The notes under the pieces were generated by a model that saw nothing but the letters and a program-made list of their open reading frames with translations, did not search any database and was not told where the DNA came from. A stretch of 64,000 nucleotides of DNA. Origin: Marinobacter sp. F3R08. GTDB taxonomy: Bacteria; Pseudomonadota; Gammaproteobacteria; Pseudomonadales; Oleiphilaceae. The translations under genes were made by a program, and so were the position numbers. How positions within the stretch are numbered: the first letter of the stretch is position 1; every line of letters begins with the position of its first letter. The stretch covers positions 124,001 through 188,000 of the forward strand of contig NZ_JAHKPI010000015.1 in assembly GCF_018860425.1 (NCBI RefSeq), read 5' to 3'. Below are positions 1 to 64,000 of this stretch, piece after piece.

Positions 1-543
1 CCTGCACTGGCCAGCCTGCCTACTGTAATTCGCCCTTTCCAGCCCCTCACGATTCCTGCAGGCGGCCGCTGCACCATCTATGTAGGGACCCTGGTCTGGG
101 TAAAGGTGTGTGTGGGAGAAACGCATACCCTGTTAACTGAGATCCCCCTGGCTCAGCCTTCCCTGACCTGGTTGGGGCGAAACACCATGGAAGGCGAGCT
201 CTGCTATGCCTCACCCAGTTTTGCGCGTTTGGTGCTGGAGGCTGTGCCCAAGCGGCCATGGCGTGCGGTTACGCCGGTAACCCTGATCAACCGCCAGGAG
301 CAGCCGCTGTTGCTCGAACGGTTCAGCCTGCCTACACCTTTGCTCTCGTTGCACCTGAACGAACGCGGCCAGTTGTGGACTCCGGGCGTGACGGTGCAGG
401 TGGAGACCGATATGAATTCTGCCAGTCTGCACGTGGAGCCGTCAGTACTTGCCGCGGCGGGGAGTTGTCGGCAGGTTGCGGACGCCCGGGAGAAAATGGT
501 CCGTGGGCGGCTGGTACGGGCATTCGATCGGATGTTTGGTTAA
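1..543 (+). CDS. DUF432-type protein, C-terminal part
   Basis: The frame is open from the first base of the window, so the true start lies upstream; 180 residues are visible, ending at the TAA at 541. The sequence resembles DUF432 proteins, an uncharacterised family that I recall next to MscS-like channels in marine gammaproteobacteria. The visible part is mostly short beta-strand-like stretches, with no membrane segment and no catalytic motif I recognise. The next gene, an MscS channel, begins about 15 bases downstream on the same strand, so the two are probably co-transcribed. Function unknown; the family call is from memory of the pattern. Confidence 0.7.
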   Translation, partial: PALASLPTVIRPFQPLTIPAGGRCTIYVGTLVWVKVCVGETHTLLTEIPLAQPSLTWLGRNTMEGELCYASPSFARLVLEAVPKRPWRAVTPVTLINRQEQPLLLERFSLPTPLLSLHLNERGQLWTPGVTVQVETDMNSASLHVEPSVLAAAGSCRQVADAREKMVRGRLVRAFDRMFG

Positions 544-558
544 TACCGATGTTACGGA

Positions 559-1455
559 GTGGATACTTTGCTTGAAGCAATTGAAACAGGTGTCATGAAG
601 GTGTTTACCGATATCGCCTGGGGGCAGTGGATCAGCTCCGCTTTTCTGGTCGTACTTGGTCTGTTTCTTGGCTCGCTGGCGGCCAGAAGTGTCGGTCAAT
701 TCATGGCACAACGTGCTTCCCGTCATCATGCCGCAATGGTGCGGCGGTTGGTGTTTTACATCATTTTTGTTCTGTTCCTGGTGGCGGCTCTGCGGGAGGC
801 CGGGTTTTCTCTCGATGTCGTACTAGGCGCCGCCGGTATCCTGACCGTGGCTATCGGTTTTGCATCGCAGACATCGGCGACCAACATGATCAGTGGTCTG
901 TTTCTTCTGGTTGAAAAGCCCTTTGAAATCGGGGACTTCATTGAAGTGGATGCCACCATTGGCGAGGTGATCGCGATTGATATGCTCAGCGTGAAGTTGC
1001 GTACCCCGGATAATCTCTATGTAAGGATACCCAATGAAACTCTGATCAAGACTCAGGTGGTTAATCGCTCAAGGTTTCCTATTCGCCGGCTCGACCTGCC
1101 CGTGGGTATTGCCTACGCTGAAGATGTAGAGCGTGTTCAACGTCTGCTACTGGACCTTGCTGACAAGAACCCGGTCTGTCTCGAAGAACCGAAACCGTTC
1201 ACGATTGTGACTGCCTTTGGTGCTTCTTCCGTGGACCTTCAGTTTTCCTTTTGGGTACCGAAGGAGAAAGTGCTTGAGGGGCGGAGCAGTATGATGGTTG
1301 CGATCAAGAGCACTCTGGATCGTGAAGGTATTGAAATTCCGTTCCCTCACACCAGCATTTATGCGGGGAGCCATTCAGAGCCTTTTCGTGTTCAGTTGCT
1401 AGGGACGGAACAAACCACTGAAAAGGATCTCCCGGATGTCGACAAAGACCGCTGA
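559..1455 (+). CDS. MscS-family small-conductance mechanosensitive channel
   Basis: An inner-membrane channel expected to open under membrane tension and release solutes after hypo-osmotic shock. The 298-residue product has about three N-terminal hydrophobic segments (near residues 15-40, 55-75, 80-100). A glycine/alanine-rich pore-lining helix follows (around ILTVAIGFASQTSATNMISG), then the beta domain (EKPFEIGDFIEV) and a cytoplasmic alpha-beta domain. The GTG at 559 is the longest start; ATG at 595 is in frame and would remove 12 residues. The 3' end overlaps the next gene by 20 bp, so it is part of the rimK cassette. Confidence 0.9.
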   Translation: MDTLLEAIETGVMKVFTDIAWGQWISSAFLVVLGLFLGSLAARSVGQFMAQRASRHHAAMVRRLVFYIIFVLFLVAALREAGFSLDVVLGAAGILTVAIGFASQTSATNMISGLFLLVEKPFEIGDFIEVDATIGEVIAIDMLSVKLRTPDNLYVRIPNETLIKTQVVNRSRFPIRRLDLPVGIAYAEDVERVQRLLLDLADKNPVCLEEPKPFTIVTAFGASSVDLQFSFWVPKEKVLEGRSSMMVAIKSTLDREGIEIPFPHTSIYAGSHSEPFRVQLLGTEQTTEKDLPDVDKDR

Positions 1456-1933
1456 CGTTATCAAAACCGTTGCCCCGACACCTGCCGACAATAAACTGAG
1501 CCTCGGCTGGCGTGAGTGGGTGGCTTTGCCGGATCTGGATATCAACCGTATCAAGGCGAAAATTGACACCGGCGCCAGAACTTCCTGTCTGCACACATTC
1601 CGCACCGAACCCTACACTGACGATGGCGTGCGTCGGGTACGTTTCTGGGTTCATCCTGTGCAAAACGATCTGCACCAGGTGGTGGAGTGCGACGCCAGGG
1701 TACTGGATGAGCGGAATGTGTCCGACTCTGGGGGCCATAAGGAAATGCGCATGGTGATTGAAACCACGCTGCTGATCGGCGGGCAGCGATGGCCCGTTGA
1801 AATGACATTGACCAACCGGGATTCCATGCGATTCCGGATGTTATTGGGCCGTACCGCGATGTCAGGGCGCTCAGTGATTTATCCCGAAGCTTCCTATCTT
1901 GCCGGCGAGCCGGCCTTAAGGACTGAAAAATGA
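1436..1933 (+). CDS. rimB: RimK-associated aspartic-type protease (RimB-like)
   Basis: A 165-residue protein of the family usually annotated as ATP-dependent zinc protease or RimB, with a retropepsin-like fold. The active-site-like motif [11 protein letters not shown] lies at about residues 41-51, and a second conserved block (RMLLGRTAM) near residue 138. In pseudomonads RimB works with RimA and RimK to adjust glutamate tails on ribosomal protein S6; that role is known for the family and inferred here. It starts inside the MscS gene (20-bp overlap) and ends in a 4-bp ATGA overlap with rimK, which implies translational coupling. Confidence 0.85.
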
Positions 1934-2838
1934 AAATTGCGGTAATGTCGCGAAACCGTCACCTGTATTCGACCCGTCGACTGGTGGAGGAAGGTATCAA
2001 TCGGGGACATGAAGTGAAGGTCATCGATTGTCTTCACTGTTCGATGAACATTACCTCGGCTAACCCGCAGATCCATTACCACGAAGAGGTTCTGGAAGAT
2101 TTTGATGTGGTGATCCCGAGGATCGGCGCATCGGTAACCTTCTATGGGACTGCGGTATTGCGCCAGTTCGAGATGATGGGTGTGTTCCCGGTGAATGAGT
2201 CTGTTGCCATTACCCGTTCCCGGGACAAGTTGCGTTCCTTGCAGTTACTGGCCCGAAAAGGCGTAGGCATGCCGGTCACCGGCTTTGCCAATAAACCGGA
2301 TAACGTGCCTGAGCTGCTGAAAATGGTGGGCGGCGCACCGGTGGTGATCAAGTTGCTGCAGGGTACCCAGGGTATTGGGGTGGTGCTGGCAGAAACCCGC
2401 AAGGCTGCAGAGAGTGTTATTGAGGCGTTCATGGGGCTGAAGGCAGATATCCTGGTGCAGGAGTTCATCAAGGAGGCCGGCGGTGCGGATATCCGTTGCT
2501 TTGTCATTGGTGACAAGGTGATTGCGGCCATGAAGCGTCAGGGCGCGGAAGGTGAGTTCCGGTCCAACCTCCATCGGGGGGGCAGTGCTTCGCTGGTGCG
2601 GATAACACCAGAGGAACGGCGCACCGCCATTACCGCGGCCAAGTCCATGGGGCTGAATGTCGCGGGTGTGGATTTGTTGCGCTCCAGCCGTGGGCCGTTA
2701 GTTATGGAAGTAAACTCGTCGCCGGGCCTTGAGGGCATCGAGAATGCGACAGGCAAGAACGTGGCGGGCATGATCATGAACTGGACCGAGAAAAACCAGA
2801 AGCCGTGGAAAACCGGAACCAAAGGTGGGAGAGGGTGA
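1930..2838 (+). CDS. rimK: RimK, S6 modification ATP-grasp glutamate ligase
   Basis: ATP-dependent ligase that adds glutamate residues to the C-terminus of ribosomal protein S6 and can make poly-alpha-glutamate. The 302-residue length is typical. The N-terminal domain starts [18 protein letters not shown]. The ATP-grasp core is clear: [15 protein letters not shown] (about residues 141-155), [15 protein letters not shown], and the metal-binding end [14 protein letters not shown] (about 258-271). The start is fixed by the ATGA overlap with the protease gene, and the next gene begins 3 bp after the stop. Its neighbours (protease and deacylase) suggest a tagging and trimming module. Confidence 0.95.
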
Positions 2839-2841
2839 TTC

Positions 2842-3906
2842 ATGGCTCGTGCCCCGTTTGAAATTGCTGGCACCGAGATAAAGGCCGGCACTCGGGAGAC
2901 CGTGGAAGTTCCGGTCGCCAAACTCTATACCCATACGCCGCTGCACATTCCCGTTGAGGTTGTGCACGGGCGTCGGGACGGGCCTGTATTGATGGTGTGT
3001 GGTGCCATCCATGGTGATGAAATCAATGGCGTTGAAATTGTCCGCCGAGTGCTTACCAACTCGGCTCTGAGGCATCTTCGGGGAACCCTGGTAGCCGTGC
3101 CCATCGTCAATATCTTCGGATTTGTACAGCGCACTCGCTACCTGCCGGACCGGCGGGATCTGAACCGCTGTTTCCCGGGCAGTGAAAGCGGGTCGCTGGG
3201 GGGACGCATTGCCTATCTTCTGCGCACGCAGATCATGGAACGCGTGACCCATATCATCGACCTGCACACCGGTGCGGTTCACCGGTTCAACCTGCCGCAA
3301 ATCCGGGCCGAGCTGAAAAACCCGGAAACCGTGCGCATGGCAGAAGCCTTTGGTGCTCCGATTATTATCAATGCCGGACTGCGTGAAGGCAGCCTGCGGG
3401 CTTACGCGGATTCCCAGGATATCCCGGTGGTTACCTTTGAGGGAGGCGAAGCGCTGCGCTTTGACGATGTGGTGATTGGCAGTGGCGTGAAAGGAGTGAT
3501 TCGGGTCATGCGTGAGCTGGAAATGATTCCCCCGAAAAAAGGGCCAAAGGCACCTAAAAAACGCTCGGAGACCGCTGCAAATTCCCAGTGGGTGAGAGCA
3601 GATATCGATGGCATCATGCGGCCCGTTGCCCGTCTGGGGCAGAAAGTCCGGAAAGGGCAGCGTCTGGCTATGGTCGCGGACCCCTTTGGCGAGTCCGAAA
3701 CCGCGGTAGTCACCCCCTGCTCGGGGATCGTCATCTGCGTGAACAATCTGCCGCTGGTTAACGAGGGCGAGGCTATTTACCACGTGGCCCGGTTTGACGA
3801 ACTCAGTGAGGCCGAGAAGGCAATGGATTATTTTCGGAGTAGCTATGAGGGGGACGTTGCCGAAGACGTGGTTCCGGTGCACCCCTGGGATGACCGGCAC
3901 AAATAA
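2842..3906 (+). CDS. Succinylglutamate desuccinylase/aspartoacylase-family deacylase (RimK-linked)
   Basis: A 354-residue zinc carboxypeptidase-like deacylase of the AstE/AspA group. Metal ligands are visible as GAIHGDEINGVEI (H..E near residues 54-66) and IIDLHTG (His near residue 138). The C-terminal third holds a lipoyl-like beta domain (around PCSGIVICVNN). It is the third enzyme of the rimK cluster, 3 bp after rimK and preceded by a GAGAGGG ribosome binding site. Substrate unknown; a role in removing an acyl or glutamyl group is inferred from family and context. A decayed fragment related to its 3' end lies at 11462-11512. Confidence 0.88.
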   Translation: MARAPFEIAGTEIKAGTRETVEVPVAKLYTHTPLHIPVEVVHGRRDGPVLMVCGAIHGDEINGVEIVRRVLTNSALRHLRGTLVAVPIVNIFGFVQRTRYLPDRRDLNRCFPGSESGSLGGRIAYLLRTQIMERVTHIIDLHTGAVHRFNLPQIRAELKNPETVRMAEAFGAPIIINAGLREGSLRAYADSQDIPVVTFEGGEALRFDDVVIGSGVKGVIRVMRELEMIPPKKGPKAPKKRSETAANSQWVRADIDGIMRPVARLGQKVRKGQRLAMVADPFGESETAVVTPCSGIVICVNNLPLVNEGEAIYHVARFDELSEAEKAMDYFRSSYEGDVAEDVVPVHPWDDRHK

Positions 3907-3920
3907 ACAGGAGAACCATT

Positions 3921-4346
3921 ATGATCTGGGATCAGTCGTTTATAGAGTTGGCGCCGCTGCCAAGGGGCTTTCACCTGATGACCAATGAAATATTGGCCCA
4001 GGCACCGGAGCTGACCAACTGCGAGGTGGGGCTGTTGCACCTGTTTATCCAGCACACGTCAGCCTCCCTGGCGGTGAATGAAAATGCAGATCCGGATGTG
4101 CGGGGAGATCTGGAGCGTCATTTCAATGTGATGGTGCCGGAGAACGCGCCCTACTATAAGCATGTCATGGAAGGCCCGGACGATATGCCGGCACACATCA
4201 AGAGCATTCTTATTGGCCCCTCGCTTACCCTGCCGGTGAATCGTGGGCATCTGGCGCTGGGTCCCTGGCAGGGAATCTACCTGTGCGAACACCGGGAGCA
4301 GGCCGAGAGCCGGTGCATTGTTGCAACACTCCAGGGGCGGTGGTGA
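3921..4346 (+). CDS. yjbQ: YjbQ/UPF0047 family protein
   Basis: A 141-residue protein of the secondary thiamine-phosphate synthase family (YjbQ). The signature stretch LFIQHTSASLAVNENADP is at about residues 44-61, and RGHLALGPWQGIYLCEHR is near the C-terminus. Family members have weak thiamine-phosphate synthase activity, but the physiological role is uncertain. It begins 14 bp after the deacylase gene behind an AGGAG site and closes the rimK cassette. Its last 63 bases before the stop (4282-4344) recur almost perfectly at 11510-11572, so this 3' end is one boundary of the accessory segment. Confidence 0.9.
   Translation: MIWDQSFIELAPLPRGFHLMTNEILAQAPELTNCEVGLLHLFIQHTSASLAVNENADPDVRGDLERHFNVMVPENAPYYKHVMEGPDDMPAHIKSILIGPSLTLPVNRGHLALGPWQGIYLCEHREQAESRCIVATLQGRW
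4282..4344. repeat. Left copy of 63-bp direct repeat (yjbQ 3' end)
   Basis: This stretch matches 11510-11572 at 62 of 63 positions; the only difference is A at 4297 against G at 11525. Both copies keep the yjbQ reading frame to a stop codon, TGA here and TAG on the right. Together they flank about 7.2 kb of accessory genes, as expected for an element inserted at, or duplicated around, the yjbQ 3' end. Confidence 0.9.
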
Positions 4347-4596
4347 ATTCAGGTTTGATGATGGGCAGAATTTTGGTGGCACGTTTCAGGGGTTTATGCC
4401 TCAACTGCCCTGGTCACATCTATTCAGCCACCCCGTCGGACAAGAGCATTTAAGGTTTTTGAATATTGCAAAGCAAAGTGCGACACTTTATTTTGAATTC
4501 TTAATGCAGTGTGTTGTTTGCAGGTGGAATTCAGTCAAGACATCGCTGCAAGCCAGATATACCAGCAATTTGCTACTCGACTTAAGAAAAGGTCAC

Positions 4597-5256
4597 ATGG
4601 GAAAGATACAGCATAGAGTTCTTTATCAAGAAGCTGCGGACAGAATCAGAGAGTTGATCGAACTCGGCAAATTGGCCCCCGGGGAGAAAATCTCCGAAAA
4701 AACACTCTGCGAAAAGTTCGGTATCTCCAGAACTCCTCTTCGTGAAGCATTGAAAGTTCTCAAATCCGAGGGCCTGATTGAGATTCCACCAAATCGAGGC
4801 GCCAGAGTAACTCTTTTGACTACGAAGGACGTCGAAAACACCTACGACGTCATGGCCGCTCTTGAAGGGTTGTCAGGTGAAACTGCCTGCAAGTACATCA
4901 ATGATGCTGAAGTTGCTCACATACGTGAGCTTCACCTCAAGATGGTAGAGCATTTCCATCGTAGCGAGCTCAAGGAGTATTTTCGCGCCAATCAGAAAAT
5001 TCATGAATGCATTATGTTGGCGTCGAAGAACGATGTGTTGATGGAAATGTACAACAATCTCAGTCAGCGTATTAAGCAAATCCGCTACTCTGCACAGATG
5101 ACCGACGAATACTGGCACAAAGCAGTGAATGATCACGAAAATATGATCAAGGCGCTTGAAGATCGCGATGGGGAGCGCCTTGGCAATATTCTCCGAAGTC
5201 ACCTAGGTCATCATAAGCTGGAGTCCGCAGATCTGAAGGGAATGATCGCTGAATAA
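4597..5256 (+). CDS. GntR-family transcriptional regulator, FCD subfamily
   Basis: A 219-residue regulator. The N-terminal winged helix-turn-helix spans about residues 10-70 (EKTLCEKFGISRTPLREALK is the recognition region). A helical FCD ligand-binding domain follows, with the usual Asp/His metal-ligand pattern (around ANQKIHE and AVNDHENMI). FCD regulators usually bind a small organic acid. ATG at 4597 is chosen because it follows an AAGAAAAGG site and begins the HTH domain; the frame stays open upstream only because it runs through the other frame of yjbQ. As first gene of the accessory segment it probably controls the amidase/TRAP genes. Confidence 0.9.
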   Translation: MGKIQHRVLYQEAADRIRELIELGKLAPGEKISEKTLCEKFGISRTPLREALKVLKSEGLIEIPPNRGARVTLLTTKDVENTYDVMAALEGLSGETACKYINDAEVAHIRELHLKMVEHFHRSELKEYFRANQKIHECIMLASKNDVLMEMYNNLSQRIKQIRYSAQMTDEYWHKAVNDHENMIKALEDRDGERLGNILRSHLGHHKLESADLKGMIAE

Positions 5257-5869
5257 CTCTTCTATGCCAGACCCTGACGCTTGGTTCGATCACGAACAGG
5301 TTTAACTTCAAATCCGTGAACCCCTGTCATGGCGTATGGCCTTCCGAAGGTGCAGGTTGGAAATGGAGTTCTTCCTGCAATATGCCCCACCAAAACACTT
5401 ATGGGCTATCACTGTGTGGTGTCCCTGATCCCTGGTTACTCCTCAGACAACGACCTGACGTGGTGCGTGCTGGTGTCGATTTTGCCCCATTTATAGGCAA
5501 TGGGGCGGTGTCATCAATACCGCTATAGACGGTATTTTCGTTTAACTTAATGAAAATAATATCAAAATCTCTCTTTGGTACTATGTGTGCTCTATGAATT
5601 GCATTCATAATTCATTATTCTTATTTGTCTGTAGAGGGAGTCATCGATGGCTCCCTGTTGCTGGTTCATTCGCGTGTCGAAGCCGCCTAAGCTAGGTCTG
5701 GTGCAGAGTCGGGAGGTATTCGGGTGAGGTAGTAGATATTGCTTGCCGCGCAGCGCATCACTGACAACATCTCCTTTGCTGGCGAGGTGATTCAATAAGC
5801 GCTATGCCGGCGTATTCTGGGGTGAGGTGCTTGTTGACCTCCCTGACATTGTTCTGGAGCGAGGTTTCT
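5257..5869. other. Long intergenic region with dyads, no convincing gene
   Basis: 613 bases between the regulator and the TauE gene, AT-rich in its middle part. It holds three inverted repeats: GCCCCAT/ATGGGGC (5484-5490/5500-5506), AATACCG/CGGTATT (5516-5522/5530-5536) and AGGGAG/CTCCCT (5635-5640/5651-5656). Short open frames here show no family signature and no good ribosome binding site. Confidence 0.6.
5516..5538 (+). terminator. Possible terminator or operator after the gntR gene
   Basis: A perfect 7-bp stem (AATACCG/CGGTATT) with a 7-nt loop runs into a short T stretch, giving a weak intrinsic-terminator shape downstream of the regulator gene. The same dyad could instead be a binding site for the GntR protein. 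Confidence 0.4.
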
Positions 5870-6658
5870 ATGTTGTCAGCGCTGGTGTTCTTCTCCCTGG
5901 TAGGCGCCGTGGCCGGTGTGATTGCTGGTTTGTTTGGTATAGGCGGGGGAGTGGTGATTGTGCCGGCGCTGATCGTGGCCCTCAATCAACAAGGCGTAGA
6001 TTCGGTGGTGGTCGTCCACCTTGCTATCGGCACTTCGCTTGCAATCATAACCGTAACCGGGGCCTCTTCGGCATTTGGCCACTGGAAAAAGGGCGCCGTA
6101 GCTTTCGACCTGCTCAGGCGTATGCTCCCGGGATTGATGTTCGGTGCGGTACTTGGCGGGCTTATTGCCGACCAGTTGCCGGCAGAACTTCTTGAGCGCT
6201 ACTTTGGGGTATTCATGCTTTTGCTGGCGTTTCGAATGCTGTTTTCCAAGCCTCCTAAAGCTGGGCAGCAACCAGTCGGTTTACCAGCAATGTTTGGTGC
6301 TGGAGGGTTGATTGGCACGGTCTCAGCGCTCTTTGGTATCGGTGGGGGGGTGCTCAACGTACCTTGGCTTGCCAGGAACGGTGCCAGTATGGCGAGAGCG
6401 ATTGGTACCTCAGCAGCTTGTGGTCTTCCGATCGCTGCGGTTGGTGCCGGGACCTTTGTGTTGACTGGGCAAGGGCAATCGACATTGCCAGCGTATAGCT
6501 CAGGATATCTCTATTGGCCTGCATTCGTTGGTATTGCTCTGTTCAGTGTTCCCTGTGCCAGGTTAGGCGTCAGACTCGCTCACTACCTATCGCCGCAGCT
6601 GCTTAAGCGCCTTTTTGCGCTTCTGATGCTGCTGGTTGGCTTTAAATTAATCATCTGA
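5870..6658 (+). CDS. TauE/SafE-family sulfite/anion exporter
   Basis: A 262-residue polytopic inner-membrane protein with two related halves, each carrying the family's glycine-rich motif: AGLFGIGGGVVIVPAL (about residues 18-33) and SALFGIGGGVLNVPWL (about 155-170). Roughly eight hydrophobic segments are visible. Family members export sulfite, sulfoacetate or related anions, or act in organosulfonate metabolism. The start at 5870 follows a GAGG site at the right distance; the longer frame from 5804 adds residues unlike the family. It sits directly upstream of the amidase and may export a product of the pathway. Confidence 0.88.
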   Translation: MLSALVFFSLVGAVAGVIAGLFGIGGGVVIVPALIVALNQQGVDSVVVVHLAIGTSLAIITVTGASSAFGHWKKGAVAFDLLRRMLPGLMFGAVLGGLIADQLPAELLERYFGVFMLLLAFRMLFSKPPKAGQQPVGLPAMFGAGGLIGTVSALFGIGGGVLNVPWLARNGASMARAIGTSAACGLPIAAVGAGTFVLTGQGQSTLPAYSSGYLYWPAFVGIALFSVPCARLGVRLAHYLSPQLLKRLFALLMLLVGFKLII

Positions 6659-6697
6659 TCGGATCACCTGTCCGCTGGAACCCGAGGAAGAAGCCAC

Positions 6698-7975
6698 GTG
6701 AATGACAACCCTGTTATGACCATCAATAATTATCAAGCCTCACTGGCAGAAGGGCGAGCTGCCCCCTTAGACTGGTGGCATTCCTGCGCTGCGCAGATCG
6801 AACGGTGTGAGCCCGAAGTAAAGGCGTGGGAGGCTCTGGCTCTTGAGGCCCCTGAGCTGGATGCTGAGTTGGCAGACAAGCCATTGTTCGGTGTGCCCGT
6901 GGGCATCAAGGATATTATCGAGACTGTCGATTTTCCGACAGGCTGGGGCACCGACGGTTACTTGCAAACTTCCTCCTCACTTGTCGATGCTTCGCTGGTG
7001 ACGCTGCTTCGGAATCAGGGTGCGCTGGTTATGGGCAAAACAGTCTCAACCGAGCTCGCTTACTTCACTCCGGGTAAGACTTGTAACCCGCTCGATACAT
7101 CCCGAACTCCTGGAGGCTCATCAAGTGGATCCGCGGCGGCAGTAGCCGCAGGCATGGTTCCGCTAGCCTTCGGTACTCAGACTGCTGGCAGTATTATTCG
7201 CCCGGCGAGCTATTGCGGTGTCTTCGGTTTCAAGCCGACTTTCGATACTCTTAGTGTTGCGGGCGTCAAATCGTTTGCATCATCGTTGGATACCCTGGGT
7301 TGGTTCGCGGGAAATATCGAAGACATCTGCACAACGTTTTCGGCGCTGACCCGTGCGCCACATATAATGGCGCAGGATGATCTTGCCGGGGTGCGTGTCG
7401 GCGTCCATAGTTTGCCCGGCTCCCTCCCGCTTGAGGATGATGTTGTGCAGGCTTTGGCTAAAGCCCAGATGCAGCTAAAGAAAGCAGGCGCTGAATTAGT
7501 GCCGTTGCCTCTGGACGAGCGATACGAAGCTCTGATTGACCACCAAAAAGTAGTGATGGCCTATGAGGCGAGCCAAGCCCTCGCCAGTGAATACTCTCGA
7601 TTATCCGACCACATGAGCCACAAGCTGGTCGAGCTGATTGAAGAGGGGAAGGAGGTCAGCTACTTACAATATCGAGATGCGATGCATGCGGCAGCGAGCC
7701 TAAGGCAGGCCCTGACAGCGGTATTCGACGCTCAGGTCGATGTGATTCTTGCCGCAAGTGCGACCGGGGAGGCTCCGGAAGGTCTGGAGAGCACGGGCGA
7801 CTCCATCTATTGTCGCGCCTGGACGCTTCTTGGCGTGCCATGTCTCAACCTGCCTCTTAGCGCTGGGAAGGCTGGCATGCCGGTAGGGGTTCAGTTGATT
7901 GCGGACCGTTGGCAGGATCAGCGACTGCTCGAGATTGCCAGCACCCTGATGGCAAAAGAACGCGGGGTCGTTTAG
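6698..7975 (+). CDS. Amidase (amidase-signature family)
   Basis: A 425-residue cytoplasmic hydrolase with the Ser-cisSer-Lys triad of the amidase signature family. The lysine lies in GVPVGIKDIIET (near residue 73), the glycine/serine block is TPGGSSSGSAAAVAAG (about 135-150), and the nucleophile region is QTAGSIIRPASYCGVFGFKPT. It would hydrolyse an amide or carbamate to a carboxylate and an amine or ammonia; the substrate cannot be read from the sequence. The GTG at 6698 has a GAGGAAG site; ATG at 6716 is an in-frame alternative. Context with a TRAP importer and TauE exporter suggests catabolism of an imported amide. Confidence 0.9.
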   Translation: MNDNPVMTINNYQASLAEGRAAPLDWWHSCAAQIERCEPEVKAWEALALEAPELDAELADKPLFGVPVGIKDIIETVDFPTGWGTDGYLQTSSSLVDASLVTLLRNQGALVMGKTVSTELAYFTPGKTCNPLDTSRTPGGSSSGSAAAVAAGMVPLAFGTQTAGSIIRPASYCGVFGFKPTFDTLSVAGVKSFASSLDTLGWFAGNIEDICTTFSALTRAPHIMAQDDLAGVRVGVHSLPGSLPLEDDVVQALAKAQMQLKKAGAELVPLPLDERYEALIDHQKVVMAYEASQALASEYSRLSDHMSHKLVELIEEGKEVSYLQYRDAMHAAASLRQALTAVFDAQVDVILAASATGEAPEGLESTGDSIYCRAWTLLGVPCLNLPLSAGKAGMPVGVQLIADRWQDQRLLEIASTLMAKERGVV

Positions 7976-8353
7976 ACCCTGCGCGATCGTGGAAATTTAA
8001 TAACGGTTTTTCAGATTCAGCCCGATTCTGGGCTGAGTTTGTAACGTCCCCCTCTCCTCTCGAAGAATGTGCCACCGTTTTCAATCCCTGCCGGTTACGA
8101 GTCTATTCGCCTCTGATACTGCGAGGTCTTCTTCGGTTCCTCCCTTGGCTACTTTACGGTGCATGTTGCGCCACTGGTCGTGAAAAAGCGTGCTTTTTCG
8201 GTGCGAAGTTTTTAGTTAAATATCGTTGCTTGAAAAATTAATTCCATAAAAATACATATAAAACAATGTGTTATGAAATATGGTATACATTATGCAAAAT
8301 TCAATGCATCAATTGATGAATTAAATGAAAACGACAACCGGAGAAAGAAAAAG
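7976..8353. other. Intergenic control region upstream of the DctP gene
   Basis: 378 bases with no supported gene. A GAAAAAGC/GCTTTTTC hairpin at 8182-8199 may end transcription from the amidase gene. The right part (about 8205-8340) is very AT-rich and carries dyads at 8280-8290, 8298-8322 and 8308-8317, so a promoter for dctPQM with operators is likely here. Confidence 0.6.
8280..8290. promoter_or_regulatory. Candidate GntR/FCD operator
   Basis: The near-palindrome ATGGTATACAT resembles operators of FCD-type GntR regulators, which often contain a GGTATAC or GTATAC core. It lies about 65 bp before the dctP start, and such a regulator is encoded at 4597-5256. This is pattern-based and untested. 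Confidence 0.4.
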
Positions 8354-9361
8354 ATGACGATTCGTAAGAAAGTTCTTATTGCTGCTGCATCGATTCCCAT
8401 GATGCTCGCGTCCGCACTGCTCTCTGCAGCACAGCCTATTAATGTCTCTTACAACGCGGCTGCGGGTTCCAGCTGGCATCAAGGAGCTGAACGCTTCCGC
8501 GATCTTGTAGATGAGTACTCAGAAGGAGATTACGTCGTTCGGTTACACCCTAATGCGGCTTTGGCAGGGGGGAGTGATCGGGTTGAATTGGAGATGACAC
8601 AATCAGGCGCTATCCACTTTCTGATCAAGTCGACGACCTGGATGACCGGCCTTGATTCGCGTTATCAAGTACTGGGGCTTCCCTGGCTTTTTCCGGATCA
8701 TGAGACAGCTAATGCTGTCATAGATGGTCCAGCAGGTGATGCTTTGTTGAATGACCTGGAGCGACACAGCCTGGTCGGGCTGGCATGGGGTGTAAACGGC
8801 TTTCGACAAGTGACGAATTCGAAAAGACCGATCACTGAGCCTGCTGATTTCGATGGTCTGAGCATTCGTGTTCCGGGCATTGAGCTCTACCTGTCGATTT
8901 TCGAAGCGCTGGGCGCTTCGCCAACCACGATGAATTTCGCCGAAGTATTCACCGGGCTTCAGACCGGAGCGGTTGATGGTCAGGAAAACCCTCTGTCACT
9001 CATCTGGTCATCGCGTTTTTACGACGCTCAGGATCACGTGACCATTTGGAACTACTCCTACGATGCACTTTCGTTTGTTGGCAGTTTGCCTTTCTGGAAC
9101 AGCCTTTCTGAAGTTGACCAGGAAATGTTTACGCGTGCTGCACGCGAGGCTATGTCGTATCAGCGTGAAGTCGTTGCACAGGAAGATATAGACCTGATCG
9201 ATAAACTGAAAGATGCCGGCATGACCGTCACGACACTAAGTGACGAGCAGTTGGCGGTATTTCAGGATGTCCTGATGCCAGTTTATGACGAATACAAGCA
9301 GTCACTTGGCAAGGACTTCGTTGAGCTCTTCGAATCCGAAGTTGCTTCTAATATCGAGTAA
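8354..9361 (+). CDS. TRAP transporter substrate-binding protein (DctP family)
   Basis: A 335-residue periplasmic binding protein for a tripartite ATP-independent transporter. The N-terminus MTIRKKVLIAAASIP is a signal peptide with probable cleavage after SALLSAA. Typical DctP features follow: GSWHQGAERFRDLV, the arginine in GLSIRVPG that binds the substrate carboxylate, and EVFTGLQTGAVDGQENP. The start at 8354 follows a purine-rich site; a longer frame from 8273 runs through the control region and lacks a signal peptide at its start. It is followed by the small and large membrane subunits. Confidence 0.92.
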   Translation: MTIRKKVLIAAASIPMMLASALLSAAQPINVSYNAAAGSSWHQGAERFRDLVDEYSEGDYVVRLHPNAALAGGSDRVELEMTQSGAIHFLIKSTTWMTGLDSRYQVLGLPWLFPDHETANAVIDGPAGDALLNDLERHSLVGLAWGVNGFRQVTNSKRPITEPADFDGLSIRVPGIELYLSIFEALGASPTTMNFAEVFTGLQTGAVDGQENPLSLIWSSRFYDAQDHVTIWNYSYDALSFVGSLPFWNSLSEVDQEMFTRAAREAMSYQREVVAQEDIDLIDKLKDAGMTVTTLSDEQLAVFQDVLMPVYDEYKQSLGKDFVELFESEVASNIE

Positions 9362-9369
9362 CGCCCCGC

Positions 9370-9404
9370 AGCAGGGCGGTCGATCAGACTGCCCTGCTAT
9401 TTTT
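9370..9404 (+). terminator. Hairpin with T-tract between dctP and dctQ
   Basis: An 11-bp stem with one G-U pair (AGCAGGGCGGT/ACTGCCCTGCT), a 7-nt loop, and a five-T run at 9400-9404. It lies inside the transporter operon and probably terminates or attenuates most transcripts, giving more binding protein than membrane subunits. Confidence 0.75.
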
Positions 9405-9426
9405 GTCTGCCACACGAGGTCTGAAC

Positions 9427-9978
9427 GTGGAGAGATTGAAGAAATATGTGGTTTTCACGGTTGATCACCTGGAGGAAATCATTGTTGTCGTGTGTATGCT
9501 CGGGATCGTCATTCTCACTTTTACAGCCGTGATCGCTCGTTACGTTTTCAGGATCCCCATTGCCGGTGCTGATGAAGTGGCAACGTTCATGTTTCTGTGG
9601 GCCGCACTTTTTGGTGCTTCGGCTGCGTTCAAGTACAACAAGCATGGCAGCGTTCCCCTCCTTGCCGATCTCCTACCTCTCGGTTATCGGCGCATTGCCG
9701 ATCTGTTGGTATTGCTCGTCACCGCAGCGTTTTTCATCTTCCTGGCTTACTACTGTTGGGCTTTTTTGCTTCAGTCATTCCGTGTGGGCCAAACGAGTCC
9801 CGCAACGGGTATCCCGGTATGGACCATCAATGCAGGTATTTTTGCCAGCCTGTCGATGTGTGGGATTCGATGTTTGATTGCTGTCTATCGCGATGTTGCA
9901 GGTTTGTCGCGTTACAAGGATGTCCCGTCTTCGGACAGGCTCGTTTCTGAGAGCGAACTGGAAAAGCAGTACAAATAG
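9427..9978 (+). CDS. TRAP transporter small membrane subunit (DctQ family)
   Basis: A 183-residue four-helix inner-membrane protein with hydrophobic segments near residues 20-42, 58-75, 95-118 and 135-155. The conserved family stretch RIPIAGADEVATFMFLWAA is visible. The GTG at 9427 is preferred over the upstream in-frame TTG at 9403 because a CGAGG site lies about 7 bases before it and the N-terminus then matches the family. It partners the DctM subunit that begins 30 bp later. Confidence 0.9.
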   Translation: MERLKKYVVFTVDHLEEIIVVVCMLGIVILTFTAVIARYVFRIPIAGADEVATFMFLWAALFGASAAFKYNKHGSVPLLADLLPLGYRRIADLLVLLVTAAFFIFLAYYCWAFLLQSFRVGQTSPATGIPVWTINAGIFASLSMCGIRCLIAVYRDVAGLSRYKDVPSSDRLVSESELEKQYK

Positions 9979-10008
9979 ACCTTTTGTTTTTTCTGCGGAG
10001 ATTCATTA

Positions 10009-11304
10009 ATGGATGTACTTTCAAGCGCAGGCATCTTGGCCTTGCTGCTTTTCTTTGTTTTCCTGCTGGCTAATTTCCCGATCTCGATATCGCTGGGGCT
10101 TGCCGGCGTGGTGGTTTTCGCTTACCACCATATTGCACCTTTCACGACTTTGCCGCAGATCTTTTCCGGTGCTATCGACTCCTTCACTCTATTAGCCATT
10201 CCGCTCTTTATTGTCGCCGGAAACATGATTGCGCAAACGGGCCTGGCTACCCGGTTAGTGTATCTGGCGCAGTTTATGTTGGGCCGTGTTCCTGGGGGAC
10301 TGGCGATTACCGTGATTGTTGCGGGAGCTTTCCTTGGTGCCTTGTCGGGCTCGAATGTTGCGGCGATCGCTGCACTTGGTTTTATGATCGGAGCCATGCA
10401 GAAAGCTGGCTATCCGTTGGGCTTTTCATGTGCCACGGTAGCTGCAGGCTGCACTTTTGGTGTCGTGATTCCGCCGAGCATGAATCTGATTCTCTACGGT
10501 GTGATTGCCAATGCTTCAATCCCGGCGCTGTTTGCCGCGGGAATTGGGCCAGGGCTTATTCTTGCTGTGGTGTTGTGCGCTTATATATACGTTGTTGCGA
10601 AGAAGCGAAAATTCCCTATTGCTGATATTGAGAGAACGCCTACGGAGTTTCGACGAGCTCTCAAGGATGCTTTCTGGGGACTGATGGCTCCGGTGATCAT
10701 CTTGGGCGGTATTTACGGGGGTATCTTTACGGCCACCGAAGCGGCTGCCGTCGCCGTCATTTATGTCTTTGTTATTGATCGCTTCTTCTATCGTCAGATT
10801 CGGCTCAAAGATTACCCTTATCTTATGTTGCAATCGGGAATCACGACAGGGGTGGTGATGTTGATTCTGGCCATGGCATCGATTCTGTCGTTCATTCTTA
10901 TGATCGACGGCACTGCCATGCAGGTGCGCGATTGGCTATTGGCAGCGAGTGGTGGCAGTGAAGTGGTTATGCTATTGCTCGTCAATTTTATTCTGTTCTT
11001 TGCTGGCGCCTTTCTCGATCCTGTTTCGGCGATTTTTCTGCTGGTTCCCCTTCTGTTGCCGGCCGTGCAGGCTGTGGGTGTAGATACCATCCATTTCGGT
11101 GCAATTATGACTACAAATCTATCCATGGCGCATATCACCCCGCCAATAGGGCTCGCCCTTTATCTAGCCTCTCAGATTGCAGGTATCCGGTTTACTCAAG
11201 CGGCCAAAGCCGTGGTGCCGTTTGTTATATGTGAGATGTTTGCCTTGATGATCATTACGTATTTCCCGGACCTGACCTTGTTCTTCGTCAAGCTGTTGAC
11301 TTGA
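10009..11304 (+). CDS. TRAP transporter large permease subunit (DctM family)
   Basis: A 431-residue inner-membrane transport subunit with about twelve hydrophobic segments. Diagnostic regions include GGLAITVIVAGAFLGALSGS, FGVVIPPSMNLILYGVIAN and ITPPIGLALYLASQIAG, the last two holding the paired helix breaks of the ion-transporter superfamily. It would use the Na+ gradient to import the substrate delivered by the binding protein at 8354-9361. An AGGCGGAG-like site precedes the ATG. The gene closes the accessory operon. Confidence 0.93.
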   Translation: MDVLSSAGILALLLFFVFLLANFPISISLGLAGVVVFAYHHIAPFTTLPQIFSGAIDSFTLLAIPLFIVAGNMIAQTGLATRLVYLAQFMLGRVPGGLAITVIVAGAFLGALSGSNVAAIAALGFMIGAMQKAGYPLGFSCATVAAGCTFGVVIPPSMNLILYGVIANASIPALFAAGIGPGLILAVVLCAYIYVVAKKRKFPIADIERTPTEFRRALKDAFWGLMAPVIILGGIYGGIFTATEAAAVAVIYVFVIDRFFYRQIRLKDYPYLMLQSGITTGVVMLILAMASILSFILMIDGTAMQVRDWLLAASGGSEVVMLLLVNFILFFAGAFLDPVSAIFLLVPLLLPAVQAVGVDTIHFGAIMTTNLSMAHITPPIGLALYLASQIAGIRFTQAAKAVVPFVICEMFALMIITYFPDLTLFFVKLLT

Positions 11305-11461
11305 TCAAGCGTCGTTTTTTATCAAGTAGTTGAGTATCGGTTACCTGTACCAGTCCATAAAAGGAGTAACACACCGAAACCCGAGACGGACATGGATGCG
11401 AGTGCGCAGGGAGGCTCACGGTCTGAGGGGAAGTCGTTGTTTTTGGCAGCTTCATTACCTA

Positions 11462-11512
11462 ATGGATTCTGAAACTGTCGCGGTATTCCCTTGCTCTGGG
11501 ATCGTGATTTGT
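11462..11512 (+). pseudogene. Remnant related to the 3' part of the RimK-linked deacylase gene
   Basis: In one frame this stretch encodes SETVAVFPCSGIVIC, which aligns with SETAVVTPCSGIVIC in the deacylase (3688-3738). By my hand count 33 of 51 bases match, with most differences at third positions, so it comes from a diverged homologue and not from a recent copy of the local gene. It joins the yjbQ tail repeat at a short shared sequence (TGTGCGAACA against TGCGTGAACA), which looks like an internal deletion removing the rest of both genes. Confidence 0.7.
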
Positions 11513-11572
11513 GCGAACACCGGGGGCAGGCCGAGAGCCGGTGCATTGTTGCAACACTCCAGGGGCGGTGGT
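11510..11572. repeat. Right copy of 63-bp direct repeat (yjbQ tail)
   Basis: Matches 4282-4344 at 62 of 63 positions and ends in an in-frame TAG at 11572-11574. No yjbQ sequence precedes it; deacylase-like sequence lies immediately upstream instead. It marks the right border of the accessory segment, beside the convergent diguanylate cyclase gene. Confidence 0.9.
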
Positions 11573-11581
11573 AGACCGTGG

Positions 11582-13243
11582 CTATCGGACCGGTGCTTCA
11601 ACCGGTTGATAGCCGAAATTGTTTCTGCCGCTCCTCTTGACCTTGTAAAGAGCCTCGTCGGCAGCACTGACAAGGCTCTCCATTGTGAGGTCATTGGTTG
11701 GCACCACTGTTGAGATTCCGATGCTGATGGTCAAAAAAGGCTCAACGGGATTGCTCTCGTGCTGAATGTTGGCCGAAAGGATTCGTTCCCGTATCGATGC
11801 TGCAATGTTCATGGCGGCATCCCGGTCAGTGCCCGGAAAAACCAGAAGGAATTCTTCGCCGCCGTATCGCGCTGCCATGTCTGATTTCCTTTGCGCAGCC
11901 TGTGATAGGGACGCTGCAACTTGCTTCAGCGCTTCGTCTCCGGCCTGGTGTCCATATCGATCATTGTAGTGTTTGAAGTAGTCGATATCCGCAAGCATGA
12001 CACACAGGGGGTCGCTTGTTCGGCTCAGAATTTCCCAGGCCTGTTTTAGCTTCGTTTCAAGGGCCAGCCGGTTCGAGAGGCCGGTGAGAGGATCGTGCTC
12101 GGATAAGTTCCTCAGTTCGGCGTTCGCGCTCTGGAGCTGGTTCTGGGTTGCAAGCAACGTTTGTTGTTTCGAGTTCAGCTCAGCATTCAGACGCAACAAT
12201 TCCGTGTTGTTGGATTCAATCAAATCGATCATGGCGTTGAACTCCCGGGACAGGGCACCGATTTCATCATTGTGACTTATGCTGGCCCGGAGGGAGTAGT
12301 CCATGGCACTGGAAATGTCGGATATATCGGACTTCAGGTTCATGATCGGCCCAATGATTATCCGGCGGAAGAGTACCAGCAGCGCTGCTGCGAGAAGGGC
12401 GCACAATAATACGAGCAGTGTCACCCCATAGAATGTGATTTCCTTGCCCAGTTGCGTGATTTTACGGGGCAGGATTGCGGTCGCTCTCAGACTCGGCGAG
12501 TCCTCGATACTGAAGATTTTGGAAGCGGCAAGTGAGCTTGAATCAATGATGTCCACGGTGTACCTGTTCAGGTCAGCCGTATCCGAGGTATCCGATACCA
12601 TTTCGATCGTGAAATTCAGGACAATCTGTTTGGACAGTCGGCTGATCAGTCGGTCATCGAGAAACTGGCCAAACACTATATATCCGCGGTGTGGTCCTGA
12701 GCCGTCGCTTTTCACGATTGGGCGCATTGAAAGTAGAACCGGCATGCCATTCAGGTCGACAATGCCACTGGTAGTTTGCTCATCAATGTGTTCCTGAATA
12801 TCAATCTGGTTCCTGAGATTGGCGATTGCTGCTATCGCTTTGTCGAGATGGGTCTCTGTCAGATCGACGAAACTGTCTTCTGACGGGAAGTTGAAAATCC
12901 GACCCCAGACGAGCTCTCCATCACGGTTGAGGAAAAGAACGACATTGATCCCGAAGTTCACAAACGTGTCCGGATACAGATTTGAATCGATGTACTCCGG
13001 ATCAACCGTTTGTATAAAGGAATAGGTGTCATTCCATGCTGACCAGTCGTATACCGTTGAATCGATAGTTCTCCGTTGTGCCTCCAGTCGACGGACTACC
13101 CGGTCAATGTTGTTTTTGGCGTAATCGACTTCGATGTCATTAAAGGCGGGGTAAATTACGTTGCGCTGAATGAGAAAGGCCGACAAAGAAAGCAAAATGC
13201 CCATGAGCAGAATCAATGTCGTGGTCTTAGCGGAAATCGACAT
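11582..13243 (-). CDS. Membrane diguanylate cyclase with CHASE4-type sensor and GGDEF domain
   Basis: A 553-residue protein. A transmembrane segment at residues 7-30 and a second near 270-295 enclose a periplasmic sensor (VYDWSAWNDTYSF is typical of CHASE4). HAMP-like and coiled-coil sequence then leads to a C-terminal GGDEF domain starting at HDPLTGLSNR. The active-site motif reads GGEEF (about residue 460), which is catalytically competent, so the protein should make cyclic di-GMP. The effector that controls the sensor is unknown. It converges on the right end of the accessory segment. Confidence 0.92.
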   Translation of the reverse strand: MSISAKTTTLILLMGILLSLSAFLIQRNVIYPAFNDIEVDYAKNNIDRVVRRLEAQRRTIDSTVYDWSAWNDTYSFIQTVDPEYIDSNLYPDTFVNFGINVVLFLNRDGELVWGRIFNFPSEDSFVDLTETHLDKAIAAIANLRNQIDIQEHIDEQTTSGIVDLNGMPVLLSMRPIVKSDGSGPHRGYIVFGQFLDDRLISRLSKQIVLNFTIEMVSDTSDTADLNRYTVDIIDSSSLAASKIFSIEDSPSLRATAILPRKITQLGKEITFYGVTLLVLLCALLAAALLVLFRRIIIGPIMNLKSDISDISSAMDYSLRASISHNDEIGALSREFNAMIDLIESNNTELLRLNAELNSKQQTLLATQNQLQSANAELRNLSEHDPLTGLSNRLALETKLKQAWEILSRTSDPLCVMLADIDYFKHYNDRYGHQAGDEALKQVAASLSQAAQRKSDMAARYGGEEFLLVFPGTDRDAAMNIAASIRERILSANIQHESNPVEPFLTISIGISTVVPTNDLTMESLVSAADEALYKVKRSGRNNFGYQPVEAPVR

Positions 13244-13442
13244 GTCGTCGTGCCTCAGGTGAGCGGCGTTCGGGGGAAGGCAGAATTCAGTATAAGCGAT
13301 TTAGCCGACATGTTCATAGTGTGTACAGTAGTGCTTCCTGGCCAAGGTGTTTGATGCTGGTGGGGTTCCTCTGCTCCCTGACACCCACTCAGGCCCGAAG
13401 ATGGAGGTTTATTCTGGTCATTTTCCACCCATTGCCAGATAT

Positions 13443-13466
13443 AAATGAGTGGGATTTCACCCATTT
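13443..13466. promoter_or_regulatory. Imperfect palindrome, possible DctD upstream binding site
   Basis: A dyad, AAATGAGTG against CACCCATTT with one mismatch, centred about 75 bp upstream of the sigma-54 promoter. That is a usual position for an enhancer-binding-protein site. The binding protein is inferred to be the DctD-like regulator at 18804-20159. Confidence 0.35.
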
Positions 13467-13526
13467 TTGAGATCTTGGAAGCTGATAAATCTTAAAGCCC
13501 ACTGTTTTCTATCTATTTTTACAATC

Positions 13527-13542
13527 TGGCCGTTTTTTTGCT
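13527..13542 (+). promoter_or_regulatory. Sigma-54 (-24/-12) promoter of the TAXI-TRAP operon
   Basis: TGGCCGTTTTTTTGCT has GG at 13528-13529 and GC at 13540-13541, separated by exactly 10 bases as sigma-54 promoters require. It lies about 70 bp before the binding-protein ATG. The operon is followed by genes for a sensor kinase and a sigma-54 activator, which supports the call. Confidence 0.75.
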
Positions 13543-13614
13543 TAAATTCTCCTTCTGAAGCCTTCTTCGCTTCGTTGAGCACCCAACAAACAAAATGAAA
13601 CGGGAGCATTCTTT

Positions 13615-14592
13615 ATGAAAACCCAAGCCGTAATGGCGGTGGCCTTCGCCTCCACCTTCGCAGTCGCAACCCCCGCTATCGCTCAGGACCGTTCAGACTG
13701 GCCGAGCAACTTCACAGTTGGTACGGCCAGCCAGGGCGGAACCTACTTTGCCTATGGTTCTGGTTGGGCCAACTTTGTGGCTGAAAACCTGGGCGTGTCT
13801 GGTGGCGCGGAAATCACCGGTGGTCCGGTACAGAACATGGCGCTGGTGCACACCGGTGATCTGAAGTTCGGCCTGACTACCATGGGTCCGGCGCGTGAGT
13901 CGATGGATGGTAAGAGCCCCCTGGCACCGGGAATGAAGATGGACAATGTGTGTGCCATGTTCCCGATGTATGAAACGCCGTTCTCCGTAACCGCGCTCTC
14001 CAGCTCTGGTATTACTTCCATTGCCGACATCCCGGATGGCGCCACCATCGGTTTCGGACCGGCCGGCTCTACTTCTGACACCTATTTCCCCCGGATGATG
14101 GAAGCCCTCGGCGTTGACTTCGAGCGCCGTAATGGCAGCTGGTCTGATCTGGGCGGTCAGCTCCAGGATGGTCTGATTGATGTCGTTGCCTTTGCGGCCG
14201 GTATCCCGATCCCTGCGGTCAGCCAGCTGGAAGTTCAGACCGATGTGAACATCATCGAGATGACCGATGCAGAAGCGGAAACCATCATCGATAATTTCCC
14301 GGTTTCCGAGTTCATCATTCCGGAGTCTACCTATCAGTCCCTGGAACAGCCCTCACGTGTGGTTTCCATGTGGAATTTCGCGATGGTGAACTGCGATGTA
14401 TCGGAAAGCTTTGTGTACGAGATGACCAAGCTGACCATGGAGAACAACGAGAAAATGGTCTCCATTCATAAGGCAGCTCGCAATTCTGTTCCCGAGAACT
14501 ACACAAAGAACAATGTTCTGCCCTGGCATCCGGGTGCAGCACGTTGGTTTAACGAGAACGGTTACCCGATCGAAGACAGTCAGATCAAGTAA
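13615..14592 (+). CDS. TAXI-family TRAP transporter solute-binding protein
   Basis: A 325-residue periplasmic binding protein. A signal peptide (MKTQAVMAVAFASTFAVATPAIAQ) is followed by the TAXI signature FTVGTASQGGTYFAYGSGWA. The segment ATIGFGPAGSTSDTYFPRMM corresponds to the conserved ligand-binding half, and WSDLGGQLQDGLIDVVAFAAG to the other. TAXI proteins bind carboxylates such as glutamate or dicarboxylates and work with a fused membrane component, which is the next gene. Transcription probably depends on the sigma-54 promoter at 13527. Confidence 0.93.
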   Translation: MKTQAVMAVAFASTFAVATPAIAQDRSDWPSNFTVGTASQGGTYFAYGSGWANFVAENLGVSGGAEITGGPVQNMALVHTGDLKFGLTTMGPARESMDGKSPLAPGMKMDNVCAMFPMYETPFSVTALSSSGITSIADIPDGATIGFGPAGSTSDTYFPRMMEALGVDFERRNGSWSDLGGQLQDGLIDVVAFAAGIPIPAVSQLEVQTDVNIIEMTDAEAETIIDNFPVSEFIIPESTYQSLEQPSRVVSMWNFAMVNCDVSESFVYEMTKLTMENNEKMVSIHKAARNSVPENYTKNNVLPWHPGAARWFNENGYPIEDSQIK

Positions 14593-14602
14593 CGGCGCTC
14601 CC

Positions 14603-14629
14603 GCGGGGGATTGCGAGGCAGTCCCCCGC
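14603..14629 (+). terminator. Strong hairpin after the TAXI binding-protein gene
   Basis: A perfect 8-bp GC-rich stem (GCGGGGGA/TCCCCCGC) with an 11-nt loop and no T-tract. It is probably an mRNA stabiliser or partial attenuator between binding protein and permease, placed like the hairpin in the DctPQM operon. Confidence 0.55.
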
Positions 14630-14682
14630 ATAGAATGGCCAGCACAGTTCTGGCTCCGATTTGCCTGCATGCAGAGTGTTTC

Positions 14683-16872
14683 ATGACTACCGAACAACAT
14701 TCCAAAGACCTTTCGGACATAGAGGTGGGCGACGACCATGTCCTTGCCCACAACGTGGACGACGAACCGGTTGAAGCCAACCGCCGGCTGTTCGAAGGCG
14801 GCCTGCTGAAATTTGTCGCTTTGCTGGCGATTGTCTATTCAGCTTTCCACCTGTACTCCCTGAACATTGCGCCCCTGGAAACATGGTCGTTCCGGATTGT
14901 GCATATTGCTGGCGCCCTTGTGTTGGGCTTTGTTCTGTTTGCTGGCGCCAGATTCGTATCGTCTGAGGAGGGCGGGGCTCGCCATCGTTGGACCACCTGG
15001 ATCAGTGCTGCAGCCATGCTGCCAGCGCTCTATGTGCTGTATCAGACTTTTTCGTTCTGGCAGATGGTCCAGAACGGAGCCATGCGGATCCCTGTGGAGC
15101 TGGAGGTCTGGCACTTCGGCTGGCCTTTGTTAGCGGCAACGGGCGTGGGCATTGTCATGAGCTGGTTTCACCAACGGGAACGGTCGGTATTCAGCGTGCC
15201 GGATCTGGTCCTGATTGTCTGCTCACTGGCTGTAGCTGCCTATTTTCTGGTGGTTTATAACACCTCCATGCGGATGTCGACCGGTACCTCCTTTGCCCCG
15301 GTTGGAATCTCGTTCGCAGCGATTGCAGGCACAGCCCTGATTATGGAGTTGACCCGTCGGGTAGCGGGAATGGCGCTTGTAATCATCGGGCTGATATTTC
15401 TGGCCTATGTGTTTGCCGGTCCCTATTTGCCCGGTTTTCTGGGGTATCCGGGCCTGTCGGTGCAGCGGTTCTTCAGTCAGGTTTACACCGATGCGGGTAT
15501 TCTTGGGCCCACCACGGCGGTTTCCTCAACCTACATTATTTTGTTCATCATCTTTGCCGCCTTCCTGCAGTCCTCCAAGGTGGGCGACTATTTCGTAAAC
15601 TTTGCGTTTGCGGCGGCGGGTCGTTCCCGCGGTGGTCCGGCCAAGGTCTCCATTTTCGCATCCGGCCTGATGGGTATGATTAACGGAACCAGTGCCGGCA
15701 ACGTGGTATCCACCGGTTCATTGACGATTCCACTGATGAAAAAGGTGGGCTACAGCAAACAGTCCGCCGGCGCTGTTGAAGCGGCCGCCTCTACCGGTGG
15801 TCAGATCATGCCGCCGATCATGGGGGCTGGCGCCTTTATCATGGCGGAGATTACCGGGATTCCCTATACCGAGATTGCTATTGCCGCGATCATTCCGGCG
15901 ATCCTGTATTTTGCTTCGGTCTATTTCATGGTGGATTTTGAGGCCGCTAAGACCGGCATGCGTGGCATGCGCGAAGATGAGCTGCCGAAGCTCAAAGCCA
16001 TGATGAAGCAGTGCTACCTGTTCGTGCCAATCATTATTCTGATTGTTGCCTTGTTTATGGGCTACTCGGTGATCCGGGCCGGTACTCTGGCTACTGTATC
16101 TGCCGCCGTGGTGAGCTGGATATCCCCCAACAAGATGGGTATCAGGCATATCCTGCAGGCGCTGGAAATTGCGTCTTACATGGCCATTCAGATTATCGTG
16201 GTATGCGCAGCAGCCGGGGTTATCGTTGGTGTGATCTCCCTGACCGGGGTAGGTGCACGCTTCTCGGTGTTGTTGCTGGATGTTGCTGCAACCAGTCAGC
16301 TGCTGGCACTGATCTTTGCCATGTTCATTTCTATCCTCCTGGGGATGGGAATGCCGACCACCGCAGCCTATGCGGTTGCCGCTTCGGTGGTTGCGCCGGG
16401 CCTGGTTCAGTTGGGTATTGAGCCTCTGACCGCACACTTCTTCGTGTTCTACTTCGCTGTTGTGTCTGCGATTACACCACCGGTTGCACTGGCGTCCTAT
16501 GCGGCGGCCGGGATTTCCGGCGCTAACGCAATGGAAACCTCTGTTGCCTCATTCCGGATTGGTATTGCCGCGTTCATCGTGCCTTTCATGTTTTTCTACA
16601 ACGGTGCTCTGTTGATGGAAGCAGGCTGGTTCGATATTGCGAGGGCTCTGGTAACCGCAACCTTTGGCGTCTATATGCTCTCTGGCGGTGTTCTGGGCTG
16701 GTTTGCGCGCGTGTCCGCGTCCTGGATAACCCGAGTGCTTCTGATTGCGGCGGCCTTGCTGATGATTGAAGGCGGGATCTGGACAGACCTCACCGGTGTA
16801 GCCTTGGCAATCCTGGCATTTGTCATCCAGAAGCAACGCAGGAGTCGTCTGACCACGGCAGACGCTCTGTAA
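14683..16872 (+). CDS. TAXI-associated TRAP transporter fused permease
   Basis: A 729-residue inner-membrane protein combining small- and large-subunit regions, the usual partner of TAXI binding proteins. About 18 hydrophobic segments are visible. The large-subunit core includes GLMGMINGTSAGNVVSTGSL, AAASTGGQIMPPIMGAGAF and GMGMPTTAAYAVAASVVAPG. ATG at 14683 is chosen because the upstream in-frame ATG at 14611 lies just after the hairpin and adds residues unlike the family. With the preceding gene it forms a carboxylate importer. Confidence 0.92.
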   Translation: MTTEQHSKDLSDIEVGDDHVLAHNVDDEPVEANRRLFEGGLLKFVALLAIVYSAFHLYSLNIAPLETWSFRIVHIAGALVLGFVLFAGARFVSSEEGGARHRWTTWISAAAMLPALYVLYQTFSFWQMVQNGAMRIPVELEVWHFGWPLLAATGVGIVMSWFHQRERSVFSVPDLVLIVCSLAVAAYFLVVYNTSMRMSTGTSFAPVGISFAAIAGTALIMELTRRVAGMALVIIGLIFLAYVFAGPYLPGFLGYPGLSVQRFFSQVYTDAGILGPTTAVSSTYIILFIIFAAFLQSSKVGDYFVNFAFAAAGRSRGGPAKVSIFASGLMGMINGTSAGNVVSTGSLTIPLMKKVGYSKQSAGAVEAAASTGGQIMPPIMGAGAFIMAEITGIPYTEIAIAAIIPAILYFASVYFMVDFEAAKTGMRGMREDELPKLKAMMKQCYLFVPIIILIVALFMGYSVIRAGTLATVSAAVVSWISPNKMGIRHILQALEIASYMAIQIIVVCAAAGVIVGVISLTGVGARFSVLLLDVAATSQLLALIFAMFISILLGMGMPTTAAYAVAASVVAPGLVQLGIEPLTAHFFVFYFAVVSAITPPVALASYAAAGISGANAMETSVASFRIGIAAFIVPFMFFYNGALLMEAGWFDIARALVTATFGVYMLSGGVLGWFARVSASWITRVLLIAAALLMIEGGIWTDLTGVALAILAFVIQKQRRSRLTTADAL

Positions 16873-16899
16873 CGGGCAGGCCCCGATGGTCTGTAGCTG

Positions 16900-16933
16900 A
16901 ACAACCGTATCATGGAGACATGGTACGGTTGTT
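16900..16933 (+). terminator. Stem-loop after the fused permease gene
   Basis: A perfect 10-bp inverted repeat (AACAACCGTA/TACGGTTGTT) with a 14-nt loop between permease and kinase genes. There is no T-run, so it may be a weak terminator or a transcript-end stabiliser. Confidence 0.5.
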
Positions 16934-16992
16934 CTGTCTGCAGCCTGTCTATACTCTAGCGGCTTTCCACGGTTTTTCAGGAACCGGATGTT

Positions 16993-18807
16993 ATGTCCTA
17001 CCGGGTTGGTGCTGTTCTTGTTTTCGTTGCCACGCTGGCTATGTCCTGGTTGCTTGGTGGCTGGGTCGGATATCGCCAGGTGGAGCAGGAAAGCCTGGAA
17101 GAGTCCTTTCGTTATCGTCAGCTCGTAGCAAACGAACTGAACCGGTATCTCCCTGTACCGGAGCTGATGGCGGAACACCCTCTGCTTGAGAAGGCGTTGA
17201 GCGAACCAGACAACCCGACCGCGATTCTTCAGGCCAACGAGCAAATGCAGCGCATGGCTACGATTGTTGGTAGTTCTGATGTTTATCTGATGAATACCTC
17301 TGGACTGACCATCGCAGCCAATAACTATTTGCAGCCCGACAGTTTCGTAGGCCGGAGTTTCAGTTTTCGTCCCTACTTTTACGAAGCGATGGCATCCGGT
17401 GACTCGGCCATCTATTTTGCCCTGGGGTTGATGTCTGACGTTCGCGGGCTCTATTTTTCGCATCCGGTTCGGAATGACGAAGGTCGGGTGCTTGGCATAG
17501 TTGCTGTAAAGGTCCTGGTGCATGAGCTGGAATCTCAGTGGCACCGGCCTTCGGCGTTAAGGGAAGCGGAAATGGTTGTGTTGGACGAGGCGGGCATTAG
17601 TTTCCTCGCAAGCAAGCCGAACTGGTTATACCGGAATTTCTTCGGGAACGCAGAGACACTGCTGGATGAAGAGTCTCGTCAGCGCTATCCGGATCGGGAT
17701 CTGACGCCAATTACGCTGGATGTATTGGATCAGCCGTGGGGGCTGTCCAGGCAGTCTGAAAAGGTGGCGATCCGTGAAAGTGGCGAAGCCAAGGAATACC
17801 TTAGCGTTCGTGTGCCCTTGCCCAGGCTGGACTGGAATCTGCAGGTGATGGTCGGGACCCGTTCTGTGCTCTGGACTCGTATCGCGTTTCTGTTTGGTGG
17901 TGCAGCCTTGTTTTTCGGCGGCCTTCTTACATGGCTCTACCTGCGTGAGCGATACCGCCGTGAGGCAGAGCTGGCTCTGAGAGGTGAGCAGCTGGAACGT
18001 CGGGTGGCCGAGCGCACTGCCGATCTTGAGAATTCCAACTCCAAGTTGCTGGAAGAAATCAGGGAGCGCGAACGCACGCAGACGGAGCTCCGGGAAACCC
18101 AGCAGGAGCTGATCCAGGCTGCGAAGCTGGCGGTGCTTGGTCAGATGTCTGCGGGCCTGAATCACGAGATGAATCAGCCTCTGACGGCCATCCAGACTTA
18201 CGCCAGGAATAGTCGGCGCTTTCTGGAAAAGGGTGCCGAGGATATGGTCGACGCAAACCTGTCAGAAATTATCACCCTGTGCGACAAAATGGCGGAGCTG
18301 ACCCGGCAGTTCAAGGTTTTTGCCCGAAAATCCGAGGGACCTCCCGCCTTGGTAGACCTTCGGCAGTCGGTAGATGCCTCCCTCAAGATTATTGTGGCGC
18401 AAAAATCCAGTGCAGATATCGATATTCAGTGGAGTCGGCCGGAATACCCGGTGATGTGCCATGGAGACCTTATACGGATTGAGCAGGTCATGGTGAACCT
18501 GATTACCAATGCAGTACAGGCTGTAGAGGGCGTCAGGGATCCGAAAGTACGAATTGATATTGAGGAAGCAGAGGATTGCTGGACATGCCTGGTTCGGGAT
18601 AACGGGCCAGGCCTGCAGGGCAACACACAACAGATCTTCGAGCCCTTTTATACTACCAAGTCGGTCAAGCAGGGACTGGGGCTGGGGCTATCCATTTCGC
18701 GCCAGATCGTCGATGCACTCGGTGGCAGTCTGATTGGCCGTAACCGGACGGAAGGCTTCGGAGCGGAATTTGCCCTGACCCTCAAGAAACGGGAGTCCAC
18801 GGAATGA
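16993..18807 (+). CDS. dctB: DctB-type sensor histidine kinase
   Basis: A 604-residue inner-membrane kinase. Transmembrane helices near residues 5-25 and 297-317 enclose a large periplasmic Cache-type sensor. A coiled coil (LRGEQLERRVAERTADLENS) leads to the HisKA motif LNHEMNQPLTAIQTYARNS with His391, then N (NLITNAVQAV), G1 (DNGPGL) and G2 (GLGLGLSIS) ATP-binding boxes. This is the DctB architecture, in which a C4-dicarboxylate or similar acid is sensed. It overlaps the response regulator by 4 bp (ATGA), so the pair is co-translated and probably governs the upstream TAXI transporter. Confidence 0.9.
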   Translation: MSYRVGAVLVFVATLAMSWLLGGWVGYRQVEQESLEESFRYRQLVANELNRYLPVPELMAEHPLLEKALSEPDNPTAILQANEQMQRMATIVGSSDVYLMNTSGLTIAANNYLQPDSFVGRSFSFRPYFYEAMASGDSAIYFALGLMSDVRGLYFSHPVRNDEGRVLGIVAVKVLVHELESQWHRPSALREAEMVVLDEAGISFLASKPNWLYRNFFGNAETLLDEESRQRYPDRDLTPITLDVLDQPWGLSRQSEKVAIRESGEAKEYLSVRVPLPRLDWNLQVMVGTRSVLWTRIAFLFGGAALFFGGLLTWLYLRERYRREAELALRGEQLERRVAERTADLENSNSKLLEEIRERERTQTELRETQQELIQAAKLAVLGQMSAGLNHEMNQPLTAIQTYARNSRRFLEKGAEDMVDANLSEIITLCDKMAELTRQFKVFARKSEGPPALVDLRQSVDASLKIIVAQKSSADIDIQWSRPEYPVMCHGDLIRIEQVMVNLITNAVQAVEGVRDPKVRIDIEEAEDCWTCLVRDNGPGLQGNTQQIFEPFYTTKSVKQGLGLGLSISRQIVDALGGSLIGRNRTEGFGAEFALTLKKRESTE

Positions 18808-20159
18808 CAACACCTTCAATTATATTTGTGGACGATGATCCACATATCCGACAGGCCATTGCCCAGACACTCACCCTGGAGGACCTGCCGGTCACCTGTT
18901 TCGAGGATGCGCCGTCGGCACTGAAACACGTTGATGCGGACTATGACGGAGTGATTCTGTGTGACTTCAACATGCCGGAGATGAACGGTCTGGAAATGCT
19001 GGATCGGGTTCGTTCCATCGACGATACCATTCCGCTGATTATCCTCACCGGCCAGGGGGATATAAGCACAGCCGTAACGGCCATGCAGCAGGGGGCCTAC
19101 GATTTCATTGAAAAACCGTTTGATCAGGACGAGTTGATCGAGCTGCTTCGCCATGCCCTGGAAAAGCGGCACCTTGCTCTTGAGAACCGGCGACTAAAGG
19201 CTCAGTTACGTCATCTGGCCAGGCCTGGTCCCCGGATGCTGGGCGATTCGCCGTCCATGCAGAAAGTGATGGCAACCATTGATCCGATTCTCGATATCTC
19301 CGCGAACGTCCTTCTGCATGGGGAGACGGGCTCGGGTAAGGATGCATTGGCTCGCTACATTCACGAGAACAGTGGACGTAGCGCTCATAATTTCGTGGCG
19401 ATTAACTGCGGTGCGGTGCCTGAAAACCTGATTGAAAGTGAATTGTTCGGACACGAGGCTGGAGCCTTCACCGGAGCGGAAAAACGTCGTATCGGAAAGA
19501 TTGAGCATGCCAATAAGGGCACGCTGTTTCTGGATGAACTGGAAAGCATGCCGATGCCGTTGCAGGTGAAACTGTTACGGGTGCTTGAAGAACAGCGTGT
19601 TGAGCGCCTGGGCAGCAATCAGGTGCAGGAAGTGGATGTGCGGATTATTGCTGCCACCAAGGCCGACCTGAAAAAACTCAGTGACGAGGGCGAGTTCCGC
19701 TCTGATCTCTATTACCGGCTGAATGTTGTCAAGGTGGACATCCCTCCATTGAGGGAGCGCAAGGAAGACGTCCCCATGCTGTTTCACCACTTCGTTCTTA
19801 TAGCGGCCGCCCGCTATGACCGCGAGAGTATTCCGCTGGATGCGGGCCAGGCTGCCCGTTTGATGCAGCACTCCTGGCCCGGTAACGTCCGTGAGCTCAG
19901 AAATCTGGCCGAGCGTTATGTCTTGCTGGGACCTGCGGCACTGAATGAAAATGAGCCCTCGTCCGATTCAGCCAACGTTGCAGGCCGGCAGACGCTGGCC
20001 GAAATGATGGACAGTTTTGAACGCTCCGCCATTATTAGCGCGTTGAACACTTGCCATGGAAGCATCAAGGACACCATGGTGCAGCTCGGCATTGCCCGCA
20101 AGACCCTGTACGACAAGATGCGAAAGCACGGCCTCGACAAGGCGGAGTTTAAAGACTGA
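18804..20159 (+). CDS. dctD: DctD-type sigma-54 response regulator
   Basis: A 451-residue NtrC-family activator. The receiver domain has its phospho-acceptor Asp54 (ILCDFNMPEM). The AAA+ domain carries Walker A GETGSGKD (about residue 173), the GAFTGA loop (about residues 220-225) that contacts sigma-54, and Walker B GTLFLDE. A C-terminal Fis-type HTH ends with NTCHGSIKDTMVQLGIARKT. It should be phosphorylated by the kinase encoded just upstream. The sigma-54 promoter at 13527 is the natural target. Confidence 0.93.
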   Translation: MTTPSIIFVDDDPHIRQAIAQTLTLEDLPVTCFEDAPSALKHVDADYDGVILCDFNMPEMNGLEMLDRVRSIDDTIPLIILTGQGDISTAVTAMQQGAYDFIEKPFDQDELIELLRHALEKRHLALENRRLKAQLRHLARPGPRMLGDSPSMQKVMATIDPILDISANVLLHGETGSGKDALARYIHENSGRSAHNFVAINCGAVPENLIESELFGHEAGAFTGAEKRRIGKIEHANKGTLFLDELESMPMPLQVKLLRVLEEQRVERLGSNQVQEVDVRIIAATKADLKKLSDEGEFRSDLYYRLNVVKVDIPPLRERKEDVPMLFHHFVLIAAARYDRESIPLDAGQAARLMQHSWPGNVRELRNLAERYVLLGPAALNENEPSSDSANVAGRQTLAEMMDSFERSAIISALNTCHGSIKDTMVQLGIARKTLYDKMRKHGLDKAEFKD

Positions 20160-20225
20160 GTTAGAGACACGTTCCCCCTGGTTTCAGCCCTGAAACCGAC
20201 TACGCACTATCAGCAATGACGCTTC

Positions 20226-20716
20226 CGGTCGCTTTTCATTGGCCCTCGTGCCGGTGATCGTGCTGACGGCATTCCACTACCTACAACCTCAAGCAGGCCG
20301 GAGATATCGGTGACGAGGCTGTGGTCGGCTTCTCTTCTGACATGGAGGAGAGCAAGCGCCAGGAGGAGCTGAACTATCTGGCGCTGGCTAGGTTTCCTAT
20401 GGCTGGAAGCAGAGTGACACCGGACAGGTGGAAGAAGGTGTCCGGGTTATTGAACAGTTGGGAGCCGATTCCTGTCGTATTGATAGCGTGCTTGAGGTGA
20501 TTCACGAAATCGCCGATCAGACCAACCTTCTGGCCCTGAACGGAGTCACGCTGATCGGTGCTATCAGCGAGCGCAGTGAGGCGACGGTAGAAGAAACCCG
20601 TCAGGTGGATGATGCGTTGCAGCGCATAGGTCAGGCCGTCGCAACCATCACTGATATGAACACCCGGATTGCAAGTGCTGCGCAAGAGCAGACCAGTGTC
20701 TCTGAAACCATCAATC
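20226..20716 (+). pseudogene. Degraded methyl-accepting chemotaxis protein gene
   Basis: Pieces of a chemoreceptor are spread over more than one frame. A membrane-like stretch (SLALVPVIVLTAF) is near 20236-20274. The signalling-domain sequence EVIHEIADQTNLLALN near 20491-20538 should continue into the highly conserved hairpin tip. Here it breaks off, and sequence resembling the later part (SEATVEETRQVDDALQ, TDMNTRIASAAQEQTSV) follows directly. The hairpin tip that contacts CheA/CheW and most of the N-terminal part are missing. The frame from 20428 is open but cannot make a working receptor. It may once have sensed the substrate of the neighbouring transporter. Confidence 0.75.
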
Positions 20717-20748
20717 AAAAGGGGCAGAACGTTCGTTCTGCCCCTTTT
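20717..20748. terminator. Bidirectional intrinsic terminator
   Basis: A perfect 14-bp stem (AAAAGGGGCAGAAC/GTTCTGCCCCTTTT) with a 4-nt loop, flanked by A and T runs so it works on both strands. It serves the convergent chemoreceptor remnant and the PhoH-family gene. Confidence 0.9.
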
Positions 20749-20770
20749 GTCATCTTGGGATTTGGCACTG

Positions 20771-22156
20771 TCAGAGATTGGCCTCGGCAAACTCTGCCAG
20801 CAACGAGCGTGGAACCCCCTGCAGGTGGATATGGGCGCCGTGGCGGAAGCCCTTGAACCGTTCGGTCATGTAAGTGAGACCGGAACTGAGTGCGCTCAGG
20901 TAGGGCGTATCGATCTGCGCCAGGTTGCCCAGACAGATGACCTTGGAGCCGTTACCGGCCCGGGTGATGATGGTTTTGATCTGGTGCGGTGTCAGATTCT
21001 GGGATTCGTCGATGATGATCAGGCTGTGCTGGAAACTGCGCCCCCGGATGTAGTTCATGGATTTGAAGTGCAGGGGTACCTTACTGAGGATGTAATCCAC
21101 GCTGGCTGTCATGTTTTCATCATCTTCATGCAGCGCTTCCAGATTGTCGACGATAGCGCCCAGCCAGGGCTCCATTTTCTCGGCTTCGGTTCCGGGCAGG
21201 AAGCCGATATCTTCGTCCAGTCCCTGGGTGGAGCGGGTGGCAATGATGCGCTTGTAGAGTTTGCTGGCCACGGTCATCTCGATGCAGGCGGCAAGGGCCA
21301 GAATTGTTTTGCCCGAGCCGGCGGAGCCGGTGAGGTTGACCAGATGGATATCCGGGTCCAGTAGCAGATTCAGCGCCATGGCCTGATAAATATCCCGGGG
21401 AACCAGGCCCCAGACTTCTTCGTTCATCAGGTCGTGCTGGTGCAGGTCCTTGATGATCACCTGAGTGTCGTTAAGATCCGCCACCTTGCCGACAAATCCC
21501 ATCTCGTCCACGACAAATTCATTGATGTTCAGTTTCGCCAGTTCACCTTCGCGTTTCAGAATATGCTCGGTAGAACCTTCCCGCTGCACGGTTTCCACCT
21601 TCTCAATGGTATCCCAGAAGGAGTTGGGGAACTCCCGGTAGCCCTTGGGCAGCAGGTCGATGTCGTCAAGGAGCTGGTCGTTGTGGTAGTCCTGGGCTTC
21701 CACTCCGAAGCCGCGAGCCTTGAGGCGCATGTTGATGTCTTTTGACACCAGTATGATATCCCGGGATTTGTGCCGGTCTTGCAGGGCAGCCAGGGTGTTA
21801 ATGATCTTGTTGTCGTTAAGGTGTTGCGGCAGCGAGTGTTTGCCACTGTCGCCGGTACTCATCAGGATTGAAAGGCGGCCCAGAGGTTCGGCTTTTTTGC
21901 CCCGGATGATAGGAACGCCCTTCTCGATCTCTTTGGGGCTGGCATCACCAAGCAATTTGTCGATGTTTCGGATGGCCTGGCGGCAGTCGGCTGCCACGGC
22001 CTGCTTGCCAGACTTGAGATTGTCGAGCTCTTCGAGGACCGTCATCGGAATAATGACATCGTGTTCTTCAAAGTTGAGGAGGGCGTTCGGGTCGTGAATC
22101 AGGACGTTGGTGTCGAGGACGTACATCTTTCGGCGAGCTTGCGGTGCTCTGGGCAT
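20771..22156 (-). CDS. PIN-PhoH fusion protein (PhoH2/YlaK-type ATPase)
   Basis: A 461-residue protein with an N-terminal PIN nuclease-like domain (MYVLDTNVLIHDPNALLNF, acidic residues conserved) and a C-terminal PhoH ATPase domain. The ATPase shows Walker A GSAGSGKTILALA and Walker B LIIIDESQNLTP. Family members of this layout have been linked to RNA helicase/ribonuclease activity. The cellular role here is unknown. The nearby CBS-domain gene upstream on the same strand may be co-transcribed, with a 24-bp gap. Confidence 0.92.
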   Translation of the reverse strand: MPRAPQARRKMYVLDTNVLIHDPNALLNFEEHDVIIPMTVLEELDNLKSGKQAVAADCRQAIRNIDKLLGDASPKEIEKGVPIIRGKKAEPLGRLSILMSTGDSGKHSLPQHLNDNKIINTLAALQDRHKSRDIILVSKDINMRLKARGFGVEAQDYHNDQLLDDIDLLPKGYREFPNSFWDTIEKVETVQREGSTEHILKREGELAKLNINEFVVDEMGFVGKVADLNDTQVIIKDLHQHDLMNEEVWGLVPRDIYQAMALNLLLDPDIHLVNLTGSAGSGKTILALAACIEMTVASKLYKRIIATRSTQGLDEDIGFLPGTEAEKMEPWLGAIVDNLEALHEDDENMTASVDYILSKVPLHFKSMNYIRGRSFQHSLIIIDESQNLTPHQIKTIITRAGNGSKVICLGNLAQIDTPYLSALSSGLTYMTERFKGFRHGAHIHLQGVPRSLLAEFAEANL

Positions 22157-22180
22157 AAGTGGCGTTACCTCTCTGGTGGC

Positions 22181-22672
22181 TCAGTCTTTATCGGCGCAGC
22201 GTTGCGTGAGCTCCTCGTCCGAGATCACTTTTAGCATGTCGTAAGTCGTTATGATGCCGGTAATTTTTGAATCGTTGGTGACAAAGATCCGATGCAGATG
22301 CTCGCGCATCATGATATTGGCAATGTCGCGCACCGGCGTCTTTTCGTCAACCGATAAAACAATGGGCGTCATGATGTCGCGGACTTCCACCGGCACCTTG
22401 CCCATTTCTTCAAAAATCACCATTCGCAGACGCCGGGCTTCCTCATGTTCCTCCGGGGTCAGGTGTCGGTCGGTATCGGAACGTGTGGCGTTCCACCGGA
22501 ACTCGGTAATGTCTTTGAGGGTGGCAATACCAACAATCTCGCCATCGTCATCGGTAACTGGGCTGCCGGTTATTTCGTTGTCGGTGAGAAAGCGGGCCAG
22601 CCGGTCCATGGTCCAGGATTGGGGAACGGCTTTTATGCTGGGTGTCATGATCTCGTAAGCGAGAACGGTCAT
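22181..22672 (-). CDS. CBS-pair domain protein
   Basis: A 163-residue cytoplasmic protein made of two CBS motifs. The first starts at MTPSIKAVPQSWTMDRLARF and continues through GSPVTDDDGEIVGIATLKD; the second is around DIMTPIVLSVDEKTPVRD and HRIFVTNDSKITGIIT. CBS pairs bind adenosine nucleotides and regulate partners; no enzymatic domain is present. ATG at 22672 is preferred to the adjacent TTG. It precedes the PIN-PhoH gene, with which it may form an operon. Confidence 0.88.
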   Translation of the reverse strand: MTVLAYEIMTPSIKAVPQSWTMDRLARFLTDNEITGSPVTDDDGEIVGIATLKDITEFRWNATRSDTDRHLTPEEHEEARRLRMVIFEEMGKVPVEVRDIMTPIVLSVDEKTPVRDIANIMMREHLHRIFVTNDSKITGIITTYDMLKVISDEELTQRCADKD

Positions 22673-22755
22673 CAATCTGGGCTGCCTTGCTAGAGTCCTT
22701 TGCCAAAGCTTAGCGCGTCACATGGCGCACGTCATCCCTTGATGGGGCGCCAGGC

Positions 22756-23490
22756 TCACGGCGTTGATAAGCGAATGCCGGTCAGTTGGCCCTGCGCGTC
22801 GTGAACCAGCCGGTAGCCCCGGTACTTTTCTGTGTTTGCGACGCGTTCGAGCATCTCCATGGATCGTATCGGAATATCCACCAGCAGGGAGTTCACCAGC
22901 CAGCCAGGCAGTGAGCCATTGGGATCGGTGTGCTGAACCCAGACCATTCGGGTTTTATTCCCTTGCGGGGTGAAACGGTACAACGTGTCGGAGCGGTCGA
23001 CTCGTATCCGGCTGCTGTTTTCCGCCCGCTGATCGGGCACTGCGTTCAGGTGCATAATAATCTCACCGGAGGCCTGATCGCCGCGGGTCTGGATGCGCAG
23101 GACATAATCCCGGTCGGTTACCGGCCAGGGCATATCGTTGACCGAATAGGCAAAGCGGTCGAGGAACTCGCCGTCGCCAAAAGCATAGGATTCGGTGCAG
23201 TTGTGCACCCACTCGACACATGAACCGGGGTTGGCCATGACGGCCATCAGGTTTTCGATAGGCGTCTCGAGTATCGCCACGGCCTTGAAGGCTTTGAATC
23301 TGGAATCTGGCTGCTCAATGGTATAAACGCGAATGCCACTGGATTCCTTGCGCAGCGTCCATGCCTCGTCCGTTTCAGTGGGCAGTTCAGCCCGGGCGGT
23401 GGCAGCAACAGCAAACACTAGCAATGCGCAGACAAGCCCGCTTATGACCGAGGCCCAGCCCGCAATGCCATGGGCTATGCTCTTTCTCAT
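22756..23490 (-). CDS. Secreted START-domain protein
   Basis: A 244-residue protein with a signal-peptide-like N-terminus (MRKSIAHGIAGWASVISG, then an alanine-rich hydrophobic stretch ending ATARA). A START/SRPBCC lipid-binding fold follows, with family-like segments ETPIENLMAVMANPGSCVEW, VNDMPWPVTDRDYVL and HTDPNGSLPGWLVNSL. Such proteins bind hydrophobic ligands in a deep pocket. The ATG at 23490 has an AGGAAG site 8 bases upstream; the GTG at 23499 lies too close to it. Ligand and role are unknown. Confidence 0.85.
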   Translation of the reverse strand: MRKSIAHGIAGWASVISGLVCALLVFAVAATARAELPTETDEAWTLRKESSGIRVYTIEQPDSRFKAFKAVAILETPIENLMAVMANPGSCVEWVHNCTESYAFGDGEFLDRFAYSVNDMPWPVTDRDYVLRIQTRGDQASGEIIMHLNAVPDQRAENSSRIRVDRSDTLYRFTPQGNKTRMVWVQHTDPNGSLPGWLVNSLLVDIPIRSMEMLERVANTEKYRGYRLVHDAQGQLTGIRLSTP

Positions 23491-23627
23491 GGGGTACACT
23501 TCCTGGGAGATGGTGGGCCGAGTCTAGCATGAGGCTTTTGCTGACATGGCCACGGAAACAATGGATTGTGAACCAGGTAGCGACCTGTTGATCCTATCCC
23601 TCAAATTGGCCTGATCTGACGACGACT

Positions 23628-24635
23628 ATGACTATAAAAAAACTGATCAACGGTAAAGGGCAAGTGGTTCCCGGGCAACTGGATGAGCCTGTAGAAGAGA
23701 TCAATTATCTGGACTATGACTTGCGTACGGTGATGGACCGTTCGCGTTCACGGCTGGCCAGGCGCTGGCGCTTCAACCAGTTTCAGTTTGTCAGCGCCAT
23801 GGGGCCGGGCTGGGTGTTTGGCCTGGCGGTGGTGGATCTGAAACTGGTGGGGAACGGATTTTTCTATCTCTTTGATTTCGAGACCGGTCAGATGATGGCG
23901 CAGTCTTTCCTGCAGCCTTTGGCCAGACACACCTGCATTGAGCCACGTCCGGAGGAGGGTGTGTCGACGTTCAACAAGGGTGAGGTTGCCGTGCAAATTG
24001 CGCCGTCCACTGACGGTCGTGCAATCACCGTTTCTGCGCCGGGCGGTATCGAAATTGAACTGACTCTGAAGGAGGACCGTGACCCGCTTCGACTGGTTTG
24101 TCCGGCTGGTTATAACGGCTGGGTGTTTACCCGTAAATCAGCAGGTTTGCCGGTGGAGGGGGAAGTGCGTTGGGGGCACCAGATCTGGCGCTGTGACGAG
24201 CACACCCGGGGATCCATCGACTGGAGTTGCGGCTTTATGCGCCGGGAGACTGCCTGGAATTGGGCGTGTCTTGCCGGGCAGTTACAGGATGGCAGATCTT
24301 TGGGGCTGAACCTGGCTGCTGGGGTCAACGAAACAGGGATGACAGAAAATGCGCTCTGGCTGGATGGTGTCTGCCATAAACTGGGAGCGGCAAAGTTCCG
24401 TTTTGATCGCTACAGGCCCGGTAGTGACTGGGATGTGTCCACGGAGGATGGTCGGGTTGATCTGCACTTTGTTCCGGCCGGTGTCCGCAAAGAGAAACTG
24501 GATGCGTGGGTGTTGGCCTCCAACTTCCGGCAGTATGTCGGCACGTTTAATGGAACGGTGACGGATGAGGCTGGCAGGACAATCCAGGTCAAAGGTCTGC
24601 GGGGGCTTATGGAAGACCACTTCGCGAGGTGGTAA
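23628..24635 (+). CDS. DUF2804 family protein
   Basis: A 335-residue protein resembling DUF2804, an uncharacterised family with a lipocalin-like or hydroxyneurosporene-synthase-like beta-rich fold. Diagnostic stretches are SRLARRWRFNQFQFVSAMGP, GHQIWRCDEHTRGSIDWSCG and the C-terminal GLRGLMEDHFARW. No signal peptide or membrane segment is seen. Function unknown. It is convergent with the minE gene, which ends 37 bp away. Confidence 0.85.
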   Translation: MTIKKLINGKGQVVPGQLDEPVEEINYLDYDLRTVMDRSRSRLARRWRFNQFQFVSAMGPGWVFGLAVVDLKLVGNGFFYLFDFETGQMMAQSFLQPLARHTCIEPRPEEGVSTFNKGEVAVQIAPSTDGRAITVSAPGGIEIELTLKEDRDPLRLVCPAGYNGWVFTRKSAGLPVEGEVRWGHQIWRCDEHTRGSIDWSCGFMRRETAWNWACLAGQLQDGRSLGLNLAAGVNETGMTENALWLDGVCHKLGAAKFRFDRYRPGSDWDVSTEDGRVDLHFVPAGVRKEKLDAWVLASNFRQYVGTFNGTVTDEAGRTIQVKGLRGLMEDHFARW

Positions 24636-24671
24636 GTCATGACCTGCCCGTTCCGGGGCAGGCCACGTGGT

Positions 24672-24923
24672 TTATCGCTCCGGTAGTGTGACGTTCAGTT
24701 CCAGTACCGAGCAGCTGTCATTGCGGTCAACTTCAACCTGAACCATGTCGTCACTGATCTGAACGTATTTGCGGATGACCTCCAGTAGTTCCTGCTGGAG
24801 CTGAGGAAGATAATCCGGCTGTTCACGCTGGCCACGCTCATGGGCAACAATGATCTGCAGGCGCTCTTTTGCCACACTGGCGGTGTTCTTCTTTTTACCT
24901 TTGAAATAATCGAGGAAACTCAT
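24672..24923 (-). CDS. minE: MinE, division-site topological specificity factor
   Basis: An 83-residue protein of standard length. The N-terminal [12 protein letters not shown] is the membrane-targeting and MinD-binding start, and residues 20-30 ([11 protein letters not shown]) form the anti-MinCD helix. The C-terminal half dimerises. It stimulates MinD ATP hydrolysis at the membrane and drives pole-to-pole oscillation, keeping the MinCD inhibitor away from midcell. It starts 3 bp after minD. Confidence 0.96.
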
Positions 24924-24926
24924 TCC

Positions 24927-25739
24927 TTAGCCTCCCTTGAACATCCGTGAGAAGAAACCTTTCTTCTGGGAAGTCATGAAACGGTGTTCCCGTTCCTCAC
25001 CCAGCAGGCGTGCGACGGCGTCGTTGTATGCTTGTCCCGCATCGCTATCCTCTTCCAGAATGACAGGCATCCCCTGGTTGGATGCATTCAGTACGATCTG
25101 GCTCTCGGGAATGACGCCCAGCAGGGGAATTGCGAGAATCTCTTCCACATCCGCGACGGACAGCATTTCGCCTCGCTCTACCCGGTCGGGGTTGTAGCGT
25201 GTCAGAAGCAGGTGCTCCTTCACCGGATCCTGACCCATTTCGGCGCGGCGGGATTTGCTTTGCAGAATGCCCAGGATGCGGTCGGAATCCCGAACAGACG
25301 ACACTTCCGGATTCGTGACTACAACTGCCTCGTCGGCATAATACAGGGCCATTTGGGCGCCGTGTTCAATGCCGGCCGGGGAATCACAAACGATGTAATC
25401 GAAGGTTTCAGAGAGCTCGTTGATGACCTTCTCGACACCGTCTTTGGTCAACGCTTCTTTCTCCCGGGTCTGGGAGGCGGGAAGGATGTAAAGGGTATCG
25501 ACCCGTTTGTCCCGGATCAGGGCCTGATTCAGGGATGCTTCGCCCTGAATCACGTTTACGAAGTCGTACACCACGCGGCGTTCGCAATTCATGATCAGAT
25601 CGAGGTTGCGCAGGCCCACGTCAAAATCAATGACTACGGTCTTGTGGCCCCGCTTGGCAAGGCCGGTGCTGATCGAGGCGCTGGTGGTGGTTTTGCCAAC
25701 GCCGCCCTTTCCTGAGGTAACGACAATAATTCTAGCCAA
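24927..25739 (-). CDS. minD: MinD, septum-site determining ATPase
   Basis: A 270-residue deviant-Walker ATPase: MARIIVVTSGKGGVGKTTTSA at the N-terminus carries the signature lysine, and the C-terminal amphipathic helix (KKGFFSRMFKGG) anchors it to the membrane. The start codon is TTG at 25739 with an AGGAAC site upstream; the protein then begins exactly at the family start. It recruits MinC to the membrane and is released by MinE. A 76-bp gap separates it from minC. Confidence 0.96.
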   Translation of the reverse strand: MARIIVVTSGKGGVGKTTTSASISTGLAKRGHKTVVIDFDVGLRNLDLIMNCERRVVYDFVNVIQGEASLNQALIRDKRVDTLYILPASQTREKEALTKDGVEKVINELSETFDYIVCDSPAGIEHGAQMALYYADEAVVVTNPEVSSVRDSDRILGILQSKSRRAEMGQDPVKEHLLLTRYNPDRVERGEMLSVADVEEILAIPLLGVIPESQIVLNASNQGMPVILEEDSDAGQAYNDAVARLLGEEREHRFMTSQKKGFFSRMFKGG

Positions 25740-25815
25740 GGTTCTGTTCCTGTTTCTCGGTGGATTCGTCGTGTCTGCCGAATTATCCGGTCAATTATTG
25801 TATTCAGATCCAGTC

Positions 25816-26577
25816 TCAGGCCTTGTCCAGTGGCGTCACCACCAGCAGGTCGTCCCGGAGCTGGATCTGCACAGCGCTTTTCCAGCCATTATCCTGAAGA
25901 TCTTCGGAGATTTTATAGTGTCCCGCAATGGACACAAGCTCTGCCTCCAGAGATTGACAGAATACCCGAGCGGATTCTGCGCCGTGAATGCCGGCAAGAG
26001 CCCGTCCCCGCAGAGGTCCATAGACGTGAATGTTGCCCGCCGCGAGCACTTCGGCACCGGCCTGAACCGGTGCAAGAATCACGAGATCTCCCTCCGGAGC
26101 GTGGATCTGCTGGCCGGAACGCACCGGCTGACTGATAATTTTGGCCGGGGGTGGATCACCGGCACTCGTTGTCGGCGTAGGAGCATTCGCGGTTTCTGCT
26201 TCCTCGGCGGCCATTTGGTTGGCTTCGTGGGTGCGGTCGCGCTGACCGTTACCCGGTAACAGGGCCAATGCGGCGCCACGGGCGAGGCGGCGCTGGTCAT
26301 CGGTACCTCCGCGCACGCCAATCACGTGGATGTGGTTGCGACGACAGGTGCCGATGATCTTGAAAAAGTCCAGTTCGCTGTCCAGCCCCTGGTATTTCTC
26401 CAGGCTGATAATCAGAGGAATATCCTTGAAGAACCCGGGTGCCTGGCTGATTTTATCCCGCAGTACGCCTTCGAATTCACCGTCATCAAAGTAGTAGAGC
26501 TCCAGGGCAGTCATGGAGACGCTGGCGCTTTTTAACTGAAAACCCTGTTTTACCCCGGAGGTAGCGGTATCGCTCAT
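25816..26577 (-). CDS. minC: MinC, septum formation inhibitor
   Basis: A 253-residue FtsZ-polymerisation inhibitor. The N-terminal FtsZ-binding domain covers roughly residues 10-105. A poorly conserved linker (ANAPTPTTSAGDPPPAK) follows, then the C-terminal beta-helix that binds MinD, with repeated glycine turns (VRSGQQIHAPEGDLVILAPV, AGAEVLAAGNIHVYGPLRG). The ATG at 26577 overlaps the stop of the HopJ-like gene (ATGA). The longer upstream frame is only the other frame of that gene. Confidence 0.94.
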   Translation of the reverse strand: MSDTATSGVKQGFQLKSASVSMTALELYYFDDGEFEGVLRDKISQAPGFFKDIPLIISLEKYQGLDSELDFFKIIGTCRRNHIHVIGVRGGTDDQRRLARGAALALLPGNGQRDRTHEANQMAAEEAETANAPTPTTSAGDPPPAKIISQPVRSGQQIHAPEGDLVILAPVQAGAEVLAAGNIHVYGPLRGRALAGIHGAESARVFCQSLEAELVSIAGHYKISEDLQDNGWKSAVQIQLRDDLLVVTPLDKA

Positions 26578-26963
26578 GAAGGAGTCTCTTCCCTGGTCAT
26601 GTTGTCGGTTGGGTTCGGGCGCTGACGAAGTGGCATGCCTTCGAAGCGAATGCCAGACCATCCGGTGCTGATGAACTGGCGGATATTGCCATGGCTCTCG
26701 CCGGTCGGGTCGTCCAGTACCTGTTGGTAGTGTTCGGCGAACAGTTTGAGTGTGTCGACTTCGCTCAGATTGCAATGTTGGCCAAGGCCAAAGATCCGGC
26801 AGGACCCAGCGTTCTCGCCCTCTGCATTCACCAGTGGTCCGTTCCGGAAACCACAGGGGTGGTACTCAAAGTGCTGTTCGATCAGGGCCAGGGAATCTTT
26901 GAAGCTGGCATGGCCGGCGTCCAGGGATGCCAGATGGATCCTTACGGCATCGTTGACACTCAT
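26574..26963 (-). CDS. HopJ-type family protein
   Basis: A 129-residue protein matching the HopJ family, named after a plant-pathogen effector but common in free-living proteobacteria. Typical stretches are FKDSLALIEQHFEYHPCGF, NAEGENAGSCRIFGLGQ and LKLFAEHYQQVLDDP. There is no secretion signal that would point to an effector role here. It starts with a TAATG overlap on the DUF1244 gene and ends in an ATGA overlap with minC, so it is translated as part of the division operon. Function unknown. Confidence 0.85.
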   Translation of the reverse strand: MSVNDAVRIHLASLDAGHASFKDSLALIEQHFEYHPCGFRNGPLVNAEGENAGSCRIFGLGQHCNLSEVDTLKLFAEHYQQVLDDPTGESHGNIRQFISTGWSGIRFEGMPLRQRPNPTDNMTREETPS

Positions 26964-27241
26964 TATTTATGGTCCTGCTTGGGGCCTTTCTGGTAGAGGG
27001 CTTTCCAGTCCTCGTAGGGCATGCCGTAGATTTCTTCCCGGGCTTGCGGGTCGGACAACTCGAATCCGCGCTCATCCGCTTCTGCCCGGTACCATTTAGA
27101 CAGGCAGTTGCGGCAGAAGCCTGCCAGGTTCATCAGATCGATATTCTGTACGTCAGTGTTTTCACGCAGGTGTTTGACCAGCCGGCGAAAGGCGGCTGCC
27201 TCAATTTCAGTGCGTTCTGTTTCTGGGATCGGGTTGCTCAT
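26963..27241 (-). CDS. DUF1244 family protein
   Basis: A 92-residue cytoplasmic protein. The family core FRRLVKHLRENTDVQNIDLM leads to a conserved cysteine stretch (GFCRNCLSKWY) and a C-terminal EIYGMPYEDWKALYQ. The fold is small and helical; the role is unknown. ATG at 27241 is chosen because a GCGAGG site lies 5 bases upstream; an in-frame ATG at 27253 is possible. It is the first gene of the apparent DUF1244-hopJ-minC-minD-minE operon and is divergent from dinB. Confidence 0.85.
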   Translation of the reverse strand: MSNPIPETERTEIEAAAFRRLVKHLRENTDVQNIDLMNLAGFCRNCLSKWYRAEADERGFELSDPQAREEIYGMPYEDWKALYQKGPKQDHK

Positions 27242-27316
27242 GGGGCCTCGCAATATTTGGTGCGCCGGTGGATAAGGGTTCCTGACATTCTCTGCATGTT
27301 AGCTTAAGATACAAGG

Positions 27317-27332
27317 CTGTATAAATGTACAG
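27317..27332. promoter_or_regulatory. LexA (SOS) box upstream of dinB
   Basis: CTGTATAAATGTACAG matches the gammaproteobacterial LexA consensus CTGT-N8-ACAG with both half-sites perfect. It is 25 bp before the dinB start, as expected for SOS control. The divergent DUF1244-min operon begins about 75 bp to the other side. Confidence 0.88.
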
Positions 27333-27356
27333 AATGTCGACGCGAGCCCCCTGATT

Positions 27357-28421
27357 ATGCCACAACGCAAGATCATCCACGTGGATTGTGACTGCTTCTA
27401 TGCGGCGGTGGAGATGCGGGATGATCCCAGCCTCCGGGATGTGCCTCTGGCTGTGGGCGGTGAAGGCGGTCGAGGCGTGGTAGCCACCTGCAATTACAAG
27501 GCACGCGCATACGGGGTGCGTTCAGCGATGCCTGGCAGTGAGGCTCGGCGGCGGTGTCCCGGGCTGGTGACGGTGCCGCCGGATATGGGGCGGTACCGGG
27601 CGGTTTCACAACAGGTGATGGCCATCCTGCGGGAACTGACAGACCTGGTGGAGCCTCTGTCTCTGGATGAAGCCTTTCTTGATGTCTCCGATGTCGTTGA
27701 TTACAAAGGCAGTGCAACGCTGATGGCCCGCCACCTCCGTGAGCGTGTGTTTCGGGAAGTGGGTATTACCATCTCCGCTGGCGTTGCGCCCAACAAGTTC
27801 CTTGCCAAGATTGCCAGCGACTGGGAAAAACCGGACGGACTGTTTGTTATTCGCCCGGAGAGCGTTGCGCCCTTTGTTCAGGAATTGCCGGTGGAAAAGT
27901 TGTTCGGGGTAGGGCAGGTGACCGCACAGAAACTTCACGCGCTCGGTGTCAAGACCTGCGGTGATATGCAGGCACTCGGGGCTGATGTGTTGATTGAGCG
28001 GTTCGGCAAACAGGGCTATCGTCTTCATGAAATGGCCCACGGTCGCGATGAACGGGCTGTGGTGGTGTCTCGGATCGCGAAATCAGTCAGTGTCGAACGA
28101 ACGTTTTCCCAGGATCTGCCGGACATGTCCGCCTGTGAGACCGTCATGGCATCTCTGGTCGCTGACCTGAATCTGCGATTGTCACGTAAGGCTCGCCGGA
28201 AACCGATTCATAAACTCTTTATCAAGATTCGCTACAGTGATTTTTCCACCCATACCTTGGAACGTGTTCGGGAGCATATTCAGGCACCTGCTCTGGAGGA
28301 CTACCAGCCGTTACTCAAAGAATTGGTGACCAATCGGGAGCGGCCGGTACGGCTGTTAGGGTTGGGGGTGCGTTTTCGCAATGACGACGCTCCGGTTGCC
28401 CAGTTGCGTCTGTTTGATTAA
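27357..28421 (+). CDS. dinB: DinB, DNA polymerase IV
   Basis: A 354-residue Y-family translesion polymerase, full length. The catalytic start [19 protein letters not shown] and the acidic pair in [16 protein letters not shown] are intact, followed by a helix-hairpin-helix region ([19 protein letters not shown]) and a little-finger domain. The C-terminus ends VAQLRLFD, close to the beta-clamp-binding motif QLxLF. It copies past damaged bases during the SOS response; the LexA box at 27317 supports that control. Confidence 0.96.
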
Positions 28422-28424
28422 TGC

Positions 28425-29003
28425 TCAGGCAGATCCTGTGAATGCCAGGACGAATTCCTGATGCAGCCAGATCATGGCGGTATAGCCCATGAGCCCTCCA
28501 ATCAGCGCGCCAGCTGCGACGTCACTGGGGTAGTGAAGTCCAAGAACCACCCGGGATGCAGCGACGCTGAGAGTGAATGGAAGCACCAAAATCGCCAGAG
28601 CCGGATCAGCAACCGTCAGCATAACCTGGAAGCAGGCGGCGTGAAGGGTGTGGCCTGAAGGGAAACTATAGCGGTCCAGTGGTGGTGTGCCGCAGTTGAT
28701 GGCCGGAAACGAAATGAAGGGCCGCTCCCGTATGAGCTTGCGCTTCAGGAATTTGTAGCTGATCGTGCAGGAGAGTCCGGTCAGCGTCATAAGTAAGGCC
28801 AGCCCCGGACCTGAATCCGGGTGGAGAAGGGGAATGGAAAGGATCAGGGCGTACCAGAACCAGCCGTCACCGAGTCGGCTAACCAGTCGAAAGTAACCTA
28901 GAGCAGGCCGGAAGCTGACCGCACGGTTGATGGACTGGCAGAATGCGACTTCCCGCTGGTCTGCCAGTTCAAAGAAGCGAGACGCTTTGCTTGTTGAGGG
29001 CAT
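28425..29003 (-). CDS. PAP2-family membrane phosphatase
   Basis: A 192-residue polytopic protein with the three PAP2 motifs: KLIRERPF, SFPSGHT and SRVVLGLHYPSD. Family members dephosphorylate phosphatidic acid, phosphatidylglycerol phosphate or undecaprenyl pyrophosphate. The ATG at 29003 lies inside the end of the upstream glycosyltransferase gene (35-bp overlap), so the two are coupled; TTG at 29045 is a longer alternative. A role in making diacylglycerol as acceptor for that glycosyltransferase is an inference from the pairing. Confidence 0.88.
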   Translation of the reverse strand: MPSTSKASRFFELADQREVAFCQSINRAVSFRPALGYFRLVSRLGDGWFWYALILSIPLLHPDSGPGLALLMTLTGLSCTISYKFLKRKLIRERPFISFPAINCGTPPLDRYSFPSGHTLHAACFQVMLTVADPALAILVLPFTLSVAASRVVLGLHYPSDVAAGALIGGLMGYTAMIWLHQEFVLAFTGSA

Positions 29004-30189
29004 GGTATCCGGCCTTTGCAGTTTGGTTGAGAACCAGGTGTTCAAACTGTTCGATCTGTGAGTTCCAGCTCTGTTCCAGGGCGTCCAGTCTGGCCTGGGT
29101 CCTGATTCGGTTCAGCAATGTCGGCTGATCCGCGAGCCGGAGTGCGCTATCGACGTAAGCCTCGTCCCGATCCAGAGGAACTTTCATTCCGTTTTCCCCG
29201 TTGCGGATGTGTTCGGCTGCTGCGGCATCGTCAAAGCTGACGACACCCAGACCGCTGGCCATGGCTTCCAGAACCACGTTGCCAAAAGTGTCGGTCTTGC
29301 TGGGGAAAAGGAACAGGTCACCCGAGGCGAAATGTCGCGCGAGGTCGTCGCCACGCTGAGTGCCACAGAACACGTAATCCGGGTGGCGTTCAGCCAATTG
29401 ATGTCGGAGTGGGCCGTCTCCAACCAGGATGAATCTGGCCTGAGGGTGAAGGCCCCGGATCCGCTCAAAGCAGGCAACCGCCATGCGCAAATTTTTCTCC
29501 GGTGCGAGCCGTCCCACATACAAAATGGCGCGGTCGTTGGTCTGCAAACCCCAGGATTCCCGGAGAGCGTTGTCCCGCTTGTGAGGGGTGAAGCGATGAC
29601 AGTCGACGCCGCGGCTCCAGAGCCCGGTGATCGGTATGCCCATGGCTCGGGTTGTCTGCTGCATTTTTCGGGTTGGCACGAGGGTAATGGCGGTACGATT
29701 GTGAAACCAGCGGCCGTAGAGACAGAGCAGCCGCTCAAGTACACCGACCCCATAGTATCGGCTGTAGCTGTGAAAGTTGGTATGGAAGCCGGAGCTCACC
29801 GGAACGCCGATTCGTCTGGCCGCAAATGTAGCGGCGACGCCCAGTGGACCCTGAGTGGCAACATAGATGGCGTCGGGACGGTCGGTGGTCAGGAGTTTCT
29901 TCAGATGGTTGATTCGGGCAATGCCGAAACGCAAATCGGCATAGCCTGGCAGGGGCAGACCGGTCACTAGATGCTCACGGGTGAACAGAGCCGAGCCGGC
30001 ACTGGCGAAGTCGCCTTTGCGCTCATGCTGCTGACGAGGCCGTATAACCGTCACTCGGTGCCCACGTTGCATCAGCCCCTGGCACAGGTATCTGAGGGTG
30101 TTTGCCACACCATTGATTTCCGGCGGAAAAGTCTCGGAAACAATGGTAATGTGTTGTTGGCGCCGGTTGGCCTGTTTGGTCTCGGTCAC
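28969..30189 (-). CDS. GT4-type glycosyltransferase, possibly glycolipid-forming
   Basis: A 406-residue GT-B glycosyltransferase. The N-terminal acceptor side begins TIVSETFPPEINGVANTLRY and includes SGFHTNFHSYSRYYGVG. The donor side has YVGRLAPEKNLRMAV, LVGDGP, and the E-x7-E region FPSKTDTFGNVVLEAMASG. This is the pattern of MgtA/DimB and SqdX-like enzymes that use GDP-mannose or UDP-/sulfo-sugars with lipid acceptors. A Pho-box-like array starts 50 nt upstream of its start. The downstream PAP2 gene overlaps it. Donor and acceptor cannot be assigned from sequence alone. Confidence 0.88.
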   Translation of the reverse strand: MTETKQANRRQQHITIVSETFPPEINGVANTLRYLCQGLMQRGHRVTVIRPRQQHERKGDFASAGSALFTREHLVTGLPLPGYADLRFGIARINHLKKLLTTDRPDAIYVATQGPLGVAATFAARRIGVPVSSGFHTNFHSYSRYYGVGVLERLLCLYGRWFHNRTAITLVPTRKMQQTTRAMGIPITGLWSRGVDCHRFTPHKRDNALRESWGLQTNDRAILYVGRLAPEKNLRMAVACFERIRGLHPQARFILVGDGPLRHQLAERHPDYVFCGTQRGDDLARHFASGDLFLFPSKTDTFGNVVLEAMASGLGVVSFDDAAAAEHIRNGENGMKVPLDRDEAYVDSALRLADQPTLLNRIRTQARLDALEQSWNSQIEQFEHLVLNQTAKAGYHALNKQSVSLL

Positions 30190-30237
30190 GGTGTTTCCTG
30201 TGCTTCCTTTGACATGCTCCTACTATGAAAAGCGGGC

Positions 30238-30264
30238 ATGACAGTTATGCGACACTCCCGTGAC
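30238..30264 (-). promoter_or_regulatory. Pho-box-like array for the GT4-PAP2 operon
   Basis: Read on the minus strand, GTCA, GTCG, GTCA occur at exact 11-bp steps (plus-strand TGAC at 30239, CGAC at 30250, TGAC at 30261). The 18-mer at 30238-30255 matches 14 of 18 positions of the E. coli Pho-box consensus. The proximal edge is 50 nt from the glycosyltransferase start, the same distance as for olsB. Confidence 0.65.
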
Positions 30265-30303
30265 ATTCCCTTTACCCGATAATCGAATCAAATCGGAGAC
30301 GAT

Positions 30304-31341
30304 ATGCAAACGCGAAAGCTTGGAAAAACGGATCTCGACGTCAGCCTTATATGCCTTGGGACCATGACCTGGGGCGAGCAGAACACAGAGCAGGAAGCAT
30401 TTGAGCAGCTGGATTTTGCAGTGAATGAGGGCATTAACTTCATCGATGCCGCTGAGATGTATCCCGTGCCGCCGCGCGCGGAAACCCAGGGTCTGACCGA
30501 AACCTACCTTGGTAACTGGCTTGCGAGCAGGGGCAAACGCGACGACCTCGTGATTGCTTCCAAAGTAGCAGGGCCTGGCAATGGCCTGACGTACCTGCGT
30601 AACGGGCCGCGTCTGACACGAGATCACATTCTGGAAGCCTGTGATGCCAGCCTGAAACGCCTGCAGACTGATTACATCGACCTCTACCAGGTGCACTGGC
30701 CGGATCGCAGCACGAACTTTTTCGGCAAGCTCGGTTATGAGCACAATCCGGACGAGTCTTTCACGCCTATCGAGGAAACTCTTGAGGCGCTGGACGAGCT
30801 TGTGCGGTCCGGTAAGGTCCGACACATTGGCCTGTCCAATGAAACGCCGTGGGGCACCATGGAGTATCTTCGTCTGGCTGGAGAAAAGGGCTGGCCCCGT
30901 GTGGCGAGTATCCAGAATCCCTATAACCTCCTAAACCGATCGTTCGAAGTCGGGATGGCGGAAATTGCTCATCGGGAACAGGCCGGTTTGCTGGCCTATT
31001 CGCCGCTGGCGTTCGGCATGTTGTCTGGTAAGTATCTGGGAGGTAAATGGCCAGAAAAAGCCAGAATGACCCTTTACGAGCGTTTCAGCCGATACACCAG
31101 CGACCGTGGCATGGATGCGACCCGGGCATACGTTGAGCTGGCTCGTGAAAACGGACTGTCTCCGGTCCAGATGGCACTGGCGTACGTGAACAGCCGGAGC
31201 TTTGTGACCAGCAACATCATTGGCGCCACGTCCATGGAACAGTTGCGTGAGAATGTGGGGTCTGCACAGGTTATTCTGAGCCCTGCAGTACTGGAAGCGA
31301 TTGAGGCCATTCATCAGGAATTTACCTATCCCTGCCCCTGA
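30304..31341 (+). CDS. Aldo-keto reductase of the Tas type
   Basis: A 345-residue NADP(H)-dependent (beta/alpha)8-barrel oxidoreductase. The catalytic tetrad is visible: Asp/Tyr in FIDAAEMYPVP, Lys in LVIASKVAG, and His in IDLYQVHWPDR. NADP-binding elements near the C-terminus include SNIIGATSMEQLREN. The insert between the PVPPRAETQGLTE stretch and the catalytic Lys is typical of E. coli Tas. Substrate unknown. It is divergent from the glycosyltransferase operon; the Pho-like repeats between them are oriented away from this gene. Confidence 0.9.
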   Translation: MQTRKLGKTDLDVSLICLGTMTWGEQNTEQEAFEQLDFAVNEGINFIDAAEMYPVPPRAETQGLTETYLGNWLASRGKRDDLVIASKVAGPGNGLTYLRNGPRLTRDHILEACDASLKRLQTDYIDLYQVHWPDRSTNFFGKLGYEHNPDESFTPIEETLEALDELVRSGKVRHIGLSNETPWGTMEYLRLAGEKGWPRVASIQNPYNLLNRSFEVGMAEIAHREQAGLLAYSPLAFGMLSGKYLGGKWPEKARMTLYERFSRYTSDRGMDATRAYVELARENGLSPVQMALAYVNSRSFVTSNIIGATSMEQLRENVGSAQVILSPAVLEAIEAIHQEFTYPCP

Positions 31342-31554
31342 GTGGCATCCCGGCTATAGCCTCCGGCCACCAGGTGTTGGCTGGAGGTTACAGTCTGAAA
31401 TATTAGAGATCATAAATTGACAAAAACATGGTGCTCCTGTGACAAAAAAGCGGCGCATTTGTGTGCGAAATCACAGCTTTCCAGCCTGTGTTTATTAGAC
31501 TTAAGCCTAATGTATCAGTAGACTCTCATTTCGAAAAAGGTCTCAGGCAGCGTC

Positions 31555-31878
31555 ATGGTTATTCGCATCTTCGTCGCATTACTCGCTCTAAATCTCCTGG
31601 CATTCGTCGTGCGTGCGGAAGCCTCCGGGCGGGTATTCGAAGTGGTCGAGAGCGCGACAACCAGTGAACAGGTTATTGAGATGGAGGACAGGGTTTTCGG
31701 CGACTTTGAAGATGACAGCTCAGAGGCAGTCACCGAAATCGGTTCCCGCCTTCTTAGCCTTACGTTGACCCGTTCAAAGACCACGGGCAGGCATTATGCG
31801 TCAGATCCTGCGCAGGCCGATCATGGCATTGCGCTTCTGAATGAGGGCGCCTGCCTGAACCTGAAGTGGAACTTCTGA
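31555..31878 (+). CDS. Small secreted protein of unknown family
   Basis: A 107-residue frame with a convincing signal peptide (MVIRIFVALLALNLLAFVVRAEA) followed by an acidic, hydrophilic region (EMEDRVFGDFEDDSSE). I do not recognise the family. A single cysteine near the C-terminus (GACLNLKWNF) argues against a disulfide-rich fold. It stands alone between the aldo-keto reductase and the acyl-CoA gene, with about 213 bp of AT-rich sequence upstream that could hold a promoter. It may be a real lineage-specific gene; no function is proposed. Confidence 0.6.
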   Translation: MVIRIFVALLALNLLAFVVRAEASGRVFEVVESATTSEQVIEMEDRVFGDFEDDSSEAVTEIGSRLLSLTLTRSKTTGRHYASDPAQADHGIALLNEGACLNLKWNF

Positions 31879-32005
31879 ACCCCTCGCATACCTCCCCACC
31901 TGCAAATCTTCTGAACTCAGAATCATGACCTGGCGCATTGTCTGCGCGCTGTGCTCGTGTGATCATCCGTGTTGGAACGCTTGTTAGCCAATAAGGAGCC
32001 TGGAC

Positions 32006-34216
32006 ATGGCGGGTGCTAGAGGGCAGTTATCGAACGACGTGAACGCCTGTGTTGATGAGGTGATTCGCCGGGTAGGCAAGGAAATTACTCTCGGGCTGCC
32101 GCTCGGGCTAGGTAAGCCCGTCCGCTTTGTAAATGCACTATACCAGCGGGCCAAAGACGACCCCGAGATTCGCCTGCATATTGTCACAGCGCTTTCGCTT
32201 CTGGCACCAATGGATGGCTCGTCGCTGGAAAAACGCTTCATGGGCCCGTTCGTGAAGCGCCTGTATGGTCGGATTCCGGAGCTGACCTATGCCCGGGATG
32301 TCTCAGGTAATTGTCTCCCGCAGAATGTCCAGGTCTCGGAGTTTTTCTTCAAGGCCGGCAGTTACCTGAACAATCGTTCCCAGCAGCGTCACTACGTTTG
32401 TACCAATTATACCCATGCCGTTCGTGATCTTATGGCGGTGGGTGTCAATGTGGTCGCCCAGATGGTGGCGTCGGGCGAGGCTCACGGGCAACCCGGGCAA
32501 GTCAGTCTGAGTTGCAACCCCGACCTGACGTTGGATTTGATTCCTTTGCTTCGGGAGCGGGAGGCCGCGGGCACGCCGGTTGCATTGGTGGCCGAGACCA
32601 ATCAGAACCTGCCGTGGTTCGGACGCCACGCGGCCCTTGACGCAACGCGGTTCGATATCGTGCTTGATGAGCCTTCCAGCGATTACCCGTTGTTTTCTGC
32701 CCCGCAGATGTCGGTTAGCCCGGAAGATCATATGATCGGGTTTTATGCGAGTACCTTGCTGAAGGATGGAGGAACTCTTCAGGTAGGAATTGGCTCTCTG
32801 GGTGCCGCCCTGGTACACAGCACCATACTGCGACACAGCCACAACGATGCGTGGCGGAAGGTGTTTGATCACCTCAAAGTTGATGAAACCTTCCCTGTCG
32901 TCCGGGAAGAGGGTGGCACCGGCCCCTTTAAAGAAGGGCTGTATGGTTGCAGCGAAATGATGGTTGATGGCTTTCTGTATCTGATGCAGGAAGGCATCCT
33001 GAGTCGTGAGGTTTATGATCATGCCGATCTGCAGGCGCTGATCAACCGGGGCGATCTTACTGTTGAACTATCTCTGACTACGTTGGATGTTCTGCGCCGC
33101 GAAAAGCTTATCGATAGTCCGCTGCAGGCAAGGGATGTCCATTGGCTTGTCCGGCATGGCATCCTGAAAGACGCTGTGGAATTCAAAGGCGGTCGGTTGC
33201 GTGTCGGTGATCAGTCGGTGGAGGGGGACCTGGACAACCCGGAAGCACGGGAAGCTATCGAGACCCTTGCTCTTGGAGAGCGGCTGACGGGCGGGATTGT
33301 CATGCATGGAGGCTTCTACGTGGGCCCCGAGCAGTTCTATCAGTCCCTGCGAGAGCTGCCCGACGAGCAGCGTGCGAAAATCTGCATGACCAGCGTGAAC
33401 TTCATCAATCACCTTTATGACCATCGATTCGGGAATCAGAAGCTGAAGGCAGCCCAGCGCGTCCATGGCCGTTTTATCAACTCGGCAATGATGTACACCC
33501 TTAATGGCGCCGGGGTATCCGACGGCCTGGAAGATGGTCGGGTGGTCAGTGGTGTCGGCGGGCAGTACAACTTTGTGGCCATGGCCCATGAACTTCCGGG
33601 AGCGCGTTCCATTCTGTCGCTGCGCAGTACCCGCTCATCAAGGGGCAAGGTACTCTCCAATATTGTGTTCAACTATGGCCATTGCACCATTCCCCGCCAT
33701 CTGCGGGATATTGTGATTACCGAATACGGGATTGCCGACCTGAGAGGGCAGTCAGACGAGCAGGTATTCCTCCGTTTGATCCGCATCGCGGATTCCCGAT
33801 TCCAGCAGGCGCTTCTGAAAAGGGCCCAGAAGGCGGGCAAGGTGAATCCCGATTTCAGGTTGCCGGCTGATTGGTGTAACAACACTCCGCAAGCCGTTCG
33901 GCAGGCAGTTGCTGTGACGGGAGATCCCGGTCTGTTCCCGCCATTTCCGTTTGGCAGAGACTTTACCGACGAGGAGCTGACGTTGGGGAAAGCCCTTAAG
34001 GGGCTGAAGGCCGCAACGGCCACTCGTCGTGGTAAACTGTCGACGCTGCTGAAGGCCCTCCGGGCCCGAGACGACGAAGGCCGGTATGGGGCCCTGCTGG
34101 AACGCATGGGGCTGGCCAGCCCTTCAGGATTGCGGGACAAGCTGGACCAACGTCTGGTTATCCATGGCCTGCAGCAGCTTGAATCACCACCGGATACAGG
34201 AAACTCGAAAACCTGA
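32006..34216 (+). CDS. Acetyl-CoA hydrolase/transferase family protein
   Basis: A 736-residue protein whose C-terminal half holds the CoA-transferase family-I fold: GVSDGLEDGRVVSGVGGQYNF in pieces around residues 505-530, then LSNIVFNYGHCTIPRH and ITEYGIADLRGQSDEQ. It is longer than classical acetyl-CoA hydrolases (about 430-550 residues), with an N-terminal region that also resembles the fold and a C-terminal extension. It may move CoA between acetate and another acyl group or hydrolyse acyl-CoA. Its stop shares a base with the slyD-like start (TGATG), implying coupled translation. Confidence 0.85.
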   Translation: MAGARGQLSNDVNACVDEVIRRVGKEITLGLPLGLGKPVRFVNALYQRAKDDPEIRLHIVTALSLLAPMDGSSLEKRFMGPFVKRLYGRIPELTYARDVSGNCLPQNVQVSEFFFKAGSYLNNRSQQRHYVCTNYTHAVRDLMAVGVNVVAQMVASGEAHGQPGQVSLSCNPDLTLDLIPLLREREAAGTPVALVAETNQNLPWFGRHAALDATRFDIVLDEPSSDYPLFSAPQMSVSPEDHMIGFYASTLLKDGGTLQVGIGSLGAALVHSTILRHSHNDAWRKVFDHLKVDETFPVVREEGGTGPFKEGLYGCSEMMVDGFLYLMQEGILSREVYDHADLQALINRGDLTVELSLTTLDVLRREKLIDSPLQARDVHWLVRHGILKDAVEFKGGRLRVGDQSVEGDLDNPEAREAIETLALGERLTGGIVMHGGFYVGPEQFYQSLRELPDEQRAKICMTSVNFINHLYDHRFGNQKLKAAQRVHGRFINSAMMYTLNGAGVSDGLEDGRVVSGVGGQYNFVAMAHELPGARSILSLRSTRSSRGKVLSNIVFNYGHCTIPRHLRDIVITEYGIADLRGQSDEQVFLRLIRIADSRFQQALLKRAQKAGKVNPDFRLPADWCNNTPQAVRQAVAVTGDPGLFPPFPFGRDFTDEELTLGKALKGLKAATATRRGKLSTLLKALRARDDEGRYGALLERMGLASPSGLRDKLDQRLVIHGLQQLESPPDTGNSKT

Positions 34217-34686
34217 TGACAGCTTCACAAACAAGACCCGACGTTTTTACCGTCCACTATGTGCTGAAGAACAAGGTCGGCGAGCTGGTCGATACGTCCG
34301 AAGGCAGTGAGCCTCTGCACTTCGTCTATGGCAGCCCCGAGATTATTGAAGGGATCCAACAGGCGGTGAAAGACCGCAATGTGGGGGATTGCCTGGAGGT
34401 GACGGTGCCTCCGGCAATGGCTTACGGAGAGCATAAGCCGGAGCTGGTGCGTAAGGTGCCCCGCTCACTGTTCGAAGGGATCGAGAACCTGCAGGTAGGC
34501 ATGAAATTCCAGACCAACACCGGCGATGAAGCGCAGATCGTTCAGGTGGTCGGAATTGATGGCAACCTGGTGAGGGTTGATGCCAATCACCCGCTGGCAG
34601 GCTTCACCCTGTACTTTGATCTGGAGATTGTTGGCCGCCGTGAAGCGACGGAAGATGAGGTAGTCCAGGGTCATCCTCTGTTCTGA
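34216..34686 (+). CDS. FKBP-type peptidyl-prolyl isomerase, SlyD-like
   Basis: A 156-residue protein with an FKBP core (VHYVLKNKVGELVDTSEGSE, HFVYGSPEIIEGIQQAV), an IF chaperone insert (around YGEHKPELVRKVP), and the C-terminal segment VDANHPLAGFTLYFDLEIVG typical of the SlyD/FkpB group. The His/Cys-rich nickel-binding tail of E. coli SlyD is absent; it ends QGHPLF. It catalyses proline cis-trans isomerisation and assists folding. The last 83 bp overlap the 3' end of the convergent acyltransferase gene. Confidence 0.9.
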   Translation: MTASQTRPDVFTVHYVLKNKVGELVDTSEGSEPLHFVYGSPEIIEGIQQAVKDRNVGDCLEVTVPPAMAYGEHKPELVRKVPRSLFEGIENLQVGMKFQTNTGDEAQIVQVVGIDGNLVRVDANHPLAGFTLYFDLEIVGRREATEDEVVQGHPLF

Positions 34687-35464
34687 GAACATCGATTGCC
34701 GGTTTGTCGTATTCACCCTTGTAGACCCGCTTCAGGCCGTCGAGCACCGTGTCTCTCAGGCTGAGAGCGAATTCGTTGGTTGGCATTGTTTCCGGTGGGT
34801 GCACCGCAGCATGGAAAACAACGTCGACCCGGGCGGCGGGTTGTCTGAGCATTCGCAGCAAATGGCTGAGGAACTCGTCTTCAGCAATGAAGGGGGCGAG
34901 ATGATCGGGGCGTCCGTTTCTGCGATAAGCAATGGTGATGGGCTGAACCGGTACCTTGCTTTCCGTTGCAGCCTTCAACAAAAGGCCATGGAACGGCAAT
35001 ACAGTCAGGCCGGCGCTCGTAGTGCCTTCCGGGTAAATCAGGACGTTCTCTCCGGCCTGCAGGTTGCCGATTATCTGGCCGCGTACGCGTCGGGCCTGAC
35101 CGCCTCCGCGCTGAATGAACAGCGTTCCGGCCTGCCGTGCTAGCCAGCCAATCACTGGCCATTTGGCCACTTCAGCTTTTGATAGGAACCGGATTTGCGC
35201 CAGGCTTCCCAAAACCGGGATGTCTGACCAACTGATGTGGTTGCTGACGAAGAGGGCGGTATTTTCTGATGGTAAGCCGTGCTGGTGTAGGTCCAGTCCC
35301 AAACACCGGCAGGCCCATCGGAGGCAGAATCTGGTCCAGGGCCGCCGATCGATTGCTTTACGGGTTATTATTTCAGTGGCTCGCAAGCTGGCGGCAAGCA
35401 TTGTGGTGGCTGCCAGAAAAGCGATAAAGGCTGTGACACGAACGCACAATCTGAGCCAGCTCAT
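34604..35464 (-). CDS. olsA: OlsA/PlsC-type lyso-lipid O-acyltransferase
   Basis: A 286-residue membrane-associated acyltransferase. One N-terminal hydrophobic helix is followed by the catalytic SNHISWSDIPVL (NHx4D), IQRGGGQARR and YPEGTTSAGLTVLPFH. The close link with the OlsB-like gene (20 bp apart) identifies it as the probable OlsA, which adds a second fatty acid to lyso-ornithine lipid; general PlsC activity on lysophosphatidate is the alternative. ATG at 35464 has a GGGAG site. The C-terminal tail of about 27 residues is encoded antisense to the SlyD-like gene. Confidence 0.8.
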   Translation of the reverse strand: MSWLRLCVRVTAFIAFLAATTMLAASLRATEIITRKAIDRRPWTRFCLRWACRCLGLDLHQHGLPSENTALFVSNHISWSDIPVLGSLAQIRFLSKAEVAKWPVIGWLARQAGTLFIQRGGGQARRVRGQIIGNLQAGENVLIYPEGTTSAGLTVLPFHGLLLKAATESKVPVQPITIAYRRNGRPDHLAPFIAEDEFLSHLLRMLRQPAARVDVVFHAAVHPPETMPTNEFALSLRDTVLDGLKRVYKGEYDKPAIDVLRTEDDPGLPHLPSLHGGQQSPDQSTG

Positions 35465-35481
35465 CTCCGAGACTCCCGACC

Positions 35482-36243
35482 TCAAGGGGCTGTACGCATG
35501 AAGTGTCGGCTGTAACGGTCAGCCAGTTTGCTCACCTCCAGTACGACCAGCAGATCCGCGCAGCGAAAATCAGGATCCCAACAGGGTTCACCGCAGACTC
35601 GGGCGCCAAGGCGCATGTAGGCTCGGATCAGAGCAGGTACGTCCACCGGGCGATCGGTGTCGCGGGTGTGGGTCAAATGAGGCATGGGTCTGAGTGGTTT
35701 GACCAAAAATGCCGGTTCCGCAAGGTATTCGGCCTGAAGATGACGGGCAGTGCGCCAGGCTTTGAGTCCTCCATCGGACATGCTGATGCTCGCGCAGCCG
35801 ATCATATAGTCAACGCCGCGCTCAACAAGATACTCGGCGACTGCCGACCAGAGTACGCTGATGGTTGCGCCGTTCCGGTAGTCCGGGTGGACACAGGTGC
35901 GCCCCAGTTCAGCGATGGTGCCCGGGAGTTTTTCCAGAGAGCTCAGGTCAAACTCTCCTGCAGAGTAAAAGCCGGCAACCGCTCCCGTGTTGGCCTGGTG
36001 CAGGACTCGCGTGGTAGCGACCAGTTCGCCGGAATCCAGGTCAGTTACGATCAGGTGGTCACACACTGTGTCGAACACGTCAGCATCGATGCCAGGCGTC
36101 TGAGCTCCAAGGTCACAGCCATATTCTTCTGAAAACACCTGGTATCGCAGCCGCTGTGCTGCCTCTATCTGTTTTGGGCATCGGGTTGTGTCGGTTTTCA
36201 GGCTGCGGGCACTGCGGCGGGCTTTCGCGGTTTGTGAGGTCAT
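35482..36243 (-). CDS. olsB: OlsB-type N-acyltransferase for ornithine lipid
   Basis: A 253-residue GNAT-fold enzyme of the OlsB/hemolysin-like group: RYQVFSEEYGCDLG, FDTVCDHLIVTD, IAELGRTCVHPDYRNGATIS and YMIGCASISMSDGG are family landmarks. OlsB transfers a 3-hydroxy fatty acid from acyl carrier protein to the amino group of ornithine, the first step of phosphorus-free ornithine lipid. The start at 36243 removes an upstream extension that is control DNA. Four Pho-box-like repeats begin 50 nt upstream, fitting known phosphate-limited expression of olsB in other bacteria. Confidence 0.82.
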   Translation of the reverse strand: MTSQTAKARRSARSLKTDTTRCPKQIEAAQRLRYQVFSEEYGCDLGAQTPGIDADVFDTVCDHLIVTDLDSGELVATTRVLHQANTGAVAGFYSAGEFDLSSLEKLPGTIAELGRTCVHPDYRNGATISVLWSAVAEYLVERGVDYMIGCASISMSDGGLKAWRTARHLQAEYLAEPAFLVKPLRPMPHLTHTRDTDRPVDVPALIRAYMRLGARVCGEPCWDPDFRCADLLVVLEVSKLADRYSRHFMRTAP

Positions 36244-36292
36244 GGCATCGTCTCTTTTATTTCCATTTCCCGACAAGCCTATGAAGCCGGTA

Positions 36293-36330
36293 TGACACAC
36301 CGGTGACCACGCTGTGACGTGTCTGTGACA
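36293..36330 (-). promoter_or_regulatory. Four-repeat Pho-box-like array for olsBA
   Basis: Plus-strand TGAC occurs at 36293, 36304, 36315 and 36326, an exact 11-bp period; on the minus strand these are GTCA repeats as in tandem PhoB sites. Individual 18-mers match the E. coli consensus only moderately (about 10 of 18), but phase, repeat number and the 50-nt distance to olsB are striking. Confidence 0.65.
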
Positions 36331-36417
36331 CTGGGGCAGTTTGGTTGCTTTGGAGTCTTTGTTGCGGGGTGTAACGAAGCAGCGGTTCCATGTATATTTA
36401 TGAATAGCATGTATAAT

Positions 36418-36430
36418 TGCTGTTACAGCA
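36418..36430. promoter_or_regulatory. Palindrome upstream of rstA, possible autoregulatory site
   Basis: TGCTGTTACAGCA is a perfect dyad about 60 bp before the rstA start. It contains GTTACA, the conserved half of the E. coli RstA box. A second TGTAAC lies at 36370-36375. Autoregulation is plausible but unproven. Confidence 0.4.
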
Positions 36431-36488
36431 AGTTGCCTGTATTGTCAGATAGACAGAATGACCTGAAACCGGAATAAAAAAATCAGAG

Positions 36489-37226
36489 ATGGATGGCGTG
36501 GAACAGACAAACGAAAGTTGGCGAATTCTGATTGTCGAGGACGACGAGCGGTTGGCAGAGTTGACCCGTGAATACCTGGAAAGCAACGGGTTGACCGTCT
36601 CCCTGGAAACTCACGGTGGTCCAGCAGTTGAGCGGATCCGCAATGAACAGCCGGATCTCGTGGTGCTGGATCTTATGCTGCCGGGTGAAGACGGGCTGTC
36701 CATTTGCCGTCGGGTGCGCCCGTTTTATTCCGGCCCGATTATCATGCTGACCGCCCGCACCGATGACCTGGATCAGGTCCTTGGGCTGGAAATGGGGGCA
36801 GACGATTATATTGGTAAGCCGGTCAAACCCAGAGTATTACTGGCGCGCATCCGGGCCATGTTACGTCGGGTTTCCGAGACCGCACAGGGGGCAGGCGATG
36901 AAGCCGGTGGTGAAGAGCCTGTGCGCCTGCAGTTTAATGATCTGGTTGTTGATCGCTCTATGCGAGAGGCCTGGTTGAATGATGACAGTATTGATCTGAC
37001 CAGTGCTGAGTTTGATCTGCTCTGGTTGCTGGCCAGCAACGCAGGCCGCGTACTAAGTCGCGAAGAAATTTTCACTGCTTTGCGTGGCATTGAGTACGAC
37101 GGTCAGGATCGTTCCATTGATGTTCGTGTGTCTCGGATTCGACCCAAGATTGGAGATGATCCTATTCACCCGCGGCGCATCAAGACCGTACGCAGTAAAG
37201 GCTATCTGTTCGTGAAGGAAGCCTGA
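36489..37226 (+). CDS. rstA: RstA-like OmpR-family response regulator
   Basis: A 245-residue regulator: receiver domain with acidic pair in ILIVEDDERLAEL, phospho-acceptor Asp61 (VVLDLMLPGEDG) and Lys in GADDYIGKPVKP, then a winged helix (LTSAEFDLLWLLASNAGRVLS, DVRVSRIRPKIGDDP). Overall it most resembles RstA, the partner of RstB. ATG at 36489 is used as annotated; GTG at 36498 is also possible. The sensor gene follows 66 bp later. Its targets here are unknown. Confidence 0.88.
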   Translation: MDGVEQTNESWRILIVEDDERLAELTREYLESNGLTVSLETHGGPAVERIRNEQPDLVVLDLMLPGEDGLSICRRVRPFYSGPIIMLTARTDDLDQVLGLEMGADDYIGKPVKPRVLLARIRAMLRRVSETAQGAGDEAGGEEPVRLQFNDLVVDRSMREAWLNDDSIDLTSAEFDLLWLLASNAGRVLSREEIFTALRGIEYDGQDRSIDVRVSRIRPKIGDDPIHPRRIKTVRSKGYLFVKEA

Positions 37227-37292
37227 CGATTCAGTCTCTGGAGCCGGTGTGCAATTCATCCGCTACCGGTGTTCCATGCCAGGGTTGAAACC

Positions 37293-38867
37293 ATGCCCCT
37301 GAAGTTCTTCCTCAAGCTCTACGCTCGCCTTGCCGGCCTGGCCGCACTGGTTGTGGTGGTCTGTGTCCTCCTGTTCTCTGGTATCAACACGGTACGCTCG
37401 CAGTTCTGGCACGAGCGTTTTCCCGAGCCCCTGATGCGCTGGTTAGCGGCGTCTCCGGCACCGTTACATCAGTACCATTGGCTGGGCTCCACAGTGGGTC
37501 TCCGGATGGGCGACGCGTCCCGGTTTAATCTGTCCCCGGTGGCGGTGGAGCGACTTGGCTACGGTCAGGTGGTGAGTGTCGAGAGTGATGTGGGGTATCG
37601 GGTTCTGGTAACCGGTCTCTCGGGAGACATTCTGCAACTACGTCTAAGCGAGCCCTACCGGGACGTGTCGGAAACGATTGGTCTGATCATTCGATGGCAT
37701 CTTGATTCAGCCCCGGCGAACGACCGTGTCAGTGTTGCCTCGCAAATGGCCCAATCTCTCGACGTTGAAGTCCGACGTCTGGGGGATGCCGGCATGCTGC
37801 CCGATCCTGATGTTCTGGATCAGGTCGTCGAGCGTGGCCTTGCGTTTTACACTGATGAAGCAGATGGCTGCGGTCGAGTCATCGTTAAGCTGTCTGATGG
37901 CGAGCTGTTCCAGATCGTCATGCCAACGGGATTCAACGCCTGGGCCTGGCCAGTGGTTCTGTTGCTGGTACTGGTACTGGGAGCGATGCTGGCTGTAGCG
38001 CTGTTTCTTGCTCTGCGGGAGGTTGACAGTAATCTCCGGACTGTAGAGTCGGTAGCGGTGAGAATCGCCCGGGGAGAAATGGGCGCTCGGGTGCAGGCCG
38101 GTGATGGGACGTTGGTTACCCGTTTGGCCTCGTCATTCAATGGAATGGCCGAACATATACAACGTTTAGTGCAGGTCCAGCGGGAAATGATACATGCCGT
38201 TTCCCATGAGTTACGTACTCCGGTGGCCCGAATCCGCTTTGGTGTGCAGATGATAGAAGACTGTCAGGATTCCGCTGCGCTTCAGAGGCAACTGGACGGC
38301 ATTGATGGCGACATCCAGGAACTGGATGAGCTGATAGACGAGATTCTCACTTATGCTCGTTTGGAGCAGGGTGGCCCGGTATTTTCCATTCAGGAAGCAT
38401 CGGTAACGGATATTGTTCGCCAGGTGGTTTCCGAGCAACAGATGGTTCGACCGGAATTGAAAATTGAAAGCAGTATTGATGAGGTCTCCGAACGTTGGGC
38501 GCTGTCGGATATTGAGCCTCGATATCTGCATCGGGCAATCCAGAATCTGGTGGGCAACGGTGGCCGCTACGCCGCTGGCAGAGTGTTGGTAAACTGTCAT
38601 TTTGACGAGGACAACTGCCGTATTGATGTGGAAGACGATGGCCCGGGCATTCCCGAGGAAGACTGGGACAAAGTGTTCACTGCGTTCGCGCGTCTGGACG
38701 ATAGCCGCACCCGAACCTCAGGCGGTTACGGCCTCGGCTTGTCTATAGTCCGGCGGATTCTGTACTGGCATGGAGGGCACGCCTTCGTCAGCAGGAGCGA
38801 CACGCTTGGTGGTGCAAAGTTCAGTCTTGTCTGGCCGCGAAAGAAGCCCATGGACTCCATCGTGTGA
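37293..38867 (+). CDS. rstB: RstB-like sensor histidine kinase
   Basis: A 524-residue inner-membrane kinase. Transmembrane segments near residues 12-35 and 215-240 enclose a periplasmic domain of about 180 residues. A HAMP domain, the H-box VSHELRTPVARIRFG with His305, and ATP-binding boxes (NLVGNGGRYA, EDDGPGIPEED, GYGLGLSIV) follow. Arrangement and neighbour point to RstB. ATG at 37293 is chosen because MPLKFFLKLYARL is the usual start; an upstream in-frame ATG at 37269 exists. A strong terminator follows at 39015. Confidence 0.88.
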   Translation: MPLKFFLKLYARLAGLAALVVVVCVLLFSGINTVRSQFWHERFPEPLMRWLAASPAPLHQYHWLGSTVGLRMGDASRFNLSPVAVERLGYGQVVSVESDVGYRVLVTGLSGDILQLRLSEPYRDVSETIGLIIRWHLDSAPANDRVSVASQMAQSLDVEVRRLGDAGMLPDPDVLDQVVERGLAFYTDEADGCGRVIVKLSDGELFQIVMPTGFNAWAWPVVLLLVLVLGAMLAVALFLALREVDSNLRTVESVAVRIARGEMGARVQAGDGTLVTRLASSFNGMAEHIQRLVQVQREMIHAVSHELRTPVARIRFGVQMIEDCQDSAALQRQLDGIDGDIQELDELIDEILTYARLEQGGPVFSIQEASVTDIVRQVVSEQQMVRPELKIESSIDEVSERWALSDIEPRYLHRAIQNLVGNGGRYAAGRVLVNCHFDEDNCRIDVEDDGPGIPEEDWDKVFTAFARLDDSRTRTSGGYGLGLSIVRRILYWHGGHAFVSRSDTLGGAKFSLVWPRKKPMDSIV

Positions 38868-39014
38868 ATCGGGCCCACTGTTTCACTTGATGTAACAAAG
38901 GTGCTACACAAGCACTACTGAAGTTTTTGGCTCTCCGGGCAATAATTCAAAGCGTAAGGGATGACTTTTGAGGTTGTAGTTCTTACGAACTTTCCTTGTT
39001 TCATTCGTCATTTG

Positions 39015-39040
39015 AGGGCCGGTTTTCCGGCCCTTTTTTT
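39015..39040 (+). terminator. Intrinsic terminator after rstAB
   Basis: A perfect 8-bp stem (AGGGCCGG/CCGGCCCT) with a TTTT loop, followed by a run of T residues to 39040. It lies about 150 bp after rstB and ends that operon. Confidence 0.9.
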
Positions 39041-39154
39041 ATGCCTGCCTGTAAATTCCCGATCGATCACCTTTTCCCCGCGATGGCGCATGATACAAAG
39101 GAAATCCGGGGCGGCATTCTGGTGGTGTTCAGTGGAGCAGGAATGCCGCCTGAA

Positions 39155-40228
39155 TCAGGCGGCGCGCTCGAAGGCAATGAGGTGATCTGCCTCCACCCGA
39201 ACAGGAACATGTTCGCCAAGATTGAAGTCGAGGTGGCTTCGGAACAGGGCTTCGAACTCGGTATCCTCGGAACATCGGAAACGGTACAGGGTGGAAGTGC
39301 CGGCAAAGGTTTTTTCAACGACCTTCGGCTGAAGTTCCGAGCGAGGGTCATGGACGATGTCATCGGGGCGGATCAGAACATCAACGAGAGTCCCGGGCTC
39401 CCATTTATAGGCCCGGTTACCATGGATCACCCCTAATTCGGACTCAATGGTGTCCGGGCCCAGGGCCTTGCCCGGGATGAATCCACCCTGACCCACAAAA
39501 CTCGCCACGAACCGATTTGCCGGTTCGTGGTAGAGGTTGTAGGGGACGTCCCACTGCTGAATTTCACCGTCCCGTAACACCGCAACCTGATCGCACATGG
39601 CGAACGCTTCCTGCTGGTCGTGGGTGACCAGAATGGCACTGATGCCCAGCGTCTTGAGAATTTCGCGAACATCAAGGCTCAGGCGCCGGCGCAGATCGGC
39701 ATCCAGATTCGAAAACGGCTCATCCAGCAGGATCAGTGTGGGCTCAGGCGCCAGTGCTCGGGCCAGGGCTACCCGTTGCTGTTGGCCGCCGGACAGTTGG
39801 TGGGGATAATTGTCAGCCAGGTCCTGCAGGTGCACAACATTGAGCAGCTCCATGACCTTCTGCCGCTTTTCTGCCTTGTTCAGGTTGCGTAGACCAAATC
39901 CCACGTTGTCGGCGATGTTCAGGTGAGGAAACAGGGCGTAATCCTGAAACACCATGCCGATTCGCCGTTTTTCCGGGGGCAGGGTGCGTCCGGGCAGGCT
40001 AATGGCTTGAGACTGCAGGCTGATTTCACCACCGCTCAGCGGCAGAAAGCCGGCGAGGGCTCGTAGTATTGTGCTCTTGCCACAGCCGCTTGGGCCGAGC
40101 AGACAGCCAATATCGCCATGGCTCAAGGCAAAGCTGACATCCTTGACCACTGACTCCCCGCCGTAGCCGCAGGACAGGTTATTGACCTCGAGCAGCCAAT
40201 CTGCCTGAGATTGTGCGGTTGTGCTCAT
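39155..40228 (-). CDS. FbpC-like ABC transporter ATP-binding protein
   Basis: A 357-residue ATPase with Walker A GPSGCGKST, signature LSGGQQQRVALARAL, Walker B LILLDEPFSNLD and switch His (LVTHDQQEAFAM), followed by a C-terminal regulatory region with a TOBE-like segment. The closest type is the ferric iron/spermidine-putrescine ATPase group (FbpC/PotA). No permease or binding protein is adjacent, so it is an orphan subunit. It starts 4 bp after the argF stop, suggesting co-transcription. Confidence 0.88.
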   Translation of the reverse strand: MSTTAQSQADWLLEVNNLSCGYGGESVVKDVSFALSHGDIGCLLGPSGCGKSTILRALAGFLPLSGGEISLQSQAISLPGRTLPPEKRRIGMVFQDYALFPHLNIADNVGFGLRNLNKAEKRQKVMELLNVVHLQDLADNYPHQLSGGQQQRVALARALAPEPTLILLDEPFSNLDADLRRRLSLDVREILKTLGISAILVTHDQQEAFAMCDQVAVLRDGEIQQWDVPYNLYHEPANRFVASFVGQGGFIPGKALGPDTIESELGVIHGNRAYKWEPGTLVDVLIRPDDIVHDPRSELQPKVVEKTFAGTSTLYRFRCSEDTEFEALFRSHLDFNLGEHVPVRVEADHLIAFERAA

Positions 40229-40232
40229 GGAA

Positions 40233-41147
40233 TCAGTCCAAGCGGTTCAGGATTAGAAATTCAAGCAGGGCCTTCTGAGCATGCAGACGGTTTTCGGCCT
40301 CATCCCAGACCACCGAGGCTGGATGTTCCATCATGTCTGTTGAAATTTCCTCGCCCCGGTGAGCCGGCAGGCAGTGCATGAAAAGAGCATCCTTGTCGGC
40401 CAGAGCAAGCAGTTTCGGGTTGATCTGGTAGCCACTGAATGCTTTTTCTCGGGCTTTCTGTTCATCTTCCTGGCCCATAGAAGCCCAAACATCCGTTACC
40501 AGCAGCTGAGCGTTGCGGGCAGCTTCTCCCGGATCGCGGATCACCTTGACCCGGTCTTTGTGGGCCTGGGTCAGTGACTCGGCTGGTTCGTAGCCTTCGG
40601 GGCAGGCGATATTCAAGTTGAAATCAAACCGGGCTGCGGCATTTATGTATGAGTGGCACATGTTGTTGCCGTCACCAATCCAGGCCACCGTGGCGCCACG
40701 AATGCTGCCACGGTGTTCGCGGTAGGTCTGCATATCGGCCAGCAGCTGACAGGGATGAAAGTCATCAGTCAGGGCGTTGATCACCGGCACCCGGGAGGCG
40801 GAGGAGAAGCGTTCGACGGTTTCATGGGCGAAGGTGCGGATCATCACCGCGTCCACCATGCTGGAGATCACGATGGCGGAGTCTTCAATAGGTTCGCCGC
40901 GACCAAGCTGGGTGTCCCTTGGAGACAGGAACATGGCGGAGCCCCCGAGTTGAGCCATGCCGGCCTCAAAAGAAACCCGGGTCCGTGTTGAAGATTTCTC
41001 GAAGATCATCGCAAGGACCCGGTTTTTCAGGGAGTCCCTAACCTTGCCTTGACGCCATTCGTTGCGCAGTGTTGCAGCATGATCAACCAGGCTTTCCAGC
41101 TCGGCAGTTGTCATGTCATTCAATGTCAGAAAATGTCTTGCCGCCAT
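40233..41147 (-). CDS. argF: Ornithine carbamoyltransferase
   Basis: A 304-residue enzyme that makes citrulline from ornithine and carbamoyl phosphate in arginine synthesis. The carbamoyl-phosphate motif [13 protein letters not shown] is at about residues 52-64, [12 protein letters not shown] near 134 and [12 protein letters not shown] near 261 are conserved. Full length. The same ornithine pool feeds OlsB, encoded about 4 kb away, though no regulatory link is visible. Confidence 0.95.
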
Positions 41148-41386
41148 GAAGTGGCCCTTATCTAACCGAACCCCGCCACTGGCGGGATTGCCTGAACGTT
41201 GACGGAAAAAAATGGGGCATCAAGTCTAGCCCTTCGGAGCAGGTATGACAACGCTGTCAGCTGGCTGGAATGGCAGGCATTGCGAGAGATCTGTTCAAGA
41301 GGTTTGGTTAGGGGTTCGGCACCCGTGTACAATGTCGTCAAGAAATTGGCCAAACGGCAAGACTGCACAAACAGAGGTGAGTGTTC

Positions 41387-41713
41387 ATGGACATCAATGA
41401 AACTATCAAAAGCCAGCTCGACGAAAATCCGATCATTCTATACATGAAGGGCAGTCCTCAGGCGCCACAGTGTGGTTTTTCCGCGAAAACCGTGCAGGCT
41501 GTGATGGCTTGTGGCGAACGCTTTGCGTTCGTGAATATTCTGGATAACCAGGATCTTCGTGAGGGTCTGAAGGTTTATTCCAGCTGGCCGACATTCCCCC
41601 AGCTGTATATCAATGGTGAGCTCGTGGGCGGATGTGACATTGTTCTGGAAATGTCAGAGAGCGGTGAGTTGAGCAAGCTCGTGAAAGAGGCTGCGAAACA
41701 GGCGGAAGCCTGA
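41387..41713 (+). CDS. grxD: Monothiol glutaredoxin (GrxD type)
   Basis: A 108-residue CGFS glutaredoxin: MKGSPQAPQCGFSAKTVQA holds the active Cys, TFPQLYINGELVGGCDI binds glutathione. Such proteins carry [2Fe-2S] clusters, often with BolA, and take part in iron homeostasis. ATG at 41387 follows an AGAGGTGAG site; an in-frame GTG 6 bases upstream is too close to that site. It is divergent from argF. Confidence 0.95.
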   Translation: MDINETIKSQLDENPIILYMKGSPQAPQCGFSAKTVQAVMACGERFAFVNILDNQDLREGLKVYSSWPTFPQLYINGELVGGCDIVLEMSESGELSKLVKEAAKQAEA

Positions 41714-41725
41714 GATCGTGGTCGG

Positions 41726-42490
41726 TCAGAGCCGTTTCGGGGTGAACAACAAGTCAACTTCGAAGCGGTTCTTCCTGTTACCCCCATCGTTTTCCGGCGG
41801 TTGGGGGTAGGGACTTGCCGCCAAGGCAGCACGGTAAGCTGCTGCGTCAATACTCTTGATGCCTGTTGAGTTCAGTACCTTCGCCTGGGTCAGGGCGCCA
41901 TTTCCAAGTAGTTGCAGTTCCACCGCCATCTCGACGGCTCCATTCAAATCTCTCAATGCCGGAATTCTCAGCTCCTCCAGTTGCTGTGCCAGATGGATTG
42001 CCAGCTTGACGACGTAAGGGTCCAGCTCCGCCGGCGACTCGGTAACACGTGTAATGTGGCTTTCCGGATTTTCCGATGCTGTAGGTTTTTTCGGTTTTGT
42101 TCCGGTGGAGGCGCTGACCCTCGCCAGGGCTGGTTTGCTGATTGGAGAGCGGGAGCTGGTTTGAGCCCTCGGTGCGAGTGTTCCTGGTTGGTGGGTACTC
42201 ATTAGCATGGGTTGCGGCAGAGATTCGGATTCCGGGGTTTCCTGATTGGACGGCGCGATTTGTGTTGCTGTCTCAGTTGCGCTGGCTTTCCCGGGCATGT
42301 TGACGGTGGGTTTATGTGAACCGGGAGAGACCAGCGTGAAATGCATGCTCTCACTGTGCGTGGCCACCTTGTCTTCGATCGGAGAGGGTATGCCTGTGAG
42401 TATAAGTGTATGAAGGAACAGAGCCAAAGACACCGAAAGCCCCAGCCGGTAAGTGGCCGGCAGGGCGTTGGGATTACTGTTTTCAGTCAT
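41726..42490 (-). CDS. TonB-like energy transducer
   Basis: A 254-residue protein with one N-terminal membrane helix (LGLSVSLALFLHTLILTG), a long Pro/Ser/Thr-rich periplasmic spacer and a C-terminal TonB-like domain (GAVEMAVELQLLGNGALTQAKVLNSTG, DAAAYRAALAASPYPQP). It should couple inner-membrane energy to outer-membrane transport. No ExbB or ExbD gene is in the window. It lies 5 bp downstream of the DUF1631 gene on the same strand. Confidence 0.8.
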   Translation of the reverse strand: MTENSNPNALPATYRLGLSVSLALFLHTLILTGIPSPIEDKVATHSESMHFTLVSPGSHKPTVNMPGKASATETATQIAPSNQETPESESLPQPMLMSTHQPGTLAPRAQTSSRSPISKPALARVSASTGTKPKKPTASENPESHITRVTESPAELDPYVVKLAIHLAQQLEELRIPALRDLNGAVEMAVELQLLGNGALTQAKVLNSTGIKSIDAAAYRAALAASPYPQPPENDGGNRKNRFEVDLLFTPKRL

Positions 42491-42495
42491 CGGTG

Positions 42496-44712
42496 TCAGG
42501 CGGTCTTGTTCCGCAGGCTCCCGACGACCGCATCCAGAGCCCGATCAATCAAGGCACCTTGCTCGAGCAGGGTCAGCCTGCCACGCCGCATTTCATGGGC
42601 CAGTTCGGTTCGGGTTTTTTCAATGACCTTCAGGCCCATGCGGTTGACAAAAACAAAGCAGTCCGCTTCCTCAATAATGGCGGAAAGCTTGCATCTGAAG
42701 CTGGCACCATTGACGAGTCTAAACTCTACCCAATTGCCGATCTCGATACCGTCGATTTGGGCAACGTATTCAGAGATAGCGGCCTCTTCCAGCTCCTGCT
42801 GACGCTCAACGGCAGTCTGATGAATGGTGGCGATGTCTTCTTCCGGCTCCTCAGGTGAGTCCTGAAGTGCCTCGATGGCCGCATTGGTCCGGAATGCTTC
42901 GGCCAGTTGATGCTTGAGCTGTCCCATCATTTCATCCAGCCGGGATGAGTTGTAGGAAACTTCTTCCAGCCCGGATCTCAGTGACTTGAGCAGGCTGGGC
43001 ACCACGCGAACCCACTGATCCCTTTCGTCGTCTTCCTGGTGAGGGTGAAGGCACCAGATAAGATCATCTACAACCTTGACGGTAGCATTCCATCGATGTT
43101 CCACATCGTCCCTGAGATAGGCGAGAAACATCACCCGGCTCCAGCCATTCATCAGAATGTCGTGGATGGATTCCGGCAGCTTATATCGGGAGACTTTCTG
43201 CTTCAGCAGGTTATCGACGGTTTGCTGGGCTGTCTGAGATTTGATTCGGCCCCGCTCTGATTCCCGGGTTCTCTGTTCAACCAACGACGCCTTTCGGTTC
43301 TCCCGTTCGAGGAATTGCTCGAATTCCTGGTTGAGGGTGTCAAACAGGGCAACGTCGCCGTCGAATTCGTTCAGAATCCTTTGCACGATGTTGTGAATCT
43401 GCCCGTAAAGTTTATCTTTCGTTTTTTCGTCGCTGCTGCTCCAGCCAATGCCGGCCCTTGCAAGTGAGTTGAGAAGGCGTCTTGCCGGATGTGTGGCTTG
43501 GCTGAAGAAACTCTTGTCCCGGATAACTACTTTCAGAATTGGAATCTGCAGGCGACTTATCAGAACCTGAACCGGAGCAGAAAGGTTGTAGTCGTCAAGA
43601 ATAAACTCGAACAGCATCGAGACCAGATTGATGAGGTCTTCGTCGACCTCGTTCAGTGCGGGCTTGCGGCCATCTCCCGTATCGGCTTGGGCGAGTATCT
43701 GTTGCACCAATTGCCGGAGATCAACGCTTACGGGTTCGCCATCGCTCAGGTTGTGTTGATCCTGTCTGGCTTCGGGCAAGGATAACGAACTCAGGAGGCT
43801 GGCCAGTTCGGTGCCACCGACGACCCGAATATTGGGGTCCGTGGAGCGCGGCGAAACACCTGCGTTGGCGCGCTGACGTGCCAGCATCTCTCTGATTTGT
43901 TCAAAAACGGCGCTGCTTGCTGCCTGCTCTGAGGCGTTGGCCGTATCCTGCGATGAACTTTCCGCCGTCTCCGCATCTGCGGGCTGTGTCTTTGATGCCT
44001 CGTGTTGCTCTCCGGCCTTGCCGTGATACCTGAAGTTTGGAATGACACCGGCCTGGATCAGTATCCGATTAGCCTCATCCAGAAGCATGCCCAGGTTGGA
44101 CACAACGTAACGGTCAAACTGTTTGAGCAGGATCAAGCGTTCGCGAATCTGAATTTCCAGAGCCTGAATTGCTTCGGTGAATGCGCTGCACAGGTGTTCC
44201 GGCGCCATGGGATTTACCGGAGATTCGTCGGTGGCTTCCGGGTAAACCTGACTGAAGCGGGTCTGGAGCTGAAGCAATGGTCCCTGAAAGTGAGCCTTCG
44301 CCTTGGTGATCATGGCGTTGAGGGCAACCTGCTCCTCAAGGTCGTCGTTGCCGACCAGGGCGAGAGTGTCAGCGTTGTCCTGCTGGCTCAGATTTTCTTC
44401 CTGGAGAGGACCGGTATAGGGAGGATTAGAGAAATATTGGGCAACTGTATTCTGGAAATGCCGCTCTACACCCTTCCGTTTGATGCGGATTTCACGCATC
44501 GCTTCGAAATACCGATTTTGTTCGTTGTTGCTGCGGGCATTATTGGCCAGTTCGAACAGTGAATCGTCGACGGCGTCGAACGCGCCCTGCAGCAAATCAC
44601 CGAGTCCGGCGACAACCGTGTCCCGGATTCGGGTGACCTCCGCAGGAACCGGTCTGCTACTTCCGGCTTCCCTATGCTCGCGGAGATAATGTATGCCGGA
44701 CTGCTTGTTCAT
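42496..44712 (-). CDS. DUF1631 family protein
   Basis: A 738-residue cytoplasmic protein of an uncharacterised family (sometimes mislabelled thymidine phosphorylase). It is rich in helices and Gln/Glu; recognisable parts are RYFEAMREIRIKRKGVERHF near the N-terminus, LFEFILDDYNLSAPVQVLIS in the middle, and a small beta-rich C-terminal module (IGNWVEFRLVNGASFRCKLS). That last module resembles a PilZ-like fold, which would fit cyclic-di-GMP binding, but the RxxxR and D/NxSxxG motifs are not evident. Start at 44712 is the ATG that begins the family N-terminus. Confidence 0.82.
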   Translation of the reverse strand: MNKQSGIHYLREHREAGSSRPVPAEVTRIRDTVVAGLGDLLQGAFDAVDDSLFELANNARSNNEQNRYFEAMREIRIKRKGVERHFQNTVAQYFSNPPYTGPLQEENLSQQDNADTLALVGNDDLEEQVALNAMITKAKAHFQGPLLQLQTRFSQVYPEATDESPVNPMAPEHLCSAFTEAIQALEIQIRERLILLKQFDRYVVSNLGMLLDEANRILIQAGVIPNFRYHGKAGEQHEASKTQPADAETAESSSQDTANASEQAASSAVFEQIREMLARQRANAGVSPRSTDPNIRVVGGTELASLLSSLSLPEARQDQHNLSDGEPVSVDLRQLVQQILAQADTGDGRKPALNEVDEDLINLVSMLFEFILDDYNLSAPVQVLISRLQIPILKVVIRDKSFFSQATHPARRLLNSLARAGIGWSSSDEKTKDKLYGQIHNIVQRILNEFDGDVALFDTLNQEFEQFLERENRKASLVEQRTRESERGRIKSQTAQQTVDNLLKQKVSRYKLPESIHDILMNGWSRVMFLAYLRDDVEHRWNATVKVVDDLIWCLHPHQEDDERDQWVRVVPSLLKSLRSGLEEVSYNSSRLDEMMGQLKHQLAEAFRTNAAIEALQDSPEEPEEDIATIHQTAVERQQELEEAAISEYVAQIDGIEIGNWVEFRLVNGASFRCKLSAIIEEADCFVFVNRMGLKVIEKTRTELAHEMRRGRLTLLEQGALIDRALDAVVGSLRNKTA

Positions 44713-45183
44713 GGCAGACTCCTGTTTACGCCTCAACCGGATACATGACCGAGCTTAAATTTTTTGAATTCTCATTATTGGCTAAATTTACCGCATTTTG
44801 CTCAAAGTTAACATGACCAAACGCTCACGTAGGCGCAAATCTGAAAAAACGTGAAATGCCGCAAAGGCTCTCCTGAAGCCGGCTAATGTTGGGATCAACG
44901 TTAGTAACAAGGTCGTCCTGGTGTGCGGTTTTGTGACGGAGTCGGATTCGTTGTTGGCGGTCTCTCTCTCCTGATCAGGATAGGCCGGCTCGCAACGAGT
45001 GTGTCAGGTTCATGGAGGTGTTCCCTGTGTTTATTTCCCTGTGATTATTTTCTATCGCACACCTCGTTAGTGTTGACGGAGGATCACTGGGGGGCAAGCA
45101 TGCGGTTAAATTTTAATCGTTCAAGGGCGGGCGGCGCTATAACAAAAGGGTCTATAGCGCCGGGAGATTTGGCGTGTCGGGCG
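44713..45183. other. Intergenic region upstream of the DUF1631 gene
   Basis: 471 bases with no supported gene; a 93-codon frame at 44923-45204 has no signature or ribosome site. It should contain the DUF1631 promoter on the minus strand and the end of the CNNM/CorC transcript. A perfect 9-bp inverted repeat (GGCGCTATA/TATAGCGCC) lies at 45133-45161. Confidence 0.6.
45133..45161 (-). terminator. Stem-loop downstream of the CNNM/CorC gene
   Basis: A perfect 9-bp dyad with an 11-nt loop, 23 bp after the minus-strand stop of the CNNM/CorC gene. There is no T-tract, so termination is only one possibility; a regulatory dyad is another. Confidence 0.4.
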
Positions 45184-46476
45184 TTAATGTGTGAGGTGCA
45201 GTGAGCGCTTTTTGCGCTTTTTCGGATGTACAATGGCTGCTTTCACAACATTGTCCTTGATCTGCAGTACCTCTACCCGGTGACCGTCCACTTTCAGGCA
45301 GACGTTGGTGTCAGGGATGTTCTCCAGAGTTTCGGTGATCAGGCCGTTGAGTGTTTTGGGGCCGTCGGTGGGGAGCTTCCATCCAAGCGTCTTGTTGATG
45401 GTTCGCACTGCGGCGGTGCCATCAATGATGAAGGTGCCATTATCCTGAGGGATGATGTCCGGGCTGGTCGCAGCGTAATCCGTTGTGAAGTCTCCCACGA
45501 TTTCTTCGAGTATGTCTTCAAGTGTCGCCAGGCCGAGGACATCGCCATATTCGTCCACAACTATACCGAACCGGCGGCGACGCTTCTGGAAATTGATAAG
45601 CTGCGTATTCAAAGGAGTGCTTTCCGGGATGAAGTAAGGTTCCTGACAGAGCTGCATGATCATGGCCTTGTTAATCTCTTCCTGGAGGAGCAGTTTCGAG
45701 GCGCTTCTTAAATGCAGGGTGCCCTGAATGTTGTTGACGTCACCTTTGTAGACCGGCAGCCGGGTATGTTGGCTGCTGCGCAACTGCCGCAAAATCGTAT
45801 CGGTGTCGTCGTCCAGATCGATGCCCACAACCTCGTTTCGGGGCACCATGATGTCGTTTACCGTCACCTTTTCGAGGTCCAGAATGCTGACCAGCATATC
45901 TTTGTGCTTGGCGGGTATCAGGGCGCCGGCCTCGTTGACCAGGGTTCTGAGTTCTTCCCGGCTGAGGTGGTCATTGGCCGCATCCTCGGCGGAAACGCCG
46001 AGCAGTTTCAGTATGCCGCTGGTGAACAGGTTGACCGCCCAGACAATGGGGTAGAGAAGTTTCAGCAGTGGCCCGAGTATGTAGCTTGCGGGGAAGGCAA
46101 TTTTCTCGGGGAACAGCGCTGCAAGAGTTTTCGGGGTTACTTCAGCAAAGACCAGAATGACGATGGTCAAACCGACCGTTGCAATTGCAATTCCCGCATC
46201 GCCCCATATTTTCATGGCGATGACAGTTGCGATAGCGGAGGCAAAAATATTAACAAAATTGTTGCCGATCAGAATGACGCCGATCAGCTGGTCCGTGCGT
46301 TGCAGCAAACCCTGAGCCCGCTTGGCCCCTTTGTGGCCAGTTTTGGCCATATGTTTGAGGCGGTAGCGGTTGAGGGACATCATTCCGGTTTCTGAACTGG
46401 AGAAAAAGCCGGAGAGCAAGATCAGTGCTACGAGGAGCATAAACAGCGCTGTAAGCGATGTTTCGGGATCGTTCAA
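45184..46476 (-). CDS. CNNM/CorC-type membrane protein
   Basis: A 430-residue protein with an N-terminal DUF21/CNNM membrane domain (SGFFSSSETGMMSLNRYRLKH, three to four helices), a CBS pair (IMVPRNEVVGIDLDD, HTRLPVYKGDVNNIQG) and a C-terminal CorC-HlyC domain (VDEYGDVLGLATLEDILEE). This is the YfjD/HlyC-CorC family, related to magnesium transport. The start is TTG at 46474-46476. In E. coli and pseudomonads it adjoins ypjD and ffh, as here. It is 85 bp downstream of the CcsA-like gene. Confidence 0.9.
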   Translation of the reverse strand: MNDPETSLTALFMLLVALILLSGFFSSSETGMMSLNRYRLKHMAKTGHKGAKRAQGLLQRTDQLIGVILIGNNFVNIFASAIATVIAMKIWGDAGIAIATVGLTIVILVFAEVTPKTLAALFPEKIAFPASYILGPLLKLLYPIVWAVNLFTSGILKLLGVSAEDAANDHLSREELRTLVNEAGALIPAKHKDMLVSILDLEKVTVNDIMVPRNEVVGIDLDDDTDTILRQLRSSQHTRLPVYKGDVNNIQGTLHLRSASKLLLQEEINKAMIMQLCQEPYFIPESTPLNTQLINFQKRRRRFGIVVDEYGDVLGLATLEDILEEIVGDFTTDYAATSPDIIPQDNGTFIIDGTAAVRTINKTLGWKLPTDGPKTLNGLITETLENIPDTNVCLKVDGHRVEVLQIKDNVVKAAIVHPKKRKKRSLHLTH

Positions 46477-46561
46477 AAGAGGTGTCCTTGTATTGCTGGC
46501 AAGTATCGAAAATAGGGTTTGGGTGAGCTCTGTGTCAAGAGGCTACCGGCTGCTCGGGGTC

Positions 46562-47368
46562 TCAACCACCACGCTGGAATATGAGTTCCAGAACGAACTT
46601 GCTGCCATAAAATGCCAGCATCAGGAGCGCGCACCCTGCCAGAGTCCATCGGCTAGCGGTGATGCCGCGCCAGCCTTTTGTGTGCCGGCCAATCAGGAGC
46701 GCCACGAAAACCAGCAGGGACAGGAGCGAAAATAGTGTCTTGTGGGCAAGGTTCTGGGCAAACAGGTCATCTATAAAGAGGGCGCCGGTCACAATTGCCA
46801 GAATCAGCAGCACCACACCGGCCCAGACCATTTCAAACAGTAGCGATTCCATGGTCTGCAGGGGCGGCAGATTCCGAACCAGCAGGCTGTTGTAGTTGTG
46901 TTTCAGTTGTCGATTCTGAAAATAAAGAAGCACTGCCTGGATAGCAGCCAGAGTAAAGAGGCTGTAGGCTGTGACTGAAAGCGCGATATGAGAGAGCATC
47001 CCGTAACTTTGCTCGGATACCAGTCTGGAGGGGCCGTGCGCTACCAGGGCCAGGGTGATGGTAAGCCCGGCGAGCGGGTACACACCAAGAAACAGGCTTT
47101 GTACGGGCTTTTTGAGATTCAGTCCAAGCAGCAGGAAAACGATCAGCCAGGAAATCAGGATCGAGCTTTTGAAAAAGCTGAAGTCGAATCCGCCGTCATG
47201 GTAGACCGTCTGGCCAATGAGTAGTCCATGACTGGTAAGGGCGAGTACGCCAATAAGGGTGGTAATGGCGATGTTGCTTTGAACCCGGCCCCGAAAATGC
47301 AGGGCCTGCAGCGCTGTACCGACGCTGTAAAGAAAAAGGGCGGTGACCGCGAGAATCAGCGTTCCCAT
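46562..47368 (-). CDS. ypjD: CcsA-like inner-membrane protein (YpjD)
   Basis: A 268-residue polytopic membrane protein of the cytochrome-c-assembly superfamily, with about eight hydrophobic segments. Characteristic stretches are HIALSVTAYSLFTLAAIQAVLL and TLFSLLSLLVFVALLIGRH. The WWD haem-handling motif of true CcsA is not present in this form. ATG at 47368 is chosen over GTG 47386; an AAGGAAG sequence lies just ahead of it. It is divergent from ffh, a conserved neighbour. Function not established. Confidence 0.85.
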   Translation of the reverse strand: MGTLILAVTALFLYSVGTALQALHFRGRVQSNIAITTLIGVLALTSHGLLIGQTVYHDGGFDFSFFKSSILISWLIVFLLLGLNLKKPVQSLFLGVYPLAGLTITLALVAHGPSRLVSEQSYGMLSHIALSVTAYSLFTLAAIQAVLLYFQNRQLKHNYNSLLVRNLPPLQTMESLLFEMVWAGVVLLILAIVTGALFIDDLFAQNLAHKTLFSLLSLLVFVALLIGRHTKGWRGITASRWTLAGCALLMLAFYGSKFVLELIFQRGG

Positions 47369-47458
47369 GACTTCCTTATTAACCACTGTTCTGACTGGGG
47401 ATCGGCGCTGGTTTCAGCCGATTTGACCGGGTTGGTCGTTTCAGGGCGATAGTCTGGT

Positions 47459-47464
47459 TATAAT
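47459..47464 (+). promoter_or_regulatory. Probable -10 element of the ffh promoter
   Basis: TATAAT matches the sigma-70 -10 consensus perfectly and lies about 87 bp before the ffh start. A weak -35 (TCGTTT at 47436-47441) is 17 bp upstream. Confidence 0.5.
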
Positions 47465-47550
47465 GTCGCGATTATGCAACTGGAATCAAGGAGTCGTCGC
47501 TGGCTCTGTCGATTCACGCAATCAATTTATCCGGGGTACGGAAGAGCAAC

Positions 47551-48939
47551 ATGTTTGAAAACCTCCAAGACCGACTTTCCGGCAGTCTGCGCAAGATTTC
47601 CGGCCAGGCGCGCCTCACAGATGACAACATAAAAGAAACTCTCCGTGAAGTGCGGATGGCGCTGCTGGAGGCGGATGTCGCGCTGCCGGTGGTCAAAGAC
47701 TTTGTTGAAGGTGTCCGCAATCGTGCCATCGGCCAGGAAGTCCAGCGCAGTCTGACGCCTGGTCAGGTGTTTGTGAAAGTGGTCCAGCAGGAGCTGGAGA
47801 GGGTAATGGGTGAGGGTAATGAGTCCCTTAACCTGAGTGTCCAGCCGCCGGCTGTGGTTATGATGGCCGGTCTCCAGGGTGCTGGTAAGACTACGACTGT
47901 CGCCAAGCTTTCCCGATTCCTCAAGGAACGTCAGAAGAAGTCCGTGCTGGTGGTGAGTGCGGACATCTATCGACCAGCAGCGATTCGTCAGTTGGAGACT
48001 CTTGCGGGTGAAGTCGGTGTTGAGTTCTTCCCGAGCAGCACCGACCAGGATCCGGTGGATATTGCCGAAGGGGCGATTGATGCGGCCAGGAAGAAGCACA
48101 TTGATGTTGTGATTCTTGATACTGCAGGCCGCCTGCATGTCGATGAGCAGATGATGGGCGAGATCGGCAGGCTGCATAAGGCGGTCAATCCGGTTGAAAC
48201 TCTGTTCGTGGTTGATGCCATGACCGGCCAGGATGCTGCGAATACCGCGAAAGCCTTTAATGACGCTTTGCCGCTCACGGGTGTGGTGCTGACGAAAACC
48301 GATGGCGACGCCAGGGGCGGTGCAGCTCTGTCGGTTCGTCACATTACCGGCAAGCCAATCAAGTTCCTGGGTGTGGGAGAGAAATCTGATGCCCTGGAGC
48401 CGTTTTACCCGGATCGAGTGGCTTCACGAATCCTTGGTATGGGTGATGTGCTCTCCCTGATCGAGGAAGCAGAGCGCAAGCTGGATCAGAAAAAAGCTCA
48501 GAAGCTCACCAAAAAGATCAAAAAAGGAAAGAGTTTTGATCTTGAGGATTTTCGCGATCAGTTGCAGCAAATGAAAAATATGGGCGGCATTGGTGGCTTG
48601 CTCGACAAGCTTCCGGGAATGGGGCAGATGGCCCAGGTGGCCCAGCAGCAGGTTAATGACAAGTCTATGGGGCAGATGGAGGCCATTATCTGCTCAATGA
48701 CACCGAAGGAGCGGCGTTACCCTGATGTGATCAACAATTCCCGTAAACGTCGGATTGCCACCGGGTCGGGCACCCAGATACAGGACGTGAATCGCCTGCT
48801 GAAGCAGCACAAGCAGATGCAGAAAATGATGAAAAAGTTTGGCAAGAAAGGCGGTATGGCGAATATGATGCGCGGCATGGGAGGCATGATGCCACCTGGC
48901 GGCGGAGGCGGCGGAATGCCCCCGTTTGGCCGTATGTAA
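47551..48939 (+). CDS. ffh: Ffh, signal recognition particle GTPase
   Basis: A 462-residue SRP protein. N domain, then a G domain with G1 GLQGAGKTTTVAKL, G3 DTAGRLHVDE and G4 TKTDGDARGG, then the methionine-rich M domain that binds 4.5S RNA and signal sequences (from about residue 330; RRIATGSGTQIQDVNRLL). The tail is glycine- and methionine-rich. It directs nascent membrane proteins to FtsY. No 4.5S RNA gene is seen in the window. Confidence 0.97.
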   Translation: MFENLQDRLSGSLRKISGQARLTDDNIKETLREVRMALLEADVALPVVKDFVEGVRNRAIGQEVQRSLTPGQVFVKVVQQELERVMGEGNESLNLSVQPPAVVMMAGLQGAGKTTTVAKLSRFLKERQKKSVLVVSADIYRPAAIRQLETLAGEVGVEFFPSSTDQDPVDIAEGAIDAARKKHIDVVILDTAGRLHVDEQMMGEIGRLHKAVNPVETLFVVDAMTGQDAANTAKAFNDALPLTGVVLTKTDGDARGGAALSVRHITGKPIKFLGVGEKSDALEPFYPDRVASRILGMGDVLSLIEEAERKLDQKKAQKLTKKIKKGKSFDLEDFRDQLQQMKNMGGIGGLLDKLPGMGQMAQVAQQQVNDKSMGQMEAIICSMTPKERRYPDVINNSRKRRIATGSGTQIQDVNRLLKQHKQMQKMMKKFGKKGGMANMMRGMGGMMPPGGGGGGMPPFGRM

Positions 48940-49102
48940 AAAGCCTTACATGGAAATCAGTGAAACAACTGGTTTTGCTGTTTTCTTTGGCGTTTATTTA
49001 GCATAGAATAGCGCCCCTTTCGAGTATGGGTCTTCGTGTCAGCTGGTGTTCAGCAGGCATGAATCGTACAAAGTTCGTACAACAGAACAGGATATTGGTT
49101 AA

Positions 49103-49342
49103 ATGGTAACAATCCGTTTGGCTCGTGGCGGCTCTAAGAAGCGCCCGTTCTACCATCTGACAGTCACCGACAGCCGCAAATCTCGCGACGGTCGTTTTAT
49201 TGAGCGTGTTGGTTTCTTCAACCCGATTGCCCGCGGACAGGAAGAGCGTCTGCGTGTTGATCGTGATCGTGTCGAGTTCTGGCTCGGTCAGGGTGCACAG
49301 ACCAGTGATCGCGTTGCGCAGCTGCTTAAGGGCGCTGAGTAA
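49103..49342 (+). CDS. rpsP: 30S ribosomal protein S16
   Basis: A 79-residue protein of usual length: [19 protein letters not shown] is the family start and [19 protein letters not shown] follows. It is needed for 30S assembly. First gene of the standard rpsP-rimM-trmD-rplS operon; a weak -35/-10 pair (TTGCTG at 48975, TAGCAT at 48999) may be the promoter. Confidence 0.97.
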
Positions 49343-49369
49343 GTTAGTACTGACCCCGGGGTTGATGGC

Positions 49370-49897
49370 ATGACACAGAATTCGCAGGAAACTGTGATCG
49401 GCCGGATTACCTCGGTGTTTGGGGTTAAGGGGTGGCTGAAGGTTTTCTCCTTCACCGATCCCAAGGAAGGAATTCTCGACTATCCGGACTGGACTCTCGA
49501 TCTGGATGGTAAGCGTATTCCGGCCAAGCTTGAGGAAGGTCGCCGCCAAGGGCAGGGGATCGTCGTCAGGTTGAAAGGTATTAATGACCGTGATCTGGCA
49601 CGCACATACTGTGGTGCTGAAGTCAGGGTATCTACCTCTGAGTTACCTGAGCTCCCTGATGGGGAGTATTACTGGTTTCAGTTGGAAGGCCTTGATGTGT
49701 TCACGGTCGAAGATGAGTGTCTTGGTAAAGTGCATCATCTTCTTGAAACCGGATCAAACGATGTTCTGGTGGTGCAGGCGACTGTCGGCTCCATTGATCA
49801 GCGTGAGCGTCTGATTCCTTATCTGCCAGGCGAAGTGGTTCAAGATGTTGATCTTGAAGCAAAGCGGGTGGTAGTGGACTGGGATCCGGAGTTTTAA
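49370..49897 (+). CDS. rimM: RimM, 16S rRNA processing protein
   Basis: A 175-residue 30S maturation factor that binds S19. The N-terminal domain starts VIGRITSVFGVKGWLKVFS, and the PRC-barrel domain carries EYYWFQLEGLDVF and ERLIPYLPGEVVQDVDL. It lies 27 bp after rpsP and 3 bp before trmD. Confidence 0.96.
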   Translation: MTQNSQETVIGRITSVFGVKGWLKVFSFTDPKEGILDYPDWTLDLDGKRIPAKLEEGRRQGQGIVVRLKGINDRDLARTYCGAEVRVSTSELPELPDGEYYWFQLEGLDVFTVEDECLGKVHHLLETGSNDVLVVQATVGSIDQRERLIPYLPGEVVQDVDLEAKRVVVDWDPEF

Positions 49898-49900
49898 CGG

Positions 49901-50647
49901 GTGTGGATTGGCGCAGTCAGTCTGTTCCCGGAAATGTTCAGTGCGGTGACGGATTACGGGATTACGAGCAGGGCAGTTCGTGATGGTCTTCTGACCTTCC
50001 AGAGCTGGAATCCCCGCGAGTTTACTCAAGACCGGCATCGTACGGTGGATGACAGGCCTTATGGTGGTGGCCCTGGAATGCTGATGAAAATTCAGCCCCT
50101 CAGGGACGCAATCCATGCGGCAAAAGAGGCAGCACCCGGAAACCCCTGTGTGGTTTACCTCTCGCCACAAGGTGAGGCGCTGAATCAGTCTGTTGTCGAG
50201 TCGCTTGCTGCCGAGCAGCAGTTGATTCTGGTGGCAGGCCGGTACGAGGGTGTTGATGAGCGCCTGATAACGGCGGAAGTTGATCGGGAAGTGTCACTGG
50301 GAGATTTTGTGCTATCCGGTGGCGAGCTTGCAGCGATGGCTGTTATCGACGCAGTTACGCGCCTCATCCCCGGAGCGCTGGGTCATGCGCAGTCGGCTGA
50401 GCAGGATTCTTTCGCCGACGGTTTGCTGGATTGTCCGCACTACACCCGGCCAGAAGTATATGAAGGTCAGGCGGTGCCGGATGTTTTATTGGGCGGTCAC
50501 CATGATCAGATCCGGCGTTGGCGGCTGAAGCAGTCGCTGAGGCGAACCCGGGAGCGGCGCCCCGACCTGCTTGCAAAGCGGGTGTTTACGGACGAAGAGC
50601 GTGAGCTGCTGGAAGAGATTTTGAACGAACCGGGTGCCTCTGAATGA
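49901..50647 (+). CDS. trmD: TrmD, tRNA (guanine-N1)-methyltransferase
   Basis: A 248-residue SPOUT enzyme that methylates G37 of tRNAs read by CNN-type codons, preventing +1 frameshifting. [20 protein letters not shown] is the family N-terminus. The trefoil-knot AdoMet site includes [22 protein letters not shown] and [15 protein letters not shown]. The start codon is GTG at 49901. Confidence 0.97.
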
Positions 50648-50684
50648 TCAGGGCATTAACAGATTGGGTATCAGGAGCATTACG

Positions 50685-51041
50685 ATGAGCGGCAAGAACA
50701 ACATCATCAGTCAACTTGAAGCAGAACAGATGACCAAGGAAATCCCTGCGTTCGCGCCGGGTGATACCGTGGTCGTACAGGTTCGCGTAACCGAGGGTAA
50801 CCGTGAGCGTCTTCAGGCGTTCGAGGGTGTTGTCATCGGCAAGCGTAACCGTGGCATGAACTCCTCTTTCACCGTGCGTAAGATCTCTTACGGCGTTGGC
50901 GTTGAGCGTACTTTCCAGAGCTTCTCCAAGCTTATTGACAGCGTCAGCGTGAAGCGCCGCGGCGATGTTCGTCAGGCCAAGCTTTACTACCTGCGCGATC
51001 TGTCTGGCAAGGCAGCTCGTATCAAGGAAAAGCTGGGCTGA
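50685..51041 (+). CDS. rplS: 50S ribosomal protein L19
   Basis: A 118-residue subunit-interface protein. [18 protein letters not shown] and [19 protein letters not shown] are diagnostic. ATG at 50685 has an AGGAG site 9 bases upstream; the longer frame from 50634 overlaps trmD and lacks a site. A strong terminator follows at 51068. Confidence 0.97.
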
Positions 51042-51067
51042 TCAGCAATACGCTGGACAGCAGGCAG

Positions 51068-51095
51068 AAAAAGGCAGCCCATGGCTGCCTTTTTT
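51068..51095 (+). terminator. Terminator of the rpsP-rplS operon
   Basis: A 12-bp stem (AAAAAGGCAGCC/GGCTGCCTTTTT) with a three-base loop and T-run, 26 bp after the rplS stop. Confidence 0.92.
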
Positions 51096-51150
51096 GTGTC
51101 TGACGTTCCGATATTCCTGGTGTGGGGCATTTGCAGTTTGAGGGCTTGCC

Positions 51151-52053
51151 ATGAGAGCGGAAGACGAGTCAGTCGTTGTTCGGTTCGTTGATGCCATCTG
51201 GCTTGAAGACGGACTAGGCGAGAAGACACGGCAGGCTTACCGGAGCGATTTGTCCCGATTGTCGGAATGGTTGGAGGGGCAGCCTGGCAGCCCGGTGCTG
51301 ACAAAAGTTCGCCGAACCGACCTCCTGGCCTGGATGTCCCGGGGACTGGCGGACGGGATCAAAAGCTCCACGGCGGCAAGGCGGTTGTCCGGGCTTCGTC
51401 GCTTCTACCGTTATCTGCTGCGCGAAGGACTGATAGCCGAGGATCCAACTCTGCGGATTGATAGTCCAAAATTACCTCGTCGTCTTCCGGACTCGTTGAC
51501 GGAAGAAGAGGTGGATGCGCTGCTCTCTGAGCCAGATCCGGATGTTGCCATTGAGCTGCGCGATAAAGCCATGCTGGAGATTCTGTATGGTTGTGGCTTG
51601 CGGGTCTCCGAACTGACAGAGTTGCGTGTTGATCAGGTGAATCTGCGCCAGGGCGTGGTTCGGATTACCGGTAAGGGAGATAAAGAGCGGCTGGTTCCCT
51701 TGGGCGAAGAGGCTGTGGACTGGCTGCTCAAGTATATGAAGGACGGGCGGCCGGAACTTCTGAAGGGGCGGTCCTGCAATGCGCTGTTCCCGGGAAACCG
51801 GGCAGCGGCCATGACGCGCCAGACCTTCTGGCATCGGATCCGGCACTATGCCGTGCGGGTAGGGATCAGGAAGCACCTGTCTCCGCACACCCTTCGGCAT
51901 GCGTTTGCCACGCACCTTCTCAATCATGGGGCGGACCTGCGCGTTGTACAGATGTTGCTGGGGCATTCGGACTTGTCGACCACCCAGATCTATACCCATG
52001 TGGCGCGTCAGCGCCTCCAGTCGCTGCATCAGGCTCACCACCCAAGGGGGTGA
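51151..52053 (+). CDS. xerD: XerD, site-specific tyrosine recombinase
   Basis: A 300-residue recombinase that with XerC resolves chromosome dimers at dif. The N-terminal SAM-like domain starts VVRFVDAIWLEDGLGEKTRQ; catalytic residues are visible as Arg in YGCGLRVSELTEL, HTLRHAFATHLL (His and Arg), HSD, and Tyr in TTQIYTHV. Gene order with dsbC and hom is that of pseudomonads, so it is the housekeeping enzyme and not an element integrase. Confidence 0.95.
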   Translation: MRAEDESVVVRFVDAIWLEDGLGEKTRQAYRSDLSRLSEWLEGQPGSPVLTKVRRTDLLAWMSRGLADGIKSSTAARRLSGLRRFYRYLLREGLIAEDPTLRIDSPKLPRRLPDSLTEEEVDALLSEPDPDVAIELRDKAMLEILYGCGLRVSELTELRVDQVNLRQGVVRITGKGDKERLVPLGEEAVDWLLKYMKDGRPELLKGRSCNALFPGNRAAAMTRQTFWHRIRHYAVRVGIRKHLSPHTLRHAFATHLLNHGADLRVVQMLLGHSDLSTTQIYTHVARQRLQSLHQAHHPRG

Positions 52054-52179
52054 GTGGCCGGCGACTTGTGCGCGCGCGTGAACTTTCTTATTGCGTGCTT
52101 GTCGCATTGAATTGATTCCCGCTCTGTGGCAATACTGCCAGGGTTGTTTAACTGCTGACTGAAAAGGTTATTTCCCAGA

Positions 52180-52911
52180 ATGAATATTAAACATGTGGTT
52201 TTGGCGCTTGGTTTCGCTGTCGGCTCTTTCAGCGTGGTGAATGTCAGTGCTGGCGAAGTCGAAGATCAGATTTCCGAGCGACTGACCCAGGCAGTCCCGG
52301 GCCTTGAGGTGGTATCGGTAAAAGAGTCCGAAGCCAAGGGGCTGTATGAAGTCCTTAGCAGTAAGGGGGACACGATTTACACAACCGACGACGGTCAGTA
52401 TCTATTGACGGGGGATCTTTTGAAGGTTACCGATCAGGGTATCACCAATGTCACCGAAGCGGCCCGAGCTGAGGCCCGTCGCGAGATGATATCGGAGTAT
52501 GATACCAGCAGGATCATCAGGTTCCCCGCCGAGAATGAGAAGGCGGTCATCAGCGTGTTTACAGACATTGACTGCCCCTACTGCCGCAAACTGCATGATG
52601 AGGTGTCGGAACTCAACGACTATGGCATCACCGTCGATTATTATGCCTTCCCTCGCTCCGGCCCGAATACTGCGTCTTTCCGTAAGTACGAATCGGTCTG
52701 GTGTGCTGATGATCAGCAGGCTGCGATGGATGCCGCCAAAGGTGGTCGAAGCGTTGATGATGCAAGCTGTAATAATCCGGTGGGAGAGCAATTCGAGCTG
52801 GGTGGCCGGGTTGGCGTAACCGGTACTCCGGCCATCGTGCTGGAAGATGGCAACATGGTACGGGGTTATGTTCCTGCGCAGCGTCTGGCCGAGGGTCTTG
52901 GTCTGCTCTGA
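52180..52911 (+). CDS. dsbC: DsbC, periplasmic disulfide isomerase
   Basis: A 243-residue protein with a signal peptide (MNIKHVVLALGFAVGSFSVV, cut near VSAG), an N-terminal dimerisation domain, and a thioredoxin-fold catalytic domain with the CPYC active site (TDIDCPYCRKLHDEV) and cis-Pro loop GVTGTPAIV. It reshuffles wrong disulfides and is kept reduced by DsbD. Confidence 0.95.
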   Translation: MNIKHVVLALGFAVGSFSVVNVSAGEVEDQISERLTQAVPGLEVVSVKESEAKGLYEVLSSKGDTIYTTDDGQYLLTGDLLKVTDQGITNVTEAARAEARREMISEYDTSRIIRFPAENEKAVISVFTDIDCPYCRKLHDEVSELNDYGITVDYYAFPRSGPNTASFRKYESVWCADDQQAAMDAAKGGRSVDDASCNNPVGEQFELGGRVGVTGTPAIVLEDGNMVRGYVPAQRLAEGLGLL

Positions 52912-52975
52912 TAGCCTGTCGGAGTAGTCGCCCAAGCTGAGATACCAGGTATTTTCGATGGATCCGATTCAGGGC

Positions 52976-53004
52976 TTATTCACTGAGGTCTGAATCGGTA
53001 TACT
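52976..53004 (+). promoter_or_regulatory. Candidate sigma-70 promoter of hom
   Basis: TATACT at 52999-53004 is close to the -10 consensus; TTATTC at 52976-52981 is a modest -35 at 17-bp spacing. The start of hom lies 54 bp after the -10. A GATTCAG/CTGAATC dyad spans the same region (52965-52996). Confidence 0.5.
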
Positions 53005-53057
53005 ATGCGCCGCCTAATATAATTCATCAGCACCCCTTCGGGATCAGAGGTGAGAGT

Positions 53058-54359
53058 TTGAAAGACGTCAGTGTCGGAATCTGCGGATTGGGAACCGTCG
53101 GCGGCGGGACCTTTAATGTGTTGACCCGCAACGCACGGCTGATTGCCGGCCGGGCCGGATGCAATATTCGGATTGCCCGGGTTGCCAGCCGGCGTGCTCG
53201 CGACGATATGGACCTGGGAAATGTGCCTTTCAGCACTGACCTCTACGATGTGGTGAATGACCCGGAAATCGACATTGTGGTTGAGCTCATCGGTGGCTAC
53301 GACGTGGCCCGGGAGTTGGTGCTCGCAGCGATCCGCAATGGCAAACACGTGGTTACTGCCAACAAAGCGTTGATTGCGGTTCACGGCAATGAAATTTTCG
53401 AGGCGGCTGAAAAAGCGGGTGTAGTGGTGGCCTACGAAGCGGGTGTTGCCGGTGGTATCCCGGTGATCAAGGCCGTTCGTGAGGGGATGGCTGCAAACCG
53501 TATTGACTGGATCGCCGGTATTATTAACGGCACCGGGAACTACATTCTGACCGAAATGCGCGCCGGACGAGAGTTTTCCGAAGTCCTCAAAGAAGCGCAG
53601 GATCTCGGTTATGCCGAAGCAGACCCGACGTTTGACGTGGAGGGCATTGATGCCGCCCACAAATTGACCATTCTGGCTTCGGCCGGTTTTGGTGTACCTC
53701 TGCAGTTTGAAAAGGGCTTTACTGAAGGCATATCAAAGATCACACCTCACGATATTGCTCATGCCGAGTTGTTGGGGTATCGCATCAAACACCTGGGTAT
53801 TGCCCGTCGTCGGGATGACGGAATTGAGCTCCGTGTCCACCCGACTCTGGTGCCACGCAGTCATCTGATTGCCCAGGTTGATGGCGTCCTGAACGCTGTC
53901 CTGGTGGATGGTGATGCCGTAGGCCAAACCATGTACTACGGTCCTGGCGCGGGGGATGAGGCCACAGCGTCGGCTGTTATTGCTGACATTGTGGATGCAG
54001 CCCGTGCCGTGGCTAGTGAAAGCAACCTCCGTGTTCCGTACCTCGGGTTTTTACCCGATGCGATGGAAGACCTGAGTGTGCTGTCCATGGAAGACATTCA
54101 GTCCGCCTATTACTTGCGCATCACTGCACTTGACCGTCCAGGTGTTCTGGCCAAGATTGCTTCGATTCTGAGCGAGCACGGCATCAATATTGAGTCGATC
54201 ATGCAGAAGGAATCGGAGCTGAAAGACGGTCGTATTCCGGTAATTATCCTGACTCATACGGTTCAGGAACGACAGATCAACCGTGCGATCGAGGAGCTGG
54301 AAGCCATGTCCGATACCGATGGCAAGGTTGTTCGAATCCGCGCTGAAAACTTTAACTGA
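53058..54359 (+). CDS. hom: Homoserine dehydrogenase
   Basis: A 433-residue enzyme that reduces aspartate semialdehyde to homoserine for threonine and methionine. The NAD(P) motif GICGLGTVGGGTF is at the N-terminus, VTANKALIA and GTGNYILTEM are conserved, and a C-terminal ACT domain (TALDRPGVLAKIASILSEHG) provides feedback control. The start codon is TTG at 53058 with a GAGGTGAG site. thrC follows 11 bp later. Confidence 0.96.
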   Translation: MKDVSVGICGLGTVGGGTFNVLTRNARLIAGRAGCNIRIARVASRRARDDMDLGNVPFSTDLYDVVNDPEIDIVVELIGGYDVARELVLAAIRNGKHVVTANKALIAVHGNEIFEAAEKAGVVVAYEAGVAGGIPVIKAVREGMAANRIDWIAGIINGTGNYILTEMRAGREFSEVLKEAQDLGYAEADPTFDVEGIDAAHKLTILASAGFGVPLQFEKGFTEGISKITPHDIAHAELLGYRIKHLGIARRRDDGIELRVHPTLVPRSHLIAQVDGVLNAVLVDGDAVGQTMYYGPGAGDEATASAVIADIVDAARAVASESNLRVPYLGFLPDAMEDLSVLSMEDIQSAYYLRITALDRPGVLAKIASILSEHGINIESIMQKESELKDGRIPVIILTHTVQERQINRAIEELEAMSDTDGKVVRIRAENFN

Positions 54360-54370
54360 CAGGTGCGCAC

Positions 54371-55771
54371 GTGAGATACATCAGCACGCGGGGCGAAGCA
54401 CCCGCACTGGGTTTTGAGGATGTTTTGCTGACCGGACTGGCTACAGACGGCGGCCTTTACGTTCCCGAATCCCTGCCACACTTCAGTCTCGAAGAGATCC
54501 GGAGCTGGCGGGGGCTCTCTTACAGTGAGCTGGCTTTCAACGTCATGCATCCGTTTGTTGATGACGCCGTGCCGGCAGACGATTTCCGCAAAATGCTGGA
54601 CGAGACCTATTCGGTCTTTGCCCACAAAGCTGTAGCCCCGCTGGTTCAGCTGGATACCAACGAATGGGTGATGGAGTTGTTCCGTGGCCCGACTCTGGCA
54701 TTCAAGGACTTCGCCCTTCAGCTGTTGGGGCGTCTGCTGGACTACGTGCTGGAAAAACGCAAGCAGCATGTTGTGATCATGGGCGCTACCTCCGGTGATA
54801 CCGGCTCGGCTGCTATTGAAGGCTGTCGACGATGCGAGCATGTGGACATTTTCATTCTGCATCCGCATCAGCGGGTATCGGAAGTCCAGCGCCGTCAGAT
54901 GACCACTGTCCAGGGCGACAACATTCATAACATTGCTGTACGTGGCAACTTCGATGATTGTCAGCGCATGGTGAAGGAGAGCTTTGGCGACCAGTCCTTC
55001 CTGGGTGGCAAAACCCAGCTGGCAGCCGTGAACTCCATCAACTGGGCCCGGATCATGGCCCAGATTGTTTACTATTTCCATGCCTCCCTGGCGCTTGGTG
55101 GTCCGGATCGAAGCATGGCATTCTCGGTTCCCACCGGGAACTTTGGTGACATCTTTGCCGGCTATCTGGCCAAAAAAATGGGTCTGCCTATCTCCCAGCT
55201 GGTCATTGCCACCAACCGTAACGATATCCTGCATCGTTTCATGAGCGGCAACAAATACGAACAGCACCAGCTGGAGCATACGCTGTCACCAAGCATGGAT
55301 ATCATGGTGTCCAGCAACTTTGAGCGCCTGCTGTTTGATCTGCATGGACGAGATGGGCTGGCGGTGAAAACCCTGCTGGAGAATGCCGCCAAGGGGCCGG
55401 TCAGTATCGAGGATTACCGCTGGAAGCACGCACGCAAGCTGTTCGACAGTGATGCGGTGGATGACAAGGGCACCTGCGATACCATTCGTGAGATCTATGA
55501 GCAGAACGAATATCTTCTGGATCCTCACACTGCCATCGGGGTTCGCGCTGCGCGCAACTGTCGCCGCGACCAGGCGGTGCCGATGATTACTCTGGGTACC
55601 GCACACCCGGCCAAATTCCCGGATGCCGTGGCTGAATCCGGCCTGAGTGTGAAGCCTCCTCTTCCGGCCCATATGGCTGACCTGTTTGAGCGAGAGGAAC
55701 GCTGCACCGTGCTGGATAACAATATTGCCGGTGTGCAGGAGTTTATCGCCAAGCACTGGAAAAACGCCTGA
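54371..55771 (+). CDS. thrC: Threonine synthase
   Basis: A 466-residue PLP enzyme of the long (E. coli-like) class. MRYISTRGEAPALGFEDVLL is the family start; FRGPTLAFKDFALQL contains the PLP lysine, and GATSGDTGSAAIE binds phosphate. It converts phosphohomoserine to threonine. The start is GTG at 54371. recJ begins 6 bp after the stop. Confidence 0.96.
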   Translation: MRYISTRGEAPALGFEDVLLTGLATDGGLYVPESLPHFSLEEIRSWRGLSYSELAFNVMHPFVDDAVPADDFRKMLDETYSVFAHKAVAPLVQLDTNEWVMELFRGPTLAFKDFALQLLGRLLDYVLEKRKQHVVIMGATSGDTGSAAIEGCRRCEHVDIFILHPHQRVSEVQRRQMTTVQGDNIHNIAVRGNFDDCQRMVKESFGDQSFLGGKTQLAAVNSINWARIMAQIVYYFHASLALGGPDRSMAFSVPTGNFGDIFAGYLAKKMGLPISQLVIATNRNDILHRFMSGNKYEQHQLEHTLSPSMDIMVSSNFERLLFDLHGRDGLAVKTLLENAAKGPVSIEDYRWKHARKLFDSDAVDDKGTCDTIREIYEQNEYLLDPHTAIGVRAARNCRRDQAVPMITLGTAHPAKFPDAVAESGLSVKPPLPAHMADLFEREERCTVLDNNIAGVQEFIAKHWKNA

Positions 55772-55777
55772 TCGGGT

Positions 55778-57511
55778 ATGACACCAAAAAAGATCCTGCG
55801 TCGCCCCCAGTCCGAGACACTCCCGGGCTGGGGGCAAGACCTGCCTCCCTTGCTTCGCCGCCTTTACGCTGCCCGTGGCGTTACGTCAGATGAGCAGCTG
55901 AGCTACACCCTGAAACACCTGGCCTCGCCCATGTCGCTTCGCGGCATCGATCGGGCTGTCGAGCTGCTTTGTGACGCGATTGACCAGCAACAGACGGTCC
56001 TTGTGCTCGGAGATTTTGACGCCGATGGAGCGACCAGCACAGCGGTAGCCATGCTTGGTCTTTCAATGCTTGGCCTGCAGAGTATTGATTTTCGCGTTCC
56101 CAGCCGGTTTGCAGACGGTTACGGCCTGACCCCGGGCATTATTGAGCGCCTGCGTGATGAAGGTCAGCTTCCCGACCTGATGGTTACGGTTGATAACGGC
56201 ATATCCGCTGTTGAGGGCGTCCGAGCCGCCAAAGAACTTGGTGTGAAAGTGGTGGTGACGGATCACCACCTCGCCGGTGAAGAGCTGCCGGACGCCGATG
56301 CCATCGTTAATCCCAACCAGCCTGACTGCCCCTTTCTGAGCAAGAACGCCGCGGGTGTTGGCGTCATGTTTTATGTGCTCACGGCGCTTCGCAAGCGGCT
56401 CAGGGAAACCGGTCGTTTGCCTGAGCCGGAACCGAATCTGGGGAGTCTGCTTGATCTGGTAGCGTTGGGGACAGTCGCCGATGTGGTTCCCCTGGATCAC
56501 AATAATCGCATTTTTGTGGAGCAGGGCCTGCGACGGATACGTCAGGGCCAGGCGCGCCCGGGCATTCTGGCCTTGCTGGATGTTGCTGGCCGGGATCATG
56601 GCACCATCAGCTCCACCGATCTCGGATTTGTTGTTGGACCTCGTCTGAATGCAGCCGGCCGGCTTGATGACATGAGTATAGGCATCGCGTGTCTGCTGGC
56701 AGACAGCCCGGATGAGGCCGGGCGCCTGGCCAGGGAGCTCGATACGTTTAACCGCGAACGCCGGACCATTGAAAAAGACATGAAGGCTCAGGCTCAGGAT
56801 CTTCTGGCCTCCATGTCTCTGGATCTTGAAGGTCTGCCCTGGGGGCTGGCCCTGTTTGATCCAGACTGGCACCAGGGTGTCATCGGTATTCTTGCGGCCC
56901 GTATTCGTGAGCAAACGCACAGGCCAACCATTGCATTTGCTCCGGACGATAATGGCGAAGACATCAAGGGCTCTGCCCGCTCCATCCCGGGTTTGCATAT
57001 CCGGGATGTACTGGCGGTGGTTGATTCCCGCCATCCCGGCATCATGAAAAAGTTTGGTGGCCACGCCATGGCTGCCGGCATGACTCTCGCCAAAGCCGAT
57101 CTGGATGCCTTTTCTGATGCCTTCGATCACGCCGTTCGCGATGCTTTGTCGGCCGAGGATCTGGAGGCGGCGATCACAACCGACGGGCCTCTGGGTGCAG
57201 GCGAGCTTTCCCTGGATACTGCGGCACTGCTCAAGCGCGCCGGCCCCTGGGGGCAGCATTTCCCGGAGCCGTTGTTCGATGGCGAATTTCGGGTGGTGAG
57301 TCAGCGAATTGTGGGAGAAAATCACCTGAAGCTGGTGCTTCAGCCGTTTGACGGTGGTGGCATTATCGATGGCATCGCCTTCAACACAGGTCCGGAAGTG
57401 CCCGACTTCACCCGAACCGGGGCCCGGGTGGTATACAAACCGGATGCCAATACCTTTCGTGGACGTACCAATCTACAGTTGCTGATTGATTACCTTGAGC
57501 CGCTGGCCTGA
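55778..57511 (+). CDS. recJ: RecJ, single-strand 5'-3' exonuclease
   Basis: A 577-residue DHH-family nuclease: GDFDADGATSTAVA, VTVDNGIS and VTDHHLAGEELPDADA give the metal ligands, and GHAMAAGMTLAKADLD is the DHHA1 motif. It acts in recombination, mismatch and base-excision repair. Close spacing after thrC is the usual pseudomonad arrangement. Confidence 0.96.
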   Translation: MTPKKILRRPQSETLPGWGQDLPPLLRRLYAARGVTSDEQLSYTLKHLASPMSLRGIDRAVELLCDAIDQQQTVLVLGDFDADGATSTAVAMLGLSMLGLQSIDFRVPSRFADGYGLTPGIIERLRDEGQLPDLMVTVDNGISAVEGVRAAKELGVKVVVTDHHLAGEELPDADAIVNPNQPDCPFLSKNAAGVGVMFYVLTALRKRLRETGRLPEPEPNLGSLLDLVALGTVADVVPLDHNNRIFVEQGLRRIRQGQARPGILALLDVAGRDHGTISSTDLGFVVGPRLNAAGRLDDMSIGIACLLADSPDEAGRLARELDTFNRERRTIEKDMKAQAQDLLASMSLDLEGLPWGLALFDPDWHQGVIGILAARIREQTHRPTIAFAPDDNGEDIKGSARSIPGLHIRDVLAVVDSRHPGIMKKFGGHAMAAGMTLAKADLDAFSDAFDHAVRDALSAEDLEAAITTDGPLGAGELSLDTAALLKRAGPWGQHFPEPLFDGEFRVVSQRIVGENHLKLVLQPFDGGGIIDGIAFNTGPEVPDFTRTGARVVYKPDANTFRGRTNLQLLIDYLEPLA

Positions 57512-57637
57512 TATCTTTGGATTGGTTGGCCGGCCCGCGGCTTCCTTTGAAAACCCGCAGGCTGATTTACAAACCGATTTCCGGTAGAATTTCGCCTCTG
57601 TTTTTACTCTCCATTTTCAAGAACGAGTAAGGGTTTC

Positions 57638-58733
57638 ATGGAAATTAATCCCATTGTGACGAAGATTAAAGAGCTTCGTGAGCGCACTGAAGCGCTCAGG
57701 GGGTATCTTTGACTATGATCAGCGCAGTGAGCGCCTGACCGAAGTTGAGCGTGAACTGGAGCAGCCAAGTGTCTGGGATGACCCGGAACGGGCTCAGGCT
57801 CTGGGAAAAGAGCGCGCGGATCTTGAACTGATCGTCAAGACCATCGACAACCTCACCTCCGGCCTCGAAGATGCCGAAGGTCTGCTGGATATCGCCGCAG
57901 AAGAAGAGGATGAGGGTACGGTAGCCGAAATCGAATCAGACCTCGAAGGTCTTGATAAAGATCTCGAAAAGCTCGAATTCCGCCGAATGTTCTCCGGCGA
58001 AATGGACGCTAACAATGCCTACCTGGATATTCAGGCTGGCTCCGGAGGTACCGAAGCCCAGGATTGGGGCAATATGCTTCTGCGTATGTACCTGCGCTGG
58101 GCCGAGCGTCGGGGTTTCAAGGCCGAAATTGTCGAACTGATGGAAGGTGAAGTGGCAGGCATCAAGAGCGCCACCATTCACATTCAGGGCGACTATGCCT
58201 TTGGGTGGCTAAGGACTGAAACCGGCGTTCACCGGTTGGTTCGTAAGTCTCCGTTTGATTCCGGTAACCGTCGCCACACGTCTTTCTCATCGGTGTTCGT
58301 GTCGCCAGAAGTGGATGACAGCTTTGAGATTGAAATCAATCCGGCAGATTTGCGGGTGGATGTCTACCGTGCTTCCGGCGCCGGTGGTCAGCACGTTAAC
58401 CGGACCGAGTCAGCGGTGCGCCTGACTCATAACCCCACCGGCATTGTTGTGGCCTGTCAGGCTGGTCGAAGCCAGCATCAGAACAAGGACCAGGCCATGA
58501 AGCAGCTGAAGGCGAAGCTGTTCGAGCGCGAAATGCAGGAACGTAACGCCGAGAAGCAGAAAGCCGAGGATGCCAAGGCCGATATCGGTTGGGGCAGCCA
58601 GATTCGCTCTTATGTGCTGGATGACAGCCGCATAAAGGATCTGCGCACCAAGGTCGAAACCAGTAATACGCAGTCGGTGCTGGATGGTGATATTGACAAG
58701 TTCATCGAAGCCAGCCTGAAGATGGCGCTGTAA
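57638..58733 (+). CDS. prfB: Peptide chain release factor 2 with programmed +1 frameshift
   Basis: The ATG at 57638 opens a 24-codon frame that hits an in-frame TGA at 57710-57712. The slippery CTT-TGA-C is preceded by the Shine-Dalgarno-like AGGGGG (57698-57703), the classic autoregulatory frameshift site. Reading continues in the +1 frame from GAC at 57711 to 58733, giving 364 residues. The GGQ motif is in [14 protein letters not shown]. The factor releases peptides at UGA and UAA; low RF2 raises frameshifting and restores its level. Confidence 0.96.
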
Positions 58734-58785
58734 TCAGCGCCTTTGCCACGCTAACCCGGACAACCCCGATTCCTAGTGAGCCAAA

Positions 58786-60321
58786 ATGACTGATCAAACT
58801 CAGAATGCCACACAGCATGAGGACAACAAGCTGATTGCCGAGCGCCGCGCCAAATTGTCAGAGATGCGCGATCAGGGCAATGCCTTCCCCAACGACTTCC
58901 GTCGTGACGCCACCGCCGCCGAGCTTCAGGCGGAGTATGGTGATAAGACCAAGGAAGAGCTGGAGTCCCTGGGCATTAAAGTGGCCATTTCCGGTCGTAT
59001 GATGCTTGACCGAAAGGCATTCAAGGTGGTTCAGGACATGACGGGCCGGATCCAGATTTATGCGTCCAAGGATGTTCAGAAAGACACCAGACACTGGGAT
59101 CTCGGTGACATTGTGGGTGTCCGGGGGACCCTGTCTAAATCCGGTAAGGGTGACCTGTATGTCACCATGGACGAGTATGTACTTCTGACCAAGTCCCTGC
59201 GCCCGCTTCCAGAAAAGCACAAAGGCCTCACGGACACCGAAGCCCGTTACCGCCATCGTTACGTAGACCTGATGGTGAACGAAGACAGTCGCCGGGTGTT
59301 CTACGCGCGCTCGAAAATCATCAGTACGATGCGCCAGTACTTCACCGACCGTGACTTTATGGAAGTCGAAACCCCGATGCTTCAGGTGATTCCCGGGGGG
59401 GCTACCGCGCGCCCGTTCGTGACCCACCACAACGCTCTGGGCATCGATATGTACCTGCGTATCGCGCCAGAACTGTTCCTGAAGCGCCTGGTGGTTGGTG
59501 GTTTTGAGCGGGTGTTCGAAATCAACCGGAACTTCCGCAATGAGGGGCTTTCCACCCGTCATAATCCGGAATTCACCATGGTTGAGTTCTACCAGGCCTA
59601 CGCGGACTATAACGATCTGATGGATCTTACCGAGGATATGCTCAGAACAATCACCGAGAAGGTGCTGGGCACGACCACGGTCGTCAATACCCGGACTCTG
59701 GCCGATGGCACTGAAGAATCCATCGAGTATGATTTTGGCAAACCCTTCGAACGCCTGACCGTAGTGGATGCCATCCTGCGCTACAATCCGGATATCAAAC
59801 CGGAACAGCTTGCAGACGACGCCAGTGCCCGTCAGGTAGCGAAGGACCTGGGCATTCATCTGAAGGATGGCTGGGGCCTGGGTAAGGTGCAGATTGAGAT
59901 TTTCGAGGCGACCGCTGAACATCGCCTGATGCAACCGACGTTTATTACCGAATACCCGAAAGAAGTGTCGCCCCTGGCACGCTGCAAAGACAGCAATCCA
60001 TTCGTTACCGAACGCTTCGAGTTCTTTGTCGGTGGCCGCGAGATTGCCAATGGCTTTTCGGAGCTGAACGACGCGGAAGACCAGGCGGAACGTTTCCAGG
60101 CTCAGGTGGCAGAGAAAGACGCCGGCGACGACGAAGCCATGTTTTACGATGAAGACTACGTGATGGCCCTTGAATACGGGTTGCCGCCGACAGCTGGTGA
60201 AGGTATCGGCATCGACCGCCTGGCCATGCTGTTGACCGATTCGCAATCAATCCGCGACGTTATCCTGTTCCCGGCTATGCGCCCTGAGCACAAAGCCGAT
60301 AACCGGAAAGACGAGGACTGA
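58786..60321 (+). CDS. lysS: Lysyl-tRNA synthetase, class II
   Basis: A 511-residue enzyme. The N-terminal OB fold binds the anticodon ([19 protein letters not shown]). Class II motifs are visible: motif 2 [20 protein letters not shown] and motif 3 [15 protein letters not shown]. It charges tRNA-Lys. It follows prfB by 52 bp, the same order as in many proteobacteria, and ung starts 3 bp after its stop. Confidence 0.97.
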
Positions 60322-60324
60322 TCC

Positions 60325-61059
60325 ATGACCCCGGTTGAGGTTCTGGCCGGCCAGCTCCGCTCCGACCGGGGCTGGAGCGACTATCTCGCGCAGGAATTCC
60401 GGCAGCCCTATATGCAGGGCCTGGCGGAATTTCTTGCCGACGAGGAACAGGCCGGCAAGGTCCTTTTTCCTGCCAGTCACCATTGTTTCAATGCCCTGAA
60501 CAGCACACCGCTGGATAAGGTAAGGGTGGTTATTCTCGGGCAGGACCCCTACCACGGTCCCGGCCAGGCCCACGGCCTGTGCTTCTCCGTGCGACCGAGC
60601 GTCGCGCCCCCTCCTTCACTGGTCAATATCTTCAAGGAAATCCAGGGCGACCTGGGTATTGCTCCACCAGACCATGGCTGCCTGCAACCCTGGGCGGAGC
60701 AGGGCGTGCTTCTGCTCAACAGCGTCATGACCGTTGTTCAGGGGCAAGCCGGCGCCCATCAGGGCAAAGGATGGGAAATCTTCACCGACAAAGTGATCGA
60801 AACGATCAATCGGGAACGGGAAGGGGTGGTGTTCCTGCTTTGGGGGAGTTATGCCAGAAAGAAAGGGCAGCACATCGACCGAAGCAAACATCTGGTTCTG
60901 GAAGGGCCTCATCCGTCGCCGTTGAGCGCTTACCGGGGCTTCTTTGGTTGCAAACACTTCTCGAAAGCAAACGACTGGTTGCAGCAGCAGGGAAAGCCCG
61001 AGGTTAAGTGGCAGTTGCCCAGAAAAGCTGAACTGATCGAGAGATACAAGCAAGATTGA
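60325..61059 (+). CDS. ung: Uracil-DNA glycosylase
   Basis: A 244-residue family-1 enzyme that removes uracil from DNA. The catalytic Asp is in [17 protein letters not shown], the uracil-binding Asn in [11 protein letters not shown], and the leucine loop is [11 protein letters not shown]. It is probably co-transcribed with lysS. A hairpin at 61064-61098 follows. Confidence 0.96.
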
Positions 61060-61063
61060 AAGG

Positions 61064-61098
61064 GGAGTCAGTAGGCTTCGGGATGGGAGCCTGACTCC
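61064..61098 (+). terminator. Hairpin after ung
   Basis: GGAGTCA/TGACTCC with an inner GGCT/AGCC pair forms an interrupted stem directly after the ung stop. No T-tract follows, so it is a moderate terminator candidate. Confidence 0.45.
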
Positions 61099-61141
61099 GC
61101 TCTGAAGGCCGGCGGCCAGACTCCCGAACGCAAAAAATGTA

Positions 61142-61975
61142 TTACTGCAGCAACGCCATGGCCGCTTCCATCTGAGCGTTCAGATCCTCTTCCTCGCTCA
61201 TGTCAATATTCGGATCCAGGCCAAGACGGTCAAAGGCTGAAATCCTGGTCCAGTCCATCTCGTTCCAGGGATGTTCTGAGCCCGCACCCAGTTGCAGATT
61301 GGCCACCATTACCAGATCCGCGTAATCGGCCGTCGGCACGTCTCTGCTGAAGTTGGTAAACTCCTGGGGAACATTCTGCAATTCCTTCGGGAAGTCCCAT
61401 GTCTTGAGGATGGTCGCCCCAATCTTCGGGTGAAGCTCATCAATGACATTGTCCAGCATGATGCTGCTGATCTGGATATCCTGGTCTTCCACATAGCGCA
61501 GGATTGGCAGCACACCGATGAGATGAACCAGGCCTGCGAGGGTAGCTTGGTCCGGCTTGAGCCTGGTGTAGTGTTGAGCCAGAACATGGCACACACCGGC
61601 GACTTCCGTGCTGGTCTGCCAGGTGGCTCGCATACGCGTGTCGATCATGTCGGAAGTGGCCTGGAACATCTGCTCCATGGCCAGACCCATGGCCAGATTG
61701 CTGGTGTAGGCCATGCCCAGCCTGCTTACGGCCATGTTCAGGTTTTCAATGGCACGGCTACCGCGAAACAGCGGACTGTTGGTCACGCGGATGATGCGAG
61801 CCGAGAGAGCCGTATCGTTACTGATGACCTTCACCAGGTCGGCGATCGAAGAATCCTCGGACTGCGCAATATCTCTGACCTGAAGGGCAACCTCTGGGAG
61901 CGTGGGCAGCACCAGCTTGTCATTCTCGATGGCAGTGTTGAGATCGGCTTTGATGGTTTCGACAATATTCGACAT
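61142..61975 (-). CDS. HDOD domain protein
   Basis: A 277-residue cytoplasmic protein made of a single HDOD domain: LPTLPEVALQVRDIAQSEDS, LVKVISNDTALSARIIRVTNS and LAGLVHLIGVLPILRYVED are typical. HDOD proteins lack the catalytic HD pair and act as signalling or regulatory adaptors, sometimes linked to cyclic di-GMP. No partner domain is attached. It is convergent with ung. Confidence 0.88.
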   Translation of the reverse strand: MSNIVETIKADLNTAIENDKLVLPTLPEVALQVRDIAQSEDSSIADLVKVISNDTALSARIIRVTNSPLFRGSRAIENLNMAVSRLGMAYTSNLAMGLAMEQMFQATSDMIDTRMRATWQTSTEVAGVCHVLAQHYTRLKPDQATLAGLVHLIGVLPILRYVEDQDIQISSIMLDNVIDELHPKIGATILKTWDFPKELQNVPQEFTNFSRDVPTADYADLVMVANLQLGAGSEHPWNEMDWTRISAFDRLGLDPNIDMSEEEDLNAQMEAAMALLQ

Positions 61976-62100
61976 GGTCTGTAAAGGTCCGCGTGTAGGT
62001 TCCGGCTAATGACCACAGCTTCCGTGGTGCTACCAGAAATATCAACTATGTGGGCTACTGCTTAGCAAAATAGCAAATTCTGATGAATTTGCCTGTCAAC

Positions 62101-63096
62101 TTATGTATCTGATTGTGCGCTTTTTTCCCTTTCAGGTACGGAGTAAGGCAGTGGTATTGGCACCAGTACAGCCTCGGGCATGTCTTTTGGATGCAAGGGG
62201 GATTGGGCTGCATCGTGGCGCACGACCGCGAGCAATTCAACGCTGCCATCGCTGTATTCAACCGCGTTTACCACTTCTCCCATGGACCGCTCGTCAGATA
62301 ACAGTGCGCTCCCGGGAGAGGGCACGTTTGCTGCCCGTTCAATACGAAAGCGGAAAAGACTTTTTTTCAGTTGCCCGAGAAAATGCATCCGGGCAATCAC
62401 TTCCTGTCCTGTGTAGCATCCCTTCCTGAAATGTACACCACCGAGATGTTGCCAGTTCAACATCTGGGGTACGAAAGACTCCTGCGTGGCGGGTGTGAGG
62501 CGGGCAACCCCGGCCGCAATCTCGGATGCCTGCCAGTCCGCCAAAGCTATCTGGGCATTGGCAGATAGTGCTGGTTTGCTCTCGGCAGTCCGCCAGAATT
62601 CAAAGCGGGCCGTTCCCTCGGCTGTCGATTGTGTTTTCACCAGGACGCCGTCACTCAGCCGGGTTGATTTGCCCGGGTCCGTCAGAGTGTCCAGAGATTC
62701 ATCGGCAAGGGTTTCGGCCAACCCGGTACCCAGAATGCCCAGAATCCTGGCTTCCGTGACACGCTCCATGGTGGTTCCACGAAACAGCATCAGGTATTTG
62801 CGTAAGTGGTTGATGGTGTCGTCAGCAAGCTCCGAAGGAAGGTCCATCAGGATATCGTCTCCGAACCGGACCATGCGGGTGAGGCAGTAGGCGCGACCCT
62901 TGGGGGTCGCCGCTGCAGCTCTTGGAGAGTAGCCGGAGACTACTTCATCCAGATTCTGGCTGAACTGGCCCTGGAGAAATTTGTCGGTGCCAGGGCCGCT
63001 GATGCGCACAATCACCCGGTCGTTCAGGACTGCCCAGCCGTCGGTCGGCAGGGGGTAGTCTGCAACCGCTGATACAGGCGTGTTTAAGTCGGTCAT
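62101..63096 (-). CDS. ygfZ: YgfZ, folate-dependent Fe-S cluster repair protein
   Basis: A 331-residue protein of the GcvT-like fold with the signature KGCYTGQEVIARMHFLG (about residues 222-238). YgfZ uses tetrahydrofolate in assembly or repair of certain iron-sulfur enzymes. Gene neighbourhood with sdhE and ygfX is conserved in gammaproteobacteria. A 21-bp gap separates it from the upstream ygfX gene. Confidence 0.94.
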   Translation of the reverse strand: MTDLNTPVSAVADYPLPTDGWAVLNDRVIVRISGPGTDKFLQGQFSQNLDEVVSGYSPRAAAATPKGRAYCLTRMVRFGDDILMDLPSELADDTINHLRKYLMLFRGTTMERVTEARILGILGTGLAETLADESLDTLTDPGKSTRLSDGVLVKTQSTAEGTARFEFWRTAESKPALSANAQIALADWQASEIAAGVARLTPATQESFVPQMLNWQHLGGVHFRKGCYTGQEVIARMHFLGQLKKSLFRFRIERAANVPSPGSALLSDERSMGEVVNAVEYSDGSVELLAVVRHDAAQSPLHPKDMPEAVLVPIPLPYSVPEREKSAQSDT

Positions 63097-63117
63097 GGCG
63101 TGCTCCAGGATAGTGAA

Positions 63118-63582
63118 TCAGGTGACTGAGTGCCCGGATCGGCTCAGTCTGAGCCAGACTCTCAGGCGCCGGAACTCTTCTGGCGGAACGTTCCCTGGCC
63201 CGCCTGGTGACGGTGCCAGCAGTATCGTGGTGTAAGAACGGATGTTGGTGTCGGCTGTCCGAAGTTTCAAGACTGCCAGCCCAGACCAGATTCGACTGGA
63301 AGCCAGCGGAATAACGTGAATCTGCCTGTTGTCCGGGGTTTTGGCGTACATCTTACCGTGTTCAATCAGAAGGCCATTCAATGCGCCGTTGCCCAGAAGT
63401 AATCCGTTGGACCGATACTGAAACGTCGCGCCACACAGTGCAATGGGTGCTGCAATGAGTAGCCAGATTTTACCGGCCATTGCCGCGACTGCCAGAAAGG
63501 CCAGCAGCAACAGCCAGGGAAACACCGCCAGAATGCCGACCAGCGGAGAGGGGGCTAGCGCCAGCTCAATCCGGTTGGACAC
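63118..63582 (-). CDS. ygfX: YgfX-like membrane protein
   Basis: A 154-residue protein with two adjacent N-terminal membrane helices ([21 protein letters not shown], and a second around [16 protein letters not shown]) and a soluble C-terminal part. Position directly after sdhE and this topology match YgfX (CptA), proposed as a toxin-like inhibitor of the cytoskeleton in E. coli; sequence conservation is low in the family. Its start overlaps the sdhE stop by 17 bp. Confidence 0.75.
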
Positions 63583-63838
63583 GTTTGAGGATGATGTCGA
63601 CCATGCGTTGAAGATCCGGGTCTTGCGGGCGACTGCGCTGCATGAACCATTCGAACATGTCGTTATCTTCGCAGCTCAGCAGTTTCTTGTAGCGGGCCTG
63701 ATCCTCGGCGCCAAGGTCGCGATAGGCTTGCTCAACGAAAGGTATCAGGAGGTTGTCCAGTTCAAGCATGCCGCGACGGCTGTGCCACCACAGGCGGTTG
63801 AATTCGGCTTTTTCGGACGATGCGGCTGTCTCTGACAT
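63566..63838 (-). CDS. sdhE: SdhE, FAD assembly factor
   Basis: A 90-residue protein with the conserved RxxRGM(L)ELD motif ([16 protein letters not shown]) that binds the SdhA flavoprotein and promotes covalent FAD attachment to succinate dehydrogenase. ATG at 63838 begins [10 protein letters not shown]. An in-frame ATG at 63850 is possible. It lies just downstream of nadB, another flavoprotein related to SdhA. Confidence 0.93.
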
Positions 63839-63878
63839 AATGTTTACCATCGAATCGTGTGTAACAGTTGGCGTTGTT

Positions 63879-64000
63879 TCAGGGCGCAAGCGTTCTGTAG
63901 GTTGTGGGAACCAGTACGGTATCACGGACCTCATTGAGCAGTCCCGGATAATCCAGCGTGTAGTGCAGCCCGCGGCTTTCCTTGCGTTGTAATGCTGAAC
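63879..64000 (-). CDS. nadB: L-aspartate oxidase, C-terminal end
   Basis: Only the last 40 codons are inside the window; the gene continues past base 64000. The conserved ending [14 protein letters not shown] identifies NadB, the FAD enzyme that oxidises aspartate to iminoaspartate in NAD synthesis. The stop is the TGA at 63881-63879, and sdhE begins about 40 bp downstream. Confidence 0.85.

What the first reader, a model, noticed from the sequence alone, without database searches (positions are those of the whole stretch)
28425..36330. Candidate phosphate-starvation lipid-remodelling locus with two matching Pho-box arrays
Two operons carry GTCA repeats at exact 11-bp period on the coding strand. 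One precedes a GT4 glycosyltransferase plus PAP2 phosphatase (three repeats), the other olsB-olsA (four repeats). The proximal edge of both arrays is 50 nt from the start codon. PAP2 could make diacylglycerol, GT4 could glycosylate it, and OlsBA makes ornithine lipid, so both arms would yield phosphorus-free lipids. PhoB control of olsB is known elsewhere; joint control of a linked GT4-PAP2 pair here is the new inference.
Basis: partly seen in the sequence, partly recalled or inferred. Interest (0 to 1): 0.75.

Follow-up and report, generated by a model that had tools for sequence, protein, structure and literature searches.

The report
Phosphate-controlled membrane lipid replacement genes
Two neighbouring gene pairs in this bacterium sit behind matching phosphate-starvation switches and very probably let the cell replace phosphorus-containing membrane lipids with sugar lipids and ornithine lipids; most of the pathway is known from Pseudomonas, and the built-in lipid phosphatase partner looks like a new variant.

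Summary
Upstream of GT4-PAP2 (three units, the middle one GTCG) and olsBA (four units) GTCA-type repeats run at 11-bp period on the coding strand. The arrays are conserved: score >=16 in 30 of 30 GT4 and 22 of 24 linked olsB loci of the genus, against 22 of 4638 control windows. phoB and the main pstS of the genome carry the same box and layout, so PhoB control is the best reading. Another strong array precedes plcP. The GT4 groups with P. aeruginosa Agt2, a published glucuronosyl-diacylglycerol synthase (PMC8528852). In other Gammaproteobacteria olsB, olsA, GT4, PAP2 and sometimes plcP share one cluster. The lipid-replacement reading is thus well supported by comparison, but nothing was measured and the PAP2 substrate is unknown. 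The new part is the conserved PAP2 partner, kept also in the 10 of 30 GT4-positive congeners in which no PlcP was found. Verdict: new variant of the known PlcP-Agt/OlsBA system.

The parts
28969..30189 (-). GT4 glycosyltransferase, Agt2 clade (406 aa, GTG start); predicted diacylglycerol glycosyltransferase
   Evidence: Pfam Glyco_transf_4 and Glycos_transf_1; 48.8% identity to the P. aeruginosa GT next to plcR; Agt2 clade in tree
28425..29003 (-). PAP2-type membrane phosphatase, start overlapping the GT4 end (the ORF can also be read from TTG 29045)
30238..30266 (-). Pho-type array of three 11-bp units ahead of GT4-PAP2
   Evidence: conserved in 30 of 30 genus loci
30222..30227 (-). -10-like hexamer CATAGT, 10 nt after the array (picked by eye)
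   Evidence: CATAGT in 27 of 30 genus upstreams
35482..36243 (-). olsB-like gene, ornithine N-acyltransferase-like (253 aa from ATG 36243)
   Evidence: NCBIfam OlsB models 149.3 and 147.9 bits, below their cut-offs of 320 and 350
34604..35485 (-). olsA-like gene, lyso-ornithine-lipid O-acyltransferase-like
   Evidence: NCBIfam OlsA models 158.3 and 134.9 bits, below cut-off 300; Pfam Acyltransferase
36292..36331 (-). Pho-type array of four 11-bp units ahead of olsBA
   Evidence: score >=16 in 22 of 24 linked loci, 15 in the other two
36276..36281 (-). -10-like hexamer TAGGCT, 10 nt after the array (picked by eye), inside a conserved block that begins TTCATA
   Evidence: TTCATA[AG] found in 24 of 24 linked loci
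30304..31341 (+). aldo-keto reductase divergent from GT4; not part of the system
   Evidence: NCBIfam PRK10625 473 bits; next to GT4 in 29 of 30 genus loci
36489..37226 (+). RstA-like response regulator divergent from olsB; not PhoB
   Evidence: best NCBIfam RstA 262.2 bits of 330 needed, PhoB model 168.9 of 296.2; beside olsB in 24 of 24 linked loci

Best explanation
The two operons are PhoB-controlled parts of one phosphorus-sparing lipid-replacement module. At low phosphate, phosphorylated PhoB binds the tandem 11-bp units and recruits polymerase to a -10 element 10 nt downstream (inferred from the layout shared with phoB and pstS; not shown). GT4, an Agt2-type enzyme, puts a sugar on diacylglycerol: glucuronic acid by orthology to P. 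aeruginosa Agt2, though glucose is not excluded (inferred). Diacylglycerol comes from phospholipids through PlcP, encoded elsewhere behind its own array, and from phosphatidate through the adjoining PAP2 phosphatase (PAP2 step: inference, about 0.5). OlsB and OlsA make ornithine lipid. The module is one cluster in some other Gammaproteobacteria and is split into blocks 5.3 kb apart here.
For: Arrays conserved: GT4 30 of 30, linked olsB 22 of 24, plcP 22 of 23 genus loci at score >=16, against 22 of 4638 control windows; GT4 of the remaining positive congener, G015, also has one (score 19). PhoB above the curated cut-off, 354.1 against 296.2 bits; boxes of 12/14 ahead of phoB and the main pstS, reached by 1 of 300 shuffles each, with 10 nt to a -10-like hexamer as in GT4 and olsB. 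Array ahead of plcP. GT4 in one clade with P. aeruginosa Agt2 (SH-aLRT 95), apart from the plcP-linked GTs of the Pseudomonas family; the order plcH-plcR-GT fits PA0844-PA0843-PA0842 (PMC5150637 passages), and PA0842 = Agt2 suffices for glucuronosyl-DAG in E. coli (PMC8528852 passages). PAP2 beside GT4 in 30 of 30 genus, 30 of 30 f24 and 23 of 29 distant loci fetched. Clusters: olsB-olsA-GT4-PAP2 in L333 and L336-L339; GT4-PAP2-olsB-olsA in L348; GT4-plcP-PAP2-GT-olsB-olsA in L343 and L345 (20 regions picked for hints of linkage, not at random). PlcP in 20 of 30 GT4-positive congeners and 0 of 6 GT4-negative ones (Fisher p 0.004, relatedness not corrected).
Against: No expression, binding or lipid data. 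PAP2 substrate undecided: fold matches include LpxE, PGP phosphatases and acid phosphatases. GT4 (25 of 33 rows shown), OlsB, OlsA and PAP2 fall below the NCBIfam cut-offs of the families they hit, as does the plcP product. The first acidic residue of the EX7E-type motif (recalled) is Asp in 28 of 30 genus rows and in 5 of 6 plcP-linked GTs, but Glu in 8 of 8 Pseudomonas-family orthologues and both P. aeruginosa Agt2 rows, so the sugar may differ from Agt2's. 16 of 29 distant, 11 of 30 f24 and 3 of 8 Pseudomonas-family GT4 loci and 13 of 25 plcP loci outside the genus set score below 16, as do both P. aeruginosa Agt2 upstreams (15), in part because some genes lie inside operons. Of seven olsB-led clusters (L333-L339) two reach 16 ahead of olsB (L333, L338); the three GT4-led ones and L342 do. 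7 of 31 GT4-positive genomes of the genus have no linked olsB.
Confidence: 0.8

Rival explanations
1. PAP2 is not the diacylglycerol source but a phosphate scavenger or envelope phosphatase (lipid A, PGP, C55-PP or released head groups) that rides in the operon; PlcP alone feeds GT4 where it is present.
Against: In 10 of 30 GT4-positive congeners no PlcP was found at E <= 1e-30, yet all ten keep GT4-PAP2 (two of the ten genomes are incomplete, 62% and 84%). PAP2 sits between plcP and a GT in L343 and L345.
Confidence: 0.4
2. GT4 makes a phosphorus-containing glycolipid (glycosyl-phosphatidylglycerol) or another glycoconjugate rather than a glycosyl-diacylglycerol.
For: The best NCBIfam model is N-acetylglucosaminyl-phosphatidylglycerol synthase, 128.8 bits of 480 needed; alpha-monoglucosyl-DAG synthase follows with 89.5 of 400.
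Against: Agt2 clade membership; coupling to phosphatases, plcP and olsBA behind Pho-type arrays.
Confidence: 0.1
3. The arrays bind another OmpR-type regulator, for example the RstA-like one next to olsB, and respond to another signal.
For: The RstA-like gene stays beside olsB in 24 of 24 linked loci.
Against: phoB and pstS carry the same box and layout; the units match the Pho-box consensus quoted in PMC8528852 and PMC11828411 (passages); GT4 keeps its array in genomes where no OlsB was found at E <= 1e-20 (L018, L022, L028).
Confidence: 0.06
4. The repeats are chance or composition artefacts.
For: No genome-wide excess of weak matches: 33 against 32 in the control.
Against: Conservation in 30 of 30 and 22 of 24 loci against 22 of 4638 control windows.
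Confidence: 0.01

Closest known systems
PlcP-Agt1/Agt2 lipid renovation of Pseudomonas aeruginosa (PMC8528852, passages seen)
   Same: Agt2-clade GT4 and plcP behind Pho boxes; phosphorus-free lipids as expected products
   Different: Here GT4 is paired with PAP2 instead of following plcH-plcR, lies 5.3 kb from olsBA, and plcP stands apart from it
PlcP-based remodelling in marine heterotrophs (PMC4796936, passages seen)
   Same: Pho boxes, PlcP and glycosyltransferases; the paper names phosphatidate dephosphorylation as the other possible route to DAG
   Different: That paper assigns DAG in marine heterotrophs mainly to PlcP and phosphatidate phosphatases to cyanobacteria; here a PAP2 is a fixed partner of the glycosyltransferase
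OlsBA ornithine lipid pathway with a Pho box at olsB in Acinetobacter (PMC11828411; outline, sections 6 and 8, and passages seen)
   Same: olsB behind a Pho box
   Different: Here olsBA is a two-gene operon near GT4-PAP2; in A. baumannii olsA lies elsewhere and is not induced

Membership tests
PhoB (Pho) regulon promoters | tandem CTGTCAT-like units at 11-bp period on the coding strand | tested here: met
PhoB (Pho) regulon promoters | same box ahead of phoB and pstS in the same genome | tested here: met
   12/14 boxes, 1 of 300 shuffles each; a second pstS-like gene has 12/14 too; a third substrate-binding gene has none (10/14, 64 of 300)
PhoB (Pho) regulon promoters | PhoB binding and induction at low phosphate | not testable with these tools
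   needs footprint or expression data
Agt2-type DAG glycosyltransferase | falls in the clade of the characterised enzyme, apart from Agt1 | tested here: met
   quick tree of 99 rows, SH-aLRT 95 for the clade of 85; the careful search did not finish and long branches were flagged
Agt2-type DAG glycosyltransferase | makes glucuronosyl-DAG | not testable with these tools
   no assay; motif Asp instead of Glu noted
OlsB / OlsA | NCBIfam equivalog cut-off | tested here: not met
   149.3 of 320 and 158.3 of 300 bits; best-scoring families nonetheless, so called OlsB-like and OlsA-like
PAP2 phosphatase | KX6RP, PSGH, SRX5HX3D motif (recalled) and PAP2 fold | tested here: met
   (30 of 30 genus loci)
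Phosphatidate phosphatase | phosphatidate as substrate | not testable with these tools
   fold neighbours have several substrates
PlcP | homology to the phosphoesterase next to the plcP-linked GT of the Pseudomonas family | tested here: met
   45-46% identity in six such loci; no PlcP model was hit in NCBIfam, only LpxH-like ones below cut-off
GlcNAc-PG synthase (NF053787) | curated cut-off | tested here: not met
   128.8 of 480 bits

The most novel reading that the evidence does not exclude
In many Gammaproteobacteria, glycolipid replacement of phospholipids runs through a dedicated PAP2 phosphatidate phosphatase fixed to an Agt2-type glycosyltransferase, which taps phosphatidate and makes PlcP optional; the unidentified low-phosphate lipid U3 of Acinetobacter would be a product of its array-fronted GT4-PAP2 pair.
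Probability: 0.35. Interest if true: 0.6.

Novelty: new variant of a known kind. Interest (0 to 1): 0.5.

Why it matters
It would extend phosphate-driven lipid replacement to a large set of Gammaproteobacteria and add a second entry point for diacylglycerol, from phosphatidate rather than from existing phospholipids. That changes the prediction of which genomes can do it: plcP alone would miss 10 of the 30 GT4-positive congeners examined. It also gives a concrete candidate for an unidentified Acinetobacter lipid.

Tried and rejected
Chance repeats: rejected by conservation. The 50-nt spacing as a signal: spacing varies among congeners. RstA-like neighbour as the controller: unlikely. The idea that GT4 without a linked PAP2 always has PlcP: it held in the six distant GT4 loci without a PAP2 within about 1.5 kb (all six genomes PlcP-positive), but L106 is cut by a contig end, L105 has a 33% PAP2 match a little further off, and six cases are too few to tell from chance. 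One search was given 80 genomes: 36 congeners, 29 distant ones and 15 of the 30 f24 genomes with fetched loci; 20, 23 and 7 had PlcP. Two-unit scan of the genome: 106 matches against 77 in the control at up to 2 mismatches, so most are chance; not used to list a regulon. Organism name: not established; three searches of the plasmid collection gave no close relative; a Marinobacter-like genus is my recollection only. The names Pseudomonas family for f20 rest, where an alignment of f20 GT4 proteins found named Pseudomonas loci at 70-95%. Literature: no paper pairing PAP2 with Agt in low-phosphate lipid remodelling appeared in searches (listings with counts and abstract starts; capped lists); one listed paper with 'pap2' counts, PMC10128005, was opened and the word turned out to be plasmid names. 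Subscription papers and preprints are mostly outside that library.
Full report
What is in the sequence. On the minus strand a GT4 glycosyltransferase (28969-30189) is followed with overlap by a PAP2 phosphatase (28425-29003), and an olsB-like gene (35482-36243) by an olsA-like one (34604-35485). Ahead of GT4 lie GTCAC, GTCGC and GTCAT at exact 11-bp steps; ahead of olsB four GTCA units at exact 11-bp steps; the proximal GTCA is 49 nt from the start codon in both. In both, the proximal GTCAT is followed by 10 nt and then a -10-like hexamer picked by eye, CATAGT or TAGGCT.

Is it more than chance. Genome-wide, the three-unit pattern with 0 or 1 mismatch occurs at 9 places, 6 sites, in 4.23 Mb; both arrays are among them, one further site precedes plcP, and three are unexplained. 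Allowing 2 mismatches gives 33 hits against 32 for the reversed control, so weaker hits are uninformative. GT4 is found in 30 of 36 congeners plus this genome at E <= 1e-40. Scoring three CTGTCAY units at period 11 within 260 nt upstream, score >=16 of 21 is reached in 30 of 30 GT4 loci fetched from the genus (own included), 22 of 24 linked olsB loci (the other two score 15) and 22 of 23 plcP loci, but in 22 of 4638 windows taken elsewhere in the same loci; four unlinked olsB homologues have 0 of 4. The 30 GT4 proteins are 63-100% identical to the window's, and CATAGT is kept in 27 of 30 upstreams. The genomes are related, so these counts are not independent trials.

Is it PhoB. A PhoB gene scores 354.1 bits against a curated 296.2. 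phoB itself and the main pstS have a two-unit box, 12 of 14 matches, reached by 1 of 300 shuffles each, again with 10 nt to a -10-like hexamer. A second pstS-like gene has such a box too; a third substrate-binding gene does not. The consensus quoted in the literature is CTGTCATNNNNCTGTCAT (passages of PMC8528852 and PMC11828411). PhoB control is thus inferred, not shown.

The missed piece. Another of the strong sites (C11:37793-37830) is a four-unit array ahead of a metallophosphoesterase. Its relatives in the Pseudomonas family lie beside a second glycosyltransferase (45-46% identity, six loci), as in the published plcP-agt1 pair (PMC8528852). NCBIfam gives only weak LpxH-like hits, so the name PlcP rests on that homology and position.

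What the GT4 is. In eight Pseudomonas-family genomes the window GT4 matches one gene at 51-52% identity and the plcP-linked GT, where listed (six), at 33-38%. In a P. aeruginosa record the 48.8% match follows plcH and plcR; PA0844 and PA0843 are plcH and plcR (PMC5150637 passages and a figure legend), so it is taken as PA0842 = Agt2, which suffices for glucuronosyl-DAG in E. coli (PMC8528852 passages). A quick maximum-likelihood tree of 99 rows (15 of the 30 f24 loci used) puts window GT4, its congeners, P. aeruginosa Agt2, Acinetobacter and the distant homologues in one clade of 85 (SH-aLRT 95), apart from the plcP-linked GTs (the careful search did not finish, long branches were flagged). 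Against a simple transfer of function, the first acidic residue of the EX7E-type motif is Asp in 28 of 30 genus rows, as in 5 of 6 plcP-linked GTs, and Glu in the Pseudomonas Agt2 rows, so glucose is not excluded.

The module elsewhere. PAP2 lies beside GT4 in 30 of 30 genus loci, in the 30 best-scoring loci of another family of the order, f24 (100 of 121 genomes there have GT4 at E <= 1e-50), in 23 of the 29 best distant loci (42 of 369 genomes of the class, own included, have GT4 at E <= 1e-60), and in an A. baumannii record with an array ahead. Of 20 longer regions, chosen for hints of linkage, 12 hold olsB in the same cluster: olsB-olsA-GT4-PAP2 in five, GT4-PAP2-olsB-olsA in one, GT4-plcP-PAP2-GT-olsB-olsA in two, and four other orders (in two of those four, L341 and L342, the GT falls outside the Agt2 clade). 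Arrays of score >=16 lie ahead of olsB in two of seven olsB-led clusters (L333, L338) and in L342, and ahead of GT4 in the three GT4-led ones. In this genus the two blocks stay 4.2 to 5.4 kb apart in 24 of 31 GT4-positive genomes.

Known and new. Pho-controlled OlsBA, PlcP and Agt2 are each published. A PAP2 fixed to Agt2 across Gammaproteobacteria did not appear in searches. A. baumannii makes an unidentified low-phosphate lipid, U3, that is not among the two reported as ninhydrin-positive (PMC11828411 sections 6 and 8); linking it to the GT4-PAP2 pair there is my conjecture.

Noticed in passing
G000 C11:37793-37830 (L033, L140): Four-unit array ahead of plcP; a third arm of the same regulon outside the window
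   Followed up: yes
G000 C22:353863-353880 (L170): The only perfect two-unit Pho box in the genome precedes a ParA-like (by eye) 246-aa ORF of unknown link to phosphate
   Followed up: no
G000 C21:231375-231392 (L174): One-mismatch two-unit box ahead of an ORF that looks like a fatty acyl-CoA reductase (my recollection), which would tie storage lipid to phosphate
   Followed up: no
window 36489-38867: RstA/RstB-like two-component pair divergent from olsB; the regulator stays beside olsB in 24 of 24 linked loci
   Followed up: partly
L075-L078: Four congeners carry a more distant OlsB homologue at another place, without an array at the threshold
   Followed up: partly
L219 4768-6722: A. baumannii GT4-PAP2 pair with an 11-bp array ahead (score 17); candidate source of the unidentified lipid U3
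   Followed up: partly
window 31555-31878: 107-aa ORF between the two blocks, with a hydrophobic N-terminus; not examined
   Followed up: no
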